From positions 992,001 through 1,056,000 of the forward strand of contig NZ_CP011308.1 of NCBI RefSeq assembly GCF_000987835.1: a stretch of 64,000 bases of DNA. Reading direction: 5' to 3'. Positions 1 through 64,000 of this stretch are shown here, piece by piece. Source of the DNA: Sulfurovum lithotrophicum. Its GTDB lineage: Bacteria > Campylobacterota > Campylobacteria > Campylobacterales > Sulfurovaceae. A program made the translations under genes and the position numbers. How positions within the stretch are numbered: the stretch's first letter is position 1; the number at the start of each line of letters is the position of its first letter. The notes beneath the pieces were generated by a model. It saw nothing but the letters and a program-made list of their open reading frames with translations. It did no database searches and had not been told where the DNA came from.

Positions 1-1
1 A

Positions 2-1978
2 CATCTTGGAAAAGACAATCTTTTTGAGAAAACACAAAATGCCATCAATAATCATGCAGTCAAATCTTTAGCATCGTGGGCATTGCAAAATATCGCTGAT
101 CTTAGTTGGAGATATGGATCATTTGATGAAATTATTATAGAGAGTGCTAGAGATGTTTTGCCACAGGTCATCAAAGATGCTATTGAAAAGTCTATGAAAG
201 AAAGGGGGAAAGAAATAGACAAGATTATAGAGAGCTATAAAAAAGAGTTTCCGTCTATGGATCGTAAGATGGCAAGAAAGATTAAGCTGCTTGAATCTCA
301 AAAATTCATTGATATTTATAGTGGTGAAGTGATCAATATAAGTGATCTTTTTAATGGCAGAGCAGATATAGAGCATGTCGTTCCACGCTCATTAGGTGGA
401 CTCAGTACCGATTACAACCTGATTATTGCCAATAGTGATACCAATATGCAAAAATCCAATCGCTTGCCTATGGATTGGCTGAGTGGGGATATTGAATATG
501 TCAAGAGGGTCGAAATGCTGTTTAATGGACATAAAATAAATTGGAAGAAACGCAAGAACCTATTGGCAACTTCACTGGATGAGATATATGTGGAGGTACA
601 GGATACCAAAGCACTCAGGGCAACAAGCTACCTTGAATCATTAGTAAGTGAAGTGCTGAAAATGTATTATCCATTTCCAAATAAAGAACACAGAAAAAAT
701 GGTGTAGCTGTACGAAATGTACCGGGTAAGACAACTTCTAAAACACGTTCCTGGCTCGGTATCAAATCCAAAAGTCGTGATACCAACTTCCATCATGCCG
801 AAGACGCACTTATCTTGGCAACACTGAATAGAGGCTGGCAAAATAGACTGCACCGTATGCTCAAAGAGAATTACGGAAAAAGTGAAGAGGAACTTCAATT
901 ACTTTGGCAAAAATATACACCGCATATAGAAGGGGTGGCAATAGCCGGCTACATAAAAGAAGCCTATGAGCGTTTTATGTCAAAAGGGGAAGAGAGCTTA
1001 TGGTATCGTGATATGTTTGGTAGTATCCGAAGTGTATCATACTGGGTCAGCAAAAAGCCACTTAGTGCTTCTTCACATAAAGATACTGTTTACTCCTCCA
1101 GGCATCGTAATCCAAATAATCCTGATAAGGTGGTGCCGACAGTTCGAAAATCAATTTTAGGTGCGTTTAATGGACTTGATATACTTAAAAACAGACATAA
1201 GTGGAATAAAGAAGAGTTTTTAAAAGTTTATGACAAAGAGATACGCCAAAAGCTTTGGCTCTATCGTTTAGATAACACCAACGATCCTGTTTATCGTGCC
1301 ATAGAAGAAAGAGCTAATACCATAGGGAATCTCATAGAAATTTATATTTATAAAGATCCTCAGCATGATAAAGCGGTGGATGAGGTGTATCAGGAAGTAA
1401 TTCGCTCATTACTTCAAAAGCCGATTACGGCAGCAGGTAAACCTGTGTATAAAACTGTATTTGTGGATGATACTTTCCTTCCGATAGAAATAGAGAGAGG
1501 TGAGAGTAATAAGGTTTTGGTGAGAACTGATGATAACTTTTTGGCTGTAATGTTTGAAAAAGGAGAAAAAGAGAAACTCAATATCAGTAAAGTTGATGTC
1601 AATTCATTGCATCGGTTAAAAAAGGAAAATGCAATGATCGTTTATCTGAACGAAGTGATCTATCTATTTAACAAAAAGAAGATCATTCATTATGGAGCAT
1701 TGAGAAGCTTTAAGATTTTAAGTAGCGGAGCTAGGTATATTTCATTATTTAATCCTCGTTTTCCTGCAAATCCTTCATCACAGCCAAAAAAATTTACAGA
1801 TGGAAAAAGTATTAAAAGTATAAGTATTGGAAGTACAACGGGGGTAATAAAAGTTCATTTGGATTTAAACGGAAAAATGAAAAGTTATCAAAAGTTTGGT
1901 TTCATTCCTAAGGAACTTGAAGCGCAATTTCTCAAAGAGTCTGGTTATGGCATCGTGGAAGACGATACGAATCACTAA
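2..1978 (+). CDS. cas9: Cas9 endonuclease, type II-C (5' end outside window)
   Basis: RNA-guided DNA nuclease of the adjoining CRISPR locus. The frame is open from base 2, so the N-terminal RuvC-I and most of the recognition lobe are missing; about 658 residues remain. Visible landmarks in order: the RuvC-II segment IIIESAR (Glu at nt 140), the HNH nickase core with EHVVPRS (His near nt 374) followed by an Asn-rich NSDTNMQKSN stretch, and RuvC-III HHAEDALILA (nt 791-820). The rest, to about nt 1978, would be the wedge and PAM-interacting region. All nuclease residues that can be seen are intact. The end overlaps cas1 by 32 nt. Type II-C is inferred from cas1-cas2 as the only adaptation genes downstream and from the repeat type. 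The full length and the start cannot be judged here. Confidence 0.95.
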   Translation, partial: HLGKDNLFEKTQNAINNHAVKSLASWALQNIADLSWRYGSFDEIIIESARDVLPQVIKDAIEKSMKERGKEIDKIIESYKKEFPSMDRKMARKIKLLESQKFIDIYSGEVINISDLFNGRADIEHVVPRSLGGLSTDYNLIIANSDTNMQKSNRLPMDWLSGDIEYVKRVEMLFNGHKINWKKRKNLLATSLDEIYVEVQDTKALRATSYLESLVSEVLKMYYPFPNKEHRKNGVAVRNVPGKTTSKTRSWLGIKSKSRDTNFHHAEDALILATLNRGWQNRLHRMLKENYGKSEEELQLLWQKYTPHIEGVAIAGYIKEAYERFMSKGEESLWYRDMFGSIRSVSYWVSKKPLSASSHKDTVYSSRHRNPNNPDKVVPTVRKSILGAFNGLDILKNRHKWNKEEFLKVYDKEIRQKLWLYRLDNTNDPVYRAIEERANTIGNLIEIYIYKDPQHDKAVDEVYQEVIRSLLQKPITAAGKPVYKTVFVDDTFLPIEIERGESNKVLVRTDDNFLAVMFEKGEKEKLNISKVDVNSLHRLKKENAMIVYLNEVIYLFNKKKIIHYGALRSFKILSSGARYISLFNPRFPANPSSQPKKFTDGKSIKSISIGSTTGVIKVHLDLNGKMKSYQKFGFIPKELEAQFLKESGYGIVEDDTNH

Positions 1979-2864
1979 GCCGTGCAGGCTTAGAATCGAT
2001 AACGGGAATCTATTGGTTGAGGATGATGAATTAAGATTTAAACTTTCATTGGAGGATACAGACAGTATTGTTTTTGAGGGAGACAGGTTTATGATCAGTG
2101 CCAAAGTACTTTCGGCATTGAGTCACTATAAGATTGCTACACTGTTTTGTGATGAATACTATTTGCCTTCCGCCATTCTGCATCCCTATCACCAAAGCTC
2201 TCTTGCTACAAAAACACTTAAAGCACAGCTTGCAGTGACACCATCTTATGCTGACAAATTATGGCAGAGGATCATCATTGCCAAGATAGGACAGCAAAGA
2301 GAGGTACTTGAAATCCTCGGAAAAGAGGCCGAAAAACTGAAACTTTACATTACACAGGTACGTGAAGCAGACAAATACGGAGCAGAAGCAAAAAGTGCCA
2401 AATACTACTGGAACAGGCTTTTTGATCAGTTGGTAAGAGAGCCTGACTCATTTGATATACGAAATCAGGCACTTAACTATGCTTATGCACTGGTACGCAG
2501 CCTGCTTACACGTGATCTGAGTGCAGCAGGGTTTTTACCTGCACTTGGTATCTGGCATGACAACAAATACAACGCTTTTAATCTCAGCGATGATTTGATA
2601 GAGCCATTCCGTCCAATACTTGATATCGGTGTTTACCGTATACTTGAATTTCATCCTGATGAAGAGGTGCTTACTCCACAAATGAAAAAAGAACTTATCA
2701 ATCTACTTGATATTGTATATATAGAATATGAAAAAGGTAGTTCGAGTCTGCGAAATGTCTCCAGGCTTTATGTACAGTTTTTCAAACGATCTGTAGAGCA
2801 GGGTGATGCTGAGTTGTTGAGTTTCCCGGTTTTTGATATAAAGAAATTAGATGAGTGCCTTTAG
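1947..2864 (+). CDS. cas1: CRISPR-associated endonuclease Cas1 (type II)
   Basis: Integrase subunit of the spacer-acquisition complex. I take the ATG at 1947 (MASWKTIRIT), which gives 305 aa, the usual size for type II Cas1, and matches the family N-terminus; upstream starts in the same frame would lie deeper inside cas9. The metal-binding triad is visible: Glu147 (GAEAKSAKYYW), His204 (GIWHDNKYN) and Glu219 (DLIEPFRP). The gene begins inside the last codons of cas9 (32-nt overlap) and its end overlaps cas2 by 14 nt, so the three genes are surely one transcript with coupled translation. Nothing suggests inactivation. Confidence 0.96.
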   Translation: MASWKTIRITKPCRLRIDNGNLLVEDDELRFKLSLEDTDSIVFEGDRFMISAKVLSALSHYKIATLFCDEYYLPSAILHPYHQSSLATKTLKAQLAVTPSYADKLWQRIIIAKIGQQREVLEILGKEAEKLKLYITQVREADKYGAEAKSAKYYWNRLFDQLVREPDSFDIRNQALNYAYALVRSLLTRDLSAAGFLPALGIWHDNKYNAFNLSDDLIEPFRPILDIGVYRILEFHPDEEVLTPQMKKELINLLDIVYIEYEKGSSSLRNVSRLYVQFFKRSVEQGDAELLSFPVFDIKKLDECL

Positions 2865-3183
2865 GATCATGTGGCTTATAGTAATGTTTGATCTGCCAAC
2901 ACAGACCAAAAAAGATCGTAAGCGTTATCGATGGTTCTCCAAGCATCTTGATACAGAGAGTTATATACGTTTACAGTATTCCATTTATGCCAAAGTATTC
3001 AACAGTATAGAGTCTGCCAATTATGGAAAAAAACGATTACGTAATTTTCTTAATACCAATGTCAAAAAAGGTAATGTCAGGATATTGATGTTTACCGATG
3101 CACAGTTTGGGAAAATGGAGATAATTATAGGAGAACAGTCATCTCAAGAAGAGATAGTACAGCCAACACTTTTTGATTTTTGA
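2851..3183 (+). CDS. cas2: CRISPR-associated protein Cas2
   Basis: Small structural partner of Cas1 in the adaptation complex. 110 aa with ATG start. The N-terminal strand IMWLIVMFDLP carries the conserved Asp that follows the hydrophobic strand, and the order of beta-alpha-beta elements fits the ferredoxin-like Cas2 fold. It overlaps the end of cas1 by 14 nt. It is the last cas gene before the tracrRNA and the array; the absence of csn2 or cas4 after it supports type II-C. Confidence 0.94.
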   Translation: MSAFRIMWLIVMFDLPTQTKKDRKRYRWFSKHLDTESYIRLQYSIYAKVFNSIESANYGKKRLRNFLNTNVKKGNVRILMFTDAQFGKMEIIIGEQSSQEEIVQPTLFDF

Positions 3184-3202
3184 TAAAACTTCAGAATTAT
3201 TA

Positions 3203-3234
3203 TAAAAAGAGGAAGTCTATCCGAAGATAAACTT
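3203..3234 (-). terminator. Intrinsic terminator of tracrRNA
   Basis: On the minus strand AAGTTTATC, TTCG and GATAGACTT form a 9-bp stem (one G-U pair) with a UUCG loop, followed by CCTCTTTTT. It would also function as the 3' hairpin of the tracrRNA bound by Cas9. Confidence 0.85.
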
Positions 3235-3300
3235 TATAATGGTTGCTATAACAGCAACTTGATTTTAAGACCCCTCTTAAACCGCCACCTGTTATAACAA
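3203..3300 (-). ncRNA. tracrRNA for the type II-C Cas9
   Basis: Trans-activating RNA read on the minus strand, antisense in direction to the array. Its first part (complement of 3262-3298) is an anti-repeat. It matches the CRISPR repeat except for a central one-versus-two base bulge, a G-U wobble at repeat base 1 and the last base. Next comes a nexus-like hairpin (3242-3258, stem GTTGCT/AGCAAC, loop 5 nt). A terminator hairpin (3213-3234) follows, with a UUCG tetraloop, a 9-bp stem and then CCTCTTTTT. The anti-repeat ends UUAAAAU, as in the S. pyogenes and C. jejuni tracrRNAs I know. Ends are inferred from the -10 position and the T-run; length is about 98 nt. Confidence 0.9.
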
Positions 3301-3305
3301 CCTTC

Positions 3306-3334
3306 ATTTTATCAAAAATTTCATAAAAAGACAA
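3306..3334 (-). promoter_or_regulatory. Sigma-70 promoter of tracrRNA
   Basis: On the minus strand a -35 TTGTCT (3329-3334) and a -10 TAAAAT (3306-3311) are spaced by 17 bp, with an extended TGA before the -10. The start would fall near 3299-3300, exactly at the 5' edge of the anti-repeat. The AT-rich stretch 3301-3385 therefore serves both this promoter and, probably, the leader of the array. Confidence 0.75.
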
Positions 3335-3385
3335 TAGATTTAAGAAAAATAGATAATTTTTTAGAAACTTAGAAAATTTTTAATA

Positions 3386-4939
3386 GTTTTAAGACCCCTC
3401 CAAACCGCCACCTGTTATAATAGATGTGCCCGCCCCTATGTCGTTGGTTGAGTTTTAAGACCCCTCCAAACCGCCACCTGTTATAATGATTTTAAGGTGA
3501 TATCTCTTGCCGGCTATGTTTTAAGACCCCTCCAAACCGCCACCTGTTATAATGTGACATGCTCCAAGGCGGTTATCCTGCCAGTTTTAAGACCCCTCCA
3601 AACCGCCACCTGTTATAATAAAGAAAATTATCGACAACATGACATCTGAGTTTTAAGACCCCTCCAAACCGCCACCTGTTATAATATACCCCATCTGGGG
3701 CAGTTGCTGTAGGTTGTTTTAAGACCCCTCCAAACCGCCACCTGTTATAATAGAAACAAAGTCGATCAGTACGAAAAAGAGGTTTTAAGACCCCTCCAAA
3801 CCGCCACCTGTTATAATCAAAGACAACGGATGGATAGACCTTATATCGTTTTAAGACCCCTCCAAACCGCCACCTGTTATAATTCATTTTGACACTACTT
3901 TCTGGCGGGTTGTGTTTTAAGACCCCTCCAAACCGCCACCTGTTATAATAGTAAACGATGGAATAGTCACCCGCGCAGGGTTTTAAGACCCCTCCAAACC
4001 GCCACCTGTTATAATTTGGAGATAGAGGAGCATAACAAAAACAGGGTTTTAAGACCCCTCCAAACCGCCACCTGTTATAATCTATAATCACGACTAGCCC
4101 GCGCCCAAATCGTTTTAAGACCCCTCCAAACCGCCACCTGTTATAATCGTAGAATACCGCGTTAGGTACTTCCAGTTGTTTTAAGACCCCTCCAAACCGC
4201 CACCTGTTATAATGATATCCGGTGTTGCCGTACCGTCAAGATTGTTTTAAGACCCCTCCAAACCGCCACCTGTTATAATTCACGCGGTGGGTATCGCGTT
4301 CGCTATGCTGTTTTAAGACCCCTCCAAACCGCCACCTGTTATAATAGATGTTAGCGGGGACAGCGCAGAAACCGTGTTTTAAGACCCCTCCAAACCGCCA
4401 CCTGTTATAATTCACGCGGTGGGTATCGCGTTCGCTATGCTGTTTTAAGACCCCTCCAAACCGCCACCTGTTATAATGATCGTTAATGAGGTTCCCGAAG
4501 CGGTCCTGTTTTAAGACCCCTCCAAACCGCCACCTGTTATAATCATGTTTTCATAAACGCGGTCCACCATTTCGTTTTAAGACCCCTCCAAACCGCCACC
4601 TGTTATAATACTTTAATTATTAAGGAGATATAGAATGGCGTTTTAAGACCCCTCCAAACCGCCACCTGTTATAATCGGTGATGGGATAATGTCAAAAATA
4701 ATCATGTTTTAAGACCCCTCCAAACCGCCACCTGTTATAATGGCACTACTGAATTTGGCAATGACTACTACGTTTTAAGACCCCTCCAAACCGCCACCTG
4801 TTATAATGAAAAAGAGATTGATATACTGTATAATATGGTTTTAAGACCCCTCCAAACCGCCACCTGTTATAATAAAGAAAATAATCGACAACATGACATC
4901 AGAGTTTTAAGACCCCTCCAAACCGCCACCTGTTATAAT
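3386..4939 (+). CRISPR. Type II-C CRISPR array, 24 repeats and 23 spacers
   Basis: The repeat is 36 bp, beginning GTTTTAAGACCCCTCC and ending GCCACCTGTTATAAT. The first copy is at 3386 and the last at 4904, with a strict 66-bp period, so every spacer is 30 bp. All 24 copies look identical to me, so no decayed end marks the leader-distal side; the AT-rich flank before 3386 is the better leader candidate. Spacers 14 (4280-4309) and 16 (4412-4441) are identical. Spacers 4 (3620-3649) and 23 (4874-4903) differ at only two bases. Spacer 19 (4610-4639) contains a ribosome-binding site plus ATG. The repeat's last nine bases, TGTTATAAT, are a perfect extended -10, so each spacer may be transcribed from the repeat before it. 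Confidence 0.98.
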
Positions 4940-5116
4940 AAAGATCATCTGTAAAGTCTGAGGCATAAGAGGCATAAGGGTCAGGTGACAATAACAACTA
5001 TTCAACAAGGTTCAACATTATTATAACCATTTCGGTGAATGTTTGATGGTATCCAAATTACGATATATGGTGGGCTGAAGCACCACCCTACAAAAAGGTA
5101 AAATCGTAGGTACCAC
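4940..5116. other. Array-distal flank without a convincing gene
   Basis: No supported ORF. GCATAAGAGGCATAAG is a short tandem motif near 4962. At about 5069-5087 GGTGGGCTGAAGCACCACC forms a short hairpin followed by CTACA, resembling the CACCCTACA hairpins near 27660. Composition is less AT-rich than the flank before the array. Confidence 0.5.
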
Positions 5117-5204
5117 GTGACAATGACCATAGGCAGCTTGAAAGTTCTGCACCGTCCAGTCTGCCGCGTCCATTACGTAAACTGCCGCATAGGCAGCTTG
5201 GAAG
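5117..5204 (+). CRISPR. Orphan type I-F-like two-repeat CRISPR unit (altered repeats)
   Basis: The 28 bp at 5177-5204 read GTAAACTGCCGCATAGGCAG then CTTGGAAG. This matches the known I-F repeat pattern (GTTCACTGCCG..TAGGCAGCTTAGAAA) at about 24 of 28 positions and keeps the CTGCC/GGCAG hairpin. Exactly 60 bp upstream, 5117-5144 shares the 3' half (CATAGGCAGCTTGAAAG) but has lost the 5' stem arm. The 32 bp between (5145-5176) has the standard I-F spacer length. No I-F cas genes or Tn7-like genes are in the window. It could be a relic array end, a mini-array served in trans, or chance; the paired 28/32 geometry argues against chance. Confidence 0.6.
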
Positions 5205-5251
5205 ATAACAGTGGAATGACCCCAAAACCATAGACAATTCTGAGCGACTCC

Positions 5252-5333
5252 GAACCGACACAAGAGTTGTATTTAATTTAAATCCAGTTTTATTGTTAGT
5301 TCGACTTTTTTTCGACACCTTGAACCGACACAA
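5252..5333. repeat. Direct repeat GAACCGACACAA, two copies
   Basis: GAACCGACACAA occurs at 5252-5263 and again at 5322-5333, 70 bp apart, around an AT-rich segment. Function unknown; possibly the remains of a mobile-element junction. Confidence 0.4.
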
Positions 5334-5339
5334 ATCCTT

Positions 5340-7496
5340 TTATAAAGATCCTCTAAGCATTTTCTCCATCTCATCAGCCGGCATTGGCTTGGCATATAAA
5401 TATCCCTGAATGTTGATACATCCATTGCTCACCAAAAATGATTTTTGTTCCTCTGTCTCAACCCCTTCGGCAATAACACGCAGGTTTAAACTTTCTGCAA
5501 GAGCAATTACTGCTTTGGTTATGGCTTTATCTTCCTCATTGTCAGAGAGATCTTTTACAAAAGATTGATCAATTTTAAGTGTATCGATGGGGAAACGTTT
5601 GAGATAAGACAGGGAGGAGTACCCCGTACCAAAATCATCAATAGATAGACTGATGCCCAATTTGTTTATCTTTTGAAGTATCAAAATCATTTGTTCAGGA
5701 TTTTTCATTATTTGACTTTCCGTCACTTCTATTTCAAGCCATTGTGGCTGACATCCCGTCTCTTCCAGCAGCATCTCCAATATTGAAATAAAATCATGTT
5801 TTTGAAGTTGCAGCATGGAAATGTTAATCGCCAATCTTCCCGGGTATAATCCATCAGCGTGCCATTTTACTATCTGTTGCATACCACTTCTCAATATCCA
5901 TTGACCCAAAGGAATGATCAGTCCCGTTTCTTCTGCAACAGGAATGAATGTTGCAGGAGAAATAAAGTTTTTATGTCCATCTTCCCAGCGTATCAAAGTT
6001 TCTATCCCCATGATCCTGTTATCTTTCCCATTAATTTGCGGCTGAAAATAAAGCATGAAGTTTTCATCTTTTATGGATTGGCGTAACTTTGATTCCAATG
6101 CTATACGTTCAAACACTTTTTGTGTCATATCTTCCGTATAGAATTTATAGGTATTACGTCCATCCTCTTTCGCTCTATACATTGCTGCATCAGCATTTTT
6201 CAAAAGATCATCAGCCGTCTCGGCATCCTCAGGATAGATGCTGATACCGATACTTAATGTCACGTAGATACTATGTCCACCAATCATAATGGGATCATGC
6301 ATACTCTGCATTATTTTTTGTACGATATTCACAACAACAATTGGATCGCTTATATCATTAAAGATCATGATGAACTCGTCACCGCCAAAACGGCCTATGG
6401 TATCTGTTTCACGTATCTGACCCTCTATCCTCTGTGCAACTTCTTTGATGGCTTCATCTCCAAATACATGTCCAAGTGAATCATTGATCTCTTTAAATCT
6501 GTCCATATCGATGAACAGGACAGCAACTTTCTGTTTATTACGATGGGCTTTGTGGATATATTGATTCAGTCTGTCCAAAAAGAGTAAACGGTTGGGAAGT
6601 CCGGTCAAAGTATCATGATAAGCTTGATGTTCCAAGGCATCACGCTGCAGTTTCAGATTCTTTTCATTCTCTTTTTTATGTGTTATATCCATATAAGCAC
6701 CTAAAATACCAAAGGTTTTTCCGTTTTTATCGATCAAGGGTACTTTGAATTTGGAAACCCATTTATGTTTTCCCTCTTTATCGGTAAGAGGTTCTTCAAT
6801 ATTTAATTCCGCAATACCTGTATCTATGATATCTTTATCCATTTTACGATACAGGTCAGCCTCATTTTTCCACGGCATGTCATAATCATTCTTTCCAATA
6901 AGCTGATCTACATCCTGCAGATTTGCATCCTCGGCAAAAAGCTTGTTAGCACCCAGGTATCGTGATTCAAGATCTTTCCAAAATATCCTAATGGGTACAG
7001 TGTCAATAACAGTTTTCAGTAAAGCACTCTCTTTTTGGATTTCCTGCTCAAGATGCTTCTGCTCCGCATGATCTATACAGGCTTGAATAGCATGGAGAAG
7101 TTTTAGATTTATTTTTTCCAGAGACTTGACTATCAGCTCATCAAGCGGATTAGCTGATTTTGTCAAGATGAGATAACCGAAATTATTCAGTTCGAAAAAA
7201 TAATATTGATTATTAGACTTCTCAAACAGAATAGGAGTATGACTACAGCCATGATAATATTTTTCTTCAAGTTCTTTCACAACACTGACATAATCTTTAT
7301 TCCTGACCAATACTTTTGGCTTAGCATAGAGCAATTCAAACTTGTTGTCCTTCTTCTGGTATATGGATACTGAAGAACAGTTTAGTCGACTCAACACCAT
7401 AGTGGTAACTTCACCGAGCATTTTTTTAAGCTCAAGCGTGTTCCCTATGGACATTGAAATTTCATAAAGTGCCCATAGCAGAGGATTTTTATCCAT
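5340..7496 (-). CDS. GAF-like/PAS/GGDEF/EAL cyclic-di-GMP protein
   Basis: Predicted bifunctional diguanylate cyclase/phosphodiesterase, about 718 aa from the ATG at 7496 (a TTG at 7502 is the alternative). Order: a GAF-like N-terminal region (about 10-150), a PAS domain (about 160-280, WKDLESRYLGANK), GGDEF with an intact GGDEF motif near residue 372 and an RETD inhibitory site five residues before it, then EAL. The EAL signature reads ETLIRW, keeping the metal-binding Glu and the ExLxR pattern, and DDFGTGYSSL is intact. Both catalytic halves could be active. It starts 8 nt inside the end of the FIST gene, so the pair is translationally coupled; the FIST protein probably supplies the input signal. 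No transmembrane segment is evident, so it is cytoplasmic. Confidence 0.93.
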   Translation of the reverse strand: MDKNPLLWALYEISMSIGNTLELKKMLGEVTTMVLSRLNCSSVSIYQKKDNKFELLYAKPKVLVRNKDYVSVVKELEEKYYHGCSHTPILFEKSNNQYYFFELNNFGYLILTKSANPLDELIVKSLEKINLKLLHAIQACIDHAEQKHLEQEIQKESALLKTVIDTVPIRIFWKDLESRYLGANKLFAEDANLQDVDQLIGKNDYDMPWKNEADLYRKMDKDIIDTGIAELNIEEPLTDKEGKHKWVSKFKVPLIDKNGKTFGILGAYMDITHKKENEKNLKLQRDALEHQAYHDTLTGLPNRLLFLDRLNQYIHKAHRNKQKVAVLFIDMDRFKEINDSLGHVFGDEAIKEVAQRIEGQIRETDTIGRFGGDEFIMIFNDISDPIVVVNIVQKIMQSMHDPIMIGGHSIYVTLSIGISIYPEDAETADDLLKNADAAMYRAKEDGRNTYKFYTEDMTQKVFERIALESKLRQSIKDENFMLYFQPQINGKDNRIMGIETLIRWEDGHKNFISPATFIPVAEETGLIIPLGQWILRSGMQQIVKWHADGLYPGRLAINISMLQLQKHDFISILEMLLEETGCQPQWLEIEVTESQIMKNPEQMILILQKINKLGISLSIDDFGTGYSSLSYLKRFPIDTLKIDQSFVKDLSDNEEDKAITKAVIALAESLNLRVIAEGVETEEQKSFLVSNGCINIQGYLYAKPMPADEMEKMLRGSL

Positions 7497-8607
7497 GACC
7501 AATATGCCCTACTACAGATGTTTTATTAAAAAATTCCAGATAATTTTTACCGTCATTGGCGATCTCACCAAAAGTCATTGCTCCAACAAGAGGCATATTG
7601 TTCTTGCATACCACTTTGATCTCATCACAAAAATCCTCTTTCAAAAACAGTACACGTGATATACAGTCTATAAACAGGGTAAAATCATTTTTAAAATGCA
7701 TATTTTCTTTACTGATATATGCAGCATGCCTTGCGGCCTTTATCAATGAGTCGTTGTCACCGCTTAAGATATCGACATAATTACCCTCTTCTATATTTCC
7801 GACACAGATTATTTCCGTACCGTTTAAGATGATAGGGTCACGTACTATCTTTTCATCCGAAAGCGTGTTGATTCCACAAGGAAATGATTTGGCAACATTA
7901 AAAAAGTTATCTGCATTGATAGGTTCAGAGGAGTATTGGTCTACGATATTTTTATAAACCTCAAATGCCGGTTTGTAATCGAGTTCTTTAAGTATGGTAG
8001 CTTCCGACTTGGTCACCTGGTAAGGTCCGCTGATACTTTTCCAGCCATGACTGACACCTATGGAACTTTGGCGTTTCGAGTAGGCGTAGACCAAGGCATC
8101 CTGTATGAGTCCATGGTTGGTAAAGAGCGAAGGTTTCTGTTCAAAACTTAATGATCCGCTACCTCCTCCTATATAGTTGATACCCAGTCCGTAATTGTCA
8201 AACAGGACATTGATACATTTACCGATATGTTTTGTCAACCCATCTATATAAACGAACATGGTTTTGACTGATTCATCGAAATCACCTATCTGTTTTTCCA
8301 TATCAGCATCCAACTCATCATCATTTTTTTGACTGATACCTTGAATAACATTGACTTGTATTTTATCATTTAGGCCGATAAAAATCGTACCTTTATCATA
8401 CTTTTTATCATTATAAATAACAGAAGGGAAAATACCGCCTATGATAGATACAGTATGCTTCAGAAGGATAGGATCGACCAATTCTTTCTTAAAGCCATTG
8501 GCATCACATGCCAAGATCATAACAGACTCATTTTCAGAGCTGAGTATATTCATGTTGCTGGTAAAACTTTCTATTGAACCTGTCGGATCAAAAATAATAT
8601 CAGCCAT
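7489..8607 (-). CDS. FIST domain sensory protein
   Basis: 372 aa with FIST N (about 25-215) and FIST C (about 215-360) domains, a ligand-binding sensory module known from proteins coupled to signal-transduction output domains. Seen here: the N-terminal MADIIFDPTGSIESF, GGGSGSLSFEQKPSLF near the middle and a C-terminal VGHIGHG. No enzymatic or membrane segment is evident. It is the first gene of a two-gene unit with the GGDEF-EAL protein, overlapping it by 8 nt. The likely role is to sense a small molecule, perhaps amino-acid related, and tune cyclic-di-GMP turnover; the ligand cannot be read from sequence. The start has GGTAGAG a few bases upstream. Confidence 0.85.
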   Translation of the reverse strand: MADIIFDPTGSIESFTSNMNILSSENESVMILACDANGFKKELVDPILLKHTVSIIGGIFPSVIYNDKKYDKGTIFIGLNDKIQVNVIQGISQKNDDELDADMEKQIGDFDESVKTMFVYIDGLTKHIGKCINVLFDNYGLGINYIGGGSGSLSFEQKPSLFTNHGLIQDALVYAYSKRQSSIGVSHGWKSISGPYQVTKSEATILKELDYKPAFEVYKNIVDQYSSEPINADNFFNVAKSFPCGINTLSDEKIVRDPIILNGTEIICVGNIEEGNYVDILSGDNDSLIKAARHAAYISKENMHFKNDFTLFIDCISRVLFLKEDFCDEIKVVCKNNMPLVGAMTFGEIANDGKNYLEFFNKTSVVGHIGHG

Positions 8608-8857
8608 ACTCTACCTTTTGATACATATATGTAATATAAAACTAATTCAGGACTTTTTTATATTAATAATATCATTTTTTATTCTGAATTAATGTAGGAA
8701 TAATCTTACATCGAGGCTAATTACTTAAGATATCAACATATTCCTTTATTGAGGAATAGGGCTCAGTCGATGTTCTGTCTGTTAGGAAGAGAAAGGATTG
8801 ATGGTAAAGAGAATAGCATTAGCATCACTCATAGTGATAATTTTTGAATGAGCATAA
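8608..8857. other. Intergenic region with inverted repeat AATTCAG/CTGAATT
   Basis: The promoter side of the FIST operon. A 7-bp inverted repeat (AATTCAG..CTGAATT, about 8643-8690) flanks an AT-rich core and could be an operator. A separate hairpin, ATCACT/AGTGAT at 8824-8838 followed by AATTTTT, resembles a weak terminator in the plus direction. No gene seen. Confidence 0.4.
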
Positions 8858-9406
8858 TTAGATATTTACGTGACGGGCCCTCATTGTCTCTTCATCTATC
8901 TTACAGATATACATGATTTCTGAGATAAGTGTCTCCAGATATAATAAACTGCTAAGTTCAAAAAGTGTCCCAAGTGGGGGTTTTCTGTCATTAATGTTCT
9001 GTTTCTTTCGTTTTTTCTTGTTTCTGGTATCGATCATAACCGTGAAATCGGCTAGATTTTTAAGAAGACCTTTTGGATTGGCAGTAATGGCAAGGATGGT
9101 AGCTCCATGTTTTTTTGCAGTTGTTGCAGAATTGACTACACTACTCGTTGTTCCTGATGCTGAAATACATACAAGGATATCTCCTTTTTGAATGGAAGGT
9201 GTGTTGATCTCTCCCAGTACAAAAACATCGTTTCCCAGATGCATCAAACGCATTGCAAAAAATTTTCCTACAAGACCGCTTCTTCCCTCACCGGTAACGA
9301 AAATTCTTTTATTTTGCAGAAAAAATTCTATAAATTCATTGAAATTATTTTCGTCAGCATTTTTTAGACCGTACTTGAGTTGTTGTATAAGTCTTTTAGC
9401 GACCAT
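8858..9406 (-). CDS. hxlB: 6-phospho-3-hexuloisomerase
   Basis: Second enzyme of the ribulose monophosphate pathway, interconverting 3-hexulose 6-phosphate and fructose 6-phosphate. About 182 aa from the ATG at 9406, which lies just after the hxlA stop (TAG, 9408-9410); a longer in-frame start at 9490 would sit inside hxlA. A single SIS fold: VTGEGRSGLVGKFFAMRL and CISASGTTSSVVN are the sugar-phosphate loops, and the C-terminal MRARHVN carries the conserved His. A lysine/arginine-rich insert (KKKRKKQN) before KPPLGTLFEL is typical of the family. Coupled to hxlA in one transcript. Confidence 0.93.
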   Translation of the reverse strand: MVAKRLIQQLKYGLKNADENNFNEFIEFFLQNKRIFVTGEGRSGLVGKFFAMRLMHLGNDVFVLGEINTPSIQKGDILVCISASGTTSSVVNSATTAKKHGATILAITANPKGLLKNLADFTVMIDTRNKKKRKKQNINDRKPPLGTLFELSSLLYLETLISEIMYICKIDEETMRARHVNI

Positions 9407-9407
9407 T

Positions 9408-10037
9408 CTATTTGCCTTTGATTCTTTTGGCAATAGCCTTCGCTGCTTTTTTAGGATCTTTAGTCCCTGTGATTGCACCCCCGACAACAATAATCTCAGG
9501 TTTGAGTTTTACGATATCATCAATGGTATCAAGGTTGATCCCCCCTGCGACAGCCAAAGGGATTTTTACATTTTTGGAAACCTCTTTAAGGTCAGACAAT
9601 GGACTTTGACCGGCATTTTGCTGATCGATACCGGAATGAATACCTACAAAATCTGCTCCCAGTTTGTTTACCTTTTTGGCTAAAGCAGTTTTATTCGGAA
9701 CATTGATCATATCAACTAAAGCTTTCTTGCCATGTTTTTTGGCACTTTTTATCGTGCCTTTGATCGTATTGATATCAGCAACACCCAAAACAGTAACAAT
9801 ATCAGCACCCGCTTCAAAACAGTAATTTGCCTCATACTCCCCCACATCCATGGTTTTGAGATCTACTAACAAGGTTTTTTCCGGGAAAAGAGTTCTCATG
9901 GATTTGACTAATTTAATGCCCTCATGTTTGATCAAAGGAGTTCCAATTTCTATAATATCTATATATTTTCTTGTTTCCTGTACTAAAGCAAAAGCTTCGT
10001 CCGTAGTAAGTACATCGATTGCCAATTGTAGTTTCAT
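9408..10037 (-). CDS. hxlA: 3-hexulose-6-phosphate synthase
   Basis: Condenses formaldehyde with ribulose 5-phosphate, or runs in reverse to supply pentose phosphate. 209 aa, the usual size. A member of the orotidine monophosphate decarboxylase superfamily: LAIDVL near residue 8, VDLKTMDVGEYE with the D-x-K-x-x-D catalytic set near residue 60, and the phosphate-binding AVAGGINLD and VVGGAITG at the end. A good ribosome site (TAAGGAGC) lies before the ATG. It forms an operon with hxlB. Campylobacterota fix CO2 by the reductive TCA cycle and generally do not use this pathway for assimilation, so formaldehyde detoxification or pentose supply is more likely. Confidence 0.94.
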   Translation of the reverse strand: MKLQLAIDVLTTDEAFALVQETRKYIDIIEIGTPLIKHEGIKLVKSMRTLFPEKTLLVDLKTMDVGEYEANYCFEAGADIVTVLGVADINTIKGTIKSAKKHGKKALVDMINVPNKTALAKKVNKLGADFVGIHSGIDQQNAGQSPLSDLKEVSKNVKIPLAVAGGINLDTIDDIVKLKPEIIVVGGAITGTKDPKKAAKAIAKRIKGK

Positions 10038-10222
10038 GCATGCTCCTTAGAAAAATTTGGATGATAATACTCTAGTTCTATCATAAAATAGAATTAAAAC
10101 AAATGATCAAGCGTCGAATACTCACCTTTAATATGCATATAATTATTATAACACATATTTTTTGAAACTAAATTCCGTATGTTTTTATGATATGATATAG
10201 ATATCAATTATTGGAGAGAATA

Positions 10223-11524
10223 ATGGGAAATTTTAGTTTGAGAGCAGGATATATTGGTGGAATATGTGCCATAACCTTTTTATTGGCAACGACACAGATA
10301 CAGGCATCATGGGGAGCGACACCTCTGGAGGACAAGTACAGACCTGCCAGAGCGTGGATAGAAAAATTTTCTTCTACCCCCGATATTGTTGCTGCTGGTT
10401 CAATTGCAGATGCAATAGAATCCTGTGATGATGTGGTGGGGAAGAACGGGTATTGTGTGGTTGAAGTAGGGGACAGTGCTTCAGGACTGCCTCTGGAGAT
10501 CTTCCGCTCCAACACAAAACTGCAGGGAAAAGCGAATATGTCTCCCTTGACAAGTTCGAAGAATGGAACTTTCATCTATATCGGTGATAATACGAAACGT
10601 GTTGTGATCGAAGGGCTTGATATTCAGGGACACAGTGCGGGGAATCACGGGATCTACGGTATCATCGTAGAGGGAGAGAACATTAAGAATATCCTCATAC
10701 GCAATAACAGAATCCATGACTTCAACAGTAATTCCAATGCACACGGTATTGCTGTGTACGGAACGGCAGAGAGCAACAAACGTTCGATCGCCAATGTCAT
10801 CATCGAAGGGAATACTGTGTATGACATGCGGACGGGATCGAGTGAGAGTATCGTGGTGAACGGGAATGTAAAGAAGTGGGAGATCCGTAACAACGATATT
10901 TATGATATCAACAATATCGCCATCGATGCCATAGGCGGTGAGGGAACTTCACCGTCACGTACGAACAGCGAGGGGAGAGTTCTTCCCGGGAAACTGGATG
11001 CGGCAAGATACGGTTTCATCGAAGATAACTTTGTGGAGAATATGCATACCACGGACAATCCTGCCTATGGCAGCAAAGAGAGCTGGGCTGCGGCGATCTA
11101 TGTGGATGGAGGGCATCATATACAGATCAGGGACAATGTCGTACAGAACACGGCATGGGGGTATGAAGTAGGTGCGGAGAACTGCATGGTCTCCAGGCAG
11201 ATCACTATGACAGGAAACAGTGCGGAAGAGAGTTACTATGGCGACCTGCTCCTGGGCGGGTATGCACATAAGGGGTTCAAGGCTGACAAGAGCATTGACT
11301 GTGACCCGTACAATACGGTTGATGCGAATGAAGGGCACGGCTATGTCAAGTATCTGACCGTTAAAGAGAATCTTTTCAATTCTGATCCTGTGGAACCGGA
11401 TAATGTCACCCTCCAGTACAGAACGACCAACGCGATCATTATCGAGCCGGGTGTTGAACCCGTCAACGACCAGGGGAACGGGTCGGCACGAGGTGACGAG
11501 AATGCGGTCAGAACGACTGAATAG
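10223..11524 (+). CDS. Secreted right-handed beta-helix protein
   Basis: About 433 aa from the ATG at 10223, with GGAGAG just upstream. Residues 1-30 are a signal peptide (Arg-containing start, hydrophobic GGICAITFLLATT, then IQAS). The body carries repeating coils such as NVIIEGNTVYDM, WEIRNNDIYDI and IQIRDNVVQNT, the pattern of parallel beta-helix proteins of the pectate lyase/PbH1 type. I see no clear catalytic residues that would settle the substrate; it may be a polysaccharide lyase or a binding protein acting outside the inner membrane. It stands alone with about 170 bp on each side. Confidence 0.75.
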   Translation: MGNFSLRAGYIGGICAITFLLATTQIQASWGATPLEDKYRPARAWIEKFSSTPDIVAAGSIADAIESCDDVVGKNGYCVVEVGDSASGLPLEIFRSNTKLQGKANMSPLTSSKNGTFIYIGDNTKRVVIEGLDIQGHSAGNHGIYGIIVEGENIKNILIRNNRIHDFNSNSNAHGIAVYGTAESNKRSIANVIIEGNTVYDMRTGSSESIVVNGNVKKWEIRNNDIYDINNIAIDAIGGEGTSPSRTNSEGRVLPGKLDAARYGFIEDNFVENMHTTDNPAYGSKESWAAAIYVDGGHHIQIRDNVVQNTAWGYEVGAENCMVSRQITMTGNSAEESYYGDLLLGGYAHKGFKADKSIDCDPYNTVDANEGHGYVKYLTVKENLFNSDPVEPDNVTLQYRTTNAIIIEPGVEPVNDQGNGSARGDENAVRTTE

Positions 11525-11698
11525 AGATTTGCACTAAAGTTTTAATTTTAGAGGTGCCCTTTATACAAAAGGGGATACTTTAATTCTGTGGAGTCAAATT
11601 GGCACTGCAGATTTCCTTAACTTCGATGCTGACTACTTTTTTTACGGTTGGGACGGGGTTTTGAGAAATGGTAAATGTATTATAGAAGGTGAGATAAT

Positions 11699-12121
11699 AT
11701 GGCAAACTTAAAGATATCAAATACCGCTACGCTGGATGAAAATGAGATAGAGATCACTGCCATTAGGGCACAAGGCTCCGGTGGGCAGAAAGTCAACAAG
11801 GTTTCTGCGGCGATTCATCTTCGTTTTGACATTTCTGCCTCTTCACTTCCCGAGTTTTACAAAGAGAAGCTACTCTCACTGAAAGATAAACGCATTAGCA
11901 AAGACGGTATCGTTGTGATAAAGTCCCAACAGCACCGAAGCCAGGAACAGAACAGAGAAGAGGCACTTGAACGTCTGGTAGAACTCATAAAAAGTGTGGC
12001 TGTCACTCAAAAAAAGCGAGTGCCGACCAAGCCGACAAAAGGCTCTGTCAATAGAAGATTGAACTCAAAAAAGAAACATGCCGGCAAGAAACGACTGCGG
12101 GGGAAAGTGGAGAGGGAATGA
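11699..12121 (+). CDS. arfB: Alternative ribosome-rescue factor ArfB
   Basis: Peptidyl-tRNA hydrolase that frees ribosomes stalled without a stop codon. 140 aa, matching YaeJ. The catalytic GSGGQKVNK loop lies near residue 29, and the C-terminus is a Lys/Arg-rich tail (RRLNSKKKHAGKKRLRGK) of the sort that enters the empty mRNA channel. The codon-recognition domains of true release factors are absent. The stop overlaps the start of the YkvA-like gene by 4 nt (ATGA), so the two are co-translated. Confidence 0.93.
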   Translation: MANLKISNTATLDENEIEITAIRAQGSGGQKVNKVSAAIHLRFDISASSLPEFYKEKLLSLKDKRISKDGIVVIKSQQHRSQEQNREEALERLVELIKSVAVTQKKRVPTKPTKGSVNRRLNSKKKHAGKKRLRGKVERE

Positions 12122-12432
12122 AAAACCAATCGGACCACAACTCAAAAATAACGATAATTATCAGATTCTGGAATGATATTCGTGCACTGGCCGGTTTAAT
12201 CAGAGCTTACTGGAAGAATGAGTATAGAGATATTTCATGGATGACTATTGTGATCATCAGCGTCACATTCTCTTACATGTTGTTTTCACCGATAGGATTT
12301 ATACCGGTGTTGGGACAGATAGATGATATCATTGTCCTTGCCATTTGTCTGAAATTGATATATGCCGATCTGGAAAAGTACAAACATTTCAAAGAGGAAC
12401 AGAAAAGTCAGAATAACAATACTGGAAACTAA
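12118..12432 (+). CDS. YkvA-like DUF1232 membrane protein
   Basis: 104 aa. One or two hydrophobic segments (WMTIVIISVTFSYMLFSPIG and IIVLAICLKLIYADL) surround the family signature SPIGFIPVLGQIDDII, which matches the DUF1232 core (SPIDLIPD..GxxDD). Function unknown. It begins inside the arfB stop codon and its end overlaps the converging pseudouridine synthase gene by 4 nt. Confidence 0.8.
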   Translation: MKNQSDHNSKITIIIRFWNDIRALAGLIRAYWKNEYRDISWMTIVIISVTFSYMLFSPIGFIPVLGQIDDIIVLAICLKLIYADLEKYKHFKEEQKSQNNNTGN

Positions 12433-13007
12433 CTAAAAGCATCAAGCAGCATGCTCTCTTCTTCCACTGTAAGGTAACGCCACTTACCACTTTCTATGTC
12501 AGGTTCAAAGCTGCCGATACTGATACGTTTCAGTTCTAACACCTTTAACGGAGTTCCAAACTTCGGGTCTTTCAGTGCTCCGAAGAGTCGACGGATATGG
12601 CGGTTCTTTCCCTCATCGATGACTATCTTGAGTTTGGTTTTTGCGCCACCTGTTCCTATTTTCTCTACGACAAGCGCTTTGAGTAAGCCGTGTTTACTTT
12701 CTACACCTCTCTTGGCTTCTGCTATATGTTCATCTGTCACATGACCTCTGACCCAGATCTCGTATACCTTTATACAGTTTCCGGGCCTGGTCAAGGCATC
12801 GCTGATCTTGCCGTCGGTGGTGAACAGTAGAAGCCCCTTTGATTCCAGATCAAGGCGTCCGATGGGCATCCACCCGTCATTAAAAGTCCAATCAGGTAAA
12901 AGATCATATACCTTTTTGCGCCCAAGTTCATCAGAACGCGTGACCACATAGCCCTTGGGCTTGTTGAGTACTAACAGTTTTTTCGAATCGCTCATTGTGC
13001 TATGCAT
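12429..13007 (-). CDS. RluE/RsuA-family pseudouridine synthase
   Basis: Isomerises a uridine in ribosomal RNA. About 192 aa from the ATG at 13007, which has AAGGA upstream; another ATG at 12995 is possible. The catalytic segment GRLDLESKGLLLFTTDG carries the Asp nucleophile. VLNKPKGYVV at the start and GKNRHIRRLFGA toward the end are family motifs. No S4 RNA-binding domain precedes the catalytic domain, which fits RluE rather than RsuA. The target position cannot be assigned. Confidence 0.88.
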   Translation of the reverse strand: MHSTMSDSKKLLVLNKPKGYVVTRSDELGRKKVYDLLPDWTFNDGWMPIGRLDLESKGLLLFTTDGKISDALTRPGNCIKVYEIWVRGHVTDEHIAEAKRGVESKHGLLKALVVEKIGTGGAKTKLKIVIDEGKNRHIRRLFGALKDPKFGTPLKVLELKRISIGSFEPDIESGKWRYLTVEEESMLLDAFS

Positions 13008-13297
13008 GGATGTTTTCCTTGGGCCAGTAAAAATCAATTTACAGGTAAAATACCACAAATTTCTATAAACATATGACAATTTGGCATATTCCCACTTAAA
13101 ACTCATTTTATATACTGCAATATCCCCTAACATTGAGTAGCGACACAGAAAACTTGCTGAGATACTGAATGAGATGCTCGATATTACCAGGGCAGTCGAA
13201 CCGTATTCGCATCATTGTCTCCCGGATATATCCTAATTTAGCTATAATCTTTAGTAAGGCAGATCTACCGATTTACACAAACAGAAAGTACTAATGT

Positions 13298-13873
13298 ATG
13301 GCACGTATCGATCAAAAAAACTTTTATCAGAATAATTACGACACCTATGGGGTATCTGCGGAAGGTGTAGCTTGGGATTCCTTGCAGACACAGAGACGCC
13401 GTTTTTCGGCTATTGCCTCCTGTCTTGGGAATGTGATGCAGGATACCCTTGTCGATGCCGGATGCGGTTTTGGGGACTTCTACCTCTACCTCAGGGAAAA
13501 GAACAATCTGCCAAAAACCTATACCGGACTGGATCTGTGTGAACCGATGGTCAAAGAGGCTCAGGTGCGTACAGGCTGCAAGATAATGCATCGGGATATA
13601 TTGTGTCAGACACTGCCTGTGGCAGACTGGTATGTGGCAAGCGGATCTATGAACCTTTTGACACGGTTTGAGACGAGACTATTCATTCAGCGATGTTTTG
13701 ACAAAAGCCGTAAAGGATTTGTTTTTAATCTTTTGGAAGGAAGGGAGCGGGAAGGAGAGTTTAGTTACTGGCTTCCTCATGAGATCAGGGAGCTTTGCCG
13801 ATCTCTTGGTGCAAAAGTGCAGATAAAAGAGGGGTACATGGAGGGAGATTTTACCGTGATGCTTGGTGGGTAA
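13298..13873 (+). CDS. SAM-dependent methyltransferase
   Basis: 191 aa class I methyltransferase. Motif I is LVDAGCGFGDFYLYL near residue 52, followed by the acidic end of strand 2 in YTGLDLCEPMV. Substrate unknown. The N-terminus (NFYQNNYDTYGVSAEGVAW) resembles small stand-alone methyltransferases seen in Campylobacterota. No obvious operon partner. In the 290 bp before it I see no gene. Confidence 0.8.
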   Translation: MARIDQKNFYQNNYDTYGVSAEGVAWDSLQTQRRRFSAIASCLGNVMQDTLVDAGCGFGDFYLYLREKNNLPKTYTGLDLCEPMVKEAQVRTGCKIMHRDILCQTLPVADWYVASGSMNLLTRFETRLFIQRCFDKSRKGFVFNLLEGREREGEFSYWLPHEIRELCRSLGAKVQIKEGYMEGDFTVMLGG

Positions 13874-14099
13874 AGGGTACTTGGTAGTGCCCTCAACCGT
13901 TTTTAGTGGAATTGATGGAAGTTTTCAGCGGTAATCTGATTTGTTCATCTTTAAAGGTGCAGCGTATTTCATGATAAAATATCCTTATTATTAATATAAA
14001 GTACAATTATAGTATTGTTTGGTTAATAAATGTTGATCTTTGGTTATAATCTCATTTGTAGTATTCATCACAAAAGAAAATAGGTAAAGATACGCAAAC

Positions 14100-14426
14100 A
14101 TGAAAAAACACATTAAAAAATTCACTGTCTTCAGTAAGAACATCGGCAAAGGTCTGAATGTAGAATTCAAAGAGACCATCGAGATCCCGTCGCTGATCAG
14201 ACGTAAGGAGTACAAAAAAGCCGGGGCTCAGGTGGTCGATCTTTTCAAAATGACGGGATTGACCATTGTCTGGATCATTCCGGGTGGTGCTGTGCTTACA
14301 ACGATGATCCTGAAGTTCTCCCATAAAAGCAGGCCGAGTGCTTTTCAGTCTAATGCAGAGGAAGGGTCACTGGGCAGTAAAGAGCCCGATACACTTAACG
14401 GAACTGTTGAAAGTTCTCAGAAGTGA
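14100..14426 (+). CDS. Conserved LETM1-like small protein
   Basis: 108 aa. One hydrophobic segment (GLTIVWIIPGGAVLTTMIL) is followed by KFSHKSRPSAFQ; IPGG plus RPSAF is a pattern I recall from hypothetical LETM1-like proteins in several phyla. The N-terminal half is basic and probably cytoplasmic. Role unknown. The gene stands alone on the plus strand and converges on the DUF2231 gene. Confidence 0.6.
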   Translation: MKKHIKKFTVFSKNIGKGLNVEFKETIEIPSLIRRKEYKKAGAQVVDLFKMTGLTIVWIIPGGAVLTTMILKFSHKSRPSAFQSNAEEGSLGSKEPDTLNGTVESSQK

Positions 14427-14498
14427 TCTCGGGGTATTTGCCTTCCTGAAACTGCATGACCGCTTCCAAAAAGGGAGTGCTGGAAAGAGAGTAGAGTT

Positions 14499-14972
14499 TT
14501 ACTCTCCCTTTTGTTCTGCTACTCTCTTCATAATAATCTGCTTGTCAATGCCTCCGGCATATTTATAGATGAGGGAACCGCCTTTTTTGCCCTGGTAAAG
14601 TGAAGCAGCAATGGAAAGAATGATCAGTAGAATAGATAGTTTTTCGAGAGTCAGTGAGTCTTTGGAAAGGGCAATCCATTTTATCAGGGTGGTGGCGAAC
14701 AGTATGGCGACTACGACAAAACCGAATGTTCTATGCTCTTGCAGGACCAGAAGGCCATTTTGCAGTATATTGTGTCCGTCCACGATCTTTTTTGCATCAA
14801 GGATCCCGCTAAAAACAGCAAAAAATGATACCAGTAATGCAAAAGCCATGATCCGGAGAGCGGCATTAGAGTATGTTTTATTGCCTGATGCAACATAGGT
14901 GAGTTGAGAAAAGAGCGCTGCAAGTGGCAGGGCAATGACAAAGTGTACGAAAGGTGGATGCAGAACATTCAT
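14499..14972 (-). CDS. DUF2231 membrane protein
   Basis: 157 aa with four predicted membrane helices. The start LHPPFVHFVIALPLAALF is the DUF2231 signature (HP..VHF.IAL), whose histidines have been suggested as heme or metal ligands. A later loop has HRTFGFVVV. Role unknown; the family is often found near redox or membrane-energy genes. It is read in the same direction as the DUF2238 gene but is separated from it by about 87 bp. Confidence 0.75.
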   Translation of the reverse strand: MNVLHPPFVHFVIALPLAALFSQLTYVASGNKTYSNAALRIMAFALLVSFFAVFSGILDAKKIVDGHNILQNGLLVLQEHRTFGFVVVAILFATTLIKWIALSKDSLTLEKLSILLIILSIAASLYQGKKGGSLIYKYAGGIDKQIIMKRVAEQKGE

Positions 14973-15059
14973 GTAGGACTCCTGATATTTATGATCTATT
15001 GAGATGTTTCCATTTATTATAAGTATATCTATTATATTATGTAATAAATTAAATTAATA

Positions 15060-15650
15060 TTAAAAGGGCTTGAGTTTTGCATAGCTTCTGTAAAAAGCCA
15101 GGTTTATCAAGGCACCAAATATTGCAGCGGTGACATCCTTGTGTGAATCCCATACATCTCCCTGTGTTCCCAGAAACGCTATACCCAGTTCGGGGTGGAA
15201 GATGATCGCAGCGAGCCATTCGAGTAACTCATAGAATGCTGATATAGTTACAACTACCGTGAAAGTAAAGAAAAGTGCTTTCTTGACATGGGTGATACCC
15301 GGTGCGACCAGTTCAAAAATTGCCCTGAAAGCCAGAAGACCGAAAAGAAAATGTACCACCCGGTCAAAATTATTTCTTTCAAATCCGAAGAACTGTGTAA
15401 TAGGATCGAAAAATTTCATTTCGGCATAGGTAAAATGTGCGCCCAGAGAATGCAGGCTGGCAAAGATAAGAAGAAAAATAATGCTTGTCAAAGTAAAATG
15501 ATATTTTTTATCCAGCCAGATAACTGTCGGAAAAACGATGAATACCAGAATATTTTCAAGTAACCAGTCTTCACGGTACTTGGGATTGATCGCCAGTATT
15601 GCCCATATTACGATATAAATGGCATAGACTATTTTATGTGAGCGCGGCAT
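15060..15650 (-). CDS. DUF2238 (YjdF-like) membrane protein
   Basis: 196 aa from the ATG at 15650, with GGAGAAG upstream; longer in-frame starts would run into the divergent macrodomain gene and are unlikely. Six hydrophobic segments. Family motifs seen: LHSLGAHFTY, ERNNFDRVVHFLFGL, FYELLEWLAA and GTQGDVWDSHKDV, all rich in His, Asp and Glu within or near membranes. Function unknown. Confidence 0.82.
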   Translation of the reverse strand: MPRSHKIVYAIYIVIWAILAINPKYREDWLLENILVFIVFPTVIWLDKKYHFTLTSIIFLLIFASLHSLGAHFTYAEMKFFDPITQFFGFERNNFDRVVHFLFGLLAFRAIFELVAPGITHVKKALFFTFTVVVTISAFYELLEWLAAIIFHPELGIAFLGTQGDVWDSHKDVTAAIFGALINLAFYRSYAKLKPF

Positions 15651-15705
15651 AAACTTCTCCTCATAAAAAGTATTATACACTAAAATTGAAGTTAAAAGGT
15701 ATGCT

Positions 15706-16230
15706 ATGAATGAAAATATCATTATAAAAACAGGCGAGATTACCAATGAGAATGTCTGTGCGATTGTCGATGCAGCGAACAGTTCACTCATGGGTGGAGG
15801 TGGTGTAGACGGTGCCATACACAGAGCAGGGGGACCTGCCATTCTGGAAGCCTGTAAAAAGATACGCCAGACGCAGTACCCTGATGGACTTCCCACAGGT
15901 GAGGCAGTTGCAACAACGGCTGGCAACCTGCCTGCAAAGTATGTGATTCATACCGTAGGGCCTGTATATCACAACTGCGGCAACCGCTGTGATTCTCTGC
16001 TGGCTGCAGCCTATGAAAATTCACTGAAACAGGCGATGAAGCTGGGGTGTAAAGATGTAGCTTTTCCTGCTATCTCCACAGGAATTTACGGTTATCCGAA
16101 GGAGGCAGCGGCACGTATCGCCTATAAAACGGTAAAAGCCTTTCTATCCAAAGGACACGATATCAAAGTCTATTTTGTATTTCACAGTAATGAAAACAAA
16201 CAGTTCTTTGAGAAAGTGGTCGGGCAGTAA
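15706..16230 (+). CDS. Macrodomain ADP-ribose hydrolase (YmdB-like)
   Basis: 174 aa macrodomain that binds ADP-ribose and, in this subfamily, hydrolyses O-acetyl-ADP-ribose or removes ADP-ribose from proteins. Seen here: IVDAANSSLMGGGGVDGAIHRAGG (residues about 20-45; the Asn and the Gly-rich loop form the ligand site), GEAVATTAGNLPAKYVIHTV and the second loop FPAISTGIYGYP. The class is MacroD/YmdB by the GGGGVDGAIH pattern. The start has AAAGGT upstream. Confidence 0.93.
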   Translation: MNENIIIKTGEITNENVCAIVDAANSSLMGGGGVDGAIHRAGGPAILEACKKIRQTQYPDGLPTGEAVATTAGNLPAKYVIHTVGPVYHNCGNRCDSLLAAAYENSLKQAMKLGCKDVAFPAISTGIYGYPKEAAARIAYKTVKAFLSKGHDIKVYFVFHSNENKQFFEKVVGQ

Positions 16231-16233
16231 GAC

Positions 16234-17259
16234 TCAGTGCCATACTCCTTCAAGCGAGTAGCCGCAATGGGGACAAATTCCGTTCTCGTCAAGTTCATTG
16301 GTAACATACTGTCCTATATGTCCTGTTCTGTCTATTACTCTCTCACCACATTGAGGACAGTAGGTCGATTCATGCTCTTCATCCTCGATATTGCCTACAT
16401 AAATGTACTTCAGCCCTTCTTCTTTGCCTATTTCGTAGGCTCTGCGCAGTGTTGATCCCGGTGTAGGCGGTACGTCGAGCATTTTGTACATGGGGTAGAA
16501 TGCGGAGAGGTGCCACGGCATGGTTGGGTCGACTTCCGCAATGAATTTGGCGATATTTCTTATCTCTTCGTCAGAATCGTTCTTGCCGGGGATCAACAGT
16601 GTCGTGATCTCGATCCATATACCTTTTTCATGGGCATATTTGACACATTCGAGTACCGGTTTGAGCCTTGCACCGCAGATCTCCTTGTAGAACTCTTCGG
16701 TAAATCCTTTGATGTCAATGTTCATACCATCGATATAAGGTGCCAGCAGGTCCAAGGCTTTGTGTGTTTCAAATCCGCTGGTGACATAGATGTTCTTCAG
16801 TCCTTTTTCATGCGCAAGTTTTGCTGTATCATAGGTATACTCAAAAAAGACAATGGGCTCATTGTAGGTATAGGCAATTGATTTACACCCGTTCTCTATT
16901 GCAAGTTCAATAATGCGTTCCGGCGGGTACTCTTTGCCGAATATCTGGTGGTTGTGTTCCTTTGGATACTGGGAAATGTCAAAGTTCTGACAAAATTTAC
17001 ATGAAAAGTTACACCCTACAGTCCCAAACGAGAAAGCTCTGCTTCCGGGCAGAAAATTGAACATGGGTTTTTTCTCTACAGGGTCGATATTTACCACGGA
17101 TGCAAGTCCATACACCAACAGTTTGAGCTCGCCGTCCTCGACTTTTCTGATGCCGCAGATCCCGTATTCTCCTTCATTGAGTTTACAGGATTGTGCGCAG
17201 GCCTGACAGAGGATCTTGCCGCTGCCAAGTTTTTTGCTTAGCCATGCTGTTGCTGACAT
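16234..17259 (-). CDS. amrS: AmmeMemoRadiSam system radical SAM enzyme
   Basis: 341 aa. The radical SAM iron-sulfur cluster motif is CNFSCKFC near residue 83. An N-terminal pair of cysteines (CQACAQSCKLNEGEYGICG) and a C-terminal zinc ribbon (YCPQCGERVID..CPHCG) flank the barrel. This architecture defines AmrS, usually found with a Memo protein and an AMMECR1 protein; neither partner is in the window. The reaction is not well characterised. Divergent from metK, sharing a short promoter region. Confidence 0.88.
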   Translation of the reverse strand: MSATAWLSKKLGSGKILCQACAQSCKLNEGEYGICGIRKVEDGELKLLVYGLASVVNIDPVEKKPMFNFLPGSRAFSFGTVGCNFSCKFCQNFDISQYPKEHNHQIFGKEYPPERIIELAIENGCKSIAYTYNEPIVFFEYTYDTAKLAHEKGLKNIYVTSGFETHKALDLLAPYIDGMNIDIKGFTEEFYKEICGARLKPVLECVKYAHEKGIWIEITTLLIPGKNDSDEEIRNIAKFIAEVDPTMPWHLSAFYPMYKMLDVPPTPGSTLRRAYEIGKEEGLKYIYVGNIEDEEHESTYCPQCGERVIDRTGHIGQYVTNELDENGICPHCGYSLEGVWH

Positions 17260-17278
17260 TTTGTTCTCCTTTATATAT

Positions 17279-17306
17279 TTGTTATCGGAATTTAATTTAT
17301 TATACT
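17279..17306 (+). promoter_or_regulatory. Probable metK promoter
   Basis: TTGTTA (17279-17284) and TATACT (17301-17306) are spaced by 16 bp, giving a leader of roughly 65 nt. An alternative is TTGGAA with TATGAT a little further downstream. The leader is too short for a SAM riboswitch and none is visible. Confidence 0.4.
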
Positions 17307-17376
17307 CTTTTTTGGAAGAGCTATAAATTATGTTATGATAATAATATAATTGTCAGTGAAAGAGGAGGCTTCGAAT

Positions 17377-18579
17377 ATGTATCTTTTTACTTCTGAATCC
17401 GTGTCGGCAGGGCATCCGGATAAATGTGCCGATATCATTGCAGATTCTATCGTGGACAGATTATTGCAGCTTGATCCCAATGCCAAAGTAGCTACTGAAG
17501 TGTTCATCAGCGGAAAACATATTATCATTGGCGGAGAGGTTAAAACAAGCACTGCCGTAGATAATGCTTTTTATGAAGAGTGTACCCAAAAAGCACTGGA
17601 AAAGATAGGATATCCTGAAAGAGGGTTTAAAAGAGGAGAGACATTTTTCCCGGATGAGGCCGAGATAGAAATCTATATCAGCAAGCAGTCTCCCGACATT
17701 ACCATGGGTGTGGTCAAAGAGGGTAATGAGATAGGTGCCGGTGACCAGGGAATGATGTTCGGCTATGCGACCTGCGAGCGTGATGACTACATGCCCTCGG
17801 CTTTTGCCTATGCCCGGGAGATCAGAGATGCTCTCTATGCCTATGCCCTTGAACATCCTGATACTTTCGGTGTGGACATCAAAACGGAAGTGGTGATGGA
17901 TTATGGCAGCAAAGAGAATTTTGACAGTTGCAGGCCTGAACATATTGCAAAGATCATCGTGGCGATCCCCTGCATCAGTTCAGTAGAGCCGGATGAAGTA
18001 GAGGTGCGGGTCAAGAAGATCATCAAAGAAGAGGTACAGTTCGAAGCAGGGCATTTCGATGCAGATAAAACGGTATTCTACATCAATAACACTGGCAGAT
18101 ACGTCACCCATTCTTCCATCGCAGATTCGGGTCTTACTGGCAGAAAAGTAGTATGTGATACCTATGGCGGGTATGCTCCCATTGGGGGAGGGGCCCAAAG
18201 TTCCAAAGACTACAGCAAAGTGGACCGGTCGGCGCTCTATGCCGCCAGATGGCTGGCAAAACATATCGTGGCGGCAGGGCTCGCCAAAAAGGCTCTGGTA
18301 CAGCTCTCCTATGTGATCGCAGAACCCAGACCCATTTCTGTTACCGTTGATACACAACAGACTGCTCTGACAGATATGAAAGATGAAGAACTTTCCCAAA
18401 TGATCGCGGATAAGTTTGTACTAAGTCCCAGGTGGATCATGGAAAAGTTTGCTCTGGACAAACCGGGCAAAGAGAACTTTCTATATGCAGAAGTCGCTGC
18501 AAAAGGACAGATAGGATATGCAGAATATCCATGGGAACAGTTGAATGAATTGGACTGGTTCAAGAGCCTGAAACAGTAA
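17377..18579 (+). CDS. metK: S-adenosylmethionine synthase
   Basis: Makes S-adenosylmethionine from methionine and ATP. 400 aa from the ATG at 17377, which is preceded by AGAGGAGG at a good distance; the in-frame codons upstream are leader. Motifs: FTSESVSAGHPDK at the N-terminus, the ATP-binding GAGDQGMMFGYA near residue 124, and the phosphate loop GGGAQSSKDYSKVDRSA near residue 280. It supplies the cofactor for the several methyltransferases and the radical SAM enzyme nearby. Confidence 0.97.
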   Translation: MYLFTSESVSAGHPDKCADIIADSIVDRLLQLDPNAKVATEVFISGKHIIIGGEVKTSTAVDNAFYEECTQKALEKIGYPERGFKRGETFFPDEAEIEIYISKQSPDITMGVVKEGNEIGAGDQGMMFGYATCERDDYMPSAFAYAREIRDALYAYALEHPDTFGVDIKTEVVMDYGSKENFDSCRPEHIAKIIVAIPCISSVEPDEVEVRVKKIIKEEVQFEAGHFDADKTVFYINNTGRYVTHSSIADSGLTGRKVVCDTYGGYAPIGGGAQSSKDYSKVDRSALYAARWLAKHIVAAGLAKKALVQLSYVIAEPRPISVTVDTQQTALTDMKDEELSQMIADKFVLSPRWIMEKFALDKPGKENFLYAEVAAKGQIGYAEYPWEQLNELDWFKSLKQ

Positions 18580-18598
18580 AATATCTCATAGATATTAT

Positions 18599-19525
18599 TT
18601 AATCATATTCTTTTTCACATGTGAGTTTAAGACAGTTTTGTGGTATCTCGCCATTTAGGAACTGTTCCATGTTCCGTAAAGAGATATCCATGATACGGGC
18701 TAAAGCCTCTTTTGTATAGTAGGCCATGTGCGGTGTATAAAGGAAATTTTCTTTTTGTGCAAGAGAAACATCACTGCATACATCGGAGGCGATGATATTC
18801 GACAGTGAATGATAGAGTGTTTCTTCTATGATCTCACATCTTGCAGTATTGATGATGATACAATCTTTTTTGATCAATGGAGCATTTCTTTTGTTAACAA
18901 GTCCCTGTGTAGCAGGGGTCAGAGGCAGGGCAGGCATGAGTATATCGGCATTTTCCAATATGCTTTCCAGGGAGACAAAGTCAATTTCCAGTTCATCAAA
19001 AACAGCTTTATGTGTCCGACTGTATCCCAGTACTTTCATTCCAAAGCCTTTGGCTATCTTCGCCATCTGTAAACCTATGGTTCCCAACCCGAGAATTCCT
19101 ATGGTTTTACCAAAGAGTTCTATGCCTTTGAGGTCAAGGTAGTCCAAGTCACCTTTTTTGCTGCGATCCAAAGCAATATGAGTTTTTCTGGTAGCATTCA
19201 AAAGAAGAGAGAAAGCAAACTCCGCTACAGCAGGGCCTGCATATCCTGCTACATTGCTTACTTTCATATCTTTTTGATAAAGTGTTTTACACTTGATATG
19301 GTCAAAACCGGTAGAACGGGTTTGAAGATATCGAAGCTTTGGGAGTCTGTCTAAAATATCATCTGTAATGCGTGACCCTACAAAGACTGAAACTGCCTCA
19401 TATTCTTCAGGTTGCAATACAATATCCTGGATAGGCTTTTCAAAAAAGAAAAGTTCATGACCATTTAAATGTGATTCAAAAAAAATTCTTTCTTCTTTTT
19501 TTATTTCGAAAAATGCGATCTTCAT
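18599..19525 (-). CDS. D-isomer 2-hydroxyacid dehydrogenase
   Basis: 308 aa NAD-dependent oxidoreductase. The Rossmann motif is GILGLGTIGLQMAKIAKG near residue 145. The catalytic residues appear in NTARCEIIEE (Arg) and TPHMAYYT (His). RSTGFDHIKC marks the substrate domain. The family covers D-lactate, glycerate and phosphoglycerate enzymes; the sequence is closest in feel to D-lactate dehydrogenase or glyoxylate reductase types, but the substrate is not assigned. Converges on metK with about 20 bp between. Confidence 0.87.
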   Translation of the reverse strand: MKIAFFEIKKEERIFFESHLNGHELFFFEKPIQDIVLQPEEYEAVSVFVGSRITDDILDRLPKLRYLQTRSTGFDHIKCKTLYQKDMKVSNVAGYAGPAVAEFAFSLLLNATRKTHIALDRSKKGDLDYLDLKGIELFGKTIGILGLGTIGLQMAKIAKGFGMKVLGYSRTHKAVFDELEIDFVSLESILENADILMPALPLTPATQGLVNKRNAPLIKKDCIIINTARCEIIEETLYHSLSNIIASDVCSDVSLAQKENFLYTPHMAYYTKEALARIMDISLRNMEQFLNGEIPQNCLKLTCEKEYD

Positions 19526-19645
19526 ACCTGTCCTTTCTGTATTGTTATCTATTTTCTTTATTGTAACAAGTTTGGATAAATAGTTTTAAAATGATTTTTT
19601 AATTTACGGGAAAGTGATATAATATAAAAAAACAAGGAGTACATT

Positions 19646-19996
19646 ATGCAAAAAAGAGATGATCTTGACCTTGATAAATTTGAAAAGATATTAAAAGAGA
19701 GAGAGGTGCAGCTGGAAGAGAATATAGCGCAACTGAAATCAGAGCTGGATGTTGTAGGCAGTGATGATGGGATAAATGATGTGGAAGATCTTGCATCTCT
19801 GAAGAATATTAGTTCCAAGGACAATACCCTTTTGGAACGACAGGAAGAGGAACTTAAGGAGACGCTGCATGCTCTCGCGAAAATAAAGAACGGCACTTAT
19901 GGCATATGTGAAAAGACAGGTAGATCCATACCGGTTGAAAGACTTGAAGTCAATCCTATTGCAAGATATATTGTGGGAGCAGAGGATCAGAATTGA
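19646..19996 (+). CDS. DksA/TraR-family protein with degenerate zinc finger
   Basis: 116 aa. The N-terminal coiled coil (about 5-80) contains DDGINDVEDLAS in place of the DksA tip, and the C-terminal finger reads YGICEKTGRSIPVERLEVNPIARYIV. Of the four finger cysteines only the first survives; the others are Thr, Tyr and Gly. The fold is probably kept without zinc, as in cysteine-poor DksA relatives. It would bind RNA polymerase in the secondary channel. First gene of a tight five-gene plus-strand run; its stop overlaps the TTG start of the Nudix gene. Confidence 0.8.
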   Translation: MQKRDDLDLDKFEKILKEREVQLEENIAQLKSELDVVGSDDGINDVEDLASLKNISSKDNTLLERQEEELKETLHALAKIKNGTYGICEKTGRSIPVERLEVNPIARYIVGAEDQN

Positions 19997-20418
19997 GCAT
20001 TAAAACACCTTATGTCGCCGTTGACGGTATAGTGATGCTTTATGACAGTAAAGAAGTTTTTAAAGGTATCGTCCTGATAGAACGTAAAAATCCACCGTTT
20101 GGCATGGCTCTGCCGGGAGGTTTTGTCGATGTAGGTGAGAGCTGTGAAAGTGCTGTTGTCCGGGAAATGAAAGAGGAAATATCCCTTGACGTGCAGATCA
20201 TCAGGCTGCTTGGTGTCTATTCGGATCCCCAAAGAGACCCGAGATTCCATACGGTTTCGGTGGTCTATATCTGCAAAGCATATGGAGAACCTGAAGCAGC
20301 GGATGATGCGAAAAAGTGTTTTATCTATCTTCCCGATAAGATACCGATGGAAAAACTTGTTTTCGATCATGCAAAGATTGTTGGGGATTTTCTCAGGAAC
20401 AGGGAGGATAATACATAA
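19993..20418 (+). CDS. Nudix hydrolase
   Basis: 141 aa. The Nudix box GGFVDVGESCESAVVREMKE continues into EIS and has every residue of GX5EX7REUXEE. The only start that preserves the family N-terminus is TTG at 19993, overlapping the previous stop (TTGA). It hydrolyses a nucleoside diphosphate linked to another group; the substrate is unknown, although the early position of the box resembles ADP-ribose pyrophosphatase-like members. Part of the run that ends in RNase Z. Confidence 0.9.
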   Translation: MSIKTPYVAVDGIVMLYDSKEVFKGIVLIERKNPPFGMALPGGFVDVGESCESAVVREMKEEISLDVQIIRLLGVYSDPQRDPRFHTVSVVYICKAYGEPEAADDAKKCFIYLPDKIPMEKLVFDHAKIVGDFLRNREDNT

Positions 20419-20421
20419 CTA

Positions 20422-20646
20422 ATGGAAGAGATAGGTAAAAACATTATTATCATGGGTCTTGTAATCGTAGTGATAGGCGTACTGCTTACGTTTGGCGATA
20501 AACTCCCTTTTTCTTTGGGAAAACTACCCGGTGATATTGTCTATAAAAAAGAGAATTTCTCTTTCTATTTCCCGATCACGACTTCGATCATCCTCAGTGT
20601 GGTCCTGTCGTTTCTTTTCTATCTATTCGGAAAGTTCTTCAGGTAA
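20422..20646 (+). CDS. DUF2905 small membrane protein
   Basis: 74 aa with two membrane helices (IIIMGLVIVVIGVLLTF and ITTSIILSVVLSFLFYLF) separated by LGKLPGDIVYKKENFSFYFP, the DUF2905 signature. Function unknown. Three bases after the Nudix stop and four before the next gene, so surely co-transcribed. Confidence 0.85.
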   Translation: MEEIGKNIIIMGLVIVVIGVLLTFGDKLPFSLGKLPGDIVYKKENFSFYFPITTSIILSVVLSFLFYLFGKFFR

Positions 20647-20650
20647 TGCC

Positions 20651-21208
20651 ATGTCGCTGAATGTCCCGAACATCCTGAGTCTTTTTCGTATTGTGGCAGC
20701 ACCGTTCCTGCTGTTAACAGGATGGTTTGGACTGCCGGCAGGTTTTTTCACACTTTTTGGTCTGATGCTGCTTTCAGATGCTGCCGATGGATATGTCGCT
20801 CGCAAAACGGGTCAGACAAGTGAATTTGGTGCAAAACTTGATAGCTATGGGGATATGACAGTTTATCTCACCACTCCGCTGGCTGCCTGGTGGCTTTGGC
20901 CGGATATCATTAAAGAGGAACTCCCCTATATCATTACAGTGGTCGGCGTCTATCTGCTGCCTGCTTTTTTTTCATTTGCAAAATTCGGCAGGATAGCCAG
21001 TTACCACACCTGGAGCGCGAAGATCTCGGCAGTATTGATAAGCATTGGTATCGTGCTTTTGTTCGGTTTTCATGACAACAGACTCTTTCATCTCTCGATC
21101 TGTTTTGTCATACTCGAAGCGATAGAGAATATCACCATTACTTTCCTTCTTCCGAAGCCTGAGATCAACGTACATTCCGTCTGGCATCTATTGAAGGAGA
21201 GGAGATGA
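20651..21208 (+). CDS. CDP-alcohol phosphatidyltransferase
   Basis: 185 aa integral membrane enzyme of phospholipid synthesis. The family signature D-x2-D-G-x2-A-R-x8-G-x3-D-x3-D is complete: SDAADGYVARKTGQTSEFGA with KLDSYGD following. It begins NVPNILSLFRI, like PgsA and related enzymes. The exact alcohol (glycerol phosphate, serine or inositol) is not certain. The ATG at 20651 follows the DUF2905 stop by four bases, and its stop overlaps the rnz start (ATGA). Confidence 0.88.
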   Translation: MSLNVPNILSLFRIVAAPFLLLTGWFGLPAGFFTLFGLMLLSDAADGYVARKTGQTSEFGAKLDSYGDMTVYLTTPLAAWWLWPDIIKEELPYIITVVGVYLLPAFFSFAKFGRIASYHTWSAKISAVLISIGIVLLFGFHDNRLFHLSICFVILEAIENITITFLLPKPEINVHSVWHLLKERR

Positions 21209-22158
21209 AACTGACCTTTCTGGGAACCAGTGCCGGCAAACCTACCACAGAGAGGAATGTCTCTGCACTCGGATTGGAATTTGATCAGGACAACAAATGG
21301 TATCTCTTTGACTGTGGGGAAGCAACGCAGCACCAGATCATGAGAAGCAGCTTGAGAGTCGGGAAACTCGGCACCATTTTCATCACCCATCTTCATGGAG
21401 ACCACTACTATGGACTTTTGGGTCTGCTCTCAAGCAAAAAACTCGACAAAGCCTTCAACCCTTTGACCATTTACGGACCCAAAGGTATCAGAACGTTTAT
21501 TGGGTGTGCTTTTGCCGACCTTTCCTTCGAGCATCTCGGCTATCATCTGAAGATCATCGAATATGAAGCGGGTGAAACCTTCATCTTCGACAGATTTACG
21601 GTCAAAGTACTTCCGCTTGTGCATTCCGTGGAAAGTGTCGCCTTCTATATCAAAGAGAATAACACGAGCAACAGACTCAATGAAGCGAAGTTGAGGGCGG
21701 AAGGCTTGGAGCCCTCTCCACTTTACGGTGAACTAAAAAGGGGAAAAAGCATCGTTTTTCAGGGAAAAAAACTGGAACCTGAAGCATTCATGCTTGATCC
21801 GGTACAGGGGCGCTCACTGATCATCGCAGGTGACAATAGTCGCCCCTCTGTTCTTGGAAATTATCTGGACAACCTAGACCTGCTTGTGCATGAGTGCACC
21901 TACACACAGGGTATCTATGACCACCTACCTGAAAAAGTACTGCACACTACGGCAAAAGATCTCGGGGAAGCAGCAGAGGAAAAGGGCGTCAAAAATCTCA
22001 TCGCTACCCACATAAACCCAAGATACAGTAAGAACAGCAAACTGGGTATAGAGATGATTTATAACGAAATCAGAGAGGGGTACAGCGGCAGGCTATTCAT
22101 CGCCAATGATTTTGATGTATATATGGTTGGAAAGGACAGGGTGGTTAGAAAAGTATAG
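21205..22158 (+). CDS. rnz: Ribonuclease Z
   Basis: tRNA 3' processing endonuclease. 317 aa, the length of the short RNase Z form. The metallo-beta-lactamase motif THLHGDHYYGL is near residue 62; further ligands are in LVHSVES, IAGDNSR and ATHINPRY near the end. GTSAGKPTTERNVSA is the start pattern of the family. The ATG overlaps the preceding stop. Confidence 0.95.
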   Translation: MKLTFLGTSAGKPTTERNVSALGLEFDQDNKWYLFDCGEATQHQIMRSSLRVGKLGTIFITHLHGDHYYGLLGLLSSKKLDKAFNPLTIYGPKGIRTFIGCAFADLSFEHLGYHLKIIEYEAGETFIFDRFTVKVLPLVHSVESVAFYIKENNTSNRLNEAKLRAEGLEPSPLYGELKRGKSIVFQGKKLEPEAFMLDPVQGRSLIIAGDNSRPSVLGNYLDNLDLLVHECTYTQGIYDHLPEKVLHTTAKDLGEAAEEKGVKNLIATHINPRYSKNSKLGIEMIYNEIREGYSGRLFIANDFDVYMVGKDRVVRKV

Positions 22159-22237
22159 AGTAAAACAGGAACGAATGTAAATTGGATTTGCCTATTCCAA
22201 TCACATCTACTGTTTCTAGAGATTATGGGTAGATGAT

Positions 22238-23368
22238 TCAATGTGATGTTTCTTTTGTTTTACCCTGTTTTGCAGTGATTGTTTGATCTTGAAACATGTG
22301 GGCCCATCTTTTTAATGTACTGTATGATACCTCTGCATAGCCACCTGCATCCTTTGTATCCCACACTTCAAACTCTGTCATTCCATATTCAAATCCAAGT
22401 TTGAGGGCATTATCAAAATTAACTTTTGGTCCACGTGTTTGAAAAGCGATAGGTGCTCCCAGTTCTTTGATCGTTGGGTATATCAGTTTAGCGTTTTGTG
22501 ATAAAGGGTCGACCAGTCCATGATTCGAAATAACGCCGCGATGTCCGTATCTGCTTCTGAACTTTTTCATGAGATCGTTCGAGAATACTGCATCCGGTGT
22601 CCATTCGTGGTCGGTGGAAATGAACACATTAAAAGGAAAATCTACAACCGTCAATTTCCAGACGCTATAATCATCTAATGCCCGTTCGATCGCTTTTTTG
22701 TATTTGGCATCAGTAAATCCATAAGCCCTTATCTTTGGATTGTTCTTCCTATCAAGAGGGGCTACGAATGGTTCGGCAGTCAGGGACGCAGCGGTACCTA
22801 CACAGACTTCTCTGATCAATTTATTATGATCGTACCGAAGTGCCAGATGCTTTAAAAGTGCGGCAAACCTGTCACCATATTCTTTGGTCCAGAAAAGTCC
22901 GATCTTTACAGTCGGATAACGTTTTTTCTTTATGGCGATAGGTCCGCCGTTCATCTTTTTTACATAAAAAGGAGCAACAGGTCCACCGAATATTCTTAAT
23001 TTTGCAGATAGTGGATGCTTCGTGTGCTGTTGATTATATGTTTCTATTTCTTTGAGGGCCTGGTCAATGGATGAGAAATCATACATCCCTTTCTTGGATT
23101 CCATGTACATCCAAATAGTATCAATGACAACTGCAGAATAAACGTCAGGGTGTGCCTTGACCTCCCTAAGGGGATCTTTATGTTTGAGAGCGCCAATAGG
23201 ACTTCCCATTGCAATAAGCCCGGTAATAGGCTTTTTTTGTATGTTTGTGATGTTTACATTTACATTTGATTCTGCATTGCCTACACCAGATAAGAGGAAT
23301 ATATAAAATACCGCAATACCTATCAGTTCAATAATTTTACCGGAAGTGTTTGTTTGTTTTTTTATCAA
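22238..23368 (-). CDS. Secreted TIM-barrel-like protein, possible glycoside hydrolase
   Basis: 376 aa. A signal peptide or N-terminal anchor covers residues about 10-32 (IIELIGIAVFYIFLLSGVG then NAES). Features such as VVIDTIWMYMESKKGMYDFS, KLRIFGGPVAPFYVKK and FNVFISTDHEW recall the barrel of glycoside hydrolases (GH42/GH5-like: an early TxWxxxE-type strand, then an acidic pair). I do not recognise the family and cannot name the catalytic acids with confidence. Probably periplasmic or extracellular. Stands alone. Confidence 0.5.
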   Translation of the reverse strand: MIKKQTNTSGKIIELIGIAVFYIFLLSGVGNAESNVNVNITNIQKKPITGLIAMGSPIGALKHKDPLREVKAHPDVYSAVVIDTIWMYMESKKGMYDFSSIDQALKEIETYNQQHTKHPLSAKLRIFGGPVAPFYVKKMNGGPIAIKKKRYPTVKIGLFWTKEYGDRFAALLKHLALRYDHNKLIREVCVGTAASLTAEPFVAPLDRKNNPKIRAYGFTDAKYKKAIERALDDYSVWKLTVVDFPFNVFISTDHEWTPDAVFSNDLMKKFRSRYGHRGVISNHGLVDPLSQNAKLIYPTIKELGAPIAFQTRGPKVNFDNALKLGFEYGMTEFEVWDTKDAGGYAEVSYSTLKRWAHMFQDQTITAKQGKTKETSH

Positions 23369-23653
23369 GATATACTGCCTTGTTGTATAAAGTAAAATAG
23401 TTGGTAGAGATTGGGTAAAACAAGAATACTATAATCATCCTCACAACTATAAAAACATAGAAAAACCCAAAGAATCTATCCAGTTTCAGCTATTATAACA
23501 TCTAAAAAATCAAATTTTAAGTTTTTTAAAGCAATTCTCAGAAATATCTTTCAATAGTGTCGTATATTGATCCGTAAGCATAAATAAAGCAGAGTTTTAT
23601 TTTTATATCAGGCTAAAACGATAAAATAAATGAATTTAAATTTTGGAGGCTGT

Positions 23654-24571
23654 ATGATCCTGACCCGACTGCTCTTTACAGTACTTGTACTCTTTTCTGC
23701 TGCGCATGCAAAACACTCTTTTAAACATTACAATGATATATGTGAAAAGACCGATAACCAGAAGTGTGTGAATGATCCGCTTCAGGTCAAGAACCTTCAG
23801 ATCGCACTGAATGCGGATAAATATCTCCATCTTCATTTAAAAACGGACGGGAAATGGGGAAAGAATACGAAAGAAGCTGTACAAAAGTTTCAGAAGCATT
23901 ATCATATTTTTCCGGCTGAAGGCTATGTTGGTGCCAAAACAAAAAGGGTACTTGAGAGAGTAGCCAAAAATGTGAAACTACCTCCAGTAAGAACAGCTGC
24001 AGCGAACAAAATGACGAACAGATCCTACACTTGTTATGCGGACTTCAAGAAACATGTCGATCTTCAGAAAAGCTACAAAGTATTTAAAAACAACAAACTT
24101 CTTTCAAAAGCCAACGGTAAAAATACCCATATCAAGATCGATGTAAGTGAACAGAGGCTCAAACTTTATGTAAATGGCAAGGTAGCACTTTGTGCTCCAT
24201 GCACTACCGGAGCGAAACGTAAATTCGAACCGAATACAAAAACATATAGAGACAAACATACACCACTGGGCACTTTTAGGATCAAAGAAAAGATAGCCGC
24301 CAAAAAATCGACCATCTTTGGTGAAATGTACAGGAACGGCAAAAAAGTATATCATGGAGATAGAAGGAAATATAGGGGTCCCCGTGCGAAGTATGTCGGA
24401 CATACCATGCATCACTGGATGAGACTGACAAGTGGCGGTGTAGGGCTTCATGCCAGCAAATATATCAAAAGACATCCAGGAAGCAACGGTTGTGTAAGAT
24501 TGCCGTTCAAGGTAGCTTCCATCGTCTTCTCCAAAGTAAAAAAAGGAACGAAGGTCAGTGTTATAAATTAA
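23654..24571 (+). CDS. L,D-transpeptidase with peptidoglycan-binding domain
   Basis: 305 aa from the ATG at 23654 (TGGAGG just upstream). Signal peptide about residues 1-20 (LLFTVLVLFSAAHA). A PG_binding_1 domain follows (LQIALNADKYLHLHLKTDGK, KWGKNTKEAVQKFQ), then a YkuD domain starting THIKIDVSEQRLKLYVNGK. The catalytic motif GLHASKYIK..HPGSNGCVRLP has the His and the Cys nucleophile. It acts in the periplasm, forming 3-3 peptidoglycan cross-links or trimming tetrapeptides as the helical-shape Csd6 enzyme of Helicobacter does. Confidence 0.88.
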   Translation: MILTRLLFTVLVLFSAAHAKHSFKHYNDICEKTDNQKCVNDPLQVKNLQIALNADKYLHLHLKTDGKWGKNTKEAVQKFQKHYHIFPAEGYVGAKTKRVLERVAKNVKLPPVRTAAANKMTNRSYTCYADFKKHVDLQKSYKVFKNNKLLSKANGKNTHIKIDVSEQRLKLYVNGKVALCAPCTTGAKRKFEPNTKTYRDKHTPLGTFRIKEKIAAKKSTIFGEMYRNGKKVYHGDRRKYRGPRAKYVGHTMHHWMRLTSGGVGLHASKYIKRHPGSNGCVRLPFKVASIVFSKVKKGTKVSVIN

Positions 24572-24609
24572 TTTTTGGCTTAGGTCCAAAAATCATCATC
24601 TTTTAGATC

Positions 24610-25170
24610 TCAGCTTCTTCTTTTGGCGACCATCTGTGCCTTCAGACTCTTTTTCCCGTGCATGTCAACATCCCAATACTCTCTTAGATGCATAATGTCA
24701 TATTCATGGTCGAATATTGCTTCAAGTTCTCCTTCTTCGAGCAGAAAGCTTTTATTGCCTGGTGTATTTTCATTGTCTGGATGATAGACAAAGGTTTCAT
24801 AGAGAAAAAGTCTGTCCGGTTTCAATGCTTTGGTGATTTTTGGAAAGAGCTCGCGTTTGAGGAAAAAAGTACAGATGATCAGGTCATAAGTTTTCTCTGG
24901 GAATTCATGCGTATCGAGATCGACCTCTTTGGGATGAATGTGTGCAAGCCCTTTGAGTGATTCGATGGCAACCGAACTGATGTCCAAGGCATCGACCTCG
25001 AAACCGATGGAAGCAAGATATTTGCTGTTCCTTCCCATTCCACAGGCAATGTCGAGTGCGCGATTTCCCGTAGCCAGTTTAGCATAACGGGTAATAAGTT
25101 CAACGGGTTTATCCGGAGCAGGGATGGTGAGGTATTTTTCATTCCAGTGCTCTCTGTCTTCCTCTGCCAT
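24610..25170 (-). CDS. SAM-dependent methyltransferase (TehB-like)
   Basis: 186 aa from the ATG at 25170 (MAEEDREHWNEKY). Motif I is ALDIACGMGRNSKYLA, followed by VDALDISSVAI and DLIICTFFLKREL. The EHWNEKY start resembles tellurite-resistance TehB and thiopurine-type methyltransferases; the substrate is unknown. Divergent from the exonuclease III gene with about 50 bp between. Confidence 0.82.
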   Translation of the reverse strand: MAEEDREHWNEKYLTIPAPDKPVELITRYAKLATGNRALDIACGMGRNSKYLASIGFEVDALDISSVAIESLKGLAHIHPKEVDLDTHEFPEKTYDLIICTFFLKRELFPKITKALKPDRLFLYETFVYHPDNENTPGNKSFLLEEGELEAIFDHEYDIMHLREYWDVDMHGKKSLKAQMVAKRRS

Positions 25171-25220
25171 CTTTACAGCCTTTTTTGCTATTATTCTACC
25201 CAAATAATCCAAGGATCAAC

Positions 25221-25991
25221 ATGGCAAAAACAACTTTTATATCATGGAATGTGAATGGCATACGTGCAGTTGAGAAAAAAAATGCATTAAAATGGATCGA
25301 TGAAAGTGATATTGATTTTTTGGGACTTCAGGAGATCAAAGCGGAAGCGAACCAGATCCCGGATAGTATTTTTGAAAAACATTACAAATTCCAAAGTATC
25401 AACTCCTCTTCCCGGAAAGGGCAGTCCGGTGTTGCTTTGTTTACCAATATCAAGGGTACAGCATCCGGTGGAGACCATATTGATATCCTCAATGAAGGAC
25501 GTATCAATGAATATCATTTCGGCAGTTATGTTCTTTTTAATGTCTATTTTCCCAATGGACAGAGAAGCGAAGAGCGTTTAGCCTATAAACTGGCATTTTA
25601 TGAGCGTTTTCTGGATTATATCAATGAAGTCCGGACAGAGGGAAAGTCGATCATTATCTGCGGTGATGTCAACACGGCCCATAAAGAGATAGATCTTGCC
25701 CGTCCCAAGTCCAATGAAAATACATCGGGGTTCCTGCCTGTAGAAAGAGCATGGATGGACAAACTTCTTGATAACGGATATATCGATACTTTTCGGTATA
25801 TACACGGGGATGAACCGGATCGTTACAGCTGGTGGTCTTACAGGACAAAGGCGAGGGAAAGGAATGTGGGATGGCGTATTGACTACTTCTTCGTTTCAGA
25901 TGATATCAAAGAGAAGATCGTCGATGCGGATATTCTGGACCACATCATGGGCAGTGACCACTGCCCTGTAAAGCTGGTATTGGATATCTGA
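25221..25991 (+). CDS. xth: Exodeoxyribonuclease III
   Basis: AP endonuclease and 3'-5' exonuclease of base-excision repair. 256 aa from the ATG at 25221, with AAGGAT upstream. Motifs: ISWNVNGIRAV, LGLQEIKAE (metal-binding Glu), GDVNTAHKEIDLA and the closing GSDHCPVKLVLDI, the full set for the exonuclease-endonuclease-phosphatase fold. Confidence 0.96.
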   Translation: MAKTTFISWNVNGIRAVEKKNALKWIDESDIDFLGLQEIKAEANQIPDSIFEKHYKFQSINSSSRKGQSGVALFTNIKGTASGGDHIDILNEGRINEYHFGSYVLFNVYFPNGQRSEERLAYKLAFYERFLDYINEVRTEGKSIIICGDVNTAHKEIDLARPKSNENTSGFLPVERAWMDKLLDNGYIDTFRYIHGDEPDRYSWWSYRTKARERNVGWRIDYFFVSDDIKEKIVDADILDHIMGSDHCPVKLVLDI

Positions 25992-25994
25992 TAT

Positions 25995-26468
25995 TTAGAC
26001 TTCTTCTCCGGTATAGTAGAATTCGTCAAGACCATCGAGGAAAGCTATGAGCAGTTCATCCGAACAGGCCTTGAAATTCTTATGTCCTTCTTTTCTGAAG
26101 AGTGATTTAAGTTCCTGCTTGCTCAATGTGACATCGCCCAGACCGAAAATGATCTCGGTTTCAGGCTCTTTGAGCTCCAGGGCGATACGGAGTTTTTTCA
26201 GGATGAGGTTGTTAGTGAGCTCTACGGCTTCGTCATCGCCGGGTTTTTTTGGGGAAGGACCTCGCTTGAGTGTCACGAGTCCATCGAGAAACATCCCCAA
26301 CTCTTCATAGGAGCAGAGTACAAAATCTTTATCCACGCGTTTTTTGAGCAGGGATTCGAGATGTTTTGGGTTCATCTCATAGCCCTCAAGTGTATAGGCT
26401 TCAAGTATATCGGCCTCACTCATGTTTAGTGCTTTTACTGTTTTATAAAGAATATCGTTTGTTTTCAA
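25995..26468 (-). CDS. DUF1456 protein (YehS-like)
   Basis: 157 aa made of two related halves: NDILYKTVKALNMSEADILE and later LILKKLRIALELKEPETEII, each followed by a helical segment with K/R-rich turns (LLKKRVDKDF, LFRKEGHKNF). This duplicated arrangement defines DUF1456/YehS. Function unknown. Next upstream on the same strand's opposite side is the YceI-like gene, 6 bp away. Confidence 0.85.
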   Translation of the reverse strand: MKTNDILYKTVKALNMSEADILEAYTLEGYEMNPKHLESLLKKRVDKDFVLCSYEELGMFLDGLVTLKRGPSPKKPGDDEAVELTNNLILKKLRIALELKEPETEIIFGLGDVTLSKQELKSLFRKEGHKNFKACSDELLIAFLDGLDEFYYTGEEV

Positions 26469-26474
26469 GGTTAT

Positions 26475-27104
26475 CTACTTTTTCTGTGCGATATTCACAT
26501 GGCAGAGTGTTGCTTTGACCGTTGTAGAAAAACCGATGGTCACGTCACTCCATGTTTTGCCTTTATGCAGTTCATAGCAAGCTTTGTTGATGGAGGCCAA
26601 TGCTTTGCCTGCCGCAAAGTCGACAAGGTCAATGGTGCCTGTAGCATTAAACTGCCCCTTGTCGTAGATGTACTTCATGGGAACGGTCTTCGTTTTTCCG
26701 TTCATGGTGATCTCTATGCTGACTGTACCGGTACGCGGTTTCCCTTTTTCATGTTTATCGGACCTTTTGATGTCGATGATCTTCGCTTCGATGGTATTGG
26801 AACTCATAATAGAGAAGAAGAATTTGACCAGTTTTTCATCTCTTCCCGGGTTCCCCGTAGTCAGTTTGCTTGTATCGATGTTCACTTTTGAACCGACAAA
26901 GAGTTCCCGGAAGTTCTTTCCTTCGAGTGAGTTGGGAGTGTATTTTACCGCAGTAAATTGCCCGTTCACACCGATCTTGGCTGGTGTCTTGTAGGCTTTC
27001 CATGTGACGTTCATATCGGCAGGCTGTACGAGTACACAGCCCGTAGGTGATGCGGCATAAGCCATTGAGGCTATGGCAAGCAGCGAAAGAAGTGTTCGTT
27101 TCAT
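26475..27104 (-). CDS. Periplasmic YceI-like protein
   Basis: 209 aa. Signal peptide MKRTLLSLLAIASMAYAA. The body resembles the YceI lipocalin-like barrel: MNVTWKAYKTPAKIGVNGQF near the start and a late IGFSTTVKATL. In Campylobacterota such proteins are common and may bind an isoprenoid-type ligand; the role is unknown. It precedes the DUF1456 gene by 6 bp and follows the DUF302 lipoprotein gene, so the three may be one transcript. Confidence 0.72.
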   Translation of the reverse strand: MKRTLLSLLAIASMAYAASPTGCVLVQPADMNVTWKAYKTPAKIGVNGQFTAVKYTPNSLEGKNFRELFVGSKVNIDTSKLTTGNPGRDEKLVKFFFSIMSSNTIEAKIIDIKRSDKHEKGKPRTGTVSIEITMNGKTKTVPMKYIYDKGQFNATGTIDLVDFAAGKALASINKACYELHKGKTWSDVTIGFSTTVKATLCHVNIAQKK

Positions 27105-27131
27105 AAGAATATCCTTTTAAATATCTATTTT

Positions 27132-27602
27132 CTATTTGGCAGCAGCTTTTTCGGCCAATTCCTGCAAAGCAATATGCGCTTGCTGTATGATAGCCAAACA
27201 AGTTTTATCTTTGATGTTGTGCTTGAGGGTCCAGTATTCCGGATTAGTATAGGTGATGGTGGTGATGCCATCTTCTTCTACGGTGAAGAGCATACGGAGA
27301 GGAAGCTCCAGTCCCATGCTTGGGTTACACTGCATGAGTTTCGTACCTATTTTTGGGTTTCCAAATATCACCACTGTCTCGGGTTCGAGCCTCATACCTA
27401 CAGATTTTGCTGCTTTGGTATGGTCTATCGTATTGAAATGTGAAAGCCCCTTTTGGGGTAAAGCCGTCATCAGCTTCTCGATTGCGACAGGGACCGTGTT
27501 GTTCGTCTCTACTGTTTCAAGGAAAGCCCCTTTTTTGTTTTCGCATCCCGTCATTGCCAATGTGAGCAACCCTGCCATACAAGTTATAATGATTCTTTTC
27601 AC
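27132..27602 (-). CDS. DUF302 lipoprotein
   Basis: 156 aa from a GTG at 27602 (AAAGGAT upstream). The signal sequence IIITCMAGLLTLAMTGC ends in a lipobox (AMTGC), so it should be a lipoprotein. The DUF302 domain is seen in KGLSHFNTIDHTKAA, VVIFGNPKIGTKLMQCNP and GLELPLRMLF. Ligand and role unknown; the family is widespread in sulfur-oxidising and microaerophilic bacteria. Confidence 0.82.
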   Translation of the reverse strand: MKRIIITCMAGLLTLAMTGCENKKGAFLETVETNNTVPVAIEKLMTALPQKGLSHFNTIDHTKAAKSVGMRLEPETVVIFGNPKIGTKLMQCNPSMGLELPLRMLFTVEEDGITTITYTNPEYWTLKHNIKDKTCLAIIQQAHIALQELAEKAAAK

Positions 27603-27616
27603 TCTAAATCCTTTAC

Positions 27617-27670
27617 AGGGTGCGTCATCACGCACCACATTGAAATGGGTGTGTGACTACACACCCTACA
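27617..27670. repeat. Tandem hairpin element (REP-like)
   Basis: Two hairpins in a row: GGTGCGT/ACGCACC (27619-27636, loop CATC) and GGGTGTGT/ACACACCC (27647-27666, loop GACT), ending CTACA. It lies between ychF and the DUF302 gene, both read on the minus strand. It could end the ychF transcript but has no T-run. Confidence 0.5.
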
Positions 27671-27672
27671 GT

Positions 27673-28776
27673 TTAAACATTGAACCTGAAATGCATGACA
27701 TCGCCGTCCTGCACGATATACTCTTTCCCTTCAAGCCTGTTCTTCCCTGCCTCTTTGGCTCCCTGCTCGCCGCCATACTGAATGAAGTCTTCATAACTGA
27801 TGACTTCTGCGCGGATGAATCCTTTTTCAAAGTCGTTGTGGATGACTGCCGCAGCTTTTGGAGCGGTCGTTCCTTTCCTGATAGTCCATGCACGTACCTC
27901 TTTGACTCCGGCGGTAAAGTAGCTTTGAAGACCAAGTTTGTCGAAGCCTTTGTGGATGATCTGCTCAAGTCCTGACTCTGTGACCCCAAGGTCCGTGAGC
28001 ATCTCTTCTCTTTCTTCATCTTCGAAATCGACCATTTCTTCTTCTACTTTGGCACAGAGCTTGATGACTTCTCTGTTTCTCTCGTCCGCATAGGTTTTAA
28101 GCTGCTGGACAAATTCATTGTCTTCGCTCAGGCCGTCTTCATCAACGTTCGCACCGTAGATGATCTCTTTGCTTGTCAAAAGACGCAGGTCTTTGTTGAT
28201 GGCTTTGAAACCGTCACTCTCAATACCCTCAAAAGTTGAGACAGGGTTTCCTTCCTCAATATGTGCGAGCAGGGCTTCTGCAACTTCAAGCTGCATCTTG
28301 GCATCCTTGTCGTTCCCTTTGGCTTTCTTCTTCAGCATATCGATACGCTTGAGTACCGCATCGATATCGGCAAAGAGAAGTTCCTGCTCGATGATCTCCA
28401 CGTCACGGATAGGATCGATGGAACCTTCCGTGTGTACCACATTGGGGTCTTCGAAACATCTGACGATATGCAGTATCACTTCCGTCTCGCGAATGTTCCC
28501 CAGAAATTTGTTCCCCAGGCCTTCACCTTTGCTTGCACCTTTGACCAGACCGGCAATGTCCACAAAGTCCAGTGTAGAGTGCTGAATACGTTCAGGGTTG
28601 ACGATCTTGGAAAGCTCATCCAGCCTTTTGTCCGGTACGGGAACAACCGCCTTGTTCGGTTCGATCGTACAGAACGGATAGTTCGCACTCTCTGCATTCT
28701 GTGCCTTTGTCAGTGCGTTAAAAGTCGTAGATTTTCCTACATTCGGCAGTCCTACAAGTCCAATGCCTAATCCCAT
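27673..28776 (-). CDS. ychF: Redox-regulated ATPase/GTPase YchF
   Basis: 367 aa Obg-family P-loop protein that binds ribosomes and prefers ATP. Motifs: GLVGLPNVGKSTTFNALTK (G1), DFVDIAGLVKGAS (G3) and the C-terminal TGS-like region TIRKGTTAPKAAAVIHNDFE with FIRAEVISYEDF. Length and ends match the family exactly. Confidence 0.97.
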   Translation of the reverse strand: MGLGIGLVGLPNVGKSTTFNALTKAQNAESANYPFCTIEPNKAVVPVPDKRLDELSKIVNPERIQHSTLDFVDIAGLVKGASKGEGLGNKFLGNIRETEVILHIVRCFEDPNVVHTEGSIDPIRDVEIIEQELLFADIDAVLKRIDMLKKKAKGNDKDAKMQLEVAEALLAHIEEGNPVSTFEGIESDGFKAINKDLRLLTSKEIIYGANVDEDGLSEDNEFVQQLKTYADERNREVIKLCAKVEEEMVDFEDEEREEMLTDLGVTESGLEQIIHKGFDKLGLQSYFTAGVKEVRAWTIRKGTTAPKAAAVIHNDFEKGFIRAEVISYEDFIQYGGEQGAKEAGKNRLEGKEYIVQDGDVMHFRFNV

Positions 28777-28916
28777 GGTATTTCCTTAGCATAATGATTT
28801 GAGGTGCTTCACCCCATAAATAATACGCGATTTTATCGAAATCTTGGTGAAGGAGGGGTTAGTGTGTATATTTTGATGTATAATAATCATTAAATAACCC
28901 AGGAGAATGGATTTTA

Positions 28917-30545
28917 ATGGAAAATGTTCTCATCGTTCTGATCGTTACGATTGCCATTGCAACGGTACTCAATGTCATTTTGAAAAAGTTCGATATTCCT
29001 ACGGTCATAGGCTATATCCTTTCCGGCTTCGCTATCTCCTCCTTTTATCATTTTGCAGAAGATTCAAGGGAGGTGCTTTCGCATCTGGCAGAATTCGGTA
29101 TTGTCTTTCTGATGTTCACGATCGGGCTTGAGTTTTCGGTTAAACATCTCAAACACATGAAAAAAGAGGTGTTCCTCTTTGGCGGTCTTCAGGTGATGCT
29201 GTCGGGACTTTTGTTCTCCATTATTTCCCATCTGCTATTTCATCAGGAACTGAAAAGCGCCATTGTGATCGGCTTTGCGCTCTCACTCTCTTCCACTGCG
29301 ATCGTACTCAAGATACTCAACGAGAGGAATGAGATACATTCGGGTTACGGACGAAGCAGTGTAGGCATACTGATCTTTCAGGACCTTGCGGTCATTCCGA
29401 TACTTCTGATGGTCTCCATTTTTACTTCACAGACCGATTCGGTCAGTGTAATGCTGCTCAACACGCTGGTCAGCGCCATTCTCGTTTTTGTCATACTCTT
29501 TATTGTAGGCAAATACTTTCTTGAACGTTTTTTTGACCTGATCATGGACACGGATTCGGAAGAGATCTTTCTTGTTGCCGTTCTGTTGGGGGTCATCTCC
29601 GCATCCGTTCTGGCGGAAGTGTTCGGGTTTTCCTACTCGCTGGGTGCATTCATCGCGGGTATGATGCTTTCTGAGACCAAATACCGTTACCGAATAGAAG
29701 CTGACCTTGTACCTTTCAGGGACATCCTTCTGGGAGTATTCTTTGTGACGATAGGGATGCTGATAGACTGGCATTCCATCATTACATACGGACACATCAT
29801 TCTTGGCCTGCTTGTGGGGGTAATGCTGCTCAAAGGTCTGTTGATCTTTGGGATACTGCAGTTCTTCGTACAGAGGAGAACTGCGCTTAAAACCGCTTTG
29901 GCCCTTTTTGAAGTAGGAGAGTTCTCTCTGGCCATCTTCGCTCTGGCAAACTCCAAAGGGCTGATAGACTCGGGGCTCAACCAGATCCTTATTATCACAG
30001 TGGTCCTCTCGATGATCATTACTCCATTTGTACTCAAAAATATCAAAGCGATCGTCGATTATTTTATAAAAGAGCCTGATACACTTCGTGAACGGGCGAT
30101 AATAGGGGGAACGTACAAAGACCACATTATTGTCTGCGGTTATGGACCGCTTGGACAGAGACTGGTGAAGTCCTTTAAAGAAAAAAACCTGCTGTATGTT
30201 ATATTGGAGCATGATGTCAAAGTCGTTGATGCAGTCATAGCCAAAGGAGAAGAGTCGATCTTTTTTGCCAATGCCGCCCAGAAGATGGTACTGGAACACT
30301 TCAATGTCGATCAGTGCTGTGCCATCATCGTGACCATCGACAATGAGATACAAAAACAGCTTATCTGTGAGAATATCGCTTCATTCGGACCGCATATCAA
30401 CAGTATCGTCAAAGTGATGAACAATGCGGAAGGAGAAACGATATCGAGCCTTGGTATCAAGCATGTGGTCAACGCAAGAAATATCGTCGCGGATATCATG
30501 GAGCAGGAAGTGTTGGCCTGCCAGCTTTCCATAAAGGAAAGTTAA
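28917..30545 (+). CDS. CPA2-family cation/proton antiporter with TrkA-N domain
   Basis: 542 aa. About twelve membrane helices (residues 1-390), with IPTVIGYILSGF and SLGAFIAGMMLSETKYR typical of Kef/CPA2 transporters. After that a cytosolic Rossmann domain begins HIIVCGYGPLGQRLVKSF near residue 400, which binds a nucleotide and gates transport. It probably exports potassium or sodium in exchange for protons. Stands alone on the plus strand, converging with the CZB gene. Confidence 0.9.
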   Translation: MENVLIVLIVTIAIATVLNVILKKFDIPTVIGYILSGFAISSFYHFAEDSREVLSHLAEFGIVFLMFTIGLEFSVKHLKHMKKEVFLFGGLQVMLSGLLFSIISHLLFHQELKSAIVIGFALSLSSTAIVLKILNERNEIHSGYGRSSVGILIFQDLAVIPILLMVSIFTSQTDSVSVMLLNTLVSAILVFVILFIVGKYFLERFFDLIMDTDSEEIFLVAVLLGVISASVLAEVFGFSYSLGAFIAGMMLSETKYRYRIEADLVPFRDILLGVFFVTIGMLIDWHSIITYGHIILGLLVGVMLLKGLLIFGILQFFVQRRTALKTALALFEVGEFSLAIFALANSKGLIDSGLNQILIITVVLSMIITPFVLKNIKAIVDYFIKEPDTLRERAIIGGTYKDHIIVCGYGPLGQRLVKSFKEKNLLYVILEHDVKVVDAVIAKGEESIFFANAAQKMVLEHFNVDQCCAIIVTIDNEIQKQLICENIASFGPHINSIVKVMNNAEGETISSLGIKHVVNARNIVADIMEQEVLACQLSIKES

Positions 30546-30554
30546 AGAGGAATT

Positions 30555-31016
30555 TTAAAGTGTTTCAAGGTCAGTATCCGGCAATGCGACAATACGCCTT
30601 TCCATAAGATTGATCTCATTGACAAGTTTTTTGGAAACCTCTTCCATAGAAGCAAAATACTCTTTTGCAAGTTTAACAGAGTCATCTGTTATCTTTTTCT
30701 TTTTGCCAAACAGCTTGCTGAAAAAGCCCTGTGGCTCCAAGTCATAATAAATTTTGTAGATATTCAGATAAATATCATGAAGTTCAAAGTGAAGCTTCTC
30801 TATTTCCGACATACAGTCAAGTGGATTGTTTCTCAGGCCGTTAAGCCTTTGAGCATCAGAGTAGAACCATTGGCCAAACTTGCATTGTGTAGAGTTGACC
30901 GGTATGGCATCTTCTTCCATTTTAAAACCGGAAATCAGCATTTTAGCACGCTGAACCCAGTTGATATGGGCAGCTTTTGCCGCCCTTAATTGTTCAAGGA
31001 TTGTATTTTTTTCCAT
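30555..31016 (-). CDS. CZB-domain zinc-binding protein
   Basis: 153 aa. The chemoreceptor zinc-binding signature is complete: His17 (AAHINW), Cys45 (CKFGQW), His76 and His80 (HFELHDIY). There is no receptor signalling domain, so it is a stand-alone cytoplasmic CZB. Such domains sense zinc or oxidants such as hypochlorite and adjust chemotaxis or cyclic-di-GMP output. A GFFSKLFGKKKK stretch lies after the ligand region. Confidence 0.85.
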   Translation of the reverse strand: MEKNTILEQLRAAKAAHINWVQRAKMLISGFKMEEDAIPVNSTQCKFGQWFYSDAQRLNGLRNNPLDCMSEIEKLHFELHDIYLNIYKIYYDLEPQGFFSKLFGKKKKITDDSVKLAKEYFASMEEVSKKLVNEINLMERRIVALPDTDLETL

Positions 31017-31082
31017 AATTAAAACTCCTAAAATTTAATAAGAATATTTTATCATTATCTATCTTTTAGATCGATAATAATA

Positions 31083-32555
31083 TTAATGCGCTTCTTTTTT
31101 TCTGGCAAGGCCCTCAATGAGTCTGAGCATCATTCGTACCCCGGCACCGGAAGCACCATGCGGGTTCTCGCCCCATGTGTGTTCCACAAAAGCTGGTCCG
31201 GCAATGTCTATATGTGCCCATTTCTCTTTATGCTCCTCATCGATGAACTCGGAGAGGAACTGACCCGCAGTAATGGCTCCGCCGTAACGGGTGTTTGAAA
31301 TATTGCAGACATCGGCAATGCTGCTTTTGATGGTCTTGTGCAGGTAGGGGTTGAAGTCAAGTGCTGTCGCAAGTTCTCCGGCGATCTTTGCCTGCTTTGT
31401 CACCATTGTTTTCACCTCTTCGTTGAAACCCAACACACCTGATGTATAGTGTCCAACACCTACTACGCAGGCACCTGTAAGTGTAGCGAAGTCAAAGAGG
31501 TAGTCCGCTTTGACCTCCTGCTGTGCATAGGCGAGGGTGTCTGCAAGAACGAGTCGGCCTTCCGCATCCGTATTGCGAATCTCGATGGTCTTTCCGTTCT
31601 TGGAAACCAGTACATCGTCTGGTTTATAGGCATCTCCGCCTATCATATTCTCCACTGCACCGACAAAGCCGTGCACTTCCACGGGCAGGTTCATCTCGGA
31701 GATGGCTTTCATCAGTCCCAATACGGCAGAACCGCCGCTCTTGTCAGACTTCATGGTCACCATATAATCGGCAGGCTTGAGGCTCAGCCCACCTGAATCA
31801 TAGGTAAGACCTTTTCCTACCAGTGTGATGACGGCTTTGGGGTTCTTTGGCTTGTGAGAAAGGTGGATTACTCTTGGTTTGTGTCTTGAAGCCCGTGCTA
31901 CGGCAAGGAGGGTTTCCATTTTCTCTTTTTTGAGTTCTTTGGGTTTGAGTATCTTGCATTTGAGCTTATTCTCTTTGGCAAGTTCTTCCGCAATGTTGGC
32001 CATGATCTCAGGGTAGCAGTCATCAGGTGTGGTGTTGACGATGTCACGTGTAAAGTTGGTTGCCTCTGCAGCGATCACTCCATTGTTCAGGGCACGTGCT
32101 GCCACTTCCATGGTGATCTCATGTGCCTCGTAACCTTCAAGTGATATTTCAACGTTCTTGACAGGACATTTTACTTTTTTGCTTTTGTACTGGTTGAATG
32201 TATAGCTTCCAAGTACCAGGCCCTCGACCATGGCTCTGATGGAAGCTGAACATCTCGGGTGACTTACGTAAGTAGCGATCTTAATGGTCTTATAGGTTTT
32301 TTTCCCAATGAGTGAACGAATGGCTGTTGCCACTGCCGGTCTGATGCCTCTTCCTTTGAGCGTCTCCGCTCCCACATAGAGTCTTTTTTTCTCTACAAGG
32401 TGGCACACTTCATCCTGGCTTCCGGAAAAACCGGCTTTTTTGAGCAGTTTTTTGTCTTTGACCGATTTGTGTTTGAGGTTTTTGTCGATGACGATGATGA
32501 TCTCAAGATCGGCCTTGATATCTTTTATATTTGCATTGTTTATATTGAAATTCAT
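31083..32555 (-). CDS. pepA: Leucyl aminopeptidase
   Basis: 490 aa cytosolic M17 peptidase. The catalytic C-terminal domain shows GKGLTYDSGGLSLKP (Asp and Lys), MKSDKSGGSAVLG and the signature NTDAEGRLVLAD, with all zinc ligands in place. The N-terminal 160 residues form the regulatory domain. Intact length. Confidence 0.96.
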   Translation of the reverse strand: MNFNINNANIKDIKADLEIIIVIDKNLKHKSVKDKKLLKKAGFSGSQDEVCHLVEKKRLYVGAETLKGRGIRPAVATAIRSLIGKKTYKTIKIATYVSHPRCSASIRAMVEGLVLGSYTFNQYKSKKVKCPVKNVEISLEGYEAHEITMEVAARALNNGVIAAEATNFTRDIVNTTPDDCYPEIMANIAEELAKENKLKCKILKPKELKKEKMETLLAVARASRHKPRVIHLSHKPKNPKAVITLVGKGLTYDSGGLSLKPADYMVTMKSDKSGGSAVLGLMKAISEMNLPVEVHGFVGAVENMIGGDAYKPDDVLVSKNGKTIEIRNTDAEGRLVLADTLAYAQQEVKADYLFDFATLTGACVVGVGHYTSGVLGFNEEVKTMVTKQAKIAGELATALDFNPYLHKTIKSSIADVCNISNTRYGGAITAGQFLSEFIDEEHKEKWAHIDIAGPAFVEHTWGENPHGASGAGVRMMLRLIEGLARKKEAH

Positions 32556-32632
32556 TGTTTACCTTTTGTGATAGTTTATGTTTCGGAGTATAACCAAATA
32601 TTGGTAATAGGAAAATAGTCTCTACTATTTGA

Positions 32633-33046
32633 CTATTCAACCTTATCTTTCGCGGATACGATATCGATCATGAAGCTTCCCGGTTTTTCATAGCCGATCA
32701 CTGAATAGACGGTCTTCTTTGTCTTGGTGTCAATGAAATATATCGAGGGTGTTAATGTAGCGTTGTGTTCTTTTGCTTCCGGAGAGTTGAAGTCTGCAAC
32801 CACGATAACCATATCAGACAGTGCCGATCTTATATTCTCGTCTCTGAGTGTTCTGTGGATCATCTTCTCACACCACTCACAGCTGCTTTCGATGATGAGA
32901 AGCATGAGGAGATCTTTCTTTTCCGCCTTTGCTTTCTGATACGCCTTTCCCATGCTGGTCTGGGCATCGAGTACCCATGCTGCATCCTCAACAGTGATAG
33001 CCATCAGATTGCATACAAAAAGTAAAGAAAATATAAAGGCTTTCAT
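32633..33046 (-). CDS. Periplasmic thioredoxin-like protein
   Basis: 137 aa. Signal peptide FIFSLLFVCNLMA, then a thioredoxin fold with the redox motif CEWC in IIESSCEWCEKMIHRTL. ATLTPSIYFID holds the cis-Pro loop. Probably a periplasmic disulfide reductase or a cytochrome maturation helper, of the type that works with DsbD/CcdA. Partner not identifiable here. Confidence 0.83.
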   Translation of the reverse strand: MKAFIFSLLFVCNLMAITVEDAAWVLDAQTSMGKAYQKAKAEKKDLLMLLIIESSCEWCEKMIHRTLRDENIRSALSDMVIVVADFNSPEAKEHNATLTPSIYFIDTKTKKTVYSVIGYEKPGSFMIDIVSAKDKVE

Positions 33047-33143
33047 AGTATATCCTTTTTATATAAGTATATCATATTTGATTATAGTAAGTAAATGAAA
33101 GTAAGTATTTTGAAGTATTTTGTTTTTTATTGGTAAGACATGT

Positions 33144-33166
33144 GTTCCCACGCATAATGTGGGAAC
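33144..33166. repeat. REP-like palindrome GTTCCCAC/GTGGGAAC
   Basis: GTTCCCAC and GTGGGAAC (33144-33151, 33159-33166) form an 8-bp hairpin four bases past the trpB end. The motif belongs to the widespread REP-like class; a decayed copy lies at 37950-37972. Confidence 0.6.
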
Positions 33167-33169
33167 GAA

Positions 33170-34399
33170 TCAGTCCTGAAACTGCTCTTTGAGTATATCT
33201 TTTACCTGGATCATATCCTTGTCACCCCGTCCGGAGAGATTTACAAGGATGATCTTTCCTTTTATCTCTTCAGGCTTCATCTTTTTGAGGTATGCGATGG
33301 CATGGGAACTCTCAAGTGCAGGGATGATCCCCTCTGATTGGGAAAGCCAGACAAAAGCATCAAGCGCTTCAACGTCGGTAATGTGGCTGTAAGTGACGAT
33401 ACCTTTGTCTTTAAGGAAAGCATGTTCAGGCCCGATCCCCGGGTAGTCCAGTCCTGCCGAGATGGAATGTGCCTCCTGTACCTGGCCGTCCTCATCCTGC
33501 AGCAGGTAGCTGAGCTGTCCGTGCAGTACGCCGGGGCTGCCTTTTTCCAAAGAACATCCATGCTTGCATTCCAGTCCTTCCCCTCCGGCCTCTATACCGA
33601 TACACTCAACACTTTCATCTTCCAAAAAGTGGCTGAAGATACCCAATGCATTTGAACCGCCGCCGATACAGGCAATGATCTTGTCAGGCAGACATCCTTC
33701 AGCCGCCTTCAATTGTTCTTTGGCTTCCCATCCGATGATGGACTGAATGTCACGTACCATCATAGGGTAGGGGTGAGGACCGGCAACTGTACCTATCAGG
33801 TAGTAAGTATCTCTTGCATTCGTTACCCAGTGGCGGATGGCATCGTTCATGGCATCTTTCAGGGTTTTTGAACCACTCTCTACCGCATGCACTTTGGCAC
33901 CGAGCAGTTTCATGCGGAAAACATTGAGTTCCTGACGTGCCACATCTTTGGCACCCATGAAGACTTCGCATTCCAGTCCGAAAAGCGCTGCCACGGTCGC
34001 TGTTGCCACACCATGCTGTCCCGCACCGGTCTCCGCAATGATCTTTTTCTTTCCGAGACGCTTTGCCAGTACAGCCTGTGCGACACAGTGGTTGATCTTG
34101 TGTGCTCCTGTATGGTTCAGGTCCTCACGTTTAAGGTAGATCTTTGCATCGAGTTCTTTGGAAAGGTTCTCGGCATAGTAGAGTGCAGAGGGACGACCCA
34201 CATAGTTTTTGTAGTAGTAGTCCACCTCTGCCCAGAAATCTTTGTCGAAACGTACCGCTTCATAGTCTTTACGCAGCTGTTCAAGAGCCGGCATGAGTGT
34301 TTCAGGGACAAAACGTCCGCCGAACTTGCCGAAATGTCCGTTCTCGTCCGGGTCGAACGGACTTGGTTTTGGTATATAGACTTCTTTATGTAGATCCAT
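33170..34399 (-). CDS. trpB: Tryptophan synthase beta chain
   Basis: 409 aa PLP enzyme that joins indole and serine. Motifs: [16 protein letters not shown] at the start, the PLP lysine in [30 protein letters not shown] and the phosphate loop [12 protein letters not shown]. The trpA partner is not adjacent, so the genes are split in this genome, as is common in Campylobacterota. Confidence 0.97.
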
Positions 34400-34520
34400 C
34401 GTGATTCTTTCGTATAAAAATTGAAGAGATTATATCGTATGGGAGGTTATAGTGTTATAATGACAGGAATGACATATGATATAAGGGAACCTCTAATAAT
34501 AGGCATATAAAAGGAGATGC

Positions 34521-35213
34521 ATGAAAGTATTCGCACATCGTGGGTTCAGTGCTCTTTATCCCGAGAACACGCTTTTAGCCTTTCAAAAAGCGCTTGAGGC
34601 CGGAGCGGACGGCATAGAGACTGATCTTAGATTGACACGTGACGGTCATATCGTACTCTTTCATGACGATGATCTGCTGTACTTGGCCGGTATCAAAGGA
34701 AAAGTGGAATCCTTTACGCTTGAGAGACTGCAAGAATTAAAAATTGGGGAGGGTGAAAGCATACCCACACTGGAATCACTACTGTCGCTTGTGCATGGGG
34801 ATGCGATACTAATATTGGAGATCAAATATGTACCGGAGACATACAAAAAAGTTTGTGAGTCCGTTGCACAAATGATAGCAGACAAACTGGATTGGGTGGA
34901 AGTTTCCTGTTTTGAAGATAACGTACTGGAGTATATACATCGGCTCAATCCCTCGGTCAGGCTGCATAAGATCATTGATACTTCTTCTGTACTGGCTACT
35001 ATGTCCGAAAATAGCCATAATGACTACCTGTATTATCTTGATATAAACATGGCTTTAAGAGAAGAAGCCCTGAAAAGGGGGCTTTTGGATAAATATGAGG
35101 TCATACTCTGGACAGTCGCGAAAGAGGACCTGACAAAAGAGATAGAAGCCGGACTCTACGGCGTCATGATGGATGATATGAGAGAGGCGTACCGCTATAG
35201 AGGTCCCCTATAG
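34521..35213 (+). CDS. ugpQ: Glycerophosphodiester phosphodiesterase
   Basis: 230 aa. The GDPD motif is complete: VFAHRGFSALYPENTLLAF (His9, Arg10, Glu), GADGIETDLRLTRDGHIVLFH (metal Glu, Asp; His). No signal peptide, so cytoplasmic, releasing glycerol 3-phosphate. AAGGAGATGC precedes the ATG. The end overlaps the converging lipoprotein gene by 6 nt. Confidence 0.93.
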   Translation: MKVFAHRGFSALYPENTLLAFQKALEAGADGIETDLRLTRDGHIVLFHDDDLLYLAGIKGKVESFTLERLQELKIGEGESIPTLESLLSLVHGDAILILEIKYVPETYKKVCESVAQMIADKLDWVEVSCFEDNVLEYIHRLNPSVRLHKIIDTSSVLATMSENSHNDYLYYLDINMALREEALKRGLLDKYEVILWTVAKEDLTKEIEAGLYGVMMDDMREAYRYRGPL

Positions 35214-35747
35214 TGACAGATTGCTTTGAAAACGTGATGTTTTCGGAATGTCTTCACCCTTTGCGGTATAGTTGTACTTCTTCTTTGCCTCTTTGACAAG
35301 TGCTTTGGGCATTTCATTGTAGACGGTGTTCATATCGGTATTGATGGTACCCAGAAAGTAAGTCTTTCCACTGCTTATTTTTGCAATGATCTTACTTCCG
35401 GACCCGTAACCGGCTTTCCCCCGACTGCACCCGTAATGCCCGCTTAGAGAATACTCTTTTAGACGTACATTGCTGCTGGGTGTCGGTATCTTCAACTCAA
35501 TGAACCCTTTGTCTGGTTTCCTGTCATGAAAATAGATCTCATAGCCAAGCGGCTCTTCTTTTGTAACCACTTCGATATGCCTCACGGCCCTTTTCCCGTC
35601 ACCGTCAACGGCAATAAGAATCAATGCATCACCTTTGTAGTAAGATCGGTCAGCATTGCTTACCGGTGTCAATGTATCGGGTGTACACCCTGTCAAAAGT
35701 ATCCATGCCAAAAATGTTGTGCCAAGCATTATTTTTCTTGTAAACAT
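35208..35747 (-). CDS. Hypothetical lipoprotein
   Basis: 179 aa. The signal sequence MLGTTFLAWILLTGC ends in a lipobox (LLTGC). The body is beta-rich with no recognised domain; GHYGCSRGKAGYGSGSK is a Gly-rich loop. It starts back to back with the short signal peptidase gene. Function unknown. Confidence 0.7.
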   Translation of the reverse strand: MFTRKIMLGTTFLAWILLTGCTPDTLTPVSNADRSYYKGDALILIAVDGDGKRAVRHIEVVTKEEPLGYEIYFHDRKPDKGFIELKIPTPSSNVRLKEYSLSGHYGCSRGKAGYGSGSKIIAKISSGKTYFLGTINTDMNTVYNEMPKALVKEAKKKYNYTAKGEDIPKTSRFQSNLSL

Positions 35748-35827
35748 ATAGTTGTCTCCTTGTTTGAATATATTTTATCATACACAATGTGTAATTATGG
35801 TGTAGGTAAATAAAGCTATAATACCTT

Positions 35828-36493
35828 ATGAAAAGAGTATTGACCTATTTAGGAATTATTGTCGGTTTGCTTGTACTGTTCTCTATGTTCCGTATCTACA
35901 AGATAGACGGTACCAGCATGAACTATGGAATGGTGGAAGGTGACGTAGTGCTGTGCAAGCGTCAGGTCGATACCATCAAGCGTGGTGACATGCTGGTGGT
36001 CAGACATCCGCTCGATCCCAAAGGCAGGCTCTATGTCAAACGCTGTGCGGCACTGCCGGGAGACAGGTTTTTCCAGAAAGAGCGGTTTTTCTACCTTCAG
36101 ATCGATGGTGACTCAAGTAAAACGTATCAATTGGCACTTCAATATGACCTTGAGGTCGTATCGACCAAGGACGGGTATTTTCTTAAAAATCCCTATCTGA
36201 AATATTACGGTGTCGTGCATAACTGGAACCTAAAAGTGCCGGGTGAACTAAGCAAACTTCCCATGATGACCGTTGAAGATGATCATTATTACGTCCTTGG
36301 TGACTACAGGGACAATTCTGCTGACAGCCGTTTCTTTGGGGCCGTACCGCGAGACTGGGTGATGTCGAAAGTGATTTACGTACTTAAAAAGCCAAGGGAC
36401 TGGATGACGCTGCTGGAGATCAAAGAGGCAGACAGCAGCGAGAAAGAGGTAAAGAAGAATGGCGGGCTTACCCCGTCTTCATTTAAAGGTTAG
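35828..36493 (+). CDS. Signal peptidase I, short paralogue
   Basis: 221 aa. One N-terminal membrane helix ([14 protein letters not shown]), then the catalytic Ser30 in [10 protein letters not shown] and Lys71 in [11 protein letters not shown]; the late box [14 protein letters not shown] is present. Everything needed for activity is kept. A full-length LepB lies 3 kb away at 39120-40085, so this is a second enzyme, perhaps for a special set of exported proteins. It converges on apt with a 4-nt overlap. Confidence 0.9.
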
Positions 36494-37050
36494 TCGATTT
36501 CCAGTACGGAGTAGACCGGAGCGGAGAAGCCTTCTCTGCCTTTGAGAAAACCAAGTTCCATGATGAAGCAGGCTTCCACACAGTGCGCTCCCACTTTGTC
36601 AATCAGGTTTGCGGCTGCTTTTGCCGTACCGCCGGTCGCGATGAGATCGTCTATGAGCAGTACTTTGGACTTTTCTCCTTCAAGAGAACAGCCGTTTTCT
36701 CCAAAAGCGTCTATGTGTATCTCCACTTCATCAAAACCGTACTCAAGAGAGTATTTCTCCGCAACGGTAGTGTAGGGGAGTTTACCTTTTTTACGCACAG
36801 GTACGAAACCCACCCCAAGCCTGTCAGCCAGAATGGAACCGAAGATGAAACCTCTTGCATCGATACCGGCAATGTAGTCGAGATCATACCCCAGATAACG
36901 CTCTGTCAGATGGTTCATCAGCGTGCTTAGCGCCCTTGGGTTGTTGAGGAGGGTAGTGATGTCTTTGAATACGATGCCGGGTTTGGGAAAGTCCGGGATG
37001 TCTCTGATGCTGTCGAGGATGATGGTTTTGTCTTCGGGGGTGAGTGTCAT
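36490..37050 (-). CDS. apt: Adenine phosphoribosyltransferase
   Basis: Salvages adenine to AMP with PRPP. 186 aa from the ATG at 37050, which has AAGGAAG upstream; longer starts run into the toxin gene. Motifs: [13 protein letters not shown], the PRPP loop [17 protein letters not shown] and [12 protein letters not shown]. In Helicobacter I recall apt lying near rpiB, lepB and folD; here a toxin-antitoxin pair and an integrase relic separate it from them. Confidence 0.95.
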
Positions 37051-37126
37051 GGTGCTTCCTTTGTGATGTATGGAGTTATACTGTATTTTAGCGTAGGTTG
37101 TTTGAAGGTTGTTAACGGTTATATGT

Positions 37127-37411
37127 TTAGTCATAGGCTTGCTGTCTATGTCTAAAATCAACAATAGCTACAATAAGCTTATCACCTTCAACAAGATAAA
37201 AAAGTCTATAGTTTCCAATTCTGTATCGGTAATAGCCCTCAAAATTATCTTTTAGTTTTTTAATATTAGTTCCATAAAAAGGGTTTTCTCTAAGTTGAGG
37301 ATAAACAAAACTTTCAATTTTTGAATAGAGTTTTTTATCTATTTTCTTTTTAACTTTTTCAAAAGTTTTAGTTTCAGCAATTTGGTATTTAGACAATGGT
37401 GTAGTCACCAT
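37127..37411 (-). CDS. RelE/ParE-family toxin
   Basis: 94 aa. The C-terminal pattern [20 protein letters not shown] followed by [15 protein letters not shown] is the RelE/ParE fold core (RYRIGxYRxxYxxxxxxxxIxxIxHR). It should be an mRNA interferase or gyrase poison. The start overlaps the antitoxin by 23 nt, the usual arrangement with the antitoxin first. Lower GC than its neighbours. It may have arrived as a cassette, since an integron-integrase fragment lies 200 bp upstream in divergent orientation. Confidence 0.87.
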
Positions 37412-37625
37412 TTTTGAAATCTTCTAATCCATTCATAAGATTTTCAACAAGTTCTTTATCTTCTAATATCTCATTCATTTCATCTTGTTCTACAAACTGT
37501 GATGAAGTTAAATATTGCAATGTCGCAAACTCTATGAAATTAGAAAGATTCCTTTTTTGACCTTCTGCTGCAAGTTTTATCATATTGTAAACTGAGTCAT
37601 CAACTCTCATGGTTACTGTTTTCAT
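37389..37625 (-). CDS. Ribbon-helix-helix antitoxin
   Basis: 78 aa. The N-terminal strand TVTMRVDDSVYNMIKLAA with the turn and helix NLSNFIEFATLQYL is a ribbon-helix-helix DNA-binding dimer; the acidic C-terminal half (EQDEMNEILEDKELVENL) should wrap the toxin. A perfect 9-bp inverted repeat overlaps the promoter in front of the gene, the expected autoregulatory operator. Confidence 0.87.
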   Translation of the reverse strand: MKTVTMRVDDSVYNMIKLAAEGQKRNLSNFIEFATLQYLTSSQFVEQDEMNEILEDKELVENLMNGLEDFKNGDYTIV

Positions 37626-37633
37626 GGAAGTCC

Positions 37634-37682
37634 TTTGAATACTTATTTATACTATTGTATTCAAATTTATTCATTTTGTCAA
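37634..37682 (-). promoter_or_regulatory. Toxin-antitoxin promoter and operator
   Basis: On the minus strand TTGACA (37677-37682) and TACAAT (37654-37659) are spaced by 17 bp, a near-consensus sigma-70 promoter. TTTGAATAC (37634-37642) and GTATTCAAA (37657-37665) are a perfect inverted repeat 14 bp apart that overlaps the -10, so bound antitoxin would block transcription. Confidence 0.75.
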
Positions 37683-37791
37683 CTCTTTTTTACAACCCAT
37701 CTGTAGAAAAACCTTTTTTAAGCCCCATACTACCGAGGTTTGCTTAGGTTTTTAGCAACCCGTTTTCTTACTTTAACTCTAAATTTCTGCT

Positions 37792-37821
37792 AATAGGAGG
37801 ACATTATGTCCTCCTATTTTT
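37792..37821 (+). terminator. Strong hairpin terminator
   Basis: AATAGGAGGACAT (37792-37804) and ATGTCCTCCTATT (37806-37818) are a perfect 13-bp inverted repeat followed by TTT. It sits just before the integrase fragment, so what it ends is unclear; it may isolate the TA promoter from upstream reading. Confidence 0.7.
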
Positions 37822-37833
37822 GAGGAGTATTTT

Positions 37834-37949
37834 ATGGAAGTAAAGAAAAAATTACTTGATATTGTTCGCGACAAAATACGATTTAAGCATTACGGTATAA
37901 AAACAGAAAAGTCTTATGTTGGATGAATAAAACATTACATCTTCTTCTC
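37834..37949 (+). pseudogene. Integron-integrase N-terminal fragment (intI relic)
   Basis: ATG at 37834 with GGAG upstream. It encodes LLDIVRDKIRFKHYGIKTEK then SYVG, followed by TGA at 37924 and, in the same frame, IKHYIFF. This matches the N-terminus of tyrosine recombinases of the IntI type (LLDQVRxKIRxKHYSIRTE.xYVxWI..YI), with the Trp codon TGG changed to TGA. Homology stops at about 37949, where a REP-like palindrome begins; the catalytic domain is absent. The fragment faces away from the toxin-antitoxin genes, as an intI gene does from its cassettes. I found no clear attI or attC site. Confidence 0.65.
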
Positions 37950-37972
37950 GTGCCCACGCTTAGCGTAGGAAC
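37950..37972. repeat. Decayed REP-like palindrome
   Basis: GTGCCCACGC TTA GCGTAGGAAC, an imperfect hairpin resembling the GTTCCCAC/GTGGGAAC unit at 33144. It marks the point where the integrase relic is cut off. Confidence 0.5.
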
Positions 37973-37990
37973 AAGAAAAGTTGCCTTATT

Positions 37991-38452
37991 TTACCCCAGA
38001 TCAGCACCGAAGGAGCATCCGGCCTCTATTTTGCCTATTCTTGTAGCGTGACGTCCGCCTTCGAATTCTGTGGAGGCGAATGCTTCTACGATGTCTTCGA
38101 TGACGCCTTTACCGACTACGCGTTCACCGAAGCAGAGTACGTTGGCGTCATTGTGCTGTCTTGTCAATTGTGCAGTGTAGTGGTCGTGGCAGAGGGCTGC
38201 GCGGATACCTGATACTTTGTTGGCAGCTATGGACATACCGATGCCTGTTCCGCAGATCAGGATACCGAAACTGCCCTGATCGGCAATAACAGCCTCCGTA
38301 CATTTCTTTGCGAAGTCGGGGTAGTCCACTCTGTCGGCCGAGTCCGGCCCAAGATCGATGATCTTATGTCCGAGGTTTGTGACGAGTTCTTTGACATAGG
38401 CTTTGACAGCATAACCTGCATGGTCTGTAGCGATGTAGAATTTCTTTGACAT
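37991..38452 (-). CDS. rpiB: Ribose-5-phosphate isomerase B
   Basis: 153 aa. Motifs: IATDHAGYAVKAYVKE at the start, the active-site CGTGIGMSIAANK (Cys) and the closing phosphate-binding CHDHYTAQLTRQHNDANVL. It interconverts ribose and ribulose 5-phosphate, the substrate for HxlA. Last gene of the folD-lepB-M50-rpiB run, 23 bp after the M50 gene. Confidence 0.95.
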   Translation of the reverse strand: MSKKFYIATDHAGYAVKAYVKELVTNLGHKIIDLGPDSADRVDYPDFAKKCTEAVIADQGSFGILICGTGIGMSIAANKVSGIRAALCHDHYTAQLTRQHNDANVLCFGERVVGKGVIEDIVEAFASTEFEGGRHATRIGKIEAGCSFGADLG

Positions 38453-38475
38453 TTAGTTTCCTTTGTTTGAATTAT

Positions 38476-39120
38476 TTAGAGTAACCATTTTACGATCCAT
38501 GTAACGGGCTGGAACAGATAATTTGAAACTGGTGTAAAAAGCACCGCTACGAGTATCAGCATCCCATAGGGATATATTTTATCATAAAATGCCGTAAAAG
38601 ATTTCCAGTGCATGCCTTCAGCGAGATAGCGGATGGCATTGGCCCCGTCCAGTGGTGGGATGGGCCAGAGGTTGAAAACACCGAGCAGTACGTTGATGAC
38701 GACACTCTGATAGAGCAGCAGGGCGATGAAAGCTTCAAATGCGGAAGTTGGATGTGCGAACATTGGGAAAAGTACGGCGCAGAAAGCGGCCAGTGCAAAG
38801 TTAAAGGTGATCCCGGCAAGGGAAACGGCGACTGCTGCACCTGCGCCACCATTCCTCATGACCGTGTTTATGTTGATGGGAACAGGTTTTGCCCAGCCGA
38901 AGATGAAAGGTGCCCCGGAGAAAAAGAGCATTCCGGGAACGAGAATACTGCCTACAGGATCGATGTGTACAAGAGGGTTTATCTTGAGGCGTCCGAGGCT
39001 TTTGGCTGTATTATCTCCATACTTATAGGCGACCCATCCGTGCATGATCTCATGCCCGATGATGGCGATCATCAGGGCGATGATCATACTGATGATCTTT
39101 ATGATCTCTGCTTCACTCAT
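38476..39120 (-). CDS. Site-2 protease family zinc metalloprotease
   Basis: 214 aa M50 membrane protease. The zinc motif HEIMHGW is in the first helix (near residue 23), and a second metal-binding box NLWPIPPLDGANAI lies later. Four to five membrane helices. It cleaves within membranes; the substrate is unknown. The ATG overlaps the lepB stop by one base, so it is coupled to signal peptidase. Confidence 0.9.
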   Translation of the reverse strand: MSEAEIIKIISMIIALMIAIIGHEIMHGWVAYKYGDNTAKSLGRLKINPLVHIDPVGSILVPGMLFFSGAPFIFGWAKPVPININTVMRNGGAGAAVAVSLAGITFNFALAAFCAVLFPMFAHPTSAFEAFIALLLYQSVVINVLLGVFNLWPIPPLDGANAIRYLAEGMHWKSFTAFYDKIYPYGMLILVAVLFTPVSNYLFQPVTWIVKWLL

Positions 39121-40085
39121 TATTGTATGGGCTGCTCATGCTGGATAGAATCGATCAGCCTTCCCACACGTCCCCAGCGGACGGTAAAGCGTTGCTTGTT
39201 CCAGAGTGCTTCACACTCCTTGGAGTCGATGGCTATGTTTCCGCAGACTCTCTTGAGGCCGGCATGGTCTCTTCCTCCGCCATGACCATTCAGTACCTGG
39301 TCATAGGAACGGTGCTCAAGACTCATGTAGATCAGCCAGGGCTTTCCGACGATCAGTCTGTAGGGTACAGAACCCCAGAAACGACTGTCATTGGAGTTGT
39401 CACGGTTATCGCCTATCATGTAGAAATGGTCGGGTTCTACTTTTTTGTAAAGTGCGTTGATCGTGTTGTTTCCTATTTCATATACCATACTGTCAAGCCC
39501 GTCGACCATGATCGGGGTCATATCGATCTCTTTGTTGTAGGTGTAGTACTGCAGCAGGGCTTCAAAGATATTCATGCCTTCAGGCTGGTACTGTATACCA
39601 GGGTACTTGTCCATATAGGGGTTCTCCACCCAGAGCTTTCCTCTGAGCTGTTTGATCTTCTCTTGCGGATAGTTCTTCTTGATATACGCATCTCCCTCAT
39701 GGAAATGGATCAGCAGTTTTTTGTCGGCATAGATGAGCTCATCACCACCGACAGCCACACAGCGTTTAACATAGTGGATCTTTTCATTTTTCGGATAACG
39801 GAAGATCACGATATCTTCTCTTTGGGGCTTTGGTCCCTCAATGAGGTGCCCATTCCCGTTGAAATCCGGCAGAAGCGGTATCTCAAGCCAGGGAAGATGC
39901 GGAGTAGCGATGCCGTAAGAGAACTTCTTTGCAAAGAGGAAGTCTCCGATCAACAAGGTCCGTTTCATCGATCCGCTGGGAATGACGAAAGACTGTGCAA
40001 CAAAAAAGATGAGGAAAAGAACGATGATGATCGTTCCGGTCCATGAGCTGGAGAACTTATAGGCTGAAGAGAGAACTTTTTTCAA
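39120..40085 (-). CDS. lepB: Signal peptidase I
   Basis: 321 aa, larger than many LepB proteins because of an insert between the catalytic boxes. One N-terminal helix (TGTIIIVLFLIFFVA), Ser39 in VIPSGSMKRTLLIGD, Lys107 in HYVKRCVAVGGD and the late GDNRDNSNDSRFWG. Active residues intact. Three bases after folD and overlapping the M50 protease gene. Confidence 0.95.
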   Translation of the reverse strand: MKKVLSSAYKFSSSWTGTIIIVLFLIFFVAQSFVIPSGSMKRTLLIGDFLFAKKFSYGIATPHLPWLEIPLLPDFNGNGHLIEGPKPQREDIVIFRYPKNEKIHYVKRCVAVGGDELIYADKKLLIHFHEGDAYIKKNYPQEKIKQLRGKLWVENPYMDKYPGIQYQPEGMNIFEALLQYYTYNKEIDMTPIMVDGLDSMVYEIGNNTINALYKKVEPDHFYMIGDNRDNSNDSRFWGSVPYRLIVGKPWLIYMSLEHRSYDQVLNGHGGGRDHAGLKRVCGNIAIDSKECEALWNKQRFTVRWGRVGRLIDSIQHEQPIQ

Positions 40086-40088
40086 TGT

Positions 40089-40934
40089 TTATGCCCTTTG
40101 TTTGGCGGATTTGAGTGTGTTGGAGAGAAGCATGGCAATGGTCATCGGTCCTACGCCACCCGGAACGGGGGTGATGTAGGAACATTTCGGTGCGACATTC
40201 TTGAAGTCCACATCACCGACAAGTGAGCCGTCCTCGATACGATTGATACCGATATCGATAACGATGGCACCCTCTTTGACCATATCTTCCTTGATGAGTC
40301 CGGGAACGCCTACGCCGACCACTACGATATCTGCCTGGCTGGTGTGGGCTTTAAGGTCTTTGGTGAAGATATGGGTGATGGTCACGGTGGCATTGGCGTT
40401 GAGCAGGAGGCTGGCCATGGGTTTGCCCACAATGTTACTGGCACCTACGACACAGACATCTTTGCCCTGAAGGTCAATGTCGTATTCTTCGAACATTTTC
40501 ATGACGCCAAGCGGTGTACAGGCAACGAAACTGTCAAGTCCTGTCACCAGACGGCCGACGTTGTAGGCATGAAAGCCGTCTACGTCCTTTTTGGGGTCGA
40601 TCACTTCAAGTATTCTGTCTGTATCGATGTGTTTTGGCAAAGGAAGCTGTACCAAAATACCGTCGATGCGCGGATTGGCATTCATCATTTCAATGGTAGC
40701 GATGATCTCATCCTGGGAGATAGTGTCTGGCATATTGTGAGTGATAGAGTAGAAACCGACTCTTTCGCAGGCCTTGGCTTTCATATTGACATAGGCATGG
40801 CTTGCCGGGTCGTCTCCGATGAGCAGTACTGCAAGGCCTGGAACTATGTTCTTCACCTGTTTGAGTTCTTCTACCTCTTTCGCCACATTTTCCTGTACTT
40901 TATGTGCCAGGCTTTTACCATCGATAAGTTGCAT
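40089..40934 (-). CDS. folD: Methylenetetrahydrofolate dehydrogenase/cyclohydrolase
   Basis: 281 aa bifunctional one-carbon enzyme. Motifs: YVNMKAKACERVGF with the catalytic Lys, GILVQLPLPKHID, the NADP loop VVGASNIVGKPMA and the closing TPVPGGVGPMTIAML. First gene of the folD-lepB-M50-rpiB unit. Confidence 0.97.
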   Translation of the reverse strand: MQLIDGKSLAHKVQENVAKEVEELKQVKNIVPGLAVLLIGDDPASHAYVNMKAKACERVGFYSITHNMPDTISQDEIIATIEMMNANPRIDGILVQLPLPKHIDTDRILEVIDPKKDVDGFHAYNVGRLVTGLDSFVACTPLGVMKMFEEYDIDLQGKDVCVVGASNIVGKPMASLLLNANATVTITHIFTKDLKAHTSQADIVVVGVGVPGLIKEDMVKEGAIVIDIGINRIEDGSLVGDVDFKNVAPKCSYITPVPGGVGPMTIAMLLSNTLKSAKQRA

Positions 40935-40997
40935 AGCGCGCCCTTATATTTTTTTACGGTATTATATCGAAAATACTTTATAGAGGTACTGCACGAG

Positions 40998-41363
40998 ATG
41001 AAACGACTCCTATTTCTCCTACCGTTCCTGCTCTGTGCGGATGAAGATTTTATCTCTCATTATGAGTATGGCGAAATGCTCTATAACCAGCCCCGTGGTG
41101 TGAACTGCGCCGAGTGTCACGGTGAGAGCGGTGAGGGGAAAGTCATTGTCGAGTTCAGGGATATTCACGGGAAAAAGGTCCTCAGAGGCCCTGACATCCG
41201 AAAAGAGAGCCTGGCCTCCATGATCAACTCCGTCAACAGCTACCATAAGATTATGCCCCGCTATTACCTGACTGATGAAGAGGTAAAGGCGATCTACGAT
41301 TATCTGCAGAAAAAAAACAGTGAATATCTCGATGAGAGTGAAGAGGGGAATACAACGAAATAG
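40998..41363 (+). CDS. Small periplasmic c-type cytochrome
   Basis: 121 aa from the ATG at 40998; the same frame is open further upstream across folD but that is antisense shadow. Signal peptide LLFLLPFLLC. One heme site, CAECH, in RGVNCAECHGESGEG; the likely distal Met is in HKIMPRYYLTDEE. Class I cytochrome, probably an electron carrier in the periplasm. Confidence 0.9.
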   Translation: MKRLLFLLPFLLCADEDFISHYEYGEMLYNQPRGVNCAECHGESGEGKVIVEFRDIHGKKVLRGPDIRKESLASMINSVNSYHKIMPRYYLTDEEVKAIYDYLQKKNSEYLDESEEGNTTK

Positions 41364-41414
41364 GTTATAATAATCCTTTAGTGAACCTCTAAAAATTTAT
41401 AGAAGGACTTTGAT

Positions 41415-42836
41415 ATGCATCTTCACAGAACACTCATTACACTCTCTTTGACAGCCACTATGGCTTTGGCCTCTTCTCTGGCAGTCTATCAGGATAGTGC
41501 CGTTTACGGTTATATTCCCAAAAATACCTTCATCGGTTTTGCCAAGAATGTCAAAGCCAAATGCAAAGGATATGAAACCGCACTTCTGACCCAAATAAAC
41601 TGTCCTCCGGAGGACAGACTCTGCAAAGAGCTCAAAAGTATGAAAAAGACGGCACAGGAACTCAAAGCGGTACAAACCAATATTGCTTTGCTTAACACAT
41701 TCGTTTCTCTGCCTCAACCTGCTTCTCTCGATGCCCAAAAATGGATAGAAGCTGCAAAACGTGTCAGTGAGGAGCAGGCTAAGCTCTCTATGGATGATAC
41801 ACGTCTTAAAAATACGCTTCAGCTACAGTCACAGGCTTTCAGAAAACAGGCACCGGTACAGAATGCACTTTATCTCTCAAAAGAGTGTACAAATGATCTT
41901 ACCCTTGAACTGCCATATGGACAGGTTGCCTTTTCAACCTATTATGAGGCACAGATGGAAAAGGACAAAGAGATCGAAGTAACGCAGTATCTTTCGGTAA
42001 CGAACCGCAGCGGTATAGATATGGAAGCGGAAGATGCGATGTTCTACTACAGAGCTGCACACCGTAGAGTATCGCCTGTACATTTCTCCCCCTGGATCGT
42101 AAGCAAATATATACCACGTCCCAAACCTGTGTTTGTCAAAAGAGCTCTCAAAGGAATGGTGAAAAGTGATGAAGCAATGCTTTCAGCAGTTGCCGAAGTG
42201 AATGCCCCGGCACCGGTGGCACAGTACCTTTCTGCAAGAGAATACCGGGTCAAAAATTTGTCTCTGCCTTCAACGGGTGAACCGGTCAATGTAAAAGTGA
42301 CTTCATGGCGTGCACCGTTACAGTGTGAAGTGCGCGCATATCCCTATCGCATGACTACCGCTTTCCATGTCTGTTTGTTCAAGCCCAAAACACAGATAGA
42401 GCATAACCTATGGAAGGTAAAAAAGGGAGACACCATTTTAAACGACCGTGCTGTTGGAGAGTACGACAAAGAGGCTTACCGTCTCTATACGAAGGTGGAT
42501 CTCGATGTGAAAATTGTAAGAAAACATCTGGTCAAAAAAGAGAGAACGACCGGTATCTTTGGAAGTACGGTGCGAAAGAAAGACGGATACACACTTACGT
42601 TGACCAATAAATCTGATAAAAAAAAGATGCTGATCGTCACGGAACGTATACCGACCTCTACAACAAAAGAGATAAAAGTGAAACTTCTGGATGTCAAGTC
42701 AAAGAAAAAAGTAGACTATAAAGTGCTGAAGGATGGTGAAGTGGAAATGAATGTGTCACTTGATCCGCATGAAACGAAGAAGATAGAAGTACTGTTCGAG
42801 ATATCTTACGATAAAGATTTGAAAATAAGTTATTAG
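41415..42836 (+). CDS. DUF4139 periplasmic protein
   Basis: 473 aa. Signal peptide LITLSLTATMALASSLA. A helical region of about 60-150 (KSMKKTAQELKAVQTNIALL) precedes a beta-rich part containing VTNRSGIDMEAEDAMFYYRA and the closing LDPHETKKIEVLFEISY, which match the DUF4139 region of mucoidy-inhibitor-like proteins. Role unknown; it would be periplasmic or on the cell surface. Confidence 0.75.
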   Translation: MHLHRTLITLSLTATMALASSLAVYQDSAVYGYIPKNTFIGFAKNVKAKCKGYETALLTQINCPPEDRLCKELKSMKKTAQELKAVQTNIALLNTFVSLPQPASLDAQKWIEAAKRVSEEQAKLSMDDTRLKNTLQLQSQAFRKQAPVQNALYLSKECTNDLTLELPYGQVAFSTYYEAQMEKDKEIEVTQYLSVTNRSGIDMEAEDAMFYYRAAHRRVSPVHFSPWIVSKYIPRPKPVFVKRALKGMVKSDEAMLSAVAEVNAPAPVAQYLSAREYRVKNLSLPSTGEPVNVKVTSWRAPLQCEVRAYPYRMTTAFHVCLFKPKTQIEHNLWKVKKGDTILNDRAVGEYDKEAYRLYTKVDLDVKIVRKHLVKKERTTGIFGSTVRKKDGYTLTLTNKSDKKKMLIVTERIPTSTTKEIKVKLLDVKSKKKVDYKVLKDGEVEMNVSLDPHETKKIEVLFEISYDKDLKISY

Positions 42837-42876
42837 GAGAGTTTGAAAGTGCAGGCGGGATGCCTGCATCTAAGTC

Positions 42877-43095
42877 TTAGCGAGGTGTTACGTTCTCAGC
42901 CTGTGGGCCTTTTTGACCTTCACCGATTTCGAATGTTACTGCCTGACCTTCTGCAAGAGTCACACGACCGCCATTTTCATTGTTCACTTGACGGAAATGT
43001 ACGAATACATCGCTTCCACCATTCTCTTGTTGAATAAATCCGTAACCTTTTTCATCGTTGAACCATTTTACTGTTCCATTTACTAATTCTGCCAT
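42877..43095 (-). CDS. cspA: Cold-shock protein CspA family
   Basis: 72 aa single-stranded nucleic-acid chaperone. Both RNP motifs are intact: KGYGFIQQE and DVFVHF, after [10 protein letters not shown] -10-like TACAAT on the minus strand (43223-43228) would give a leader of about 115-120 nt, consistent with the long regulated leaders of csp genes. A hairpin AAGATGA/TCATCTT lies near the start of that leader. Confidence 0.96.
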
Positions 43096-43295
43096 TGTTA
43101 TACCTTTGGTAATTTAAATTTGTGAAAACATTTAAATAGAGAGTCTTTCGGGGGTCTTGCAGGGCCTTAACACTAACATAACACTCAAAAGATGAACTCG
43201 ATCCTCATCTTTCATCGGGTATATTGTAGCTTCTTTTCTTAGAGTTAAGCTGATTTTATCAAAAAATTTTATGATTTTTGATATTTTTATTATAT

Positions 43296-44246
43296 TTATG
43301 GCAAAAGCCAGAAAAAAACTTTGTCTTCATCGCCCGATGAGATCATAGCTTTTTCATTGATGAAGAGGATCTTGGTGGGTGTGGCATAGTGGCCTACAAG
43401 ACGATCACCCTTACTTTTTGTTGCCGGATTGAAAAGCTGCAAATGATGTTCTATGCCACTGGAGTAGACACCTGTAGTTGCCTTGGGGCTTAATCCCACA
43501 CAATAGACAAGGAAATCGCTCTTGAGATGGTAGGAGTTGTCACTGTCTGTAAAATAAACCCCGACACGTCTGTCCTGACCTGCCGTAAGAATGACCCCGT
43601 TGGCGTAAGCTACTTTATAGATGTTATCCACGTGTTCTTTGTCGTACACCTGGTCGATCTTTGAGGTATTGACATCGATAATCCTCACGGCACCGCTCTC
43701 ATCGGAAATGACCATTTTGTTCTTATCATCGCTGAGTACCATGCCGCCCATGGTACTTTCCGAGATATGTTGTTCATATATGCGGTAGCTCTCAAGATTG
43801 TCATAGAGGATAACATCCGACCCGAAAGTACCGAAGATGATCTTCCCTTCTTTGTTGAAAAAGGCGTTCTTTGGCATGATATGCTGATCCGAACCGATGA
43901 TCTTCCTGAGATGCCCATTCTGTTCGATCCATACTTCCCTATAGGCGTTGGAAGCAGAGGTGACCAACAGGGTTTTGTTTTGGTATCTATCGATGGCATG
44001 TATGCGTGAAGGAACTTTGCCATTCTGTACTGTTTCAAGAGGAGGCAGGATGATCTGCCTGACGATCTTTTGGCTGCTCAGGTCGATCACATCCACTATG
44101 CCTGCATCGGTAGCGACATAGAGATAGCCATGATCTTCCACGAAATCACTTACGAGACCGGAAACCTCTATGGTAGCGACCGGCGAGATATCTTTGGCCC
44201 AGGTCGTAGATAACAGTAAAAAAAGCAGGGTGGCAAATCTGAACAT
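43296..44246 (-). CDS. Periplasmic beta-propeller protein, NapL-like
   Basis: 316 aa. Signal peptide FATLLFLLLSTTWA. WD40/YVTN-like blades repeat as GYLYVATDAGIVDVIDL, GKIIFGTFGSDVILYD, KMVISDESGAVRIIDV and GVILTAGQDRRVGVY. This resembles NapL, an accessory protein of the periplasmic nitrate reductase in Campylobacterota, but no nap gene is in the window, so the name is tentative. It follows a cytochrome gene by 16 bp on the same strand, supporting a redox role. Confidence 0.6.
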   Translation of the reverse strand: MFRFATLLFLLLSTTWAKDISPVATIEVSGLVSDFVEDHGYLYVATDAGIVDVIDLSSQKIVRQIILPPLETVQNGKVPSRIHAIDRYQNKTLLVTSASNAYREVWIEQNGHLRKIIGSDQHIMPKNAFFNKEGKIIFGTFGSDVILYDNLESYRIYEQHISESTMGGMVLSDDKNKMVISDESGAVRIIDVNTSKIDQVYDKEHVDNIYKVAYANGVILTAGQDRRVGVYFTDSDNSYHLKSDFLVYCVGLSPKATTGVYSSGIEHHLQLFNPATKSKGDRLVGHYATPTKILFINEKAMISSGDEDKVFFWLLP

Positions 44247-44262
44247 GAGAGATTATAACATC

Positions 44263-44769
44263 TTATTGTGTGAGGAGCATGGACTTGAGGAACTCTTCCC
44301 GTTTCTCTATGCCAAGCAGGGGTTTTCTTGTCAGGTCAGGGTAGCTGCCTCCTAGACCTTTCCCGTCATCACCATGGCAGCCTCCGCAGACACTGGTGTA
44401 GAACATGGCGGCATCTTTGGGGTGAGGCTCTTTGCATTCTCTTCCTGAAAGCTCTAGCACATAACATGCGACCTTCGGTGCATCTTCTTTGGAAACAAAT
44501 CCTCCCTCCATAATCTCATTCTTTTTAAAATGCAACTGACTGGAGCCATGGTTGATCACAGTGATAATGTACTCTTTGGCATAGGCAGTACTGTCTATGC
44601 GTGAAAGTTCCTCTTCCAGATGATCATGTTGATGCTCTCTGACATGCATTGTATAGTTAGGATTGACAGTTGTATCGACATACTTTTTTTTTGGAGTGGA
44701 GAATCGGGAAAGATAGAGAGCATAAAGCAATATAGCGATCACAAGCAAAGGGAGGAAGAGATTTTTCAT
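44263..44769 (-). CDS. Membrane-anchored c-type cytochrome
   Basis: 168 aa. N-terminal anchor LFLPLLVIAILLYALYLS. The middle (about 40-110) is a periplasmic region of unknown fold, with HQHDHLEEEL. The C-terminal heme site is CGGCH in YTSVCGGCHGDDGKGLGGSY. The domain after the heme is short, and the distal Met may be the late MLLTQ. Likely co-transcribed with the propeller protein. Confidence 0.82.
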   Translation of the reverse strand: MKNLFLPLLVIAILLYALYLSRFSTPKKKYVDTTVNPNYTMHVREHQHDHLEEELSRIDSTAYAKEYIITVINHGSSQLHFKKNEIMEGGFVSKEDAPKVACYVLELSGRECKEPHPKDAAMFYTSVCGGCHGDDGKGLGGSYPDLTRKPLLGIEKREEFLKSMLLTQ

Positions 44770-44859
44770 AAATGGTATCTTAATTTAAATGTCACAGCAG
44801 CTGCCATAGCATCACATTGCATGCTATGGGAACTGCAAGAAATACAGCTTGTTTTGTTA

Positions 44860-45324
44860 TTAAACGATCTGTGACAGCTTCAGCATAATGTCATTGATCT
44901 CTTCACCGGCCTTTTTCGACATTATCTTTGCTTCGGCCTTGGATTCTCCGTAAAGATGCCAGAACTCTTTTTCTGCCGCTTCGAGTGTGTCTTCAAGGTC
45001 CAGTTTGGCCAGATGTGCTTTGATCTCTGCCAGATCGAACTCCTGTGCGGTATTTCTCGAAATGGTTAAAAGGAAACCTTCCGCACTGTCACGGACATTT
45101 TCAAGGATATCACGTGCTTCCATCAGTGCCAGGTCACCCTGTACCTCAGCTTCTTCTCCAGTTTCTTCTAATTTCTCTTTTACTTTTGCAAAATATGATT
45201 TAAGATCTTTCCACACCAATTTGGCATCCTCGGAAAAATCCTCGCTCATATCTTCTATTTTCTCCTCAAGTACATCGATACTTTTCTTAGCTGTTTCAAT
45301 GAATTCCTCATATTCTTTTTTCAT
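44860..45324 (-). CDS. Hypothetical acidic helical protein
   Basis: 154 aa, almost entirely charged helices (EKIEDMSEDFSEDAKLVW, EEAEKEF-like heptads), no signal peptide, no cysteines. Coiled coil is likely. No domain recognised; possibly a stress or phasin-like structural protein. An inverted repeat CCATAGCAT/ATGCTATGG follows the gene near 44804-44829. Confidence 0.6.
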   Translation of the reverse strand: MKKEYEEFIETAKKSIDVLEEKIEDMSEDFSEDAKLVWKDLKSYFAKVKEKLEETGEEAEVQGDLALMEARDILENVRDSAEGFLLTISRNTAQEFDLAEIKAHLAKLDLEDTLEAAEKEFWHLYGESKAEAKIMSKKAGEEINDIMLKLSQIV

Positions 45325-45408
45325 GGTTTCTCCTAATAATTGAAATCTTCCTTATTATAACATGCTATTGTTAACTGTTACCTCAAATCCAGACATAGAA
45401 ATTTGGGC

Positions 45409-46053
45409 TTACACAACATAAAGTAAAATAGCAAAAAAATGCAAGATAGACCCCAGCATTACAAAGAGATGCCAGATGGTATGGAAATGGGTAATACTGT
45501 CCTTAATATAAAAGTAAACACCGCTACTGTATGCCAAACCACCTGCAACGATAAGCCAAAACCCTATGGGATCGATATGTGCTTTAAAGGTAGAAAAGTC
45601 AAGAACGATCAGCCAGCCCATGACAAGATAGGCGATCAGGGAGAGCAGTTCAAAACGGCCAACATAGATGAATTTCAGTGCGATGCCTATAACGGCGATA
45701 CCCCATTCAAGTCCGAAGAGCACCCATCCTGTCGTACCACCGATGGTAAGAAGTGCAATAGGTGTATAGGAACCTGCGATCAGTATGTAGATAGAGGCAT
45801 GGTCAAAAATCTGAAAAAGATGTTTGGCTTTGTTATGGGTGAGGGCATGGTAGAGGGTTGAACTGCCGTATAGTACCATGAGTGATGAACCGTAGATCGC
45901 TGCGGAAGTTATATGCAGGGCACCGTGTCCGTGCATTACCGCAAACGTGACAAGTAGTACCAGGGCAGCGATGCTCAAGGTAAAACCGATACCGTGTGTT
46001 ACGGCATGCCATATCTCTTCGATGAGAGCAAAATTATTGACTTCATTGCTCAT
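45409..46053 (-). CDS. Hemolysin III / PAQR-family membrane protein
   Basis: 214 aa with seven hydrophobic segments. Family motifs: EEIWHAVTHGIGFTLS at the start, TLYHALTHNKAKHLFQIFDH and the closing FHTIWHLFVMLGSILHFFAI. The conserved His residues bind zinc in PAQR proteins. The haemolysin name is historical; bacterial members are thought to act on lipids. It follows nadE by 13 bp and is probably co-transcribed. Confidence 0.88.
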   Translation of the reverse strand: MSNEVNNFALIEEIWHAVTHGIGFTLSIAALVLLVTFAVMHGHGALHITSAAIYGSSLMVLYGSSTLYHALTHNKAKHLFQIFDHASIYILIAGSYTPIALLTIGGTTGWVLFGLEWGIAVIGIALKFIYVGRFELLSLIAYLVMGWLIVLDFSTFKAHIDPIGFWLIVAGGLAYSSGVYFYIKDSITHFHTIWHLFVMLGSILHFFAILLYVV

Positions 46054-46066
46054 AATTTCATTCTAC

Positions 46067-47962
46067 CTATTCCAGCATACGAAGCCAGACATCTACATCG
46101 GCATCACTCGGCATCTTCCAGTCAGCTCTTGGACTGAGAGAAATGGTTCCTACTTTAGGGCCGTCCGGCATACAGGATCGTTTGAATTGCTGATTGAAGA
46201 AACGTTGCAGAAAGATCTTCAGCCACTTGGTGATCGTTTCTTCATCGTATTTAATATCAAACGCTCTCATCGCAAGAAATCGGATCTTGTCAGGCTTTGC
46301 ACCATACTTGATGAAGTGGTACAGAAAGAAGTCATGCAGTTCGTAAGGCCCAACGATCTCCTCTGTCTCCTGAACGATCTTGTCATCACTGTGCGGCAGC
46401 AGTTCAGGACTGATGGGCGTATCGAGAATATCATCGATGATATCTGCGATGGCTTTATTGGACTTGTAGTATTCGATCACATATTTGATGAGTGTTTTCG
46501 GGATGCCGGAGTTCAGTGCATACATACTCATATGATCACCGTTGTAGGTGCTCCAACCAAGGGCGATCTCGCTCAGGTCGCCGGTACCGATGACCAGTCC
46601 GCCTTCCTGGTTCGCCATGTTCATCAGTATGGAAGTACGTGCCCGTGCCTGTACATTCTCATAGGTTACACTCAGCTCTTCGGTGTCATGTCCTATGGCT
46701 TTGAATTCCTGAAGTGAAATATCCGTAATGTCCACCTCTTTGAGTGTCACTCCCAATGCTTCACAAAGCTTGACTGCATTGGACTTGGTTCTGCTTGTCG
46801 TACCGAAGCCGGGCATGGTCACGGCAATGATGTTCCTGCTATCCCATCCCATCATCTCAAAAGCCCTGTGTGTCGAGAGCAGGGCAAGGGTTGAGTCAAG
46901 TCCGCCTGAAATGCCTATGAGTGCCTTTATGATGTGGGCATGCGTCATACGCTTGATCAGGCCGTGTGCCTGGATATGGATAATCTCGTCACATCGGAGC
47001 TTTTTGTCTGCATATCGGGAAGGAACGAACGGCGCAGGTGTGATGTCCCGTTGCAGTTCAGACATCATTGGCAAAGATTTTAGTTTGATGAGACGCGTTT
47101 TTTTACGTCTGCCGTCACTGTAGCTTGATTCATTGATACGCAGCCATCGCATACGTTCCAGGTCGATGTCGGCGGTTATCAGTGAACTTTCAAGGCTGAA
47201 GCGTTCATTCTGTGCAAGGGTAGCCCCGTACTCGGAGATGATGGCATGTCCTCCATAGACGGTATCGGTGGTCGACTCACCCACACCTGCAGAGCTGTAA
47301 ACATAAGCAGCCATACATCTTGCACTCTGTGTACGGACCAGCTCTTCACGGTATTCGTGCTTGCCTATGAGTTCATTGCTGGCACTCAGGTTGAAGAGCA
47401 GGTTGGCTCCATTGCTTGCCATATGGTTGCTTGGCGGGGTCACTGCCCAGAGGTCTTCACATATCTCTACGCCGAAAGTCATATCCCGACCGTCGGTAAA
47501 GAGCAGGTCTACACCGAACGGTACCTCTTTTCCGAGGAGTTCAGTGGCGGTCCGTACAATATCCCGGCCGCTGACAAACTGCCGCTTCTCATAGAACTCT
47601 TTGTTGTTCGGCAAGTAGGATTTCGGGATAATGCCCAGTATCTCCCCTCCCTGCAGGACAGCAGCACAGTTGTAGAGCCTGTCTGCCTCAAGCAAAGCGA
47701 TGCCGAGGATCACAATGGTATCGAGTTCTTTAATATTATTTAATATATATTGAATAGATTCATTCTGTGAAGCAAGCAGCGTCTGGTTAAGAAAAAGATC
47801 ACTGGCAGTGTATCCGGTAAGGGTAAGTTCCGGGAATACAACGACACTGACCTCTTTGTCGGCTGCTTCTTTAACGAGTGTGAGTATTTCTTCAGCATTT
47901 TTCTGAGGGTTGGCAACCGTGGTTTTGTTGACTGCTGAGGCAACTCTGTAAAATCCAAACAT
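46067..47962 (-). CDS. nadE: Glutamine-dependent NAD+ synthase
   Basis: 631 aa two-domain enzyme. The N-terminal nitrilase-like glutaminase (about 1-270) has VVFPELTLTGYTA (Glu), KSYLPNNKEFYEKRQF (Lys) and GVEICEDLWAV (Cys). The C-terminal synthetase has the ATP loop GISGGLDSTLALL and GTGDLSEIALGWSTYNGDHM. All catalytic residues present. Confidence 0.96.
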   Translation of the reverse strand: MFGFYRVASAVNKTTVANPQKNAEEILTLVKEAADKEVSVVVFPELTLTGYTASDLFLNQTLLASQNESIQYILNNIKELDTIVILGIALLEADRLYNCAAVLQGGEILGIIPKSYLPNNKEFYEKRQFVSGRDIVRTATELLGKEVPFGVDLLFTDGRDMTFGVEICEDLWAVTPPSNHMASNGANLLFNLSASNELIGKHEYREELVRTQSARCMAAYVYSSAGVGESTTDTVYGGHAIISEYGATLAQNERFSLESSLITADIDLERMRWLRINESSYSDGRRKKTRLIKLKSLPMMSELQRDITPAPFVPSRYADKKLRCDEIIHIQAHGLIKRMTHAHIIKALIGISGGLDSTLALLSTHRAFEMMGWDSRNIIAVTMPGFGTTSRTKSNAVKLCEALGVTLKEVDITDISLQEFKAIGHDTEELSVTYENVQARARTSILMNMANQEGGLVIGTGDLSEIALGWSTYNGDHMSMYALNSGIPKTLIKYVIEYYKSNKAIADIIDDILDTPISPELLPHSDDKIVQETEEIVGPYELHDFFLYHFIKYGAKPDKIRFLAMRAFDIKYDEETITKWLKIFLQRFFNQQFKRSCMPDGPKVGTISLSPRADWKMPSDADVDVWLRMLE

Positions 47963-47987
47963 CTAACACTCCATTAAATAAAATAAT

Positions 47988-48033
47988 GTCGTGGCGAACG
48001 CCCTTGAAAGCGAAGCGATTCGAGAACCACGAC
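47988..48033. repeat. Inverted repeat GTCGTGG/CCACGAC
   Basis: GTCGTGG (47988-47994) and CCACGAC (48027-48033) enclose 32 bp that can partly fold on themselves, followed by GATTTTTT. It may end transcription in the plus direction, where no gene needs it, or be a dispersed palindromic unit. Confidence 0.5.
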
Positions 48034-48116
48034 GATTTTTTGCTTCGTTTTTTCTAAAAAAATGAAGAGAGAATAACGCCTCAATTCAAATGATTAGGAA
48101 ATTTAACAGCAAAATA

Positions 48117-48644
48117 TCAGTCTTTTTCAGCGTGAATTTCGATCCCCAGAATATCGTCATTCTGCTCGATCTTGTCAAGTACCATGAAACTCTCTGTATC
48201 GTCTTCGTCTATTGCACCGAATACCGTGTGAACACCGTTCAGGTGGGGGCATGGAGCAAAGCAGAGGAAGAACTGGCTTCCGCCCGTATTGGGACCGGCA
48301 TGTGCCATGGAAAGAGAACCTCTTCTGTGCGGGTGGTTGCTTGTATCCGTCTCACAGTCTATCTGCCAGTCCGGTCCGCCTGTTCCGGCCATTGCGGGGT
48401 TACCAGTGGGACCAGAGTGAGGACATCCGCCCTGAGCCATGAAACCGGGGATCACTCTGTGGAACTTCAGGTTGTCATAGAATCCTTCATTCGCCAAGTG
48501 TGCGAAGTTCGCAACCGTGTTGGGAGCATCCTCCGGGAAAAGTTTGACCCAGATGTCTCCCTTGCTTGTCTTGATCTTTGCATATTGGTATGTTTCCATT
48601 ACATCCTGCGGGATGTCATATCTTTTTGATTGTTTTCCAAACAT
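48117..48644 (-). CDS. Cyclophilin-type peptidyl-prolyl isomerase
   Basis: 175 aa cytoplasmic form (no signal peptide). [32 protein letters not shown] and LNGVHTVFG are the standard active-site and substrate-groove segments. It catalyses proline cis-trans isomerisation in folding proteins. Stands alone. Confidence 0.95.
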
Positions 48645-48712
48645 GTCGTTTAGTCCTTAATTAGTTATTTTAGGCTATTATTATACCAATATTAATATTA
48701 GGGGTCATTACC

Positions 48713-49405
48713 ATGGAACTGTGTGTCGCACTGGATCTGCCTTCAGCCAAAGAGAATCTTGCACTGGCGGAATCACTCAAAGCGTATAACGTATGGATGA
48801 AAGTGGGTTTCAGGGCCTACATACGTGACGGTAAACCGTTCATCGAAGCGCTCAAAGCTATTAATCCGGACTTCAGGATATTCCTCGATCTCAAACTCTA
48901 TGACATACCCAATACCATGGCCGATGCGGCTGAAGAGATAGCCAAACTCGGCGTGGATATGTTCAACATCCATGCCAGTGCCGGAGCAGTTGCCATGAAG
49001 ATGGTAATGGAAAGACTTTCTTCGTATGAAAAGCGCCCCTTGGTCCTTGCGGTGACCGCCCTGACATCGTTCAATGAAGAGAATTTCCGAATGATCTATG
49101 AAAAAGGCATCGATGAGAAGGCGGAACAGTTCGCCAGAATGAGTTTTGAGAACGGCCTGGACGGTGTGGTCTGTTCGACCTTTGAGAGCAGGGCGATCAA
49201 GAATGCCACAAGTAAAGAGTTTTTAACGCTCTGTCCGGGTATCAGACCTTTTGGAGAAGATGCGGGGGACCAGCAGCGTGTCGCGACACTGGAACTCGCA
49301 AATGAAGAGGGGGTGGATTTCCCTGTGGTGGGAAGGCCTATATACAAAGACAGCGATCCTAAAGGAAAAGTGGAAGAGATCCTGAAAGTGATCTCTACTT
49401 TTTAG
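48713..49405 (+). CDS. pyrF: Orotidine 5'-phosphate decarboxylase
   Basis: 230 aa. Motifs: [15 protein letters not shown] (Asp), the catalytic [16 protein letters not shown] (Asp-Lys-Asp), and the phosphate loop [13 protein letters not shown] at the end. Makes UMP. Its last bases overlap the end of a converging small membrane gene by 11 nt. Confidence 0.96.
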
Positions 49406-49538
49406 TTTCGCTGCTTTGCTTCTTTTTAACCTTTGAGGGGTCTGCCATCTCTGTGGCGTTTTTCATTCCCTGAACCATAAAGTATGCCCCGATGGCAAAC
49501 ATGGCCAGAACGATAAGCGGTGCTATTTTTTGGAACAT
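49395..49538 (-). CDS. Small single-span membrane protein, 47 aa
   Basis: An ORF shorter than the usual cut-off. AGGATG lies a few bases before the ATG at 49538. The sequence starts [20 protein letters not shown], a clear membrane helix, and continues [10 protein letters not shown] to a Lys-rich tail ending QSSETKK. Converges on pyrF. No family recognised, but the start, ribosome site and hydrophobic pattern make it a credible gene. Confidence 0.6.
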
Positions 49539-49640
49539 TTTACATCCTGAATTAATTTTTAAAATCATACTATAAAATAGCCGTTTTTAAGCTTGAGTTT
49601 AAGGCAAGTAGATTATAATCCCATCACAAAAACTACTACT

Positions 49641-49731
49641 GGACAGTTGGGTGAGTTGGCTGAAACCACATCCCTGCTAAGGATGCGTACTCGTAAGGGT
49701 ACCGAGGGTTCGAATCCCTCACTGTCCGCCA
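49641..49731 (+). tRNA. tRNA-Ser (anticodon GCU), CCA encoded
   Basis: Acceptor stem GGACAGT (49641-49647) pairs with ACTGTCC (49721-49727), followed by G and CCA. The anticodon stem CATCC/GGATG holds the loop CTGCTAA with GCT at 49676-49678. The long variable arm (TACTCGTAAGGGTA) and the T arm GAGGGTTCGAATCCCTC are class II serine features. Confidence 0.96.
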
Positions 49732-49774
49732 TTCAATCTATAAATATACCGTTTCAAAAAACTTCCCTGATTTT

Positions 49775-50221
49775 TTACAGACCTCTCTTACCTTTTCGTC
49801 TCTCTTCACCATTGTATTTATGATCGGTAAGATCACGGAAGTCATTTTTAAGGCTGACATTTGCCATTTTTTCAAACTCATTGAAATCCTGTTGTCTGAC
49901 GGTAAAGGCAAGTTCGGTGACATGTATCATGCTACCTCTTTGAGAAATTGCCTCTTTTTGAAAAATGACATAGGCAGATTCAATCTCGGTACCGTTCGGG
50001 GAGTAGGCATAGTATAGAAATTTAGGTAGAAGTTCAAATTCATTTATCTGATCTATCTTGCTTTGTTTTATTTTGGCGATCTGATCAGTATCCGTACTAC
50101 TGTTCTCTTCATTATAGCCGAAGTATTTGGAAGTGATGATACGGTTGAAGGTTCGACCCGGGTACTCAGGTTCGACTGTTTCTTCTTTTCTCGAAAAAAT
50201 CTTTTTTAAAAAGTTCAGCAT
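49775..50221 (-). CDS. Hypothetical protein
   Basis: 148 aa from the ATG at 50221, with AAGGAGAG upstream. Starts MLNFLKKIFSRKEE, an amphipathic basic region that could touch the membrane. The rest is mixed alpha/beta with ESAYVIFQKEAISQRGSM in the middle and a basic tail. No family recognised. Confidence 0.65.
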   Translation of the reverse strand: MLNFLKKIFSRKEETVEPEYPGRTFNRIITSKYFGYNEENSSTDTDQIAKIKQSKIDQINEFELLPKFLYYAYSPNGTEIESAYVIFQKEAISQRGSMIHVTELAFTVRQQDFNEFEKMANVSLKNDFRDLTDHKYNGEERRKGKRGL

Positions 50222-50287
50222 TTCTCTCCTTCGTATTTCATTTCCAATCATTATACATGATATCTTCATAAAAGAAAATACAACAGA

Positions 50288-51385
50288 TCAACTTCTTATT
50301 TCAAGGAAATTCTTTGTGCTGATGTCATCCCATGGTTTGTTGAGTTTGTAAAAAGCTTCATAGCTTTTAAGAACGCATTTGAAGTCGTCACTTTTGGCAC
50401 TTTCGTCCATCAGGACATCGTTCAGCGCCACTTTGGCCGCTTCCATCATCTCTTTTGGAAAAGTTTTGATCTGTACCGTGTCCGGCAGTTCCGCCAATGC
50501 TTTGGCATTTTTGTAGCGGAACTCCTGCAGCATATTGCCCGTCATCTCTTCACTGGCTGCAGTAATGATGGCTCTGTGCTCGTCACTGAGTTTCTCCCAG
50601 CGGGCTTTGTTGAAAGTGATCTCAAGAATGGAACCCGGTTCGTGCCATCCGGTGTAGTAGTATGGAGCAGCTTTGGCAAAGCCCATCATACTGTCAAGTG
50701 CAGGTCCGACCCATTCAGTTGCGTCGATGGTCCCGCGTTCGAGTGCCGTGTAGATCTCTCCTGCGGGAAGCAGTACCGGATTGACTCCAAGCCGTTTCAT
50801 GACCTCACCGCCAAGGCCGGGGATACGCATCTTGAGACCTTTGAGGTCAGCAAGGCTTTTGATCTCTTTTTTGAACCAGCCGCCCATCTGTGGTCCGGTA
50901 GTTCCGCCTATAAGCGGGTAAAGGTTGAATTTTCCATAGAGTTCCCGCCAGAGTTCATACCCTCCGCCGAACTTCAGCCAGGTGATCATCTCTTCACTGG
51001 TCAGACCCAACGGCATACCGCCAAAGATGGAAAAAGCGGAGTTTTTACCTTTCCAGTAGTAAACACCGGAGTGAAAAGCATCTATCTGTGCGGCGGATGT
51101 GGCATCGAAGACCTGCATAGCCGGTACCAGTATGTTTTTGGCGAAGACCTTTATTTCCAATGTACCGCCACTGAGTTCTCCGCATCGTTTTGCAAAAGTG
51201 TCCACGCCTGTTCCCATAATGGGAAAATGCGCCGGCCATGAGGTTGCCAGTTTCAAGGTAACTTTTTTACCTTTATTGATGTTGGCAGAGCCTTTGCTTG
51301 CTGTCTCTTCAGCCCTGTGGCAGCCGGTGAAGGCAAGGGCGCCCGCACCCACGGCAGCAGTGGTAAGGAAGTCTCTTCGTTTCAT
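50288..51385 (-). CDS. TRAP transporter solute-binding protein (DctP family)
   Basis: 365 aa. The N-terminus MKRRDFLTTAAVGAGALAFT has a twin-arginine motif and then GC, so it is probably a Tat-exported lipoprotein. The binding fold shows KLATSWPAHFPIMGTG, LKGLKMRIPGLGG (with the conserved Arg) and the substrate-contacting TGWHEPGSILE. The DctQ and DctM membrane parts are not adjacent, so its transporter is elsewhere. Such proteins bind organic acids such as 2-oxo acids or fatty-acid-like carboxylates. Next gene upstream is oleate hydratase. Confidence 0.87.
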   Translation of the reverse strand: MKRRDFLTTAAVGAGALAFTGCHRAEETASKGSANINKGKKVTLKLATSWPAHFPIMGTGVDTFAKRCGELSGGTLEIKVFAKNILVPAMQVFDATSAAQIDAFHSGVYYWKGKNSAFSIFGGMPLGLTSEEMITWLKFGGGYELWRELYGKFNLYPLIGGTTGPQMGGWFKKEIKSLADLKGLKMRIPGLGGEVMKRLGVNPVLLPAGEIYTALERGTIDATEWVGPALDSMMGFAKAAPYYYTGWHEPGSILEITFNKARWEKLSDEHRAIITAASEEMTGNMLQEFRYKNAKALAELPDTVQIKTFPKEMMEAAKVALNDVLMDESAKSDDFKCVLKSYEAFYKLNKPWDDISTKNFLEIRS

Positions 51386-51441
51386 GGAAAATGCCTCTGT
51401 TTTTTGGCTATTATAGCGAAAGAGGGTAAAAGATCCGGGTT

Positions 51442-53154
51442 TTACAGCAAGCCCTCAAACGTGGTATTGGCCAGTTTTTTCCTGATAACATTCTCTATCA
51501 GTCTCTGAACAATACCCTCATCATCGGGTTTCATCGTTTTGACCGCAGCAGCCAGAGCGCGTATATCGTATTGGCTTGGGTAGATCTCCGGGACCGGCTT
51601 CTCCAGATTTAGAAAATGGTATACAGCCATGATGGCGGAGCGGACAGAATACTCTACGGTGAAGACACAGTCACCCTCTATCTCACAGAACTGGCCCAAA
51701 AATGCAAGGTTCACACTGCCTTCCGGGATGACTTTCGGCCTGTCGCCTTTAACCCTGGGCATGAACTGGCTAGTAATATAGGGCATCATTGCGGGGATAA
51801 CGATACACTCATCGAGATAGGCCTGCATCTCGTTCGCATCGATGCCGAGGTGATACAACAGTTCCTCCAGCAATTCCCTGCCGGAACACTCGCTCATCTT
51901 TTTGTCCATGAAATCTCCCTTATTGTCGGGGAAGAGGGCATAGGCCCATGCCACGGTGGTGTCGGCAGGCTGGTTCTTGAACTGCGGCTGTCTGTTGACC
52001 GTGATACTGAGCAGCCAGCTGGAATCTTTGACGGTGATGATGCCGCCTGTCGCGGTGCGGTGGGGAAGGAACTTCCGTTCGGCAAAATCTTCCAGGAGTG
52101 CGCGTATTTTCGTTCCCTTTGCCGTGATAGTGAACGATTCCCACTTTGTTTTGTCGATGTCGCTGCAGAAGACTTCCGGTTTGCCAAAAGCCTCATCTTT
52201 TGCCGCCACCTTCTTCCACAGACCCCATACTGCGCCTTCGCTTCTGTCCAGGACCGGTGCATTGTCCATATTGCCAAGCGAAGAGTTCTCGGTCATGGAG
52301 CCATTGGTGAAGAAGACGAGGTCTTCGGCGGATGTTTGCATCACTTCCTCACTGCCGTTTTTGTTCAGATGTATAGCCGTCACCGTTTTTTTATCTTCAT
52401 TGATATCGATATCCAGGTCGGTCACCGTGGTGTTGAAAACAAAACTGACCCCTTTGGATTCCAGCAGTCTCTTCAGCGGGAGTATCAGAGAGTCATACTG
52501 GTTGTATTTGGTGAAAACAAGACCTTTCATCGTACTCATACCGGGCATCAGATGGATAAAACGGTGCATATATCGTTTCATTTCCACGACACTGTGCCAG
52601 GTCTCAAATGCGAACATGCTTCTCCAGTAGAGCCACATGTCTGTCTCAAAAAACGACTTGCCGAAATACTCTTCAACGGTTGCGGCACCAAGATCTTCTT
52701 CTTTTGTAAGCAGCAGCCTGGTCAGTTCATGCGTATTTTTTTCATGGAGCCCCAGATCGGTTCTGCGATGTTTTTCACCCCGGTTGTAAATGACCCTTAC
52801 CTTGGAAAAGTTCGGGTCGATCTCATTGAGTTCTCTGAACTCATCCAGAATGGTACGTTCCTCTTCTTCGATGGAAGGTACCTGTGAAAAGAGGTCCCAC
52901 AGACATTCGTAATGCGCTTCCATCTCCCTTCCGCCACGTGCGATGAAGCCATCCTCGGGATTGCCGGCACCGTCCATGGCACCACCGGCCAGGCTGCCTT
53001 CTTCGAAAATGGTGATCTGATTTCCCTGCATATGCCCATCACGCATCAGGTACTCCGCTGCGGCCAATGAGGCTATCCCCGAGCCTATGAGGAAGGCTCT
53101 TTTGTTCTCGATTCCTTCCGGTTTGCGTGTGTTGATCCGTTGATAATTGTTCAT
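51442..53154 (-). CDS. ohyA: Oleate hydratase (MCRA family)
   Basis: 570 aa FAD enzyme that adds water to the double bond of oleic or related fatty acids. FAD site AFLIGSGIASLAAAEYLM at residues 20-37, IFEEGSLAGGAMDGAGN and GFIARGGREMEAHYECLWDL are family signatures. LMPGMSTMKGLVFTKYNQYD marks the substrate region. Length normal. A 56-bp gap separates it from the downstream DctP-like gene. A palindromic element lies just upstream of its start. It could be defence against toxic unsaturated fatty acids. Confidence 0.93.
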   Translation of the reverse strand: MNNYQRINTRKPEGIENKRAFLIGSGIASLAAAEYLMRDGHMQGNQITIFEEGSLAGGAMDGAGNPEDGFIARGGREMEAHYECLWDLFSQVPSIEEEERTILDEFRELNEIDPNFSKVRVIYNRGEKHRRTDLGLHEKNTHELTRLLLTKEEDLGAATVEEYFGKSFFETDMWLYWRSMFAFETWHSVVEMKRYMHRFIHLMPGMSTMKGLVFTKYNQYDSLILPLKRLLESKGVSFVFNTTVTDLDIDINEDKKTVTAIHLNKNGSEEVMQTSAEDLVFFTNGSMTENSSLGNMDNAPVLDRSEGAVWGLWKKVAAKDEAFGKPEVFCSDIDKTKWESFTITAKGTKIRALLEDFAERKFLPHRTATGGIITVKDSSWLLSITVNRQPQFKNQPADTTVAWAYALFPDNKGDFMDKKMSECSGRELLEELLYHLGIDANEMQAYLDECIVIPAMMPYITSQFMPRVKGDRPKVIPEGSVNLAFLGQFCEIEGDCVFTVEYSVRSAIMAVYHFLNLEKPVPEIYPSQYDIRALAAAVKTMKPDDEGIVQRLIENVIRKKLANTTFEGLL

Positions 53155-53194
53155 GATTGGCCTTTTGTATTTTGCTTACCAATATTGTAGCCAT

Positions 53195-53392
53195 ATCAAC
53201 CCGGATTATCAAGATGGTCTTTTACCCAAATCCCGAAATAGAAATTCAGCACTTCTCGCCATCATCGCATCCATGGACTTTGCTTCATATTCATCACCGC
53301 ACCTACGGGTGCGCCTCAAACATGAAAACAAACCCCATGGACACGAGCATGGCAAAGATTACAAGAATTCTATTTCGAGATTTGGGTTTTAT
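53195..53392. repeat. Palindromic dispersed element, copy A
   Basis: An imperfect palindrome of 164 bp (53224-53387) with apex GCACCTACGGGTGC (53299-53312) exactly at its centre. The arms start ACCCAAATC.CGAAATAGAA on both strands and match at roughly 70 percent. A related copy lies at 61793-62003. The outer motif AACCCGGATTAT (53198 on) is shared with that copy. It has no reading frame of note and would form one long hairpin as RNA or single-stranded DNA. It lies between ohyA and the next gene on both sides. Confidence 0.75.
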
Positions 53393-53466
53393 GAATGTAT
53401 GGTTGTTGCTATGTGGTGTTATTTGCCGGAGGAGTAATAGATATCGTCGAGAAATAGGGGCATCAG

Positions 53467-53646
53467 TCACCTGTTGAGCAGGATAAGTCCGATAATAATC
53501 AAAAAAGTAAAGGCTATCAGTATTTTGGTTTTAATCGGAGTATCTGCATTGTAGTGGGCATACTGGTTGCTGTGACAGCCTATACAGTGGTCACCGAAGT
53601 AATGCTCCCCGCATTTTACACAGGTTTTTGGTTCTTTTTTCTGCAT
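53467..53646 (-). CDS. Small zinc-ribbon membrane protein
   Basis: 59 aa from the ATG at 53646. CVKCGEHYFGDHCIGCHSNQ supplies four cysteines in two CxxC-type pairs, and a C-terminal helix IKTKILIAFTFLIIIGLILL anchors it. Probably a cytoplasmic zinc ribbon tethered to the membrane; the CIGCH pattern could also be a c-type heme site if the protein faced the periplasm, but there is no signal peptide. Confidence 0.6.
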   Translation of the reverse strand: MQKKEPKTCVKCGEHYFGDHCIGCHSNQYAHYNADTPIKTKILIAFTFLIIIGLILLNR

Positions 53647-53688
53647 GGAAAACCTTTTTCTCGTTGATTCCAATTTTTGCTAAACTCG

Positions 53689-53817
53689 CTACCTTTTTTT
53701 CTTATTGGCTACTATGGTTATTAACTTGCGTGCATTTCTAACTTCTTCTTTTAGTCTTTCCTCAATCCATACTTTTATGATGGACTGCCTTAACTGCCTT
53801 ATATGTATAGAAAGCAT
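53689..53817 (-). CDS. Possible small ORF, 42 aa
   Basis: An ATG at 53817 opens a frame reading RQLRQSIIKVWIEERLKEEV then ending VANKKKR. It is amphipathic and basic, but the ribosome site is poor and the ATG overlaps a -10 box, so it may only be a gene relic or untranslated leader. Confidence 0.2.
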   Translation of the reverse strand: MLSIHIRQLRQSIIKVWIEERLKEEVRNARKLITIVANKKKR

Positions 53818-53842
53818 ACCTTAATTATATTTTTATTGTCAA
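53813..53842 (-). promoter_or_regulatory. Predicted sigma-70 promoter on the minus strand
   Basis: A perfect -35 TTGACA (53837-53842) and -10 TATGCT (53813-53818) with 18-bp spacing, pointing toward the small zinc-ribbon gene, with a leader of about 160 nt. Confidence 0.45.
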
Positions 53843-53903
53843 GTACGGGATATGTAGCTTTAATCAAGCACACTGTACCATAGCACACACAAAGGAGTGA
53901 ACA

Positions 53904-54542
53904 ATGACCTGTCATATTTGCAACAAACCTGCAGAGTGCTTTGTGGATGAAAAGACAAAGATTACATACTGCCACTGTAAATCCTGCGAATATATTTTCA
54001 AGTCTTCTGAGTGTTACCAGAGTATAGAAGAACAGAAAAGCCGTTACGACCTGCATGAGAACGATGAGGACCATCCAGGCTACAGGGCTTACTTTCAACG
54101 TTTTCTTAACTTTGTGCTGCCACTGGTCGGTACACCGAAAACGGCACTTGATTTCGGCTGTGGCAGAAGCACGCTTCTGGCGTCGCTTCTGGAAGAGAAG
54201 GGGGTACACGGTGATTACTACGATCCTCTGTATCATCCGGCTAATCTTGATAATAGTAAAAAATATGAACTTATTGTATCTACGGAAGTTTTTGAGCATT
54301 TACATCAGCCAAAAGAAGTATTTTATTCACTTCTTGAGAGGCTTGAAGATGGTGGATATCTTGCGCTTCAGACACAGTTCCATCCCAATGATGAAACGGC
54401 ATTTAAAAAGTGGTATTACCATCAGGACCCGACGCATATCGTTTTTTTCAGGGCGAAAACGTTCAGGGTATTGGCAGAAATGTATGGTTGTGAATTTGTA
54501 GGTGATAATGGGAAGAATATGGTTGTGATAAGGAAAGCGTAG
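53904..54542 (+). CDS. Methyltransferase with N-terminal zinc ribbon
   Basis: 212 aa. The N-terminus MTCHICNKPA..CHCKSCEYIF has two CxxC pairs. The SAM motif is ALDFGCGRSTLLASLL near residue 82, followed by VSTEVFEHLHQPKEVF. This layout resembles methyltransferase type 11/12 enzymes with a zinc ribbon, often acting on nucleotide sugars or proteins. Substrate unknown. AAAGGAGTG precedes the ATG. Confidence 0.85.
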   Translation: MTCHICNKPAECFVDEKTKITYCHCKSCEYIFKSSECYQSIEEQKSRYDLHENDEDHPGYRAYFQRFLNFVLPLVGTPKTALDFGCGRSTLLASLLEEKGVHGDYYDPLYHPANLDNSKKYELIVSTEVFEHLHQPKEVFYSLLERLEDGGYLALQTQFHPNDETAFKKWYYHQDPTHIVFFRAKTFRVLAEMYGCEFVGDNGKNMVVIRKA

Positions 54543-54571
54543 GGAAGATAAATCCCCCCACACAAGAAGCG

Positions 54572-55552
54572 TTAAAAGAGGCTGTACTCTTCCTTGATCG
54601 TGTTAAGGATGCTTTTGTCCGCATTGTAGATGAAAGCATAGTTGAAGAGGGTACTTTTGAGAATTTCCCTGACCTCTTCTTCACTCTCGAACCAGTGAGG
54701 ACGGTCGATTCCCGGTACTTTGGTCTTGGGCGGGGTGAGTACAATTCCTTTGACCCAGGTGTTGCTTCGCTTGATGTATTCCCTGGCTTCCACGATGTCT
54801 TCTATGTTGTCCGTGAAAATGGCCACCTTGTCGCTTTTGCCTGCCTGTGTGCTTTTGAGCTGTCCATCTATGAAGACTGGTATGAAATGTTTGGTGTACT
54901 TGAGGCGGTCCAGCGAGTAGGGAAGGTCTTCGGCTTCACAGAATGCAACCACGCGGAGGAGATGGTCAAGGTGGAAAGGAATGAGTTCTTTCTCCTGATA
55001 GACATAGCCGCCGACCTTGAAGGTCGTTCTGAAGAGGGTGTCAAAGACCGGATAGCCCTCTACGTCCCTTTCAAGTCTTTTGATGTCCGGCTTGATGAGT
55101 TTCATCAGCTCTTTGTCCGTACCTACGAAAAGGGCATCGTCGGAGTTTAGTATCTGCTCGAAAGCCTTGCGCCAGTCGTTGGCGATGAAAGAAATATTCC
55201 CTTTGTGTGTGAGTATCATTTTCAGAAAAGACATTTCATGCTCATTGAGCAGGAAAAATTTTGCCTCCTTCTTGATGATCACATAGCGGATAAGCTTGAA
55301 AGCGGCCAGCTGGATGTCGGAAACTTTGATCCAGGCGATCTCGTCATCCTTCCTCTCGATGCTGTCGTCATCGTAGATGATGGCATAGGCACCGTTCTCG
55401 ACGGCTTTGTCTATCTCTTCCTGCTTGGAGGAGAAGAAAAGGTCACCGTGTTCCACTTTGGAAGGGTAAACGGTCGCTGCCTCTATGGCCTGGACTTTTG
55501 GTGTATTGGCAAGGGTTCCCTCTGTGAGGTTTACAATATCTTCTATTTTCAT
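54572..55552 (-). CDS. Mur-ligase N-terminal-like protein
   Basis: 326 aa. The first 80 residues (YPSKVEHGDLFFSSKQEEID, NGAYAIIYDDD) resemble the substrate-binding N-terminal domain of Mur ligases (the ..GDLFFAL..GA.A.V pattern), but I find no ATP P-loop of the GTNGKT type, so it is not a working ligase. The remainder is unrecognised. Its ATG shares one base with the metG stop, so the pair is coupled. Confidence 0.55.
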   Translation of the reverse strand: MKIEDIVNLTEGTLANTPKVQAIEAATVYPSKVEHGDLFFSSKQEEIDKAVENGAYAIIYDDDSIERKDDEIAWIKVSDIQLAAFKLIRYVIIKKEAKFFLLNEHEMSFLKMILTHKGNISFIANDWRKAFEQILNSDDALFVGTDKELMKLIKPDIKRLERDVEGYPVFDTLFRTTFKVGGYVYQEKELIPFHLDHLLRVVAFCEAEDLPYSLDRLKYTKHFIPVFIDGQLKSTQAGKSDKVAIFTDNIEDIVEAREYIKRSNTWVKGIVLTPPKTKVPGIDRPHWFESEEEVREILKSTLFNYAFIYNADKSILNTIKEEYSLF

Positions 55553-57501
55553 CAGCTGATCGGTGTCCCCGGTGTTTTAGGTTTTTCAGGACGGATCATG
55601 CACAGTCCGTTCTCGTCTTTGGCCGCAAGAAGCATGCCTTCACTTTTTAGGCCCATGAGCTTAGCCGGTTTAAGGTTTGCTACGACACAAACCTGTGTGC
55701 CCAGCATGTCGTCTGCAGAGTACCACTCTTTGATACCTGCCACGACCTGTCTCGGCGTCTCTTCACCGATGTCGACCTGGAGCAGGAGCAGTTTTTTACT
55801 CTTGGGTACCTCTTCAGCCGCTACAACGGTACCAACTTTCAGTGAGGTCTGGAAGAACTGGTCGATGCCTATGAGAGCAACACCTTCGTCCTTCTTCTCC
55901 TCTTTTTTGGTCTCTTTTTTCTTTTCGGTTTTTGTATCTTCAGGAATAGCCTGCTTAAGCAGCGGTTCTTCGACACGAGGGAAGAGTGGCGGGATCTTTT
56001 CGATGGTAAAGGTCTCCAGCAGTTTCTTCTCTTTGATCAGACTGTGCCAGCTTGCATTGTCGATGCTGAAGCTCAGAGCAGTTGCGATCTTCGGGCAGAT
56101 CACCGGCATGACAGGGTAGAGCATGACCGATACTTTGGCAAGGATGTTTGCAATGAGGCCGTTGAGTGCCATTGCTTCCTCTTCTCTGCCTTCTTTCATG
56201 AGCGTCCATGGCTGATATTTGTCGATAGCTTTGTTGGCAACGCTCAGCGGTCTCCAGAGTTCTTCAAGATAACGGTGTATCTGCATATCAAAAAGCAGCG
56301 GTTCAAGTTTTTCCAGTGAAGCAGATACTTCATCGAGTTCGGTCTGGTAGTATTTGGACACATTGGCAGAATCTACCCTGCCTTCGAAGTATTTGCCGCT
56401 CATACCGATGAGACGGTTGAGCAGGTTGCCCAGGTCATTTCCCAGATCGGAGTTGATACGGTCGATGAGTGCTTTCTGTGAGAAGTCGCCGTCACCGCCG
56501 AAGGGGACTTCTCTCAGCATGAAGTAACGGAAGTTGTCCAGTCCGTAGGCATCTGCCACTTCTCTGGGGTTGACGACGTTGCCTTTGGACTTGCTCATCT
56601 TCTCTCCGTCACGCGTCCACCAGCCGTGTGCCGCGATGTGCTTGGGCATTTCAAGGCCAAGACTCATCAGGAATGCCGGCCAGTAGATAGCATGAAAACG
56701 CAGGATGTCTTTTCCTATAAGGTGTACACGTGCCGGCCAGAAATCCATTTTGGCCTCATCTGTACCGTAACCCAGAGCGGTCACATAGTTCATCAGTGCA
56801 TCAAGCCATACATACATAACATGCTTGGGATCATTGAGCTCTTCGGGAAGCTTGACACCCCAGTCGAAAGAGGTTCTGGTGATGGAGAGGTCTTCAAGAC
56901 CGCCTTCGACAAAACGGATCACTTCGTTCCGTTTGCTTTTAGGAAGGATACAGTCGGGATTGTCGTTGTACCATGCAAGCAGTTTGTCCTGGTAGGCAGA
57001 GAGTTTAAAGAAATAGCTCTCTTCTTCCACAATGGTTGTGGGTTTGCCGCATTCCGGACAGAATTCACCGTCTACCAGCTGAGACTCCGGGAAAAAGGTC
57101 TCACAGGAGATACAGTAGTGGCCTTTGTAGACATCTTTGTAGATGTCACCGTTGTCGTACATGACCTTGAAAGCTTTCTGAACGCCTTTCATATGGTCTG
57201 CATCGGTCGTTCTGATGAACTTGTCGTAGGAGATACCAAAATCGTCCCAAAGATTTTTGAAAGTCGCGGAGATCTCGTCTGCATACTCCTGTGACGTTTT
57301 GCCTCTGGCTTTGGCGGATTCCTCTATTTTCTGTCCGTGTTCGTCCGTTCCGGTAAGAAAGAAAGTATCCAGACCGCTCATGCGGGAGTATCGCGCAAGT
57401 GTGTCTGCGATGATGGTTGTGTAGGCATGACCGATGTGGGCAATGTCGTTGACATAGTAGATGGGGGTGGTGATGTATGCTTTGTGGCAAGATGATGACA
57501 T
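55552..57501 (-). CDS. metG: Methionyl-tRNA synthetase
   Basis: 649 aa class I synthetase. HIGH motif in IAHIGHAYTTIIADT, a zinc knuckle CISCETFFPES..CPECGKP, the KMSKS loop in GEKMSKSKGNVVNP and a C-terminal tRNA-binding OB domain (FFQTSLKVGTVVAAEEVPKS) after a Lys/Glu linker (KTEKKKETKKEEKK). Complete. Confidence 0.97.
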   Translation of the reverse strand: MSSSCHKAYITTPIYYVNDIAHIGHAYTTIIADTLARYSRMSGLDTFFLTGTDEHGQKIEESAKARGKTSQEYADEISATFKNLWDDFGISYDKFIRTTDADHMKGVQKAFKVMYDNGDIYKDVYKGHYCISCETFFPESQLVDGEFCPECGKPTTIVEEESYFFKLSAYQDKLLAWYNDNPDCILPKSKRNEVIRFVEGGLEDLSITRTSFDWGVKLPEELNDPKHVMYVWLDALMNYVTALGYGTDEAKMDFWPARVHLIGKDILRFHAIYWPAFLMSLGLEMPKHIAAHGWWTRDGEKMSKSKGNVVNPREVADAYGLDNFRYFMLREVPFGGDGDFSQKALIDRINSDLGNDLGNLLNRLIGMSGKYFEGRVDSANVSKYYQTELDEVSASLEKLEPLLFDMQIHRYLEELWRPLSVANKAIDKYQPWTLMKEGREEEAMALNGLIANILAKVSVMLYPVMPVICPKIATALSFSIDNASWHSLIKEKKLLETFTIEKIPPLFPRVEEPLLKQAIPEDTKTEKKKETKKEEKKDEGVALIGIDQFFQTSLKVGTVVAAEEVPKSKKLLLLQVDIGEETPRQVVAGIKEWYSADDMLGTQVCVVANLKPAKLMGLKSEGMLLAAKDENGLCMIRPEKPKTPGTPIS

Positions 57502-57665
57502 GAAATATAATCCTTAAACAAATGAGTTTATTGTATTTATTATTGTTACACAGTGGTGTAAAATTATAGGAGATATATTAGCGAAATTGTGCTGTGACAT
57601 GGGTATGCTACGGATTTATTAAATTATATTATAATTATAAGAATAATGCAGAGCAAGGAAAAAGT

Positions 57666-58181
57666 ATGGATCATCAGGATAAATCTCATATAGAGAACAT
57701 CGAAAAGAAAGAGATCTATAGTGAAGAGGAAAAAAAGTTCATTCTTGATAGACTCAATCGTGAAAGGCTGGAGCGGCAGCGCTTTGAACAGCCTTCTAGA
57801 TCTCAGAGAAGTACCTATACGGAAGAAGAAAAAAACCGTATACTGCAGGAGCTGAACGACAAGCGTATCAGAGACGAGCATCGCAAAGAGATGAAACGTA
57901 TCCGATTTCTCAATAAAAAGGTGTATATATTCGGAAACAAGAACTATTTCAAACTTAAAGATATGGAGCGGGAATATTTCCTTGAAGTAGATACCTGCGA
58001 GAAGTTCACCAACCGCCCCTCAATTGTACCGCTCTACTACAGGACCTTTGGAGAGATGAAGAAAAGAGACGTGCTGCTCAAGATAGAGCCGAATTCAGAC
58101 AAAATATTCATTTCCAAAGATGCAATCAGGGTCTATTTCAAGCCTTTTGCGCTTGAAGATGCATATACACCGAGACAATAG
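57666..58181 (+). CDS. Hypothetical charged protein
   Basis: 171 aa from the ATG at 57666 with AAGGA upstream. The first half is charged and contains a repeated motif: IYSEEEKKFILDRLNRERL and TYTEEEKNRILQELNDKRI. The second half is a small beta-rich domain (VYIFGNKNYFKLKDME). No family recognised. The stop (TAG) shares its last base with the GTG of the next gene. Confidence 0.7.
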   Translation: MDHQDKSHIENIEKKEIYSEEEKKFILDRLNRERLERQRFEQPSRSQRSTYTEEEKNRILQELNDKRIRDEHRKEMKRIRFLNKKVYIFGNKNYFKLKDMEREYFLEVDTCEKFTNRPSIVPLYYRTFGEMKKRDVLLKIEPNSDKIFISKDAIRVYFKPFALEDAYTPRQ

Positions 58182-58432
58182 TGTATTTTGTCTATATGCT
58201 CGAGTGTGCCGACGGAACGCTCTATACAGGTATCGCAACCGATCTTGATCGCCGTCTTGAAGAACATAACCATTCTCCCAAAGGGGCCAAGTATACCCGT
58301 ACAAGAAGACCGGTGAAACTGGTTTATACTGAAGAGTACAGCGACAGAAGTAGCGCTTCCAGACGGGAGTATGAAATAAAGAAAAAAATGAGTAGAAAAG
58401 AGAAACTTCAACTTGTGAGGACAAAATCTTAA
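58181..58432 (+). CDS. GIY-YIG nuclease-superfamily protein (UPF0213 type)
   Basis: 83 aa with a GTG start coupled to the gene before. YFVYMLECADGTLYTGIATD contains the GIY-YIG core (YxY..LxC.DGxxYxGxTxD), RRLEEHNHSPKGAKYTRTR and KLVYTEEY, with the late Glu in REYEIKKKMSRKEK. Complete small YhbQ-like domain; nuclease activity and role unknown. Confidence 0.92.
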   Translation: MYFVYMLECADGTLYTGIATDLDRRLEEHNHSPKGAKYTRTRRPVKLVYTEEYSDRSSASRREYEIKKKMSRKEKLQLVRTKS

Positions 58433-58501
58433 ATGAGGCTCTCTTCTCTTAGGCATTTTTTGTATACTTGCAATGCATAAATTCAACTTTAAAGGCCCTG
58501 T

Positions 58502-60208
58502 ATGAGCAAGCCATTCATCCAATTGCCCGAATTGACGCTCAAAGCACTTTTTGAATATAGTACAAACACGTATGGCGATCGTCCGGCTGTCCAGTTCGTG
58601 GATGGTAATGTCATGACCTACGAAGCGCTTAAAGCAAAGGTCTCCAAGATACAGGAGATATTGTATGCCTATGATATACGTCCGGGAGACAGGGTGGCGC
58701 TCTACAGTGAGAATATGCCCAACTGGTCGGCGATCTATTTTGCAGTGGTGAGTATGGGAGCGGTCATTGTACCTATTCTACCCGATTTTCATACTTCCGA
58801 AGCGATGCATATAGCACATCATGCGGAGTGTAAAGCAGCTTTCATCTCCCAAAAGCTCTTTGAAACGCTTCTGGATGAAAAACAGCCGCCCGATATGTGT
58901 CTGCTGGTCATAGCCGACAAACTGAACATCCTGACAAAGCTCTCTACCCCCTCAAAGATGGACACAATGCTTAAAAAGGGTGGAGAGCAGTTCACCAAAG
59001 CAATGGAAAGGCTTGGGAAAGAGAAAAAAGAGAAGGAAGAGCATATCATCAAAGAAGATGATCTCGCTGCGATCATTTATACTTCTGGAACGACAGGGAG
59101 TTCCAAAGGGGTAATGCTCACCCACAGGAATATTACTTTTGATGCCACAGCAGCACAGCATGTGGTGGACATCTTTCCTGAGGACCGTTTTCTTTCCGTG
59201 CTTCCGCTTGCACATACCTTCGAGTGTACGGTCGGGATGATTATCCCCCTACTCAATGGCGCTTCGATCTACTATATCCAAAAACCGCCGACACCGACCA
59301 TACTGGTCAAAGCACTGGCAAAGGTAAGACCGACCTTTATGCTGTCCGTTCCGCTGATCATAGAAAAGATATACAAGAACAGGATACAGCCCAATTTTGA
59401 AAAGAACTTTCTCATTAAAACACTTTATGCCATACCGCCCATACGTAAACTTCTGAATAGGGTCGCAGGAAAGAAACTGATGGAGACCTTTGGTGGAGAG
59501 ATGCGCTTCTTTGGTATAGGAGGAGCAGGGCTCTCTCCACTTGTAGAAAAGTTTCTCAGGGAAGCGAACTTTCCCTACTGCATCGGGTATGGATTGACCG
59601 AAACCTCGCCTTTCCTTGCAGGTACCAACCCTGAAAAGACAAAATACAAAGCAATCGGTCCGGTGGTCCCCGGTGTTGAAATAGAGCTGAGAGACGAGAA
59701 TGCCGAAGGTATAGGAACACTATGGGCAAAAGGCCCTATTGTAATGAAGGGGTACTACAAAGATCCGGAGAAGACGGCTGAAGTGATGGATGAGAATGGA
59801 TGGTTCAATACAGAGGATATTGGCTATATAGACAGTGACGGGTACTTCTTCATGAGTGGGCGTGCCAAGAATATCATTGTAGGGCCAAGCGGAGAAAATA
59901 TCTACCCTGAACAGATAGAAGCGTTCATCAATGCCAATAGTTTTGTAGCCGATTCACTGGTTTTTGATGACAACGGCATTTTAAGTGCACGTATCAATCT
60001 GGATTATGACAAACTTGACGAAGAACTGGGTGTCAAAAAGAAATCCGAAACTGAGGTACACAAAGAGGTGGCAAACGTACTTGAAGAGATACGCAAAGAG
60101 GTCAATGAGAAAGTGTCATCTTTCTCCCGTCTCAGAAGAGTGATAGAACAGAAGGAGCCTTTTGTCAAGACACCGACGAAAAAGATCAAGCGTTATCTCT
60201 ATGTATAG
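58502..60208 (+). CDS. Long-chain acyl-CoA synthetase
   Basis: 568 aa AMP-forming enzyme. P-loop IIYTSGTTGSSKGVMLTHRN near residue 190, the adenine loop YGLTETSPFLAG, the hinge YIDSDGYFFMSGRAKNIIV and a C-terminal Lys in FVKTPTKKIKRYL. It activates a fatty acid with ATP and CoA. It may work with the oleate hydratase on exogenous fatty acids, but the two are 5 kb apart and not co-transcribed. Confidence 0.9.
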   Translation: MSKPFIQLPELTLKALFEYSTNTYGDRPAVQFVDGNVMTYEALKAKVSKIQEILYAYDIRPGDRVALYSENMPNWSAIYFAVVSMGAVIVPILPDFHTSEAMHIAHHAECKAAFISQKLFETLLDEKQPPDMCLLVIADKLNILTKLSTPSKMDTMLKKGGEQFTKAMERLGKEKKEKEEHIIKEDDLAAIIYTSGTTGSSKGVMLTHRNITFDATAAQHVVDIFPEDRFLSVLPLAHTFECTVGMIIPLLNGASIYYIQKPPTPTILVKALAKVRPTFMLSVPLIIEKIYKNRIQPNFEKNFLIKTLYAIPPIRKLLNRVAGKKLMETFGGEMRFFGIGGAGLSPLVEKFLREANFPYCIGYGLTETSPFLAGTNPEKTKYKAIGPVVPGVEIELRDENAEGIGTLWAKGPIVMKGYYKDPEKTAEVMDENGWFNTEDIGYIDSDGYFFMSGRAKNIIVGPSGENIYPEQIEAFINANSFVADSLVFDDNGILSARINLDYDKLDEELGVKKKSETEVHKEVANVLEEIRKEVNEKVSSFSRLRRVIEQKEPFVKTPTKKIKRYLYV

Positions 60209-60217
60209 GGAAGAGGG

Positions 60218-60415
60218 TTAGAATTCAAATCCTCCGCCTTTGCCTTTGCTCATGCTGTCGTAGACCGCTTTGACATACGTCTCTCTCATTTCGCAATTAA
60301 GCAGTTTTTCACACTTTAGGCAGCTCTCTACATGATGTTCCTTCTGGCACTTCTCAAGCTCCGTTTTTTTCTGCTTGAGGGCAATCTGCCATTCATCGAG
60401 AACTGTATCGGACAT
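60218..60415 (-). CDS. Small cysteine-containing protein
   Basis: 65 aa. KKTELEKCQKEHHVESCLKC with EKLLNCEMRETYVKAVYDSM has four cysteines that could bind a metal. A Gly-rich end (KGKGGGFEF). This is a conserved hypothetical type in Campylobacterota by my recollection. It starts in the fbp stop codon (TGATG). Confidence 0.7.
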   Translation of the reverse strand: MSDTVLDEWQIALKQKKTELEKCQKEHHVESCLKCEKLLNCEMRETYVKAVYDSMSKGKGGGFEF

Positions 60416-61269
60416 CAGTTTTTAATCCCATACGCTTTTTTAAGTGCTTCGATCTCATAATTGGATCCAAAGAAGCATGGACTGGTGTCATGCGGATGTG
60501 CAGGGACGAGTTCCATAAGCCTTTTCCCTTTAGCATCGATCGCCTGGCCGCCTGCCTGCTCATAGATGAAAGCAAAAGGGATCACTTCGAAGAGCTGTCT
60601 GAGTTTGCCATGAGGTTTGTCCGATGTACCTGGGTAGGAGAAGAGTCCGCCGCCTTTGAGCAGGATCTGGTGCAGGTCAGGGACCATGCCTCCCGAATAG
60701 CGCAGCCTGTAACCTTCGGCAAAGAGATCGTCCACAAAATTCTTGTGATAGTCGCACCAGTTCTGCTGGGTGCCCCCGGGAGCGTTGAGCTTTCCTTTTT
60801 CTTTGAGCACAACTTCTTTGGACACTAGGTTGAAAAAACCGTCCTGTGCACGGTAGTGCTTTGGCCTCTCACCTTTGACGGCACGCATGATCTCGATGCG
60901 CGGTCCGTAGACCACGTAGGCAGATGCCACAAGGTTCTCACCTTTGGGTTCGCCATCGTATATCCCGAAGATGGAACCTACAGAGAGATTGACATCTGCA
61001 AGGCTCGAACCGTCAAGCGGATCGTAGCAGACAGTATACTTTCCGTCGTTGTGCAGTGGCATTACCCCTTCTTTTTCCTCGCTGATCAGGTCTTTGACCA
61101 GAGAGACCGACCTAAATGCCTCTTCGATGATGTAGTCGCTCTTGACGTCGAGCTTGAGCTGGTCCTCTCCTGAAGAGTTCTCGCTTTGGGAGTAGCCGAG
61201 ATCTTCGGTCTTGATGGCGTGGTCGATCTTGAATGCGATCATTTCAATGGTTTCAAAAATTGTAAGCAT
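60415..61269 (-). CDS. fbp: Fructose-1,6-bisphosphatase class I
   Basis: 284 aa from the ATG at 61269. Metal-binding motif [20 protein letters not shown] near residue 92; the closing [20 protein letters not shown] and the catalytic residues are present. A gluconeogenic enzyme, needed in an autotroph running the reductive TCA cycle. It follows mobB by 13 bp and precedes the small cysteine-containing gene with overlap. Confidence 0.95.
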
Positions 61270-61282
61270 GAGTGTACCTCTT

Positions 61283-61780
61283 TTATATGGTGGTGGCGTT
61301 GTTCTTGATCCAGTCAATGATCTGTTCAAGGTTGTTCAGGTCGAGAATGTCAATGTTACTGGGTATCGTATAGTCTGCAGGGTTTACGGTGTGGTCGATG
61401 GCGATAGCTTCGGAGCAGTCAAAGTAGTCCTTATCGATCTTATTCCTGAAAATGGCGATACGCGGCAGTGGCAGTGTTTTGAGTCCCTCAACAAGCAATA
61501 TGTCGAATTCATTGATCATGGCAACGATCTCATCAAGACTTTTCTCTCTCTGTGAGAAGTAGGTAGTACGGGTAGGAGATGTAACGACCACTTCCGCACC
61601 GGTCTGATAGAACTTGTAACTGTCTTTTCCTTCCACATCGAAGACGGCCTTGCTCTTGGGATCATTTTTGATGATAGCGACCTTCTGTGTCTTGATGAGT
61701 TCTCTTGAGACTTTCTCCACCAGTGTCGTTTTCCCGCTCCCTGAAGGACCGGTGAATGCTACGGCTACTCTTTTATTCAC
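61283..61780 (-). CDS. mobB: Molybdopterin-guanine dinucleotide biosynthesis protein B
   Basis: About 165 aa from the GTG at 61780 (AAAGG upstream); an ATG at 61834 lies inside the palindromic element and is less likely. The P-loop is [16 protein letters not shown] at the N-terminus, followed by a late [19 protein letters not shown] GTPase that helps load molybdenum cofactor into enzymes such as nitrate reductase, which fits the NapL-like gene. First in an operon with fbp. Confidence 0.87.
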
Positions 61781-61792
61781 GGATAAAACCTT

Positions 61793-62003
61793 TATCCCGG
61801 ATTTAGAGCGATATTTTAAACCCTGATTATGCATGAGAAATTACAGAACGCTACGCAAACCATTGTACCGTGGGCACTTACGGAGAAACAATCAATGCAC
61901 CTACGGGTGCACCTCAAGTTTTCCGCAAATACCCACAGTACAAGCATTTGGCAGATTTCAAGTAATTCTAATGCATAATCCGGGTTAAATCATCCGGGTT
62001 GAT
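61793..62003. repeat. Palindromic dispersed element, copy B
   Basis: An imperfect palindrome with outermost arms AACCC.GATTATGCAT (61819-61834, mirrored at 61971-61986) and the apex GCACCTACGGGTGC (61897-61910). The right arm closely resembles that of copy A at 53195-53392. A second outer copy of ATCCGGGTTGAT lies at 61992-62003. It stands immediately upstream of the mobB start and of the lipoprotein gene on the other strand. Confidence 0.75.
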
Positions 62004-62076
62004 TAATTGAAAGAATTATACTTAAATCTTTATTGAATGTATGTTAAACTCCTTATTATTAAAAGGGGGGAGAAGT

Positions 62077-62607
62077 ATGCATAGAGAAACTGTAATGGCA
62101 TTCTGTCTCTTCTCCCTTCTTCTTGGCGGATGCAGCTCCAAAGAGGAGAAGGCGCTCCTGCAGGTCTACAACAAAGAGAAAGTGTATTACAAAAAGCTGC
62201 TACATACGGAAAAAGCTCAACTTTACGATGCTAATGAGACCAAGGTCCTGCTGACGGCTACCTACCTTTATTCGCAGACCGATGTGCCCAAAGAGAAGGA
62301 CAAAAGAGATGAAGTTTTTATTATCGGACTTTATATGGAAGATGAAGAGGTAGCACGTTTTACTGCCGGAGACTTCAATCTGACACTGAATGGTGAAACG
62401 CCCAAAAGCGTAAAAATACTCAAGAAAGCAGATAAACGTTTAAAAAATATCCCGTTCATTACAGACTGGGGTGATTACTTTGAAGTGGTCTTCCCTTACA
62501 CTTTGAGCATGAAGTTCGACCTGGTATTCAACAGTGAGACCTATGGGGTGAAAAAACTTCACTTCGCCAAGAAGGCAAAGTATGTCTTTACCAAAGAAGC
62601 TTTTTAG
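62077..62607 (+). CDS. Hypothetical lipoprotein
   Basis: 176 aa from the ATG at 62077, preceded by GGGGGGAGAAG. Signal sequence VMAFCLFSLLLGGC with lipobox LLGGC. The rest is mixed alpha/beta with no recognised domain. Converges on the lytic transglycosylase gene with 6 bp between. Confidence 0.75.
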   Translation: MHRETVMAFCLFSLLLGGCSSKEEKALLQVYNKEKVYYKKLLHTEKAQLYDANETKVLLTATYLYSQTDVPKEKDKRDEVFIIGLYMEDEEVARFTAGDFNLTLNGETPKSVKILKKADKRLKNIPFITDWGDYFEVVFPYTLSMKFDLVFNSETYGVKKLHFAKKAKYVFTKEAF

Positions 62608-62613
62608 AACGGA

Positions 62614-63900
62614 TCATCTAAATTTATCTGTTTTAGAGGGATCGGTCAATGATTTTATGTATGGCAGCAATCTGGTGGATTTCCCCAGCTTGTTCATATA
62701 GATGACGTAGTTCGTCAGTACACGTTTTCCATATTCCCGTGCTTGCACATTGGTCATTTTCTCCATACTCAGGTAAGGCTCAAAAGGACCGTTCCTGAAA
62801 TAATTCCGATTTTTGATCAGCTTCTTGGTAAACCCGATACCGCCGTTGTAGGCGTAGGCGACAAAGAGAGGATGGTAAAGGTATTTGTTAAGATAGTTCA
62901 GATGATAGTCGGCAAAACGGATGGCGACGATGGGATCGAACATGTCGTCATAGTCCATGCGTATTCCCTTCTGCTTGGCGATGTGGTCAATGAGGAAAGG
63001 CATGAACTGCATCATTCCCAGCGCAAAGGATCTTGATACCGATGCGGGAACGAAACGGCTCTCCTGTCTGGCAATGGAATAAATAAGCGCCTGGCGCTCT
63101 ACAGGGTAGCCTTGCATAGCAGACCGGTAAGGCATGGGAAAATAGGATTTTCTGTAGTTGCATGCCTTGGCCTTGATATAAGTATTCATTCCGATGGTTG
63201 CCTGAGATTCGCAGTCTTCGGCAAGGGCTTCAAGATCGGCATTGGGTTTCTTTACCTTGATCTTAAGCTTTGCCCAGTGGATAGGGTTGGTCACATCGAT
63301 ATTGCTTACACTTTTTTTACTGACGCGGGGCGTAATGATACTTTTGGGGTATTGGCTGTGTGTGATGTCTGCTGCAAGCAGGGTGTACATATTGATGTGG
63401 GTACTGTTCCGTTTGATCTTATAAAGGTATTTCTTCTCCTTGGTCAGCAGATAGAGCCAGAAAAGTGACTTGTCCTTCTCCCAGCGTTTCAGGTAAACAT
63501 CGTGTGCTTTATGAAAATAGGTGATCGCTTTTTGAAGTTTTTTCCGCTGGACCTGTTTGATACCTGCATCGAAGAGCCTGTTCCCCTCTGCCTGGTGTTT
63601 CCAGTCCTCTACCTGCTGTTCTGTGACATAGGGTTTATGCGTGATGTTCGGTGGATTGGCACCGGTTTTCTTCTTGTAGGCGATACGCAGTTTTTTGTTG
63701 ATATTGTCTACATCTTTGATGATGGCACGCGCCTGTGAAGCAGTTGTGCTTCTCTGTTGGAGGAAACGCCAGATATAGTAGTCCTTTTCCACACTTCTTG
63801 GCATATTGTGTACCTGGGAATAGGAAAATGTCTTTGCTTCGATAGAAGTGGTTCCCAGTGCCAACAGGATAACAAGTATCGAAAGCAGTGTCTTGAACAT
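62614..63900 (-). CDS. Lytic murein transglycosylase (SLT family)
   Basis: 428 aa. Signal peptide LLSILVILLALGTTSIEA. Helical superhelical region about 40-260, then the SLT catalytic domain with Glu280 in YSIARQESRFVPASVS, followed by ALGMMQFMPFLIDHIA and the AYNGG motif in VAYAYNGGIGF. It cuts peptidoglycan glycan chains in the periplasm. It lies a few bases after the YggT gene end. Confidence 0.92.
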   Translation of the reverse strand: MFKTLLSILVILLALGTTSIEAKTFSYSQVHNMPRSVEKDYYIWRFLQQRSTTASQARAIIKDVDNINKKLRIAYKKKTGANPPNITHKPYVTEQQVEDWKHQAEGNRLFDAGIKQVQRKKLQKAITYFHKAHDVYLKRWEKDKSLFWLYLLTKEKKYLYKIKRNSTHINMYTLLAADITHSQYPKSIITPRVSKKSVSNIDVTNPIHWAKLKIKVKKPNADLEALAEDCESQATIGMNTYIKAKACNYRKSYFPMPYRSAMQGYPVERQALIYSIARQESRFVPASVSRSFALGMMQFMPFLIDHIAKQKGIRMDYDDMFDPIVAIRFADYHLNYLNKYLYHPLFVAYAYNGGIGFTKKLIKNRNYFRNGPFEPYLSMEKMTNVQAREYGKRVLTNYVIYMNKLGKSTRLLPYIKSLTDPSKTDKFR

Positions 63901-63905
63901 TTATT

Positions 63906-64000
63906 CTATCCCAGCAATGCGCGCATCATGAAGGTATCGATGAATTGCAGTCCGAGGATAATGACAAGAGGAGAGAGGTCAATCCCGCCAATGATCAAAA
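63906..64000 (-). CDS. YggT family membrane protein (3' part only)
   Basis: Partial gene running off the window's right edge. The C-terminal 31 residues read IGGIDLSPLVIILGLQFIDT then FMMRALLG, the YggT ending. It lies just before the lytic transglycosylase on the same strand and is probably co-transcribed with it. Confidence 0.8.
   Translation of the reverse strand, partial: LIIGGIDLSPLVIILGLQFIDTFMMRALLG

Follow-up and report, generated by a model that had tools for sequence, protein, structure and literature searches.

In Campylobacter jejuni, transcript mapping has shown that every repeat contains a -10 box from which a separate crRNA is started, and that RNase III completes the crRNA (PMC3656092). 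The CRISPR-Cas locus of the sulfur-oxidizing bacterium Sulfurovum lithotrophicum analyzed here lies in a stretch of 64,000 nucleotides (positions 992,001 to 1,056,000 of NZ_CP011308.1), which is called the window below. It resembles the type II-C system of C. jejuni: cas9, cas1 and cas2 are the only cas genes, the repeats carry a -10 box, a separate tracrRNA contains an anti-repeat, and RNase III is available (gene at genome positions 61204-61566). In contrast to the C. jejuni system, the array of the window runs with the cas genes, and the anti-repeat spans the whole repeat.

The guide resembles those of the SauCas9-like group (clade V) described by Gasiunas et al. (PMC7606464), in which the duplex is followed by two hairpins, one nexus-like and one larger. 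This likeness concerns the guide layout alone. A single hairpin after the nexus is thus an arrangement already described. The initial annotation had regarded it as unusual, but the closest relatives of the system are built in the same way.

Two further reports bear on the array. As a rule, type II-C arrays run opposite to the cas genes, with 100% disagreement of the two directions in the experimental set (PMC6737040; see also PMC3936727); this rule is descriptive and does not define the subtype. On the suppression of extraneous crRNA (ecrRNA) in type II-C systems, Feussner et al. (PMC12080349) report first-repeat decay, upstream terminators, or a leader hairpin. The window is similar in having a spacerless repeat at the transcription-proximal end and promoters in the repeats. 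However, its first repeat is intact, its leader folds no better than shuffled sequences, and the altered element is the -10 box of the anti-repeat. The acquisition polarity in their scheme also differs from that suggested below for the branch of the window.

The features of the locus are listed in Table 1. No csn2, cas4 or any further cas gene was found between the array and the gene for a WYL regulator upstream of cas9. Cas9 has the HNH and RuvC domains with intact catalytic residues (TIGR01865, HNH_4), and D9, E532, H610, H750 and D753 are invariant in eight relatives. All Cas9s of solved structure are remote from this protein. Its relatives (Cas9 57-69% identical) come from Sulfurovum, Sulfurospirillum and metagenome-assembled genomes of other Campylobacterales, and the order of the parts is identical in them. 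This comparison upholds the earlier assignment of the enzyme to Campylobacterota.

Table 1. Features of the type II-C locus; coordinates are those of the window unless a locus handle is given.
Feature	Coordinates	Strand	Basis and remarks
cas9, 3' part	1..1978	+	Whole gene L009:8547-11978, 1143 aa; TIGR01865, 383 bits over the whole gene; HNH_4
cas1	1896..2864	+	TIGR03639 (type II Cas1), 240 bits; listed ORF, true start probably further in
cas2	2851..3183	+	TIGR01573, 59.5 bits
tracrRNA (anti-repeat, nexus hairpin, UUCG-capped hairpin, U-run)	3203..3298	-	About 94-98 nt; held-out covariance model, covariation
Third hairpin, AAGUUUAUC-UUCG-GAUAGACUU, then CCUCUUUUU; putative terminator	3212..3233	-	9 bp, cUUCGg loop
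Nexus hairpin, GUUGCU-GUUAU-AGCAAC	3241..3258	-	6 bp and a possible G·U
Anti-repeat	3261..3298	-	Duplex fold; per-position comparison (17 systems)
tracrRNA promoter, TTGTCT-17-(TGA)TAAAAT	3306..3334	-	Consensus scan and -10 box comparison; predicted start about 3298-3299
Promoter boxes	TTGTCT 3334-3329; 17-nt spacer; TAAAAT 3311-3306, preceded by TGA	-	Consensus scan
Leader	3299..3385	+	Leader comparison; close-clade conservation of the bases just ahead of repeat 1 (AGAAAATTTTTAATA)
CRISPR array	3386..4939	+	24 identical 36-nt repeats, 23 spacers of 30 nt

On the minus strand, the gap between cas2 and the array contains, in order, TTGTCT-17-TGATAAAAT, the anti-repeat, the 6-bp hairpin, the 9-bp UUCG hairpin and CCUCUUUUU. 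The initial annotation had read these elements as a complete tracrRNA gene that has its own promoter and converges on cas2, and the comparison with 16 relatives bears this out. A covariance model built from nine relatives, with the window excluded, matched the window at minus 3298-3205 (84.8 bits, E 5e-17). This was the single full-length match in the whole 2.2-Mb genome; the array repeats gave weak partial matches only, and the same genome-wide search found no second tracrRNA. In a DNA search of the genome, copies of the repeat were detected only in the array and in this anti-repeat, which lies outside the array. In Rfam, no match in the region reached the gathering score, and the only match at E up to 10 was a chance snoRNA.

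When the anti-repeat was cofolded with the repeat, as had been proposed earlier, the full 36-nt repeat was paired at -56.7 kcal/mol; across 13 systems, the energy of this duplex ranges from -43 to -57 kcal/mol. The location of the anti-repeat and its G·U wobble, which is the sole G·U and the last pair, were as described previously. However, the interruption taken for a central bulge is a 1x2 internal loop (C versus AA).

The hairpins were examined by covariation. With nine sequences, aligned by MAFFT under one fixed structure, 97.2% of the cells were paired and 11 of 16 pairs had changed on both sides. None of 500 shuffles was as good, and shifting the partner by 1-3 columns destroyed the signal. 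With 13 systems, the 6-bp nexus-like hairpin, which was found where it had been placed, showed compensatory changes in five of six pairs (78/78 cells paired), and the third hairpin showed them in all nine pairs (115/117 cells paired). None of 10000 shuffles was as good in the 13-sequence test, in which the arms were taken from each sequence's own hairpin and pairing is thus favored; the nine-sequence MAFFT test is not fully subject to this bias.

The predicted promoter was evaluated in the same manner. In 16 of the 17 systems, a -10 box, defined as at least five of six matches to TATAAT with A2 and T6 fixed, precedes the anti-repeat by 4-13 nt (shuffled sequences: mean 3.9, maximum 9). In control windows shifted upstream, it was found in 0-4 of 15. 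The TTGTCT-17-TAAAAT promoter with TGn is located as the initial annotation had it, and the gene has its own promoter as judged by comparison. Comparison among relatives is what establishes the gene, the promoter box, the pairing, both hairpins and the direction of the array relative to the cas genes. On this basis the region is firmly established as a genuine tracrRNA gene of a known kind. We consider it nearly certain that it supplies the tracrRNA for a type II-C CRISPR-Cas9 system in a Sulfurovum-like member of the Campylobacterota, that it has a promoter of its own in the gap separating cas2 from the array, and that the system belongs to a branch whose array appears flipped.

The last hairpin had been described as a UUCG-capped terminator. 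The hairpin is conserved, but it has two G-C pairs only and is too AU-rich, and the terminator scan gave no call. Furthermore, in two relatives (L075 and L076) the third hairpin is kept and the U-run is absent. The conserved part is thus the hairpin; it is a putative terminator, and transcription may end there. A 13-nt inverted repeat flanks the tracrRNA (3176-3188 / 3307-3319); it consists of the codons for the LFDF end of Cas2 and the AT-rich -10 region, and was taken as chance.

These features suggest the following scheme. The tracrRNA would be transcribed leftwards from its own promoter, and its anti-repeat would base-pair with the repeat-derived portion of every crRNA. By analogy with C. 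jejuni, transcription of the crRNAs probably runs rightwards, starting from the -10 box that ends every repeat. RNase III would then trim the tracrRNA:crRNA duplex, and the nexus with the one further hairpin would serve as the handle by which Cas9 is loaded. The tracrRNA is a putative ready scaffold for this Cas9 branch.

Two other readings of the region were weighed against this scheme. The anti-repeat lies close to the array and differs from the repeat at 10 positions in an ungapped alignment, as a degenerate copy would, so it could be a decayed or inverted terminal repeat devoid of RNA function. This is very improbable: across 13-17 systems, the promoter box, the nexus and the third hairpin show both conservation and covariation, and this covariation refutes the decayed-repeat reading. 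In addition, the last 12 positions of the anti-repeat follow the repeat's own changes with one exception, and the genome holds no other tracrRNA candidate. The other reading concerns the fold of the free RNA. In the absence of a partner, the predicted fold of the 98-nt RNA is another one, with the nexus paired to the 12 nt at the 5' end, and this counts against the scheme. Such a fold might be a functional off-state that is opened only by crRNA binding; it is the predicted minimum-energy fold in eight of ten members of the close clade, and that of the window beats nearly all shuffles (z -3.7). However, its covariation is at chance (2/10 pairs; 6851 of 10000 permutations as good), L046, L075 and relatives further removed have lost it, and the palindrome GUUAUAAC present in both partners gives the alternative pairing for free. 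For want of covariation support the alternative fold was rejected, and we regard an off-state as unlikely.

All 24 repeats of the array end in an extended -10 box, TGTTATAAT, and the repeats of the relatives end in TANAAT or TATACT. Both these boxes and the complementarity to the tracrRNA indicate that the array of the window runs rightward, with the cas genes. Among 32 Cas9 loci of this order, 14 were co-directional and 18 opposite, where direction was read from the repeats and tracrRNAs, from one or two repeats where the array is short or masked (L046, L082, L084 and L089), and L098 and L100, which lack a clear array, were entered as opposite with their clade. All 14 co-directional loci, which thus depart from the published rule, fall into one clade (SH-aLRT 99), so that one change of direction is enough to account for the tree of 32. 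By this comparison, the array in this Cas9 branch appears to have been turned round relative to other type II-C systems.

The decay of the terminal repeats differs between the two groups. Five arrays of the co-directional clade have more mismatches in the last-transcribed repeat than in the first (L036, 6; L043, 1; L075, 9; L081, 6; L083, 5 versus 1), and none has more in the first. Among the opposite-direction arrays, the first repeat is degenerate in six (L035, L038, L041, L093, L095 and L099), L093 and L095 being at the 12-mismatch limit. Decay marks the old end, and therefore acquisition probably takes place at the transcription-proximal end in the branch of the window. Within the close clade, conservation is seen in the leader beside repeat 1 but not in the trailer. 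With the array in this direction, the leader adjoins the tracrRNA at the transcription-proximal end and, if the decay pattern is read in this way, so would the acquisition end. A terminator in the leader was rejected, as the leader folds worse than most shuffles.

The flip breaks the published rule that is used for assigning the direction of type II-C arrays. For this branch, the direction of the crRNAs would therefore be assigned wrongly, and hence also the protospacers and PAMs. Moreover, the flip would bring the acquisition end to the side on which array transcription starts, in a system with promoters in the repeats.

In the 17 systems, the anti-repeat tracks the repeat almost perfectly over the last 12 positions, including the TATAAT, TACAAT and TAAAAT variants. 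It departs from the repeat at position 36, where the -10 box has its last T; this base is changed in 15 of 17 systems (14 times T to C), while each of the other last 12 positions is changed in two at most; as the systems are related, these counts do not represent 17 independent events. In the window, the array-strand end of the anti-repeat is TGTTATAAC, where the repeats have TGTTATAAT. The last T is the most conserved base of a -10 box, and T to C removes it in the DNA. In the RNA, the same change turns A-U into G·U and the pair is kept. The change should thus preserve the pairing and kill the promoter. An active box at the anti-repeat would transcribe the leader into repeat 1 and give an extraneous crRNA. 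Since the first repeat is leader-adjacent and intact, it is not the safeguard.

These points suggest, tentatively, that with the array flipped the anti-repeat, a repeat copy that brings its own promoter, faces the leader and repeat 1 in the crRNA direction, and that this promoter is silenced by a T to C change hidden as G·U, so that no extraneous crRNA is made. We hold this combined reading to be possible but doubtful. If true, it would be a fourth way of handling extraneous crRNA. The initial annotation had missed both the array direction and this opposite-strand meaning of the wobble. The same T to C change is found in three loci with opposite-direction arrays (L078, L080 and L084); therefore, it is independent of the flip. 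A reading with close to an even chance is that the change, a G in the tracrRNA, was kept as the start base of the tracrRNA, and not for silencing the opposite-strand -10 box that comes with the repeat sequence. Of the 14 systems with T to C, 12 have the G at a distance of 7-9 nt from the -10 hexamer, the position expected for the start, and L036 and L083, which lack T to C, have 11-12 nt between box and anti-repeat. However, the complement of the repeat already provides an A, an equally good initiator, and A to G is not needed for starting; moreover, L082 keeps the G at a spacing of 12 nt and L089 at 9.

In two opposite-direction loci, the tracrRNA immediately precedes cas9 and is encoded on the opposite strand (L097:5773-5806 and L099:10648-10681). 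Their anti-repeats keep TATAAT, as read by eye, and this -10 box points at cas9. The anti-repeat may double as a cas9 promoter in these loci.

Spacers 4 and 23 (3620-3649 and 4874-4903) have the same sequence except for two bases. They were either acquired separately from variants of a single target or arose by duplication and then diverged; viral contigs contained no exact match to them. Spacers 14 and 16 (4280-4309 and 4412-4441) are identical, a duplication within the array. No protospacer from which a PAM could be read was detected for any spacer tried among 50,697 phage records, in the window and the fetched loci, or, for two spacer patterns searched by exact matching, in viral contigs. 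A diverged repeat-like sequence in the tracrRNA orientation (L036:15278-15313, 10 mismatches) lies 7 kb from the array of G039 and is a vestige or chance.

The WYL-WCX-HTH regulator gene (L009:7524-8441) precedes cas9 and lies immediately to the left of the window. Its homologue was found in 11 of 61 sampled genomes of the genus, and cas genes adjoin it in all 11. They belong to subtypes II-C (four genomes, including that of the window), V-A (three), I-F (two) and I-B (two), where V-A was called in G565 and G030 because the starts of Cas1 and Cas4 resemble those of G009. WYL regulators at defence loci are already known from the BrxR family (PMC9122601) and CapW (PMC9122588). There, too, a WYL-WCX-HTH protein stands beside a defence operon; the difference is that the WYL gene here immediately precedes cas genes, which within a single genus belong to four CRISPR subtypes. 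It may be either a shared CRISPR regulator or the marker of a site of CRISPR exchange. Directly behind the II-C array, at 5182-5204, there is an exact piece (23/23 nt) of a type I-F repeat (L127), identical to the repeat of the array beside the WYL gene in G566, and 5122-5144 is a degenerate copy of the type I-F repeat. This type I-F relic is a sign that other CRISPR types may have occupied the site earlier. In another genome of the same genus, the WYL gene (L037:6119-7105, 79% identical) stands beside a different II-C system of opposite direction, an apparent swap of CRISPR cassettes.
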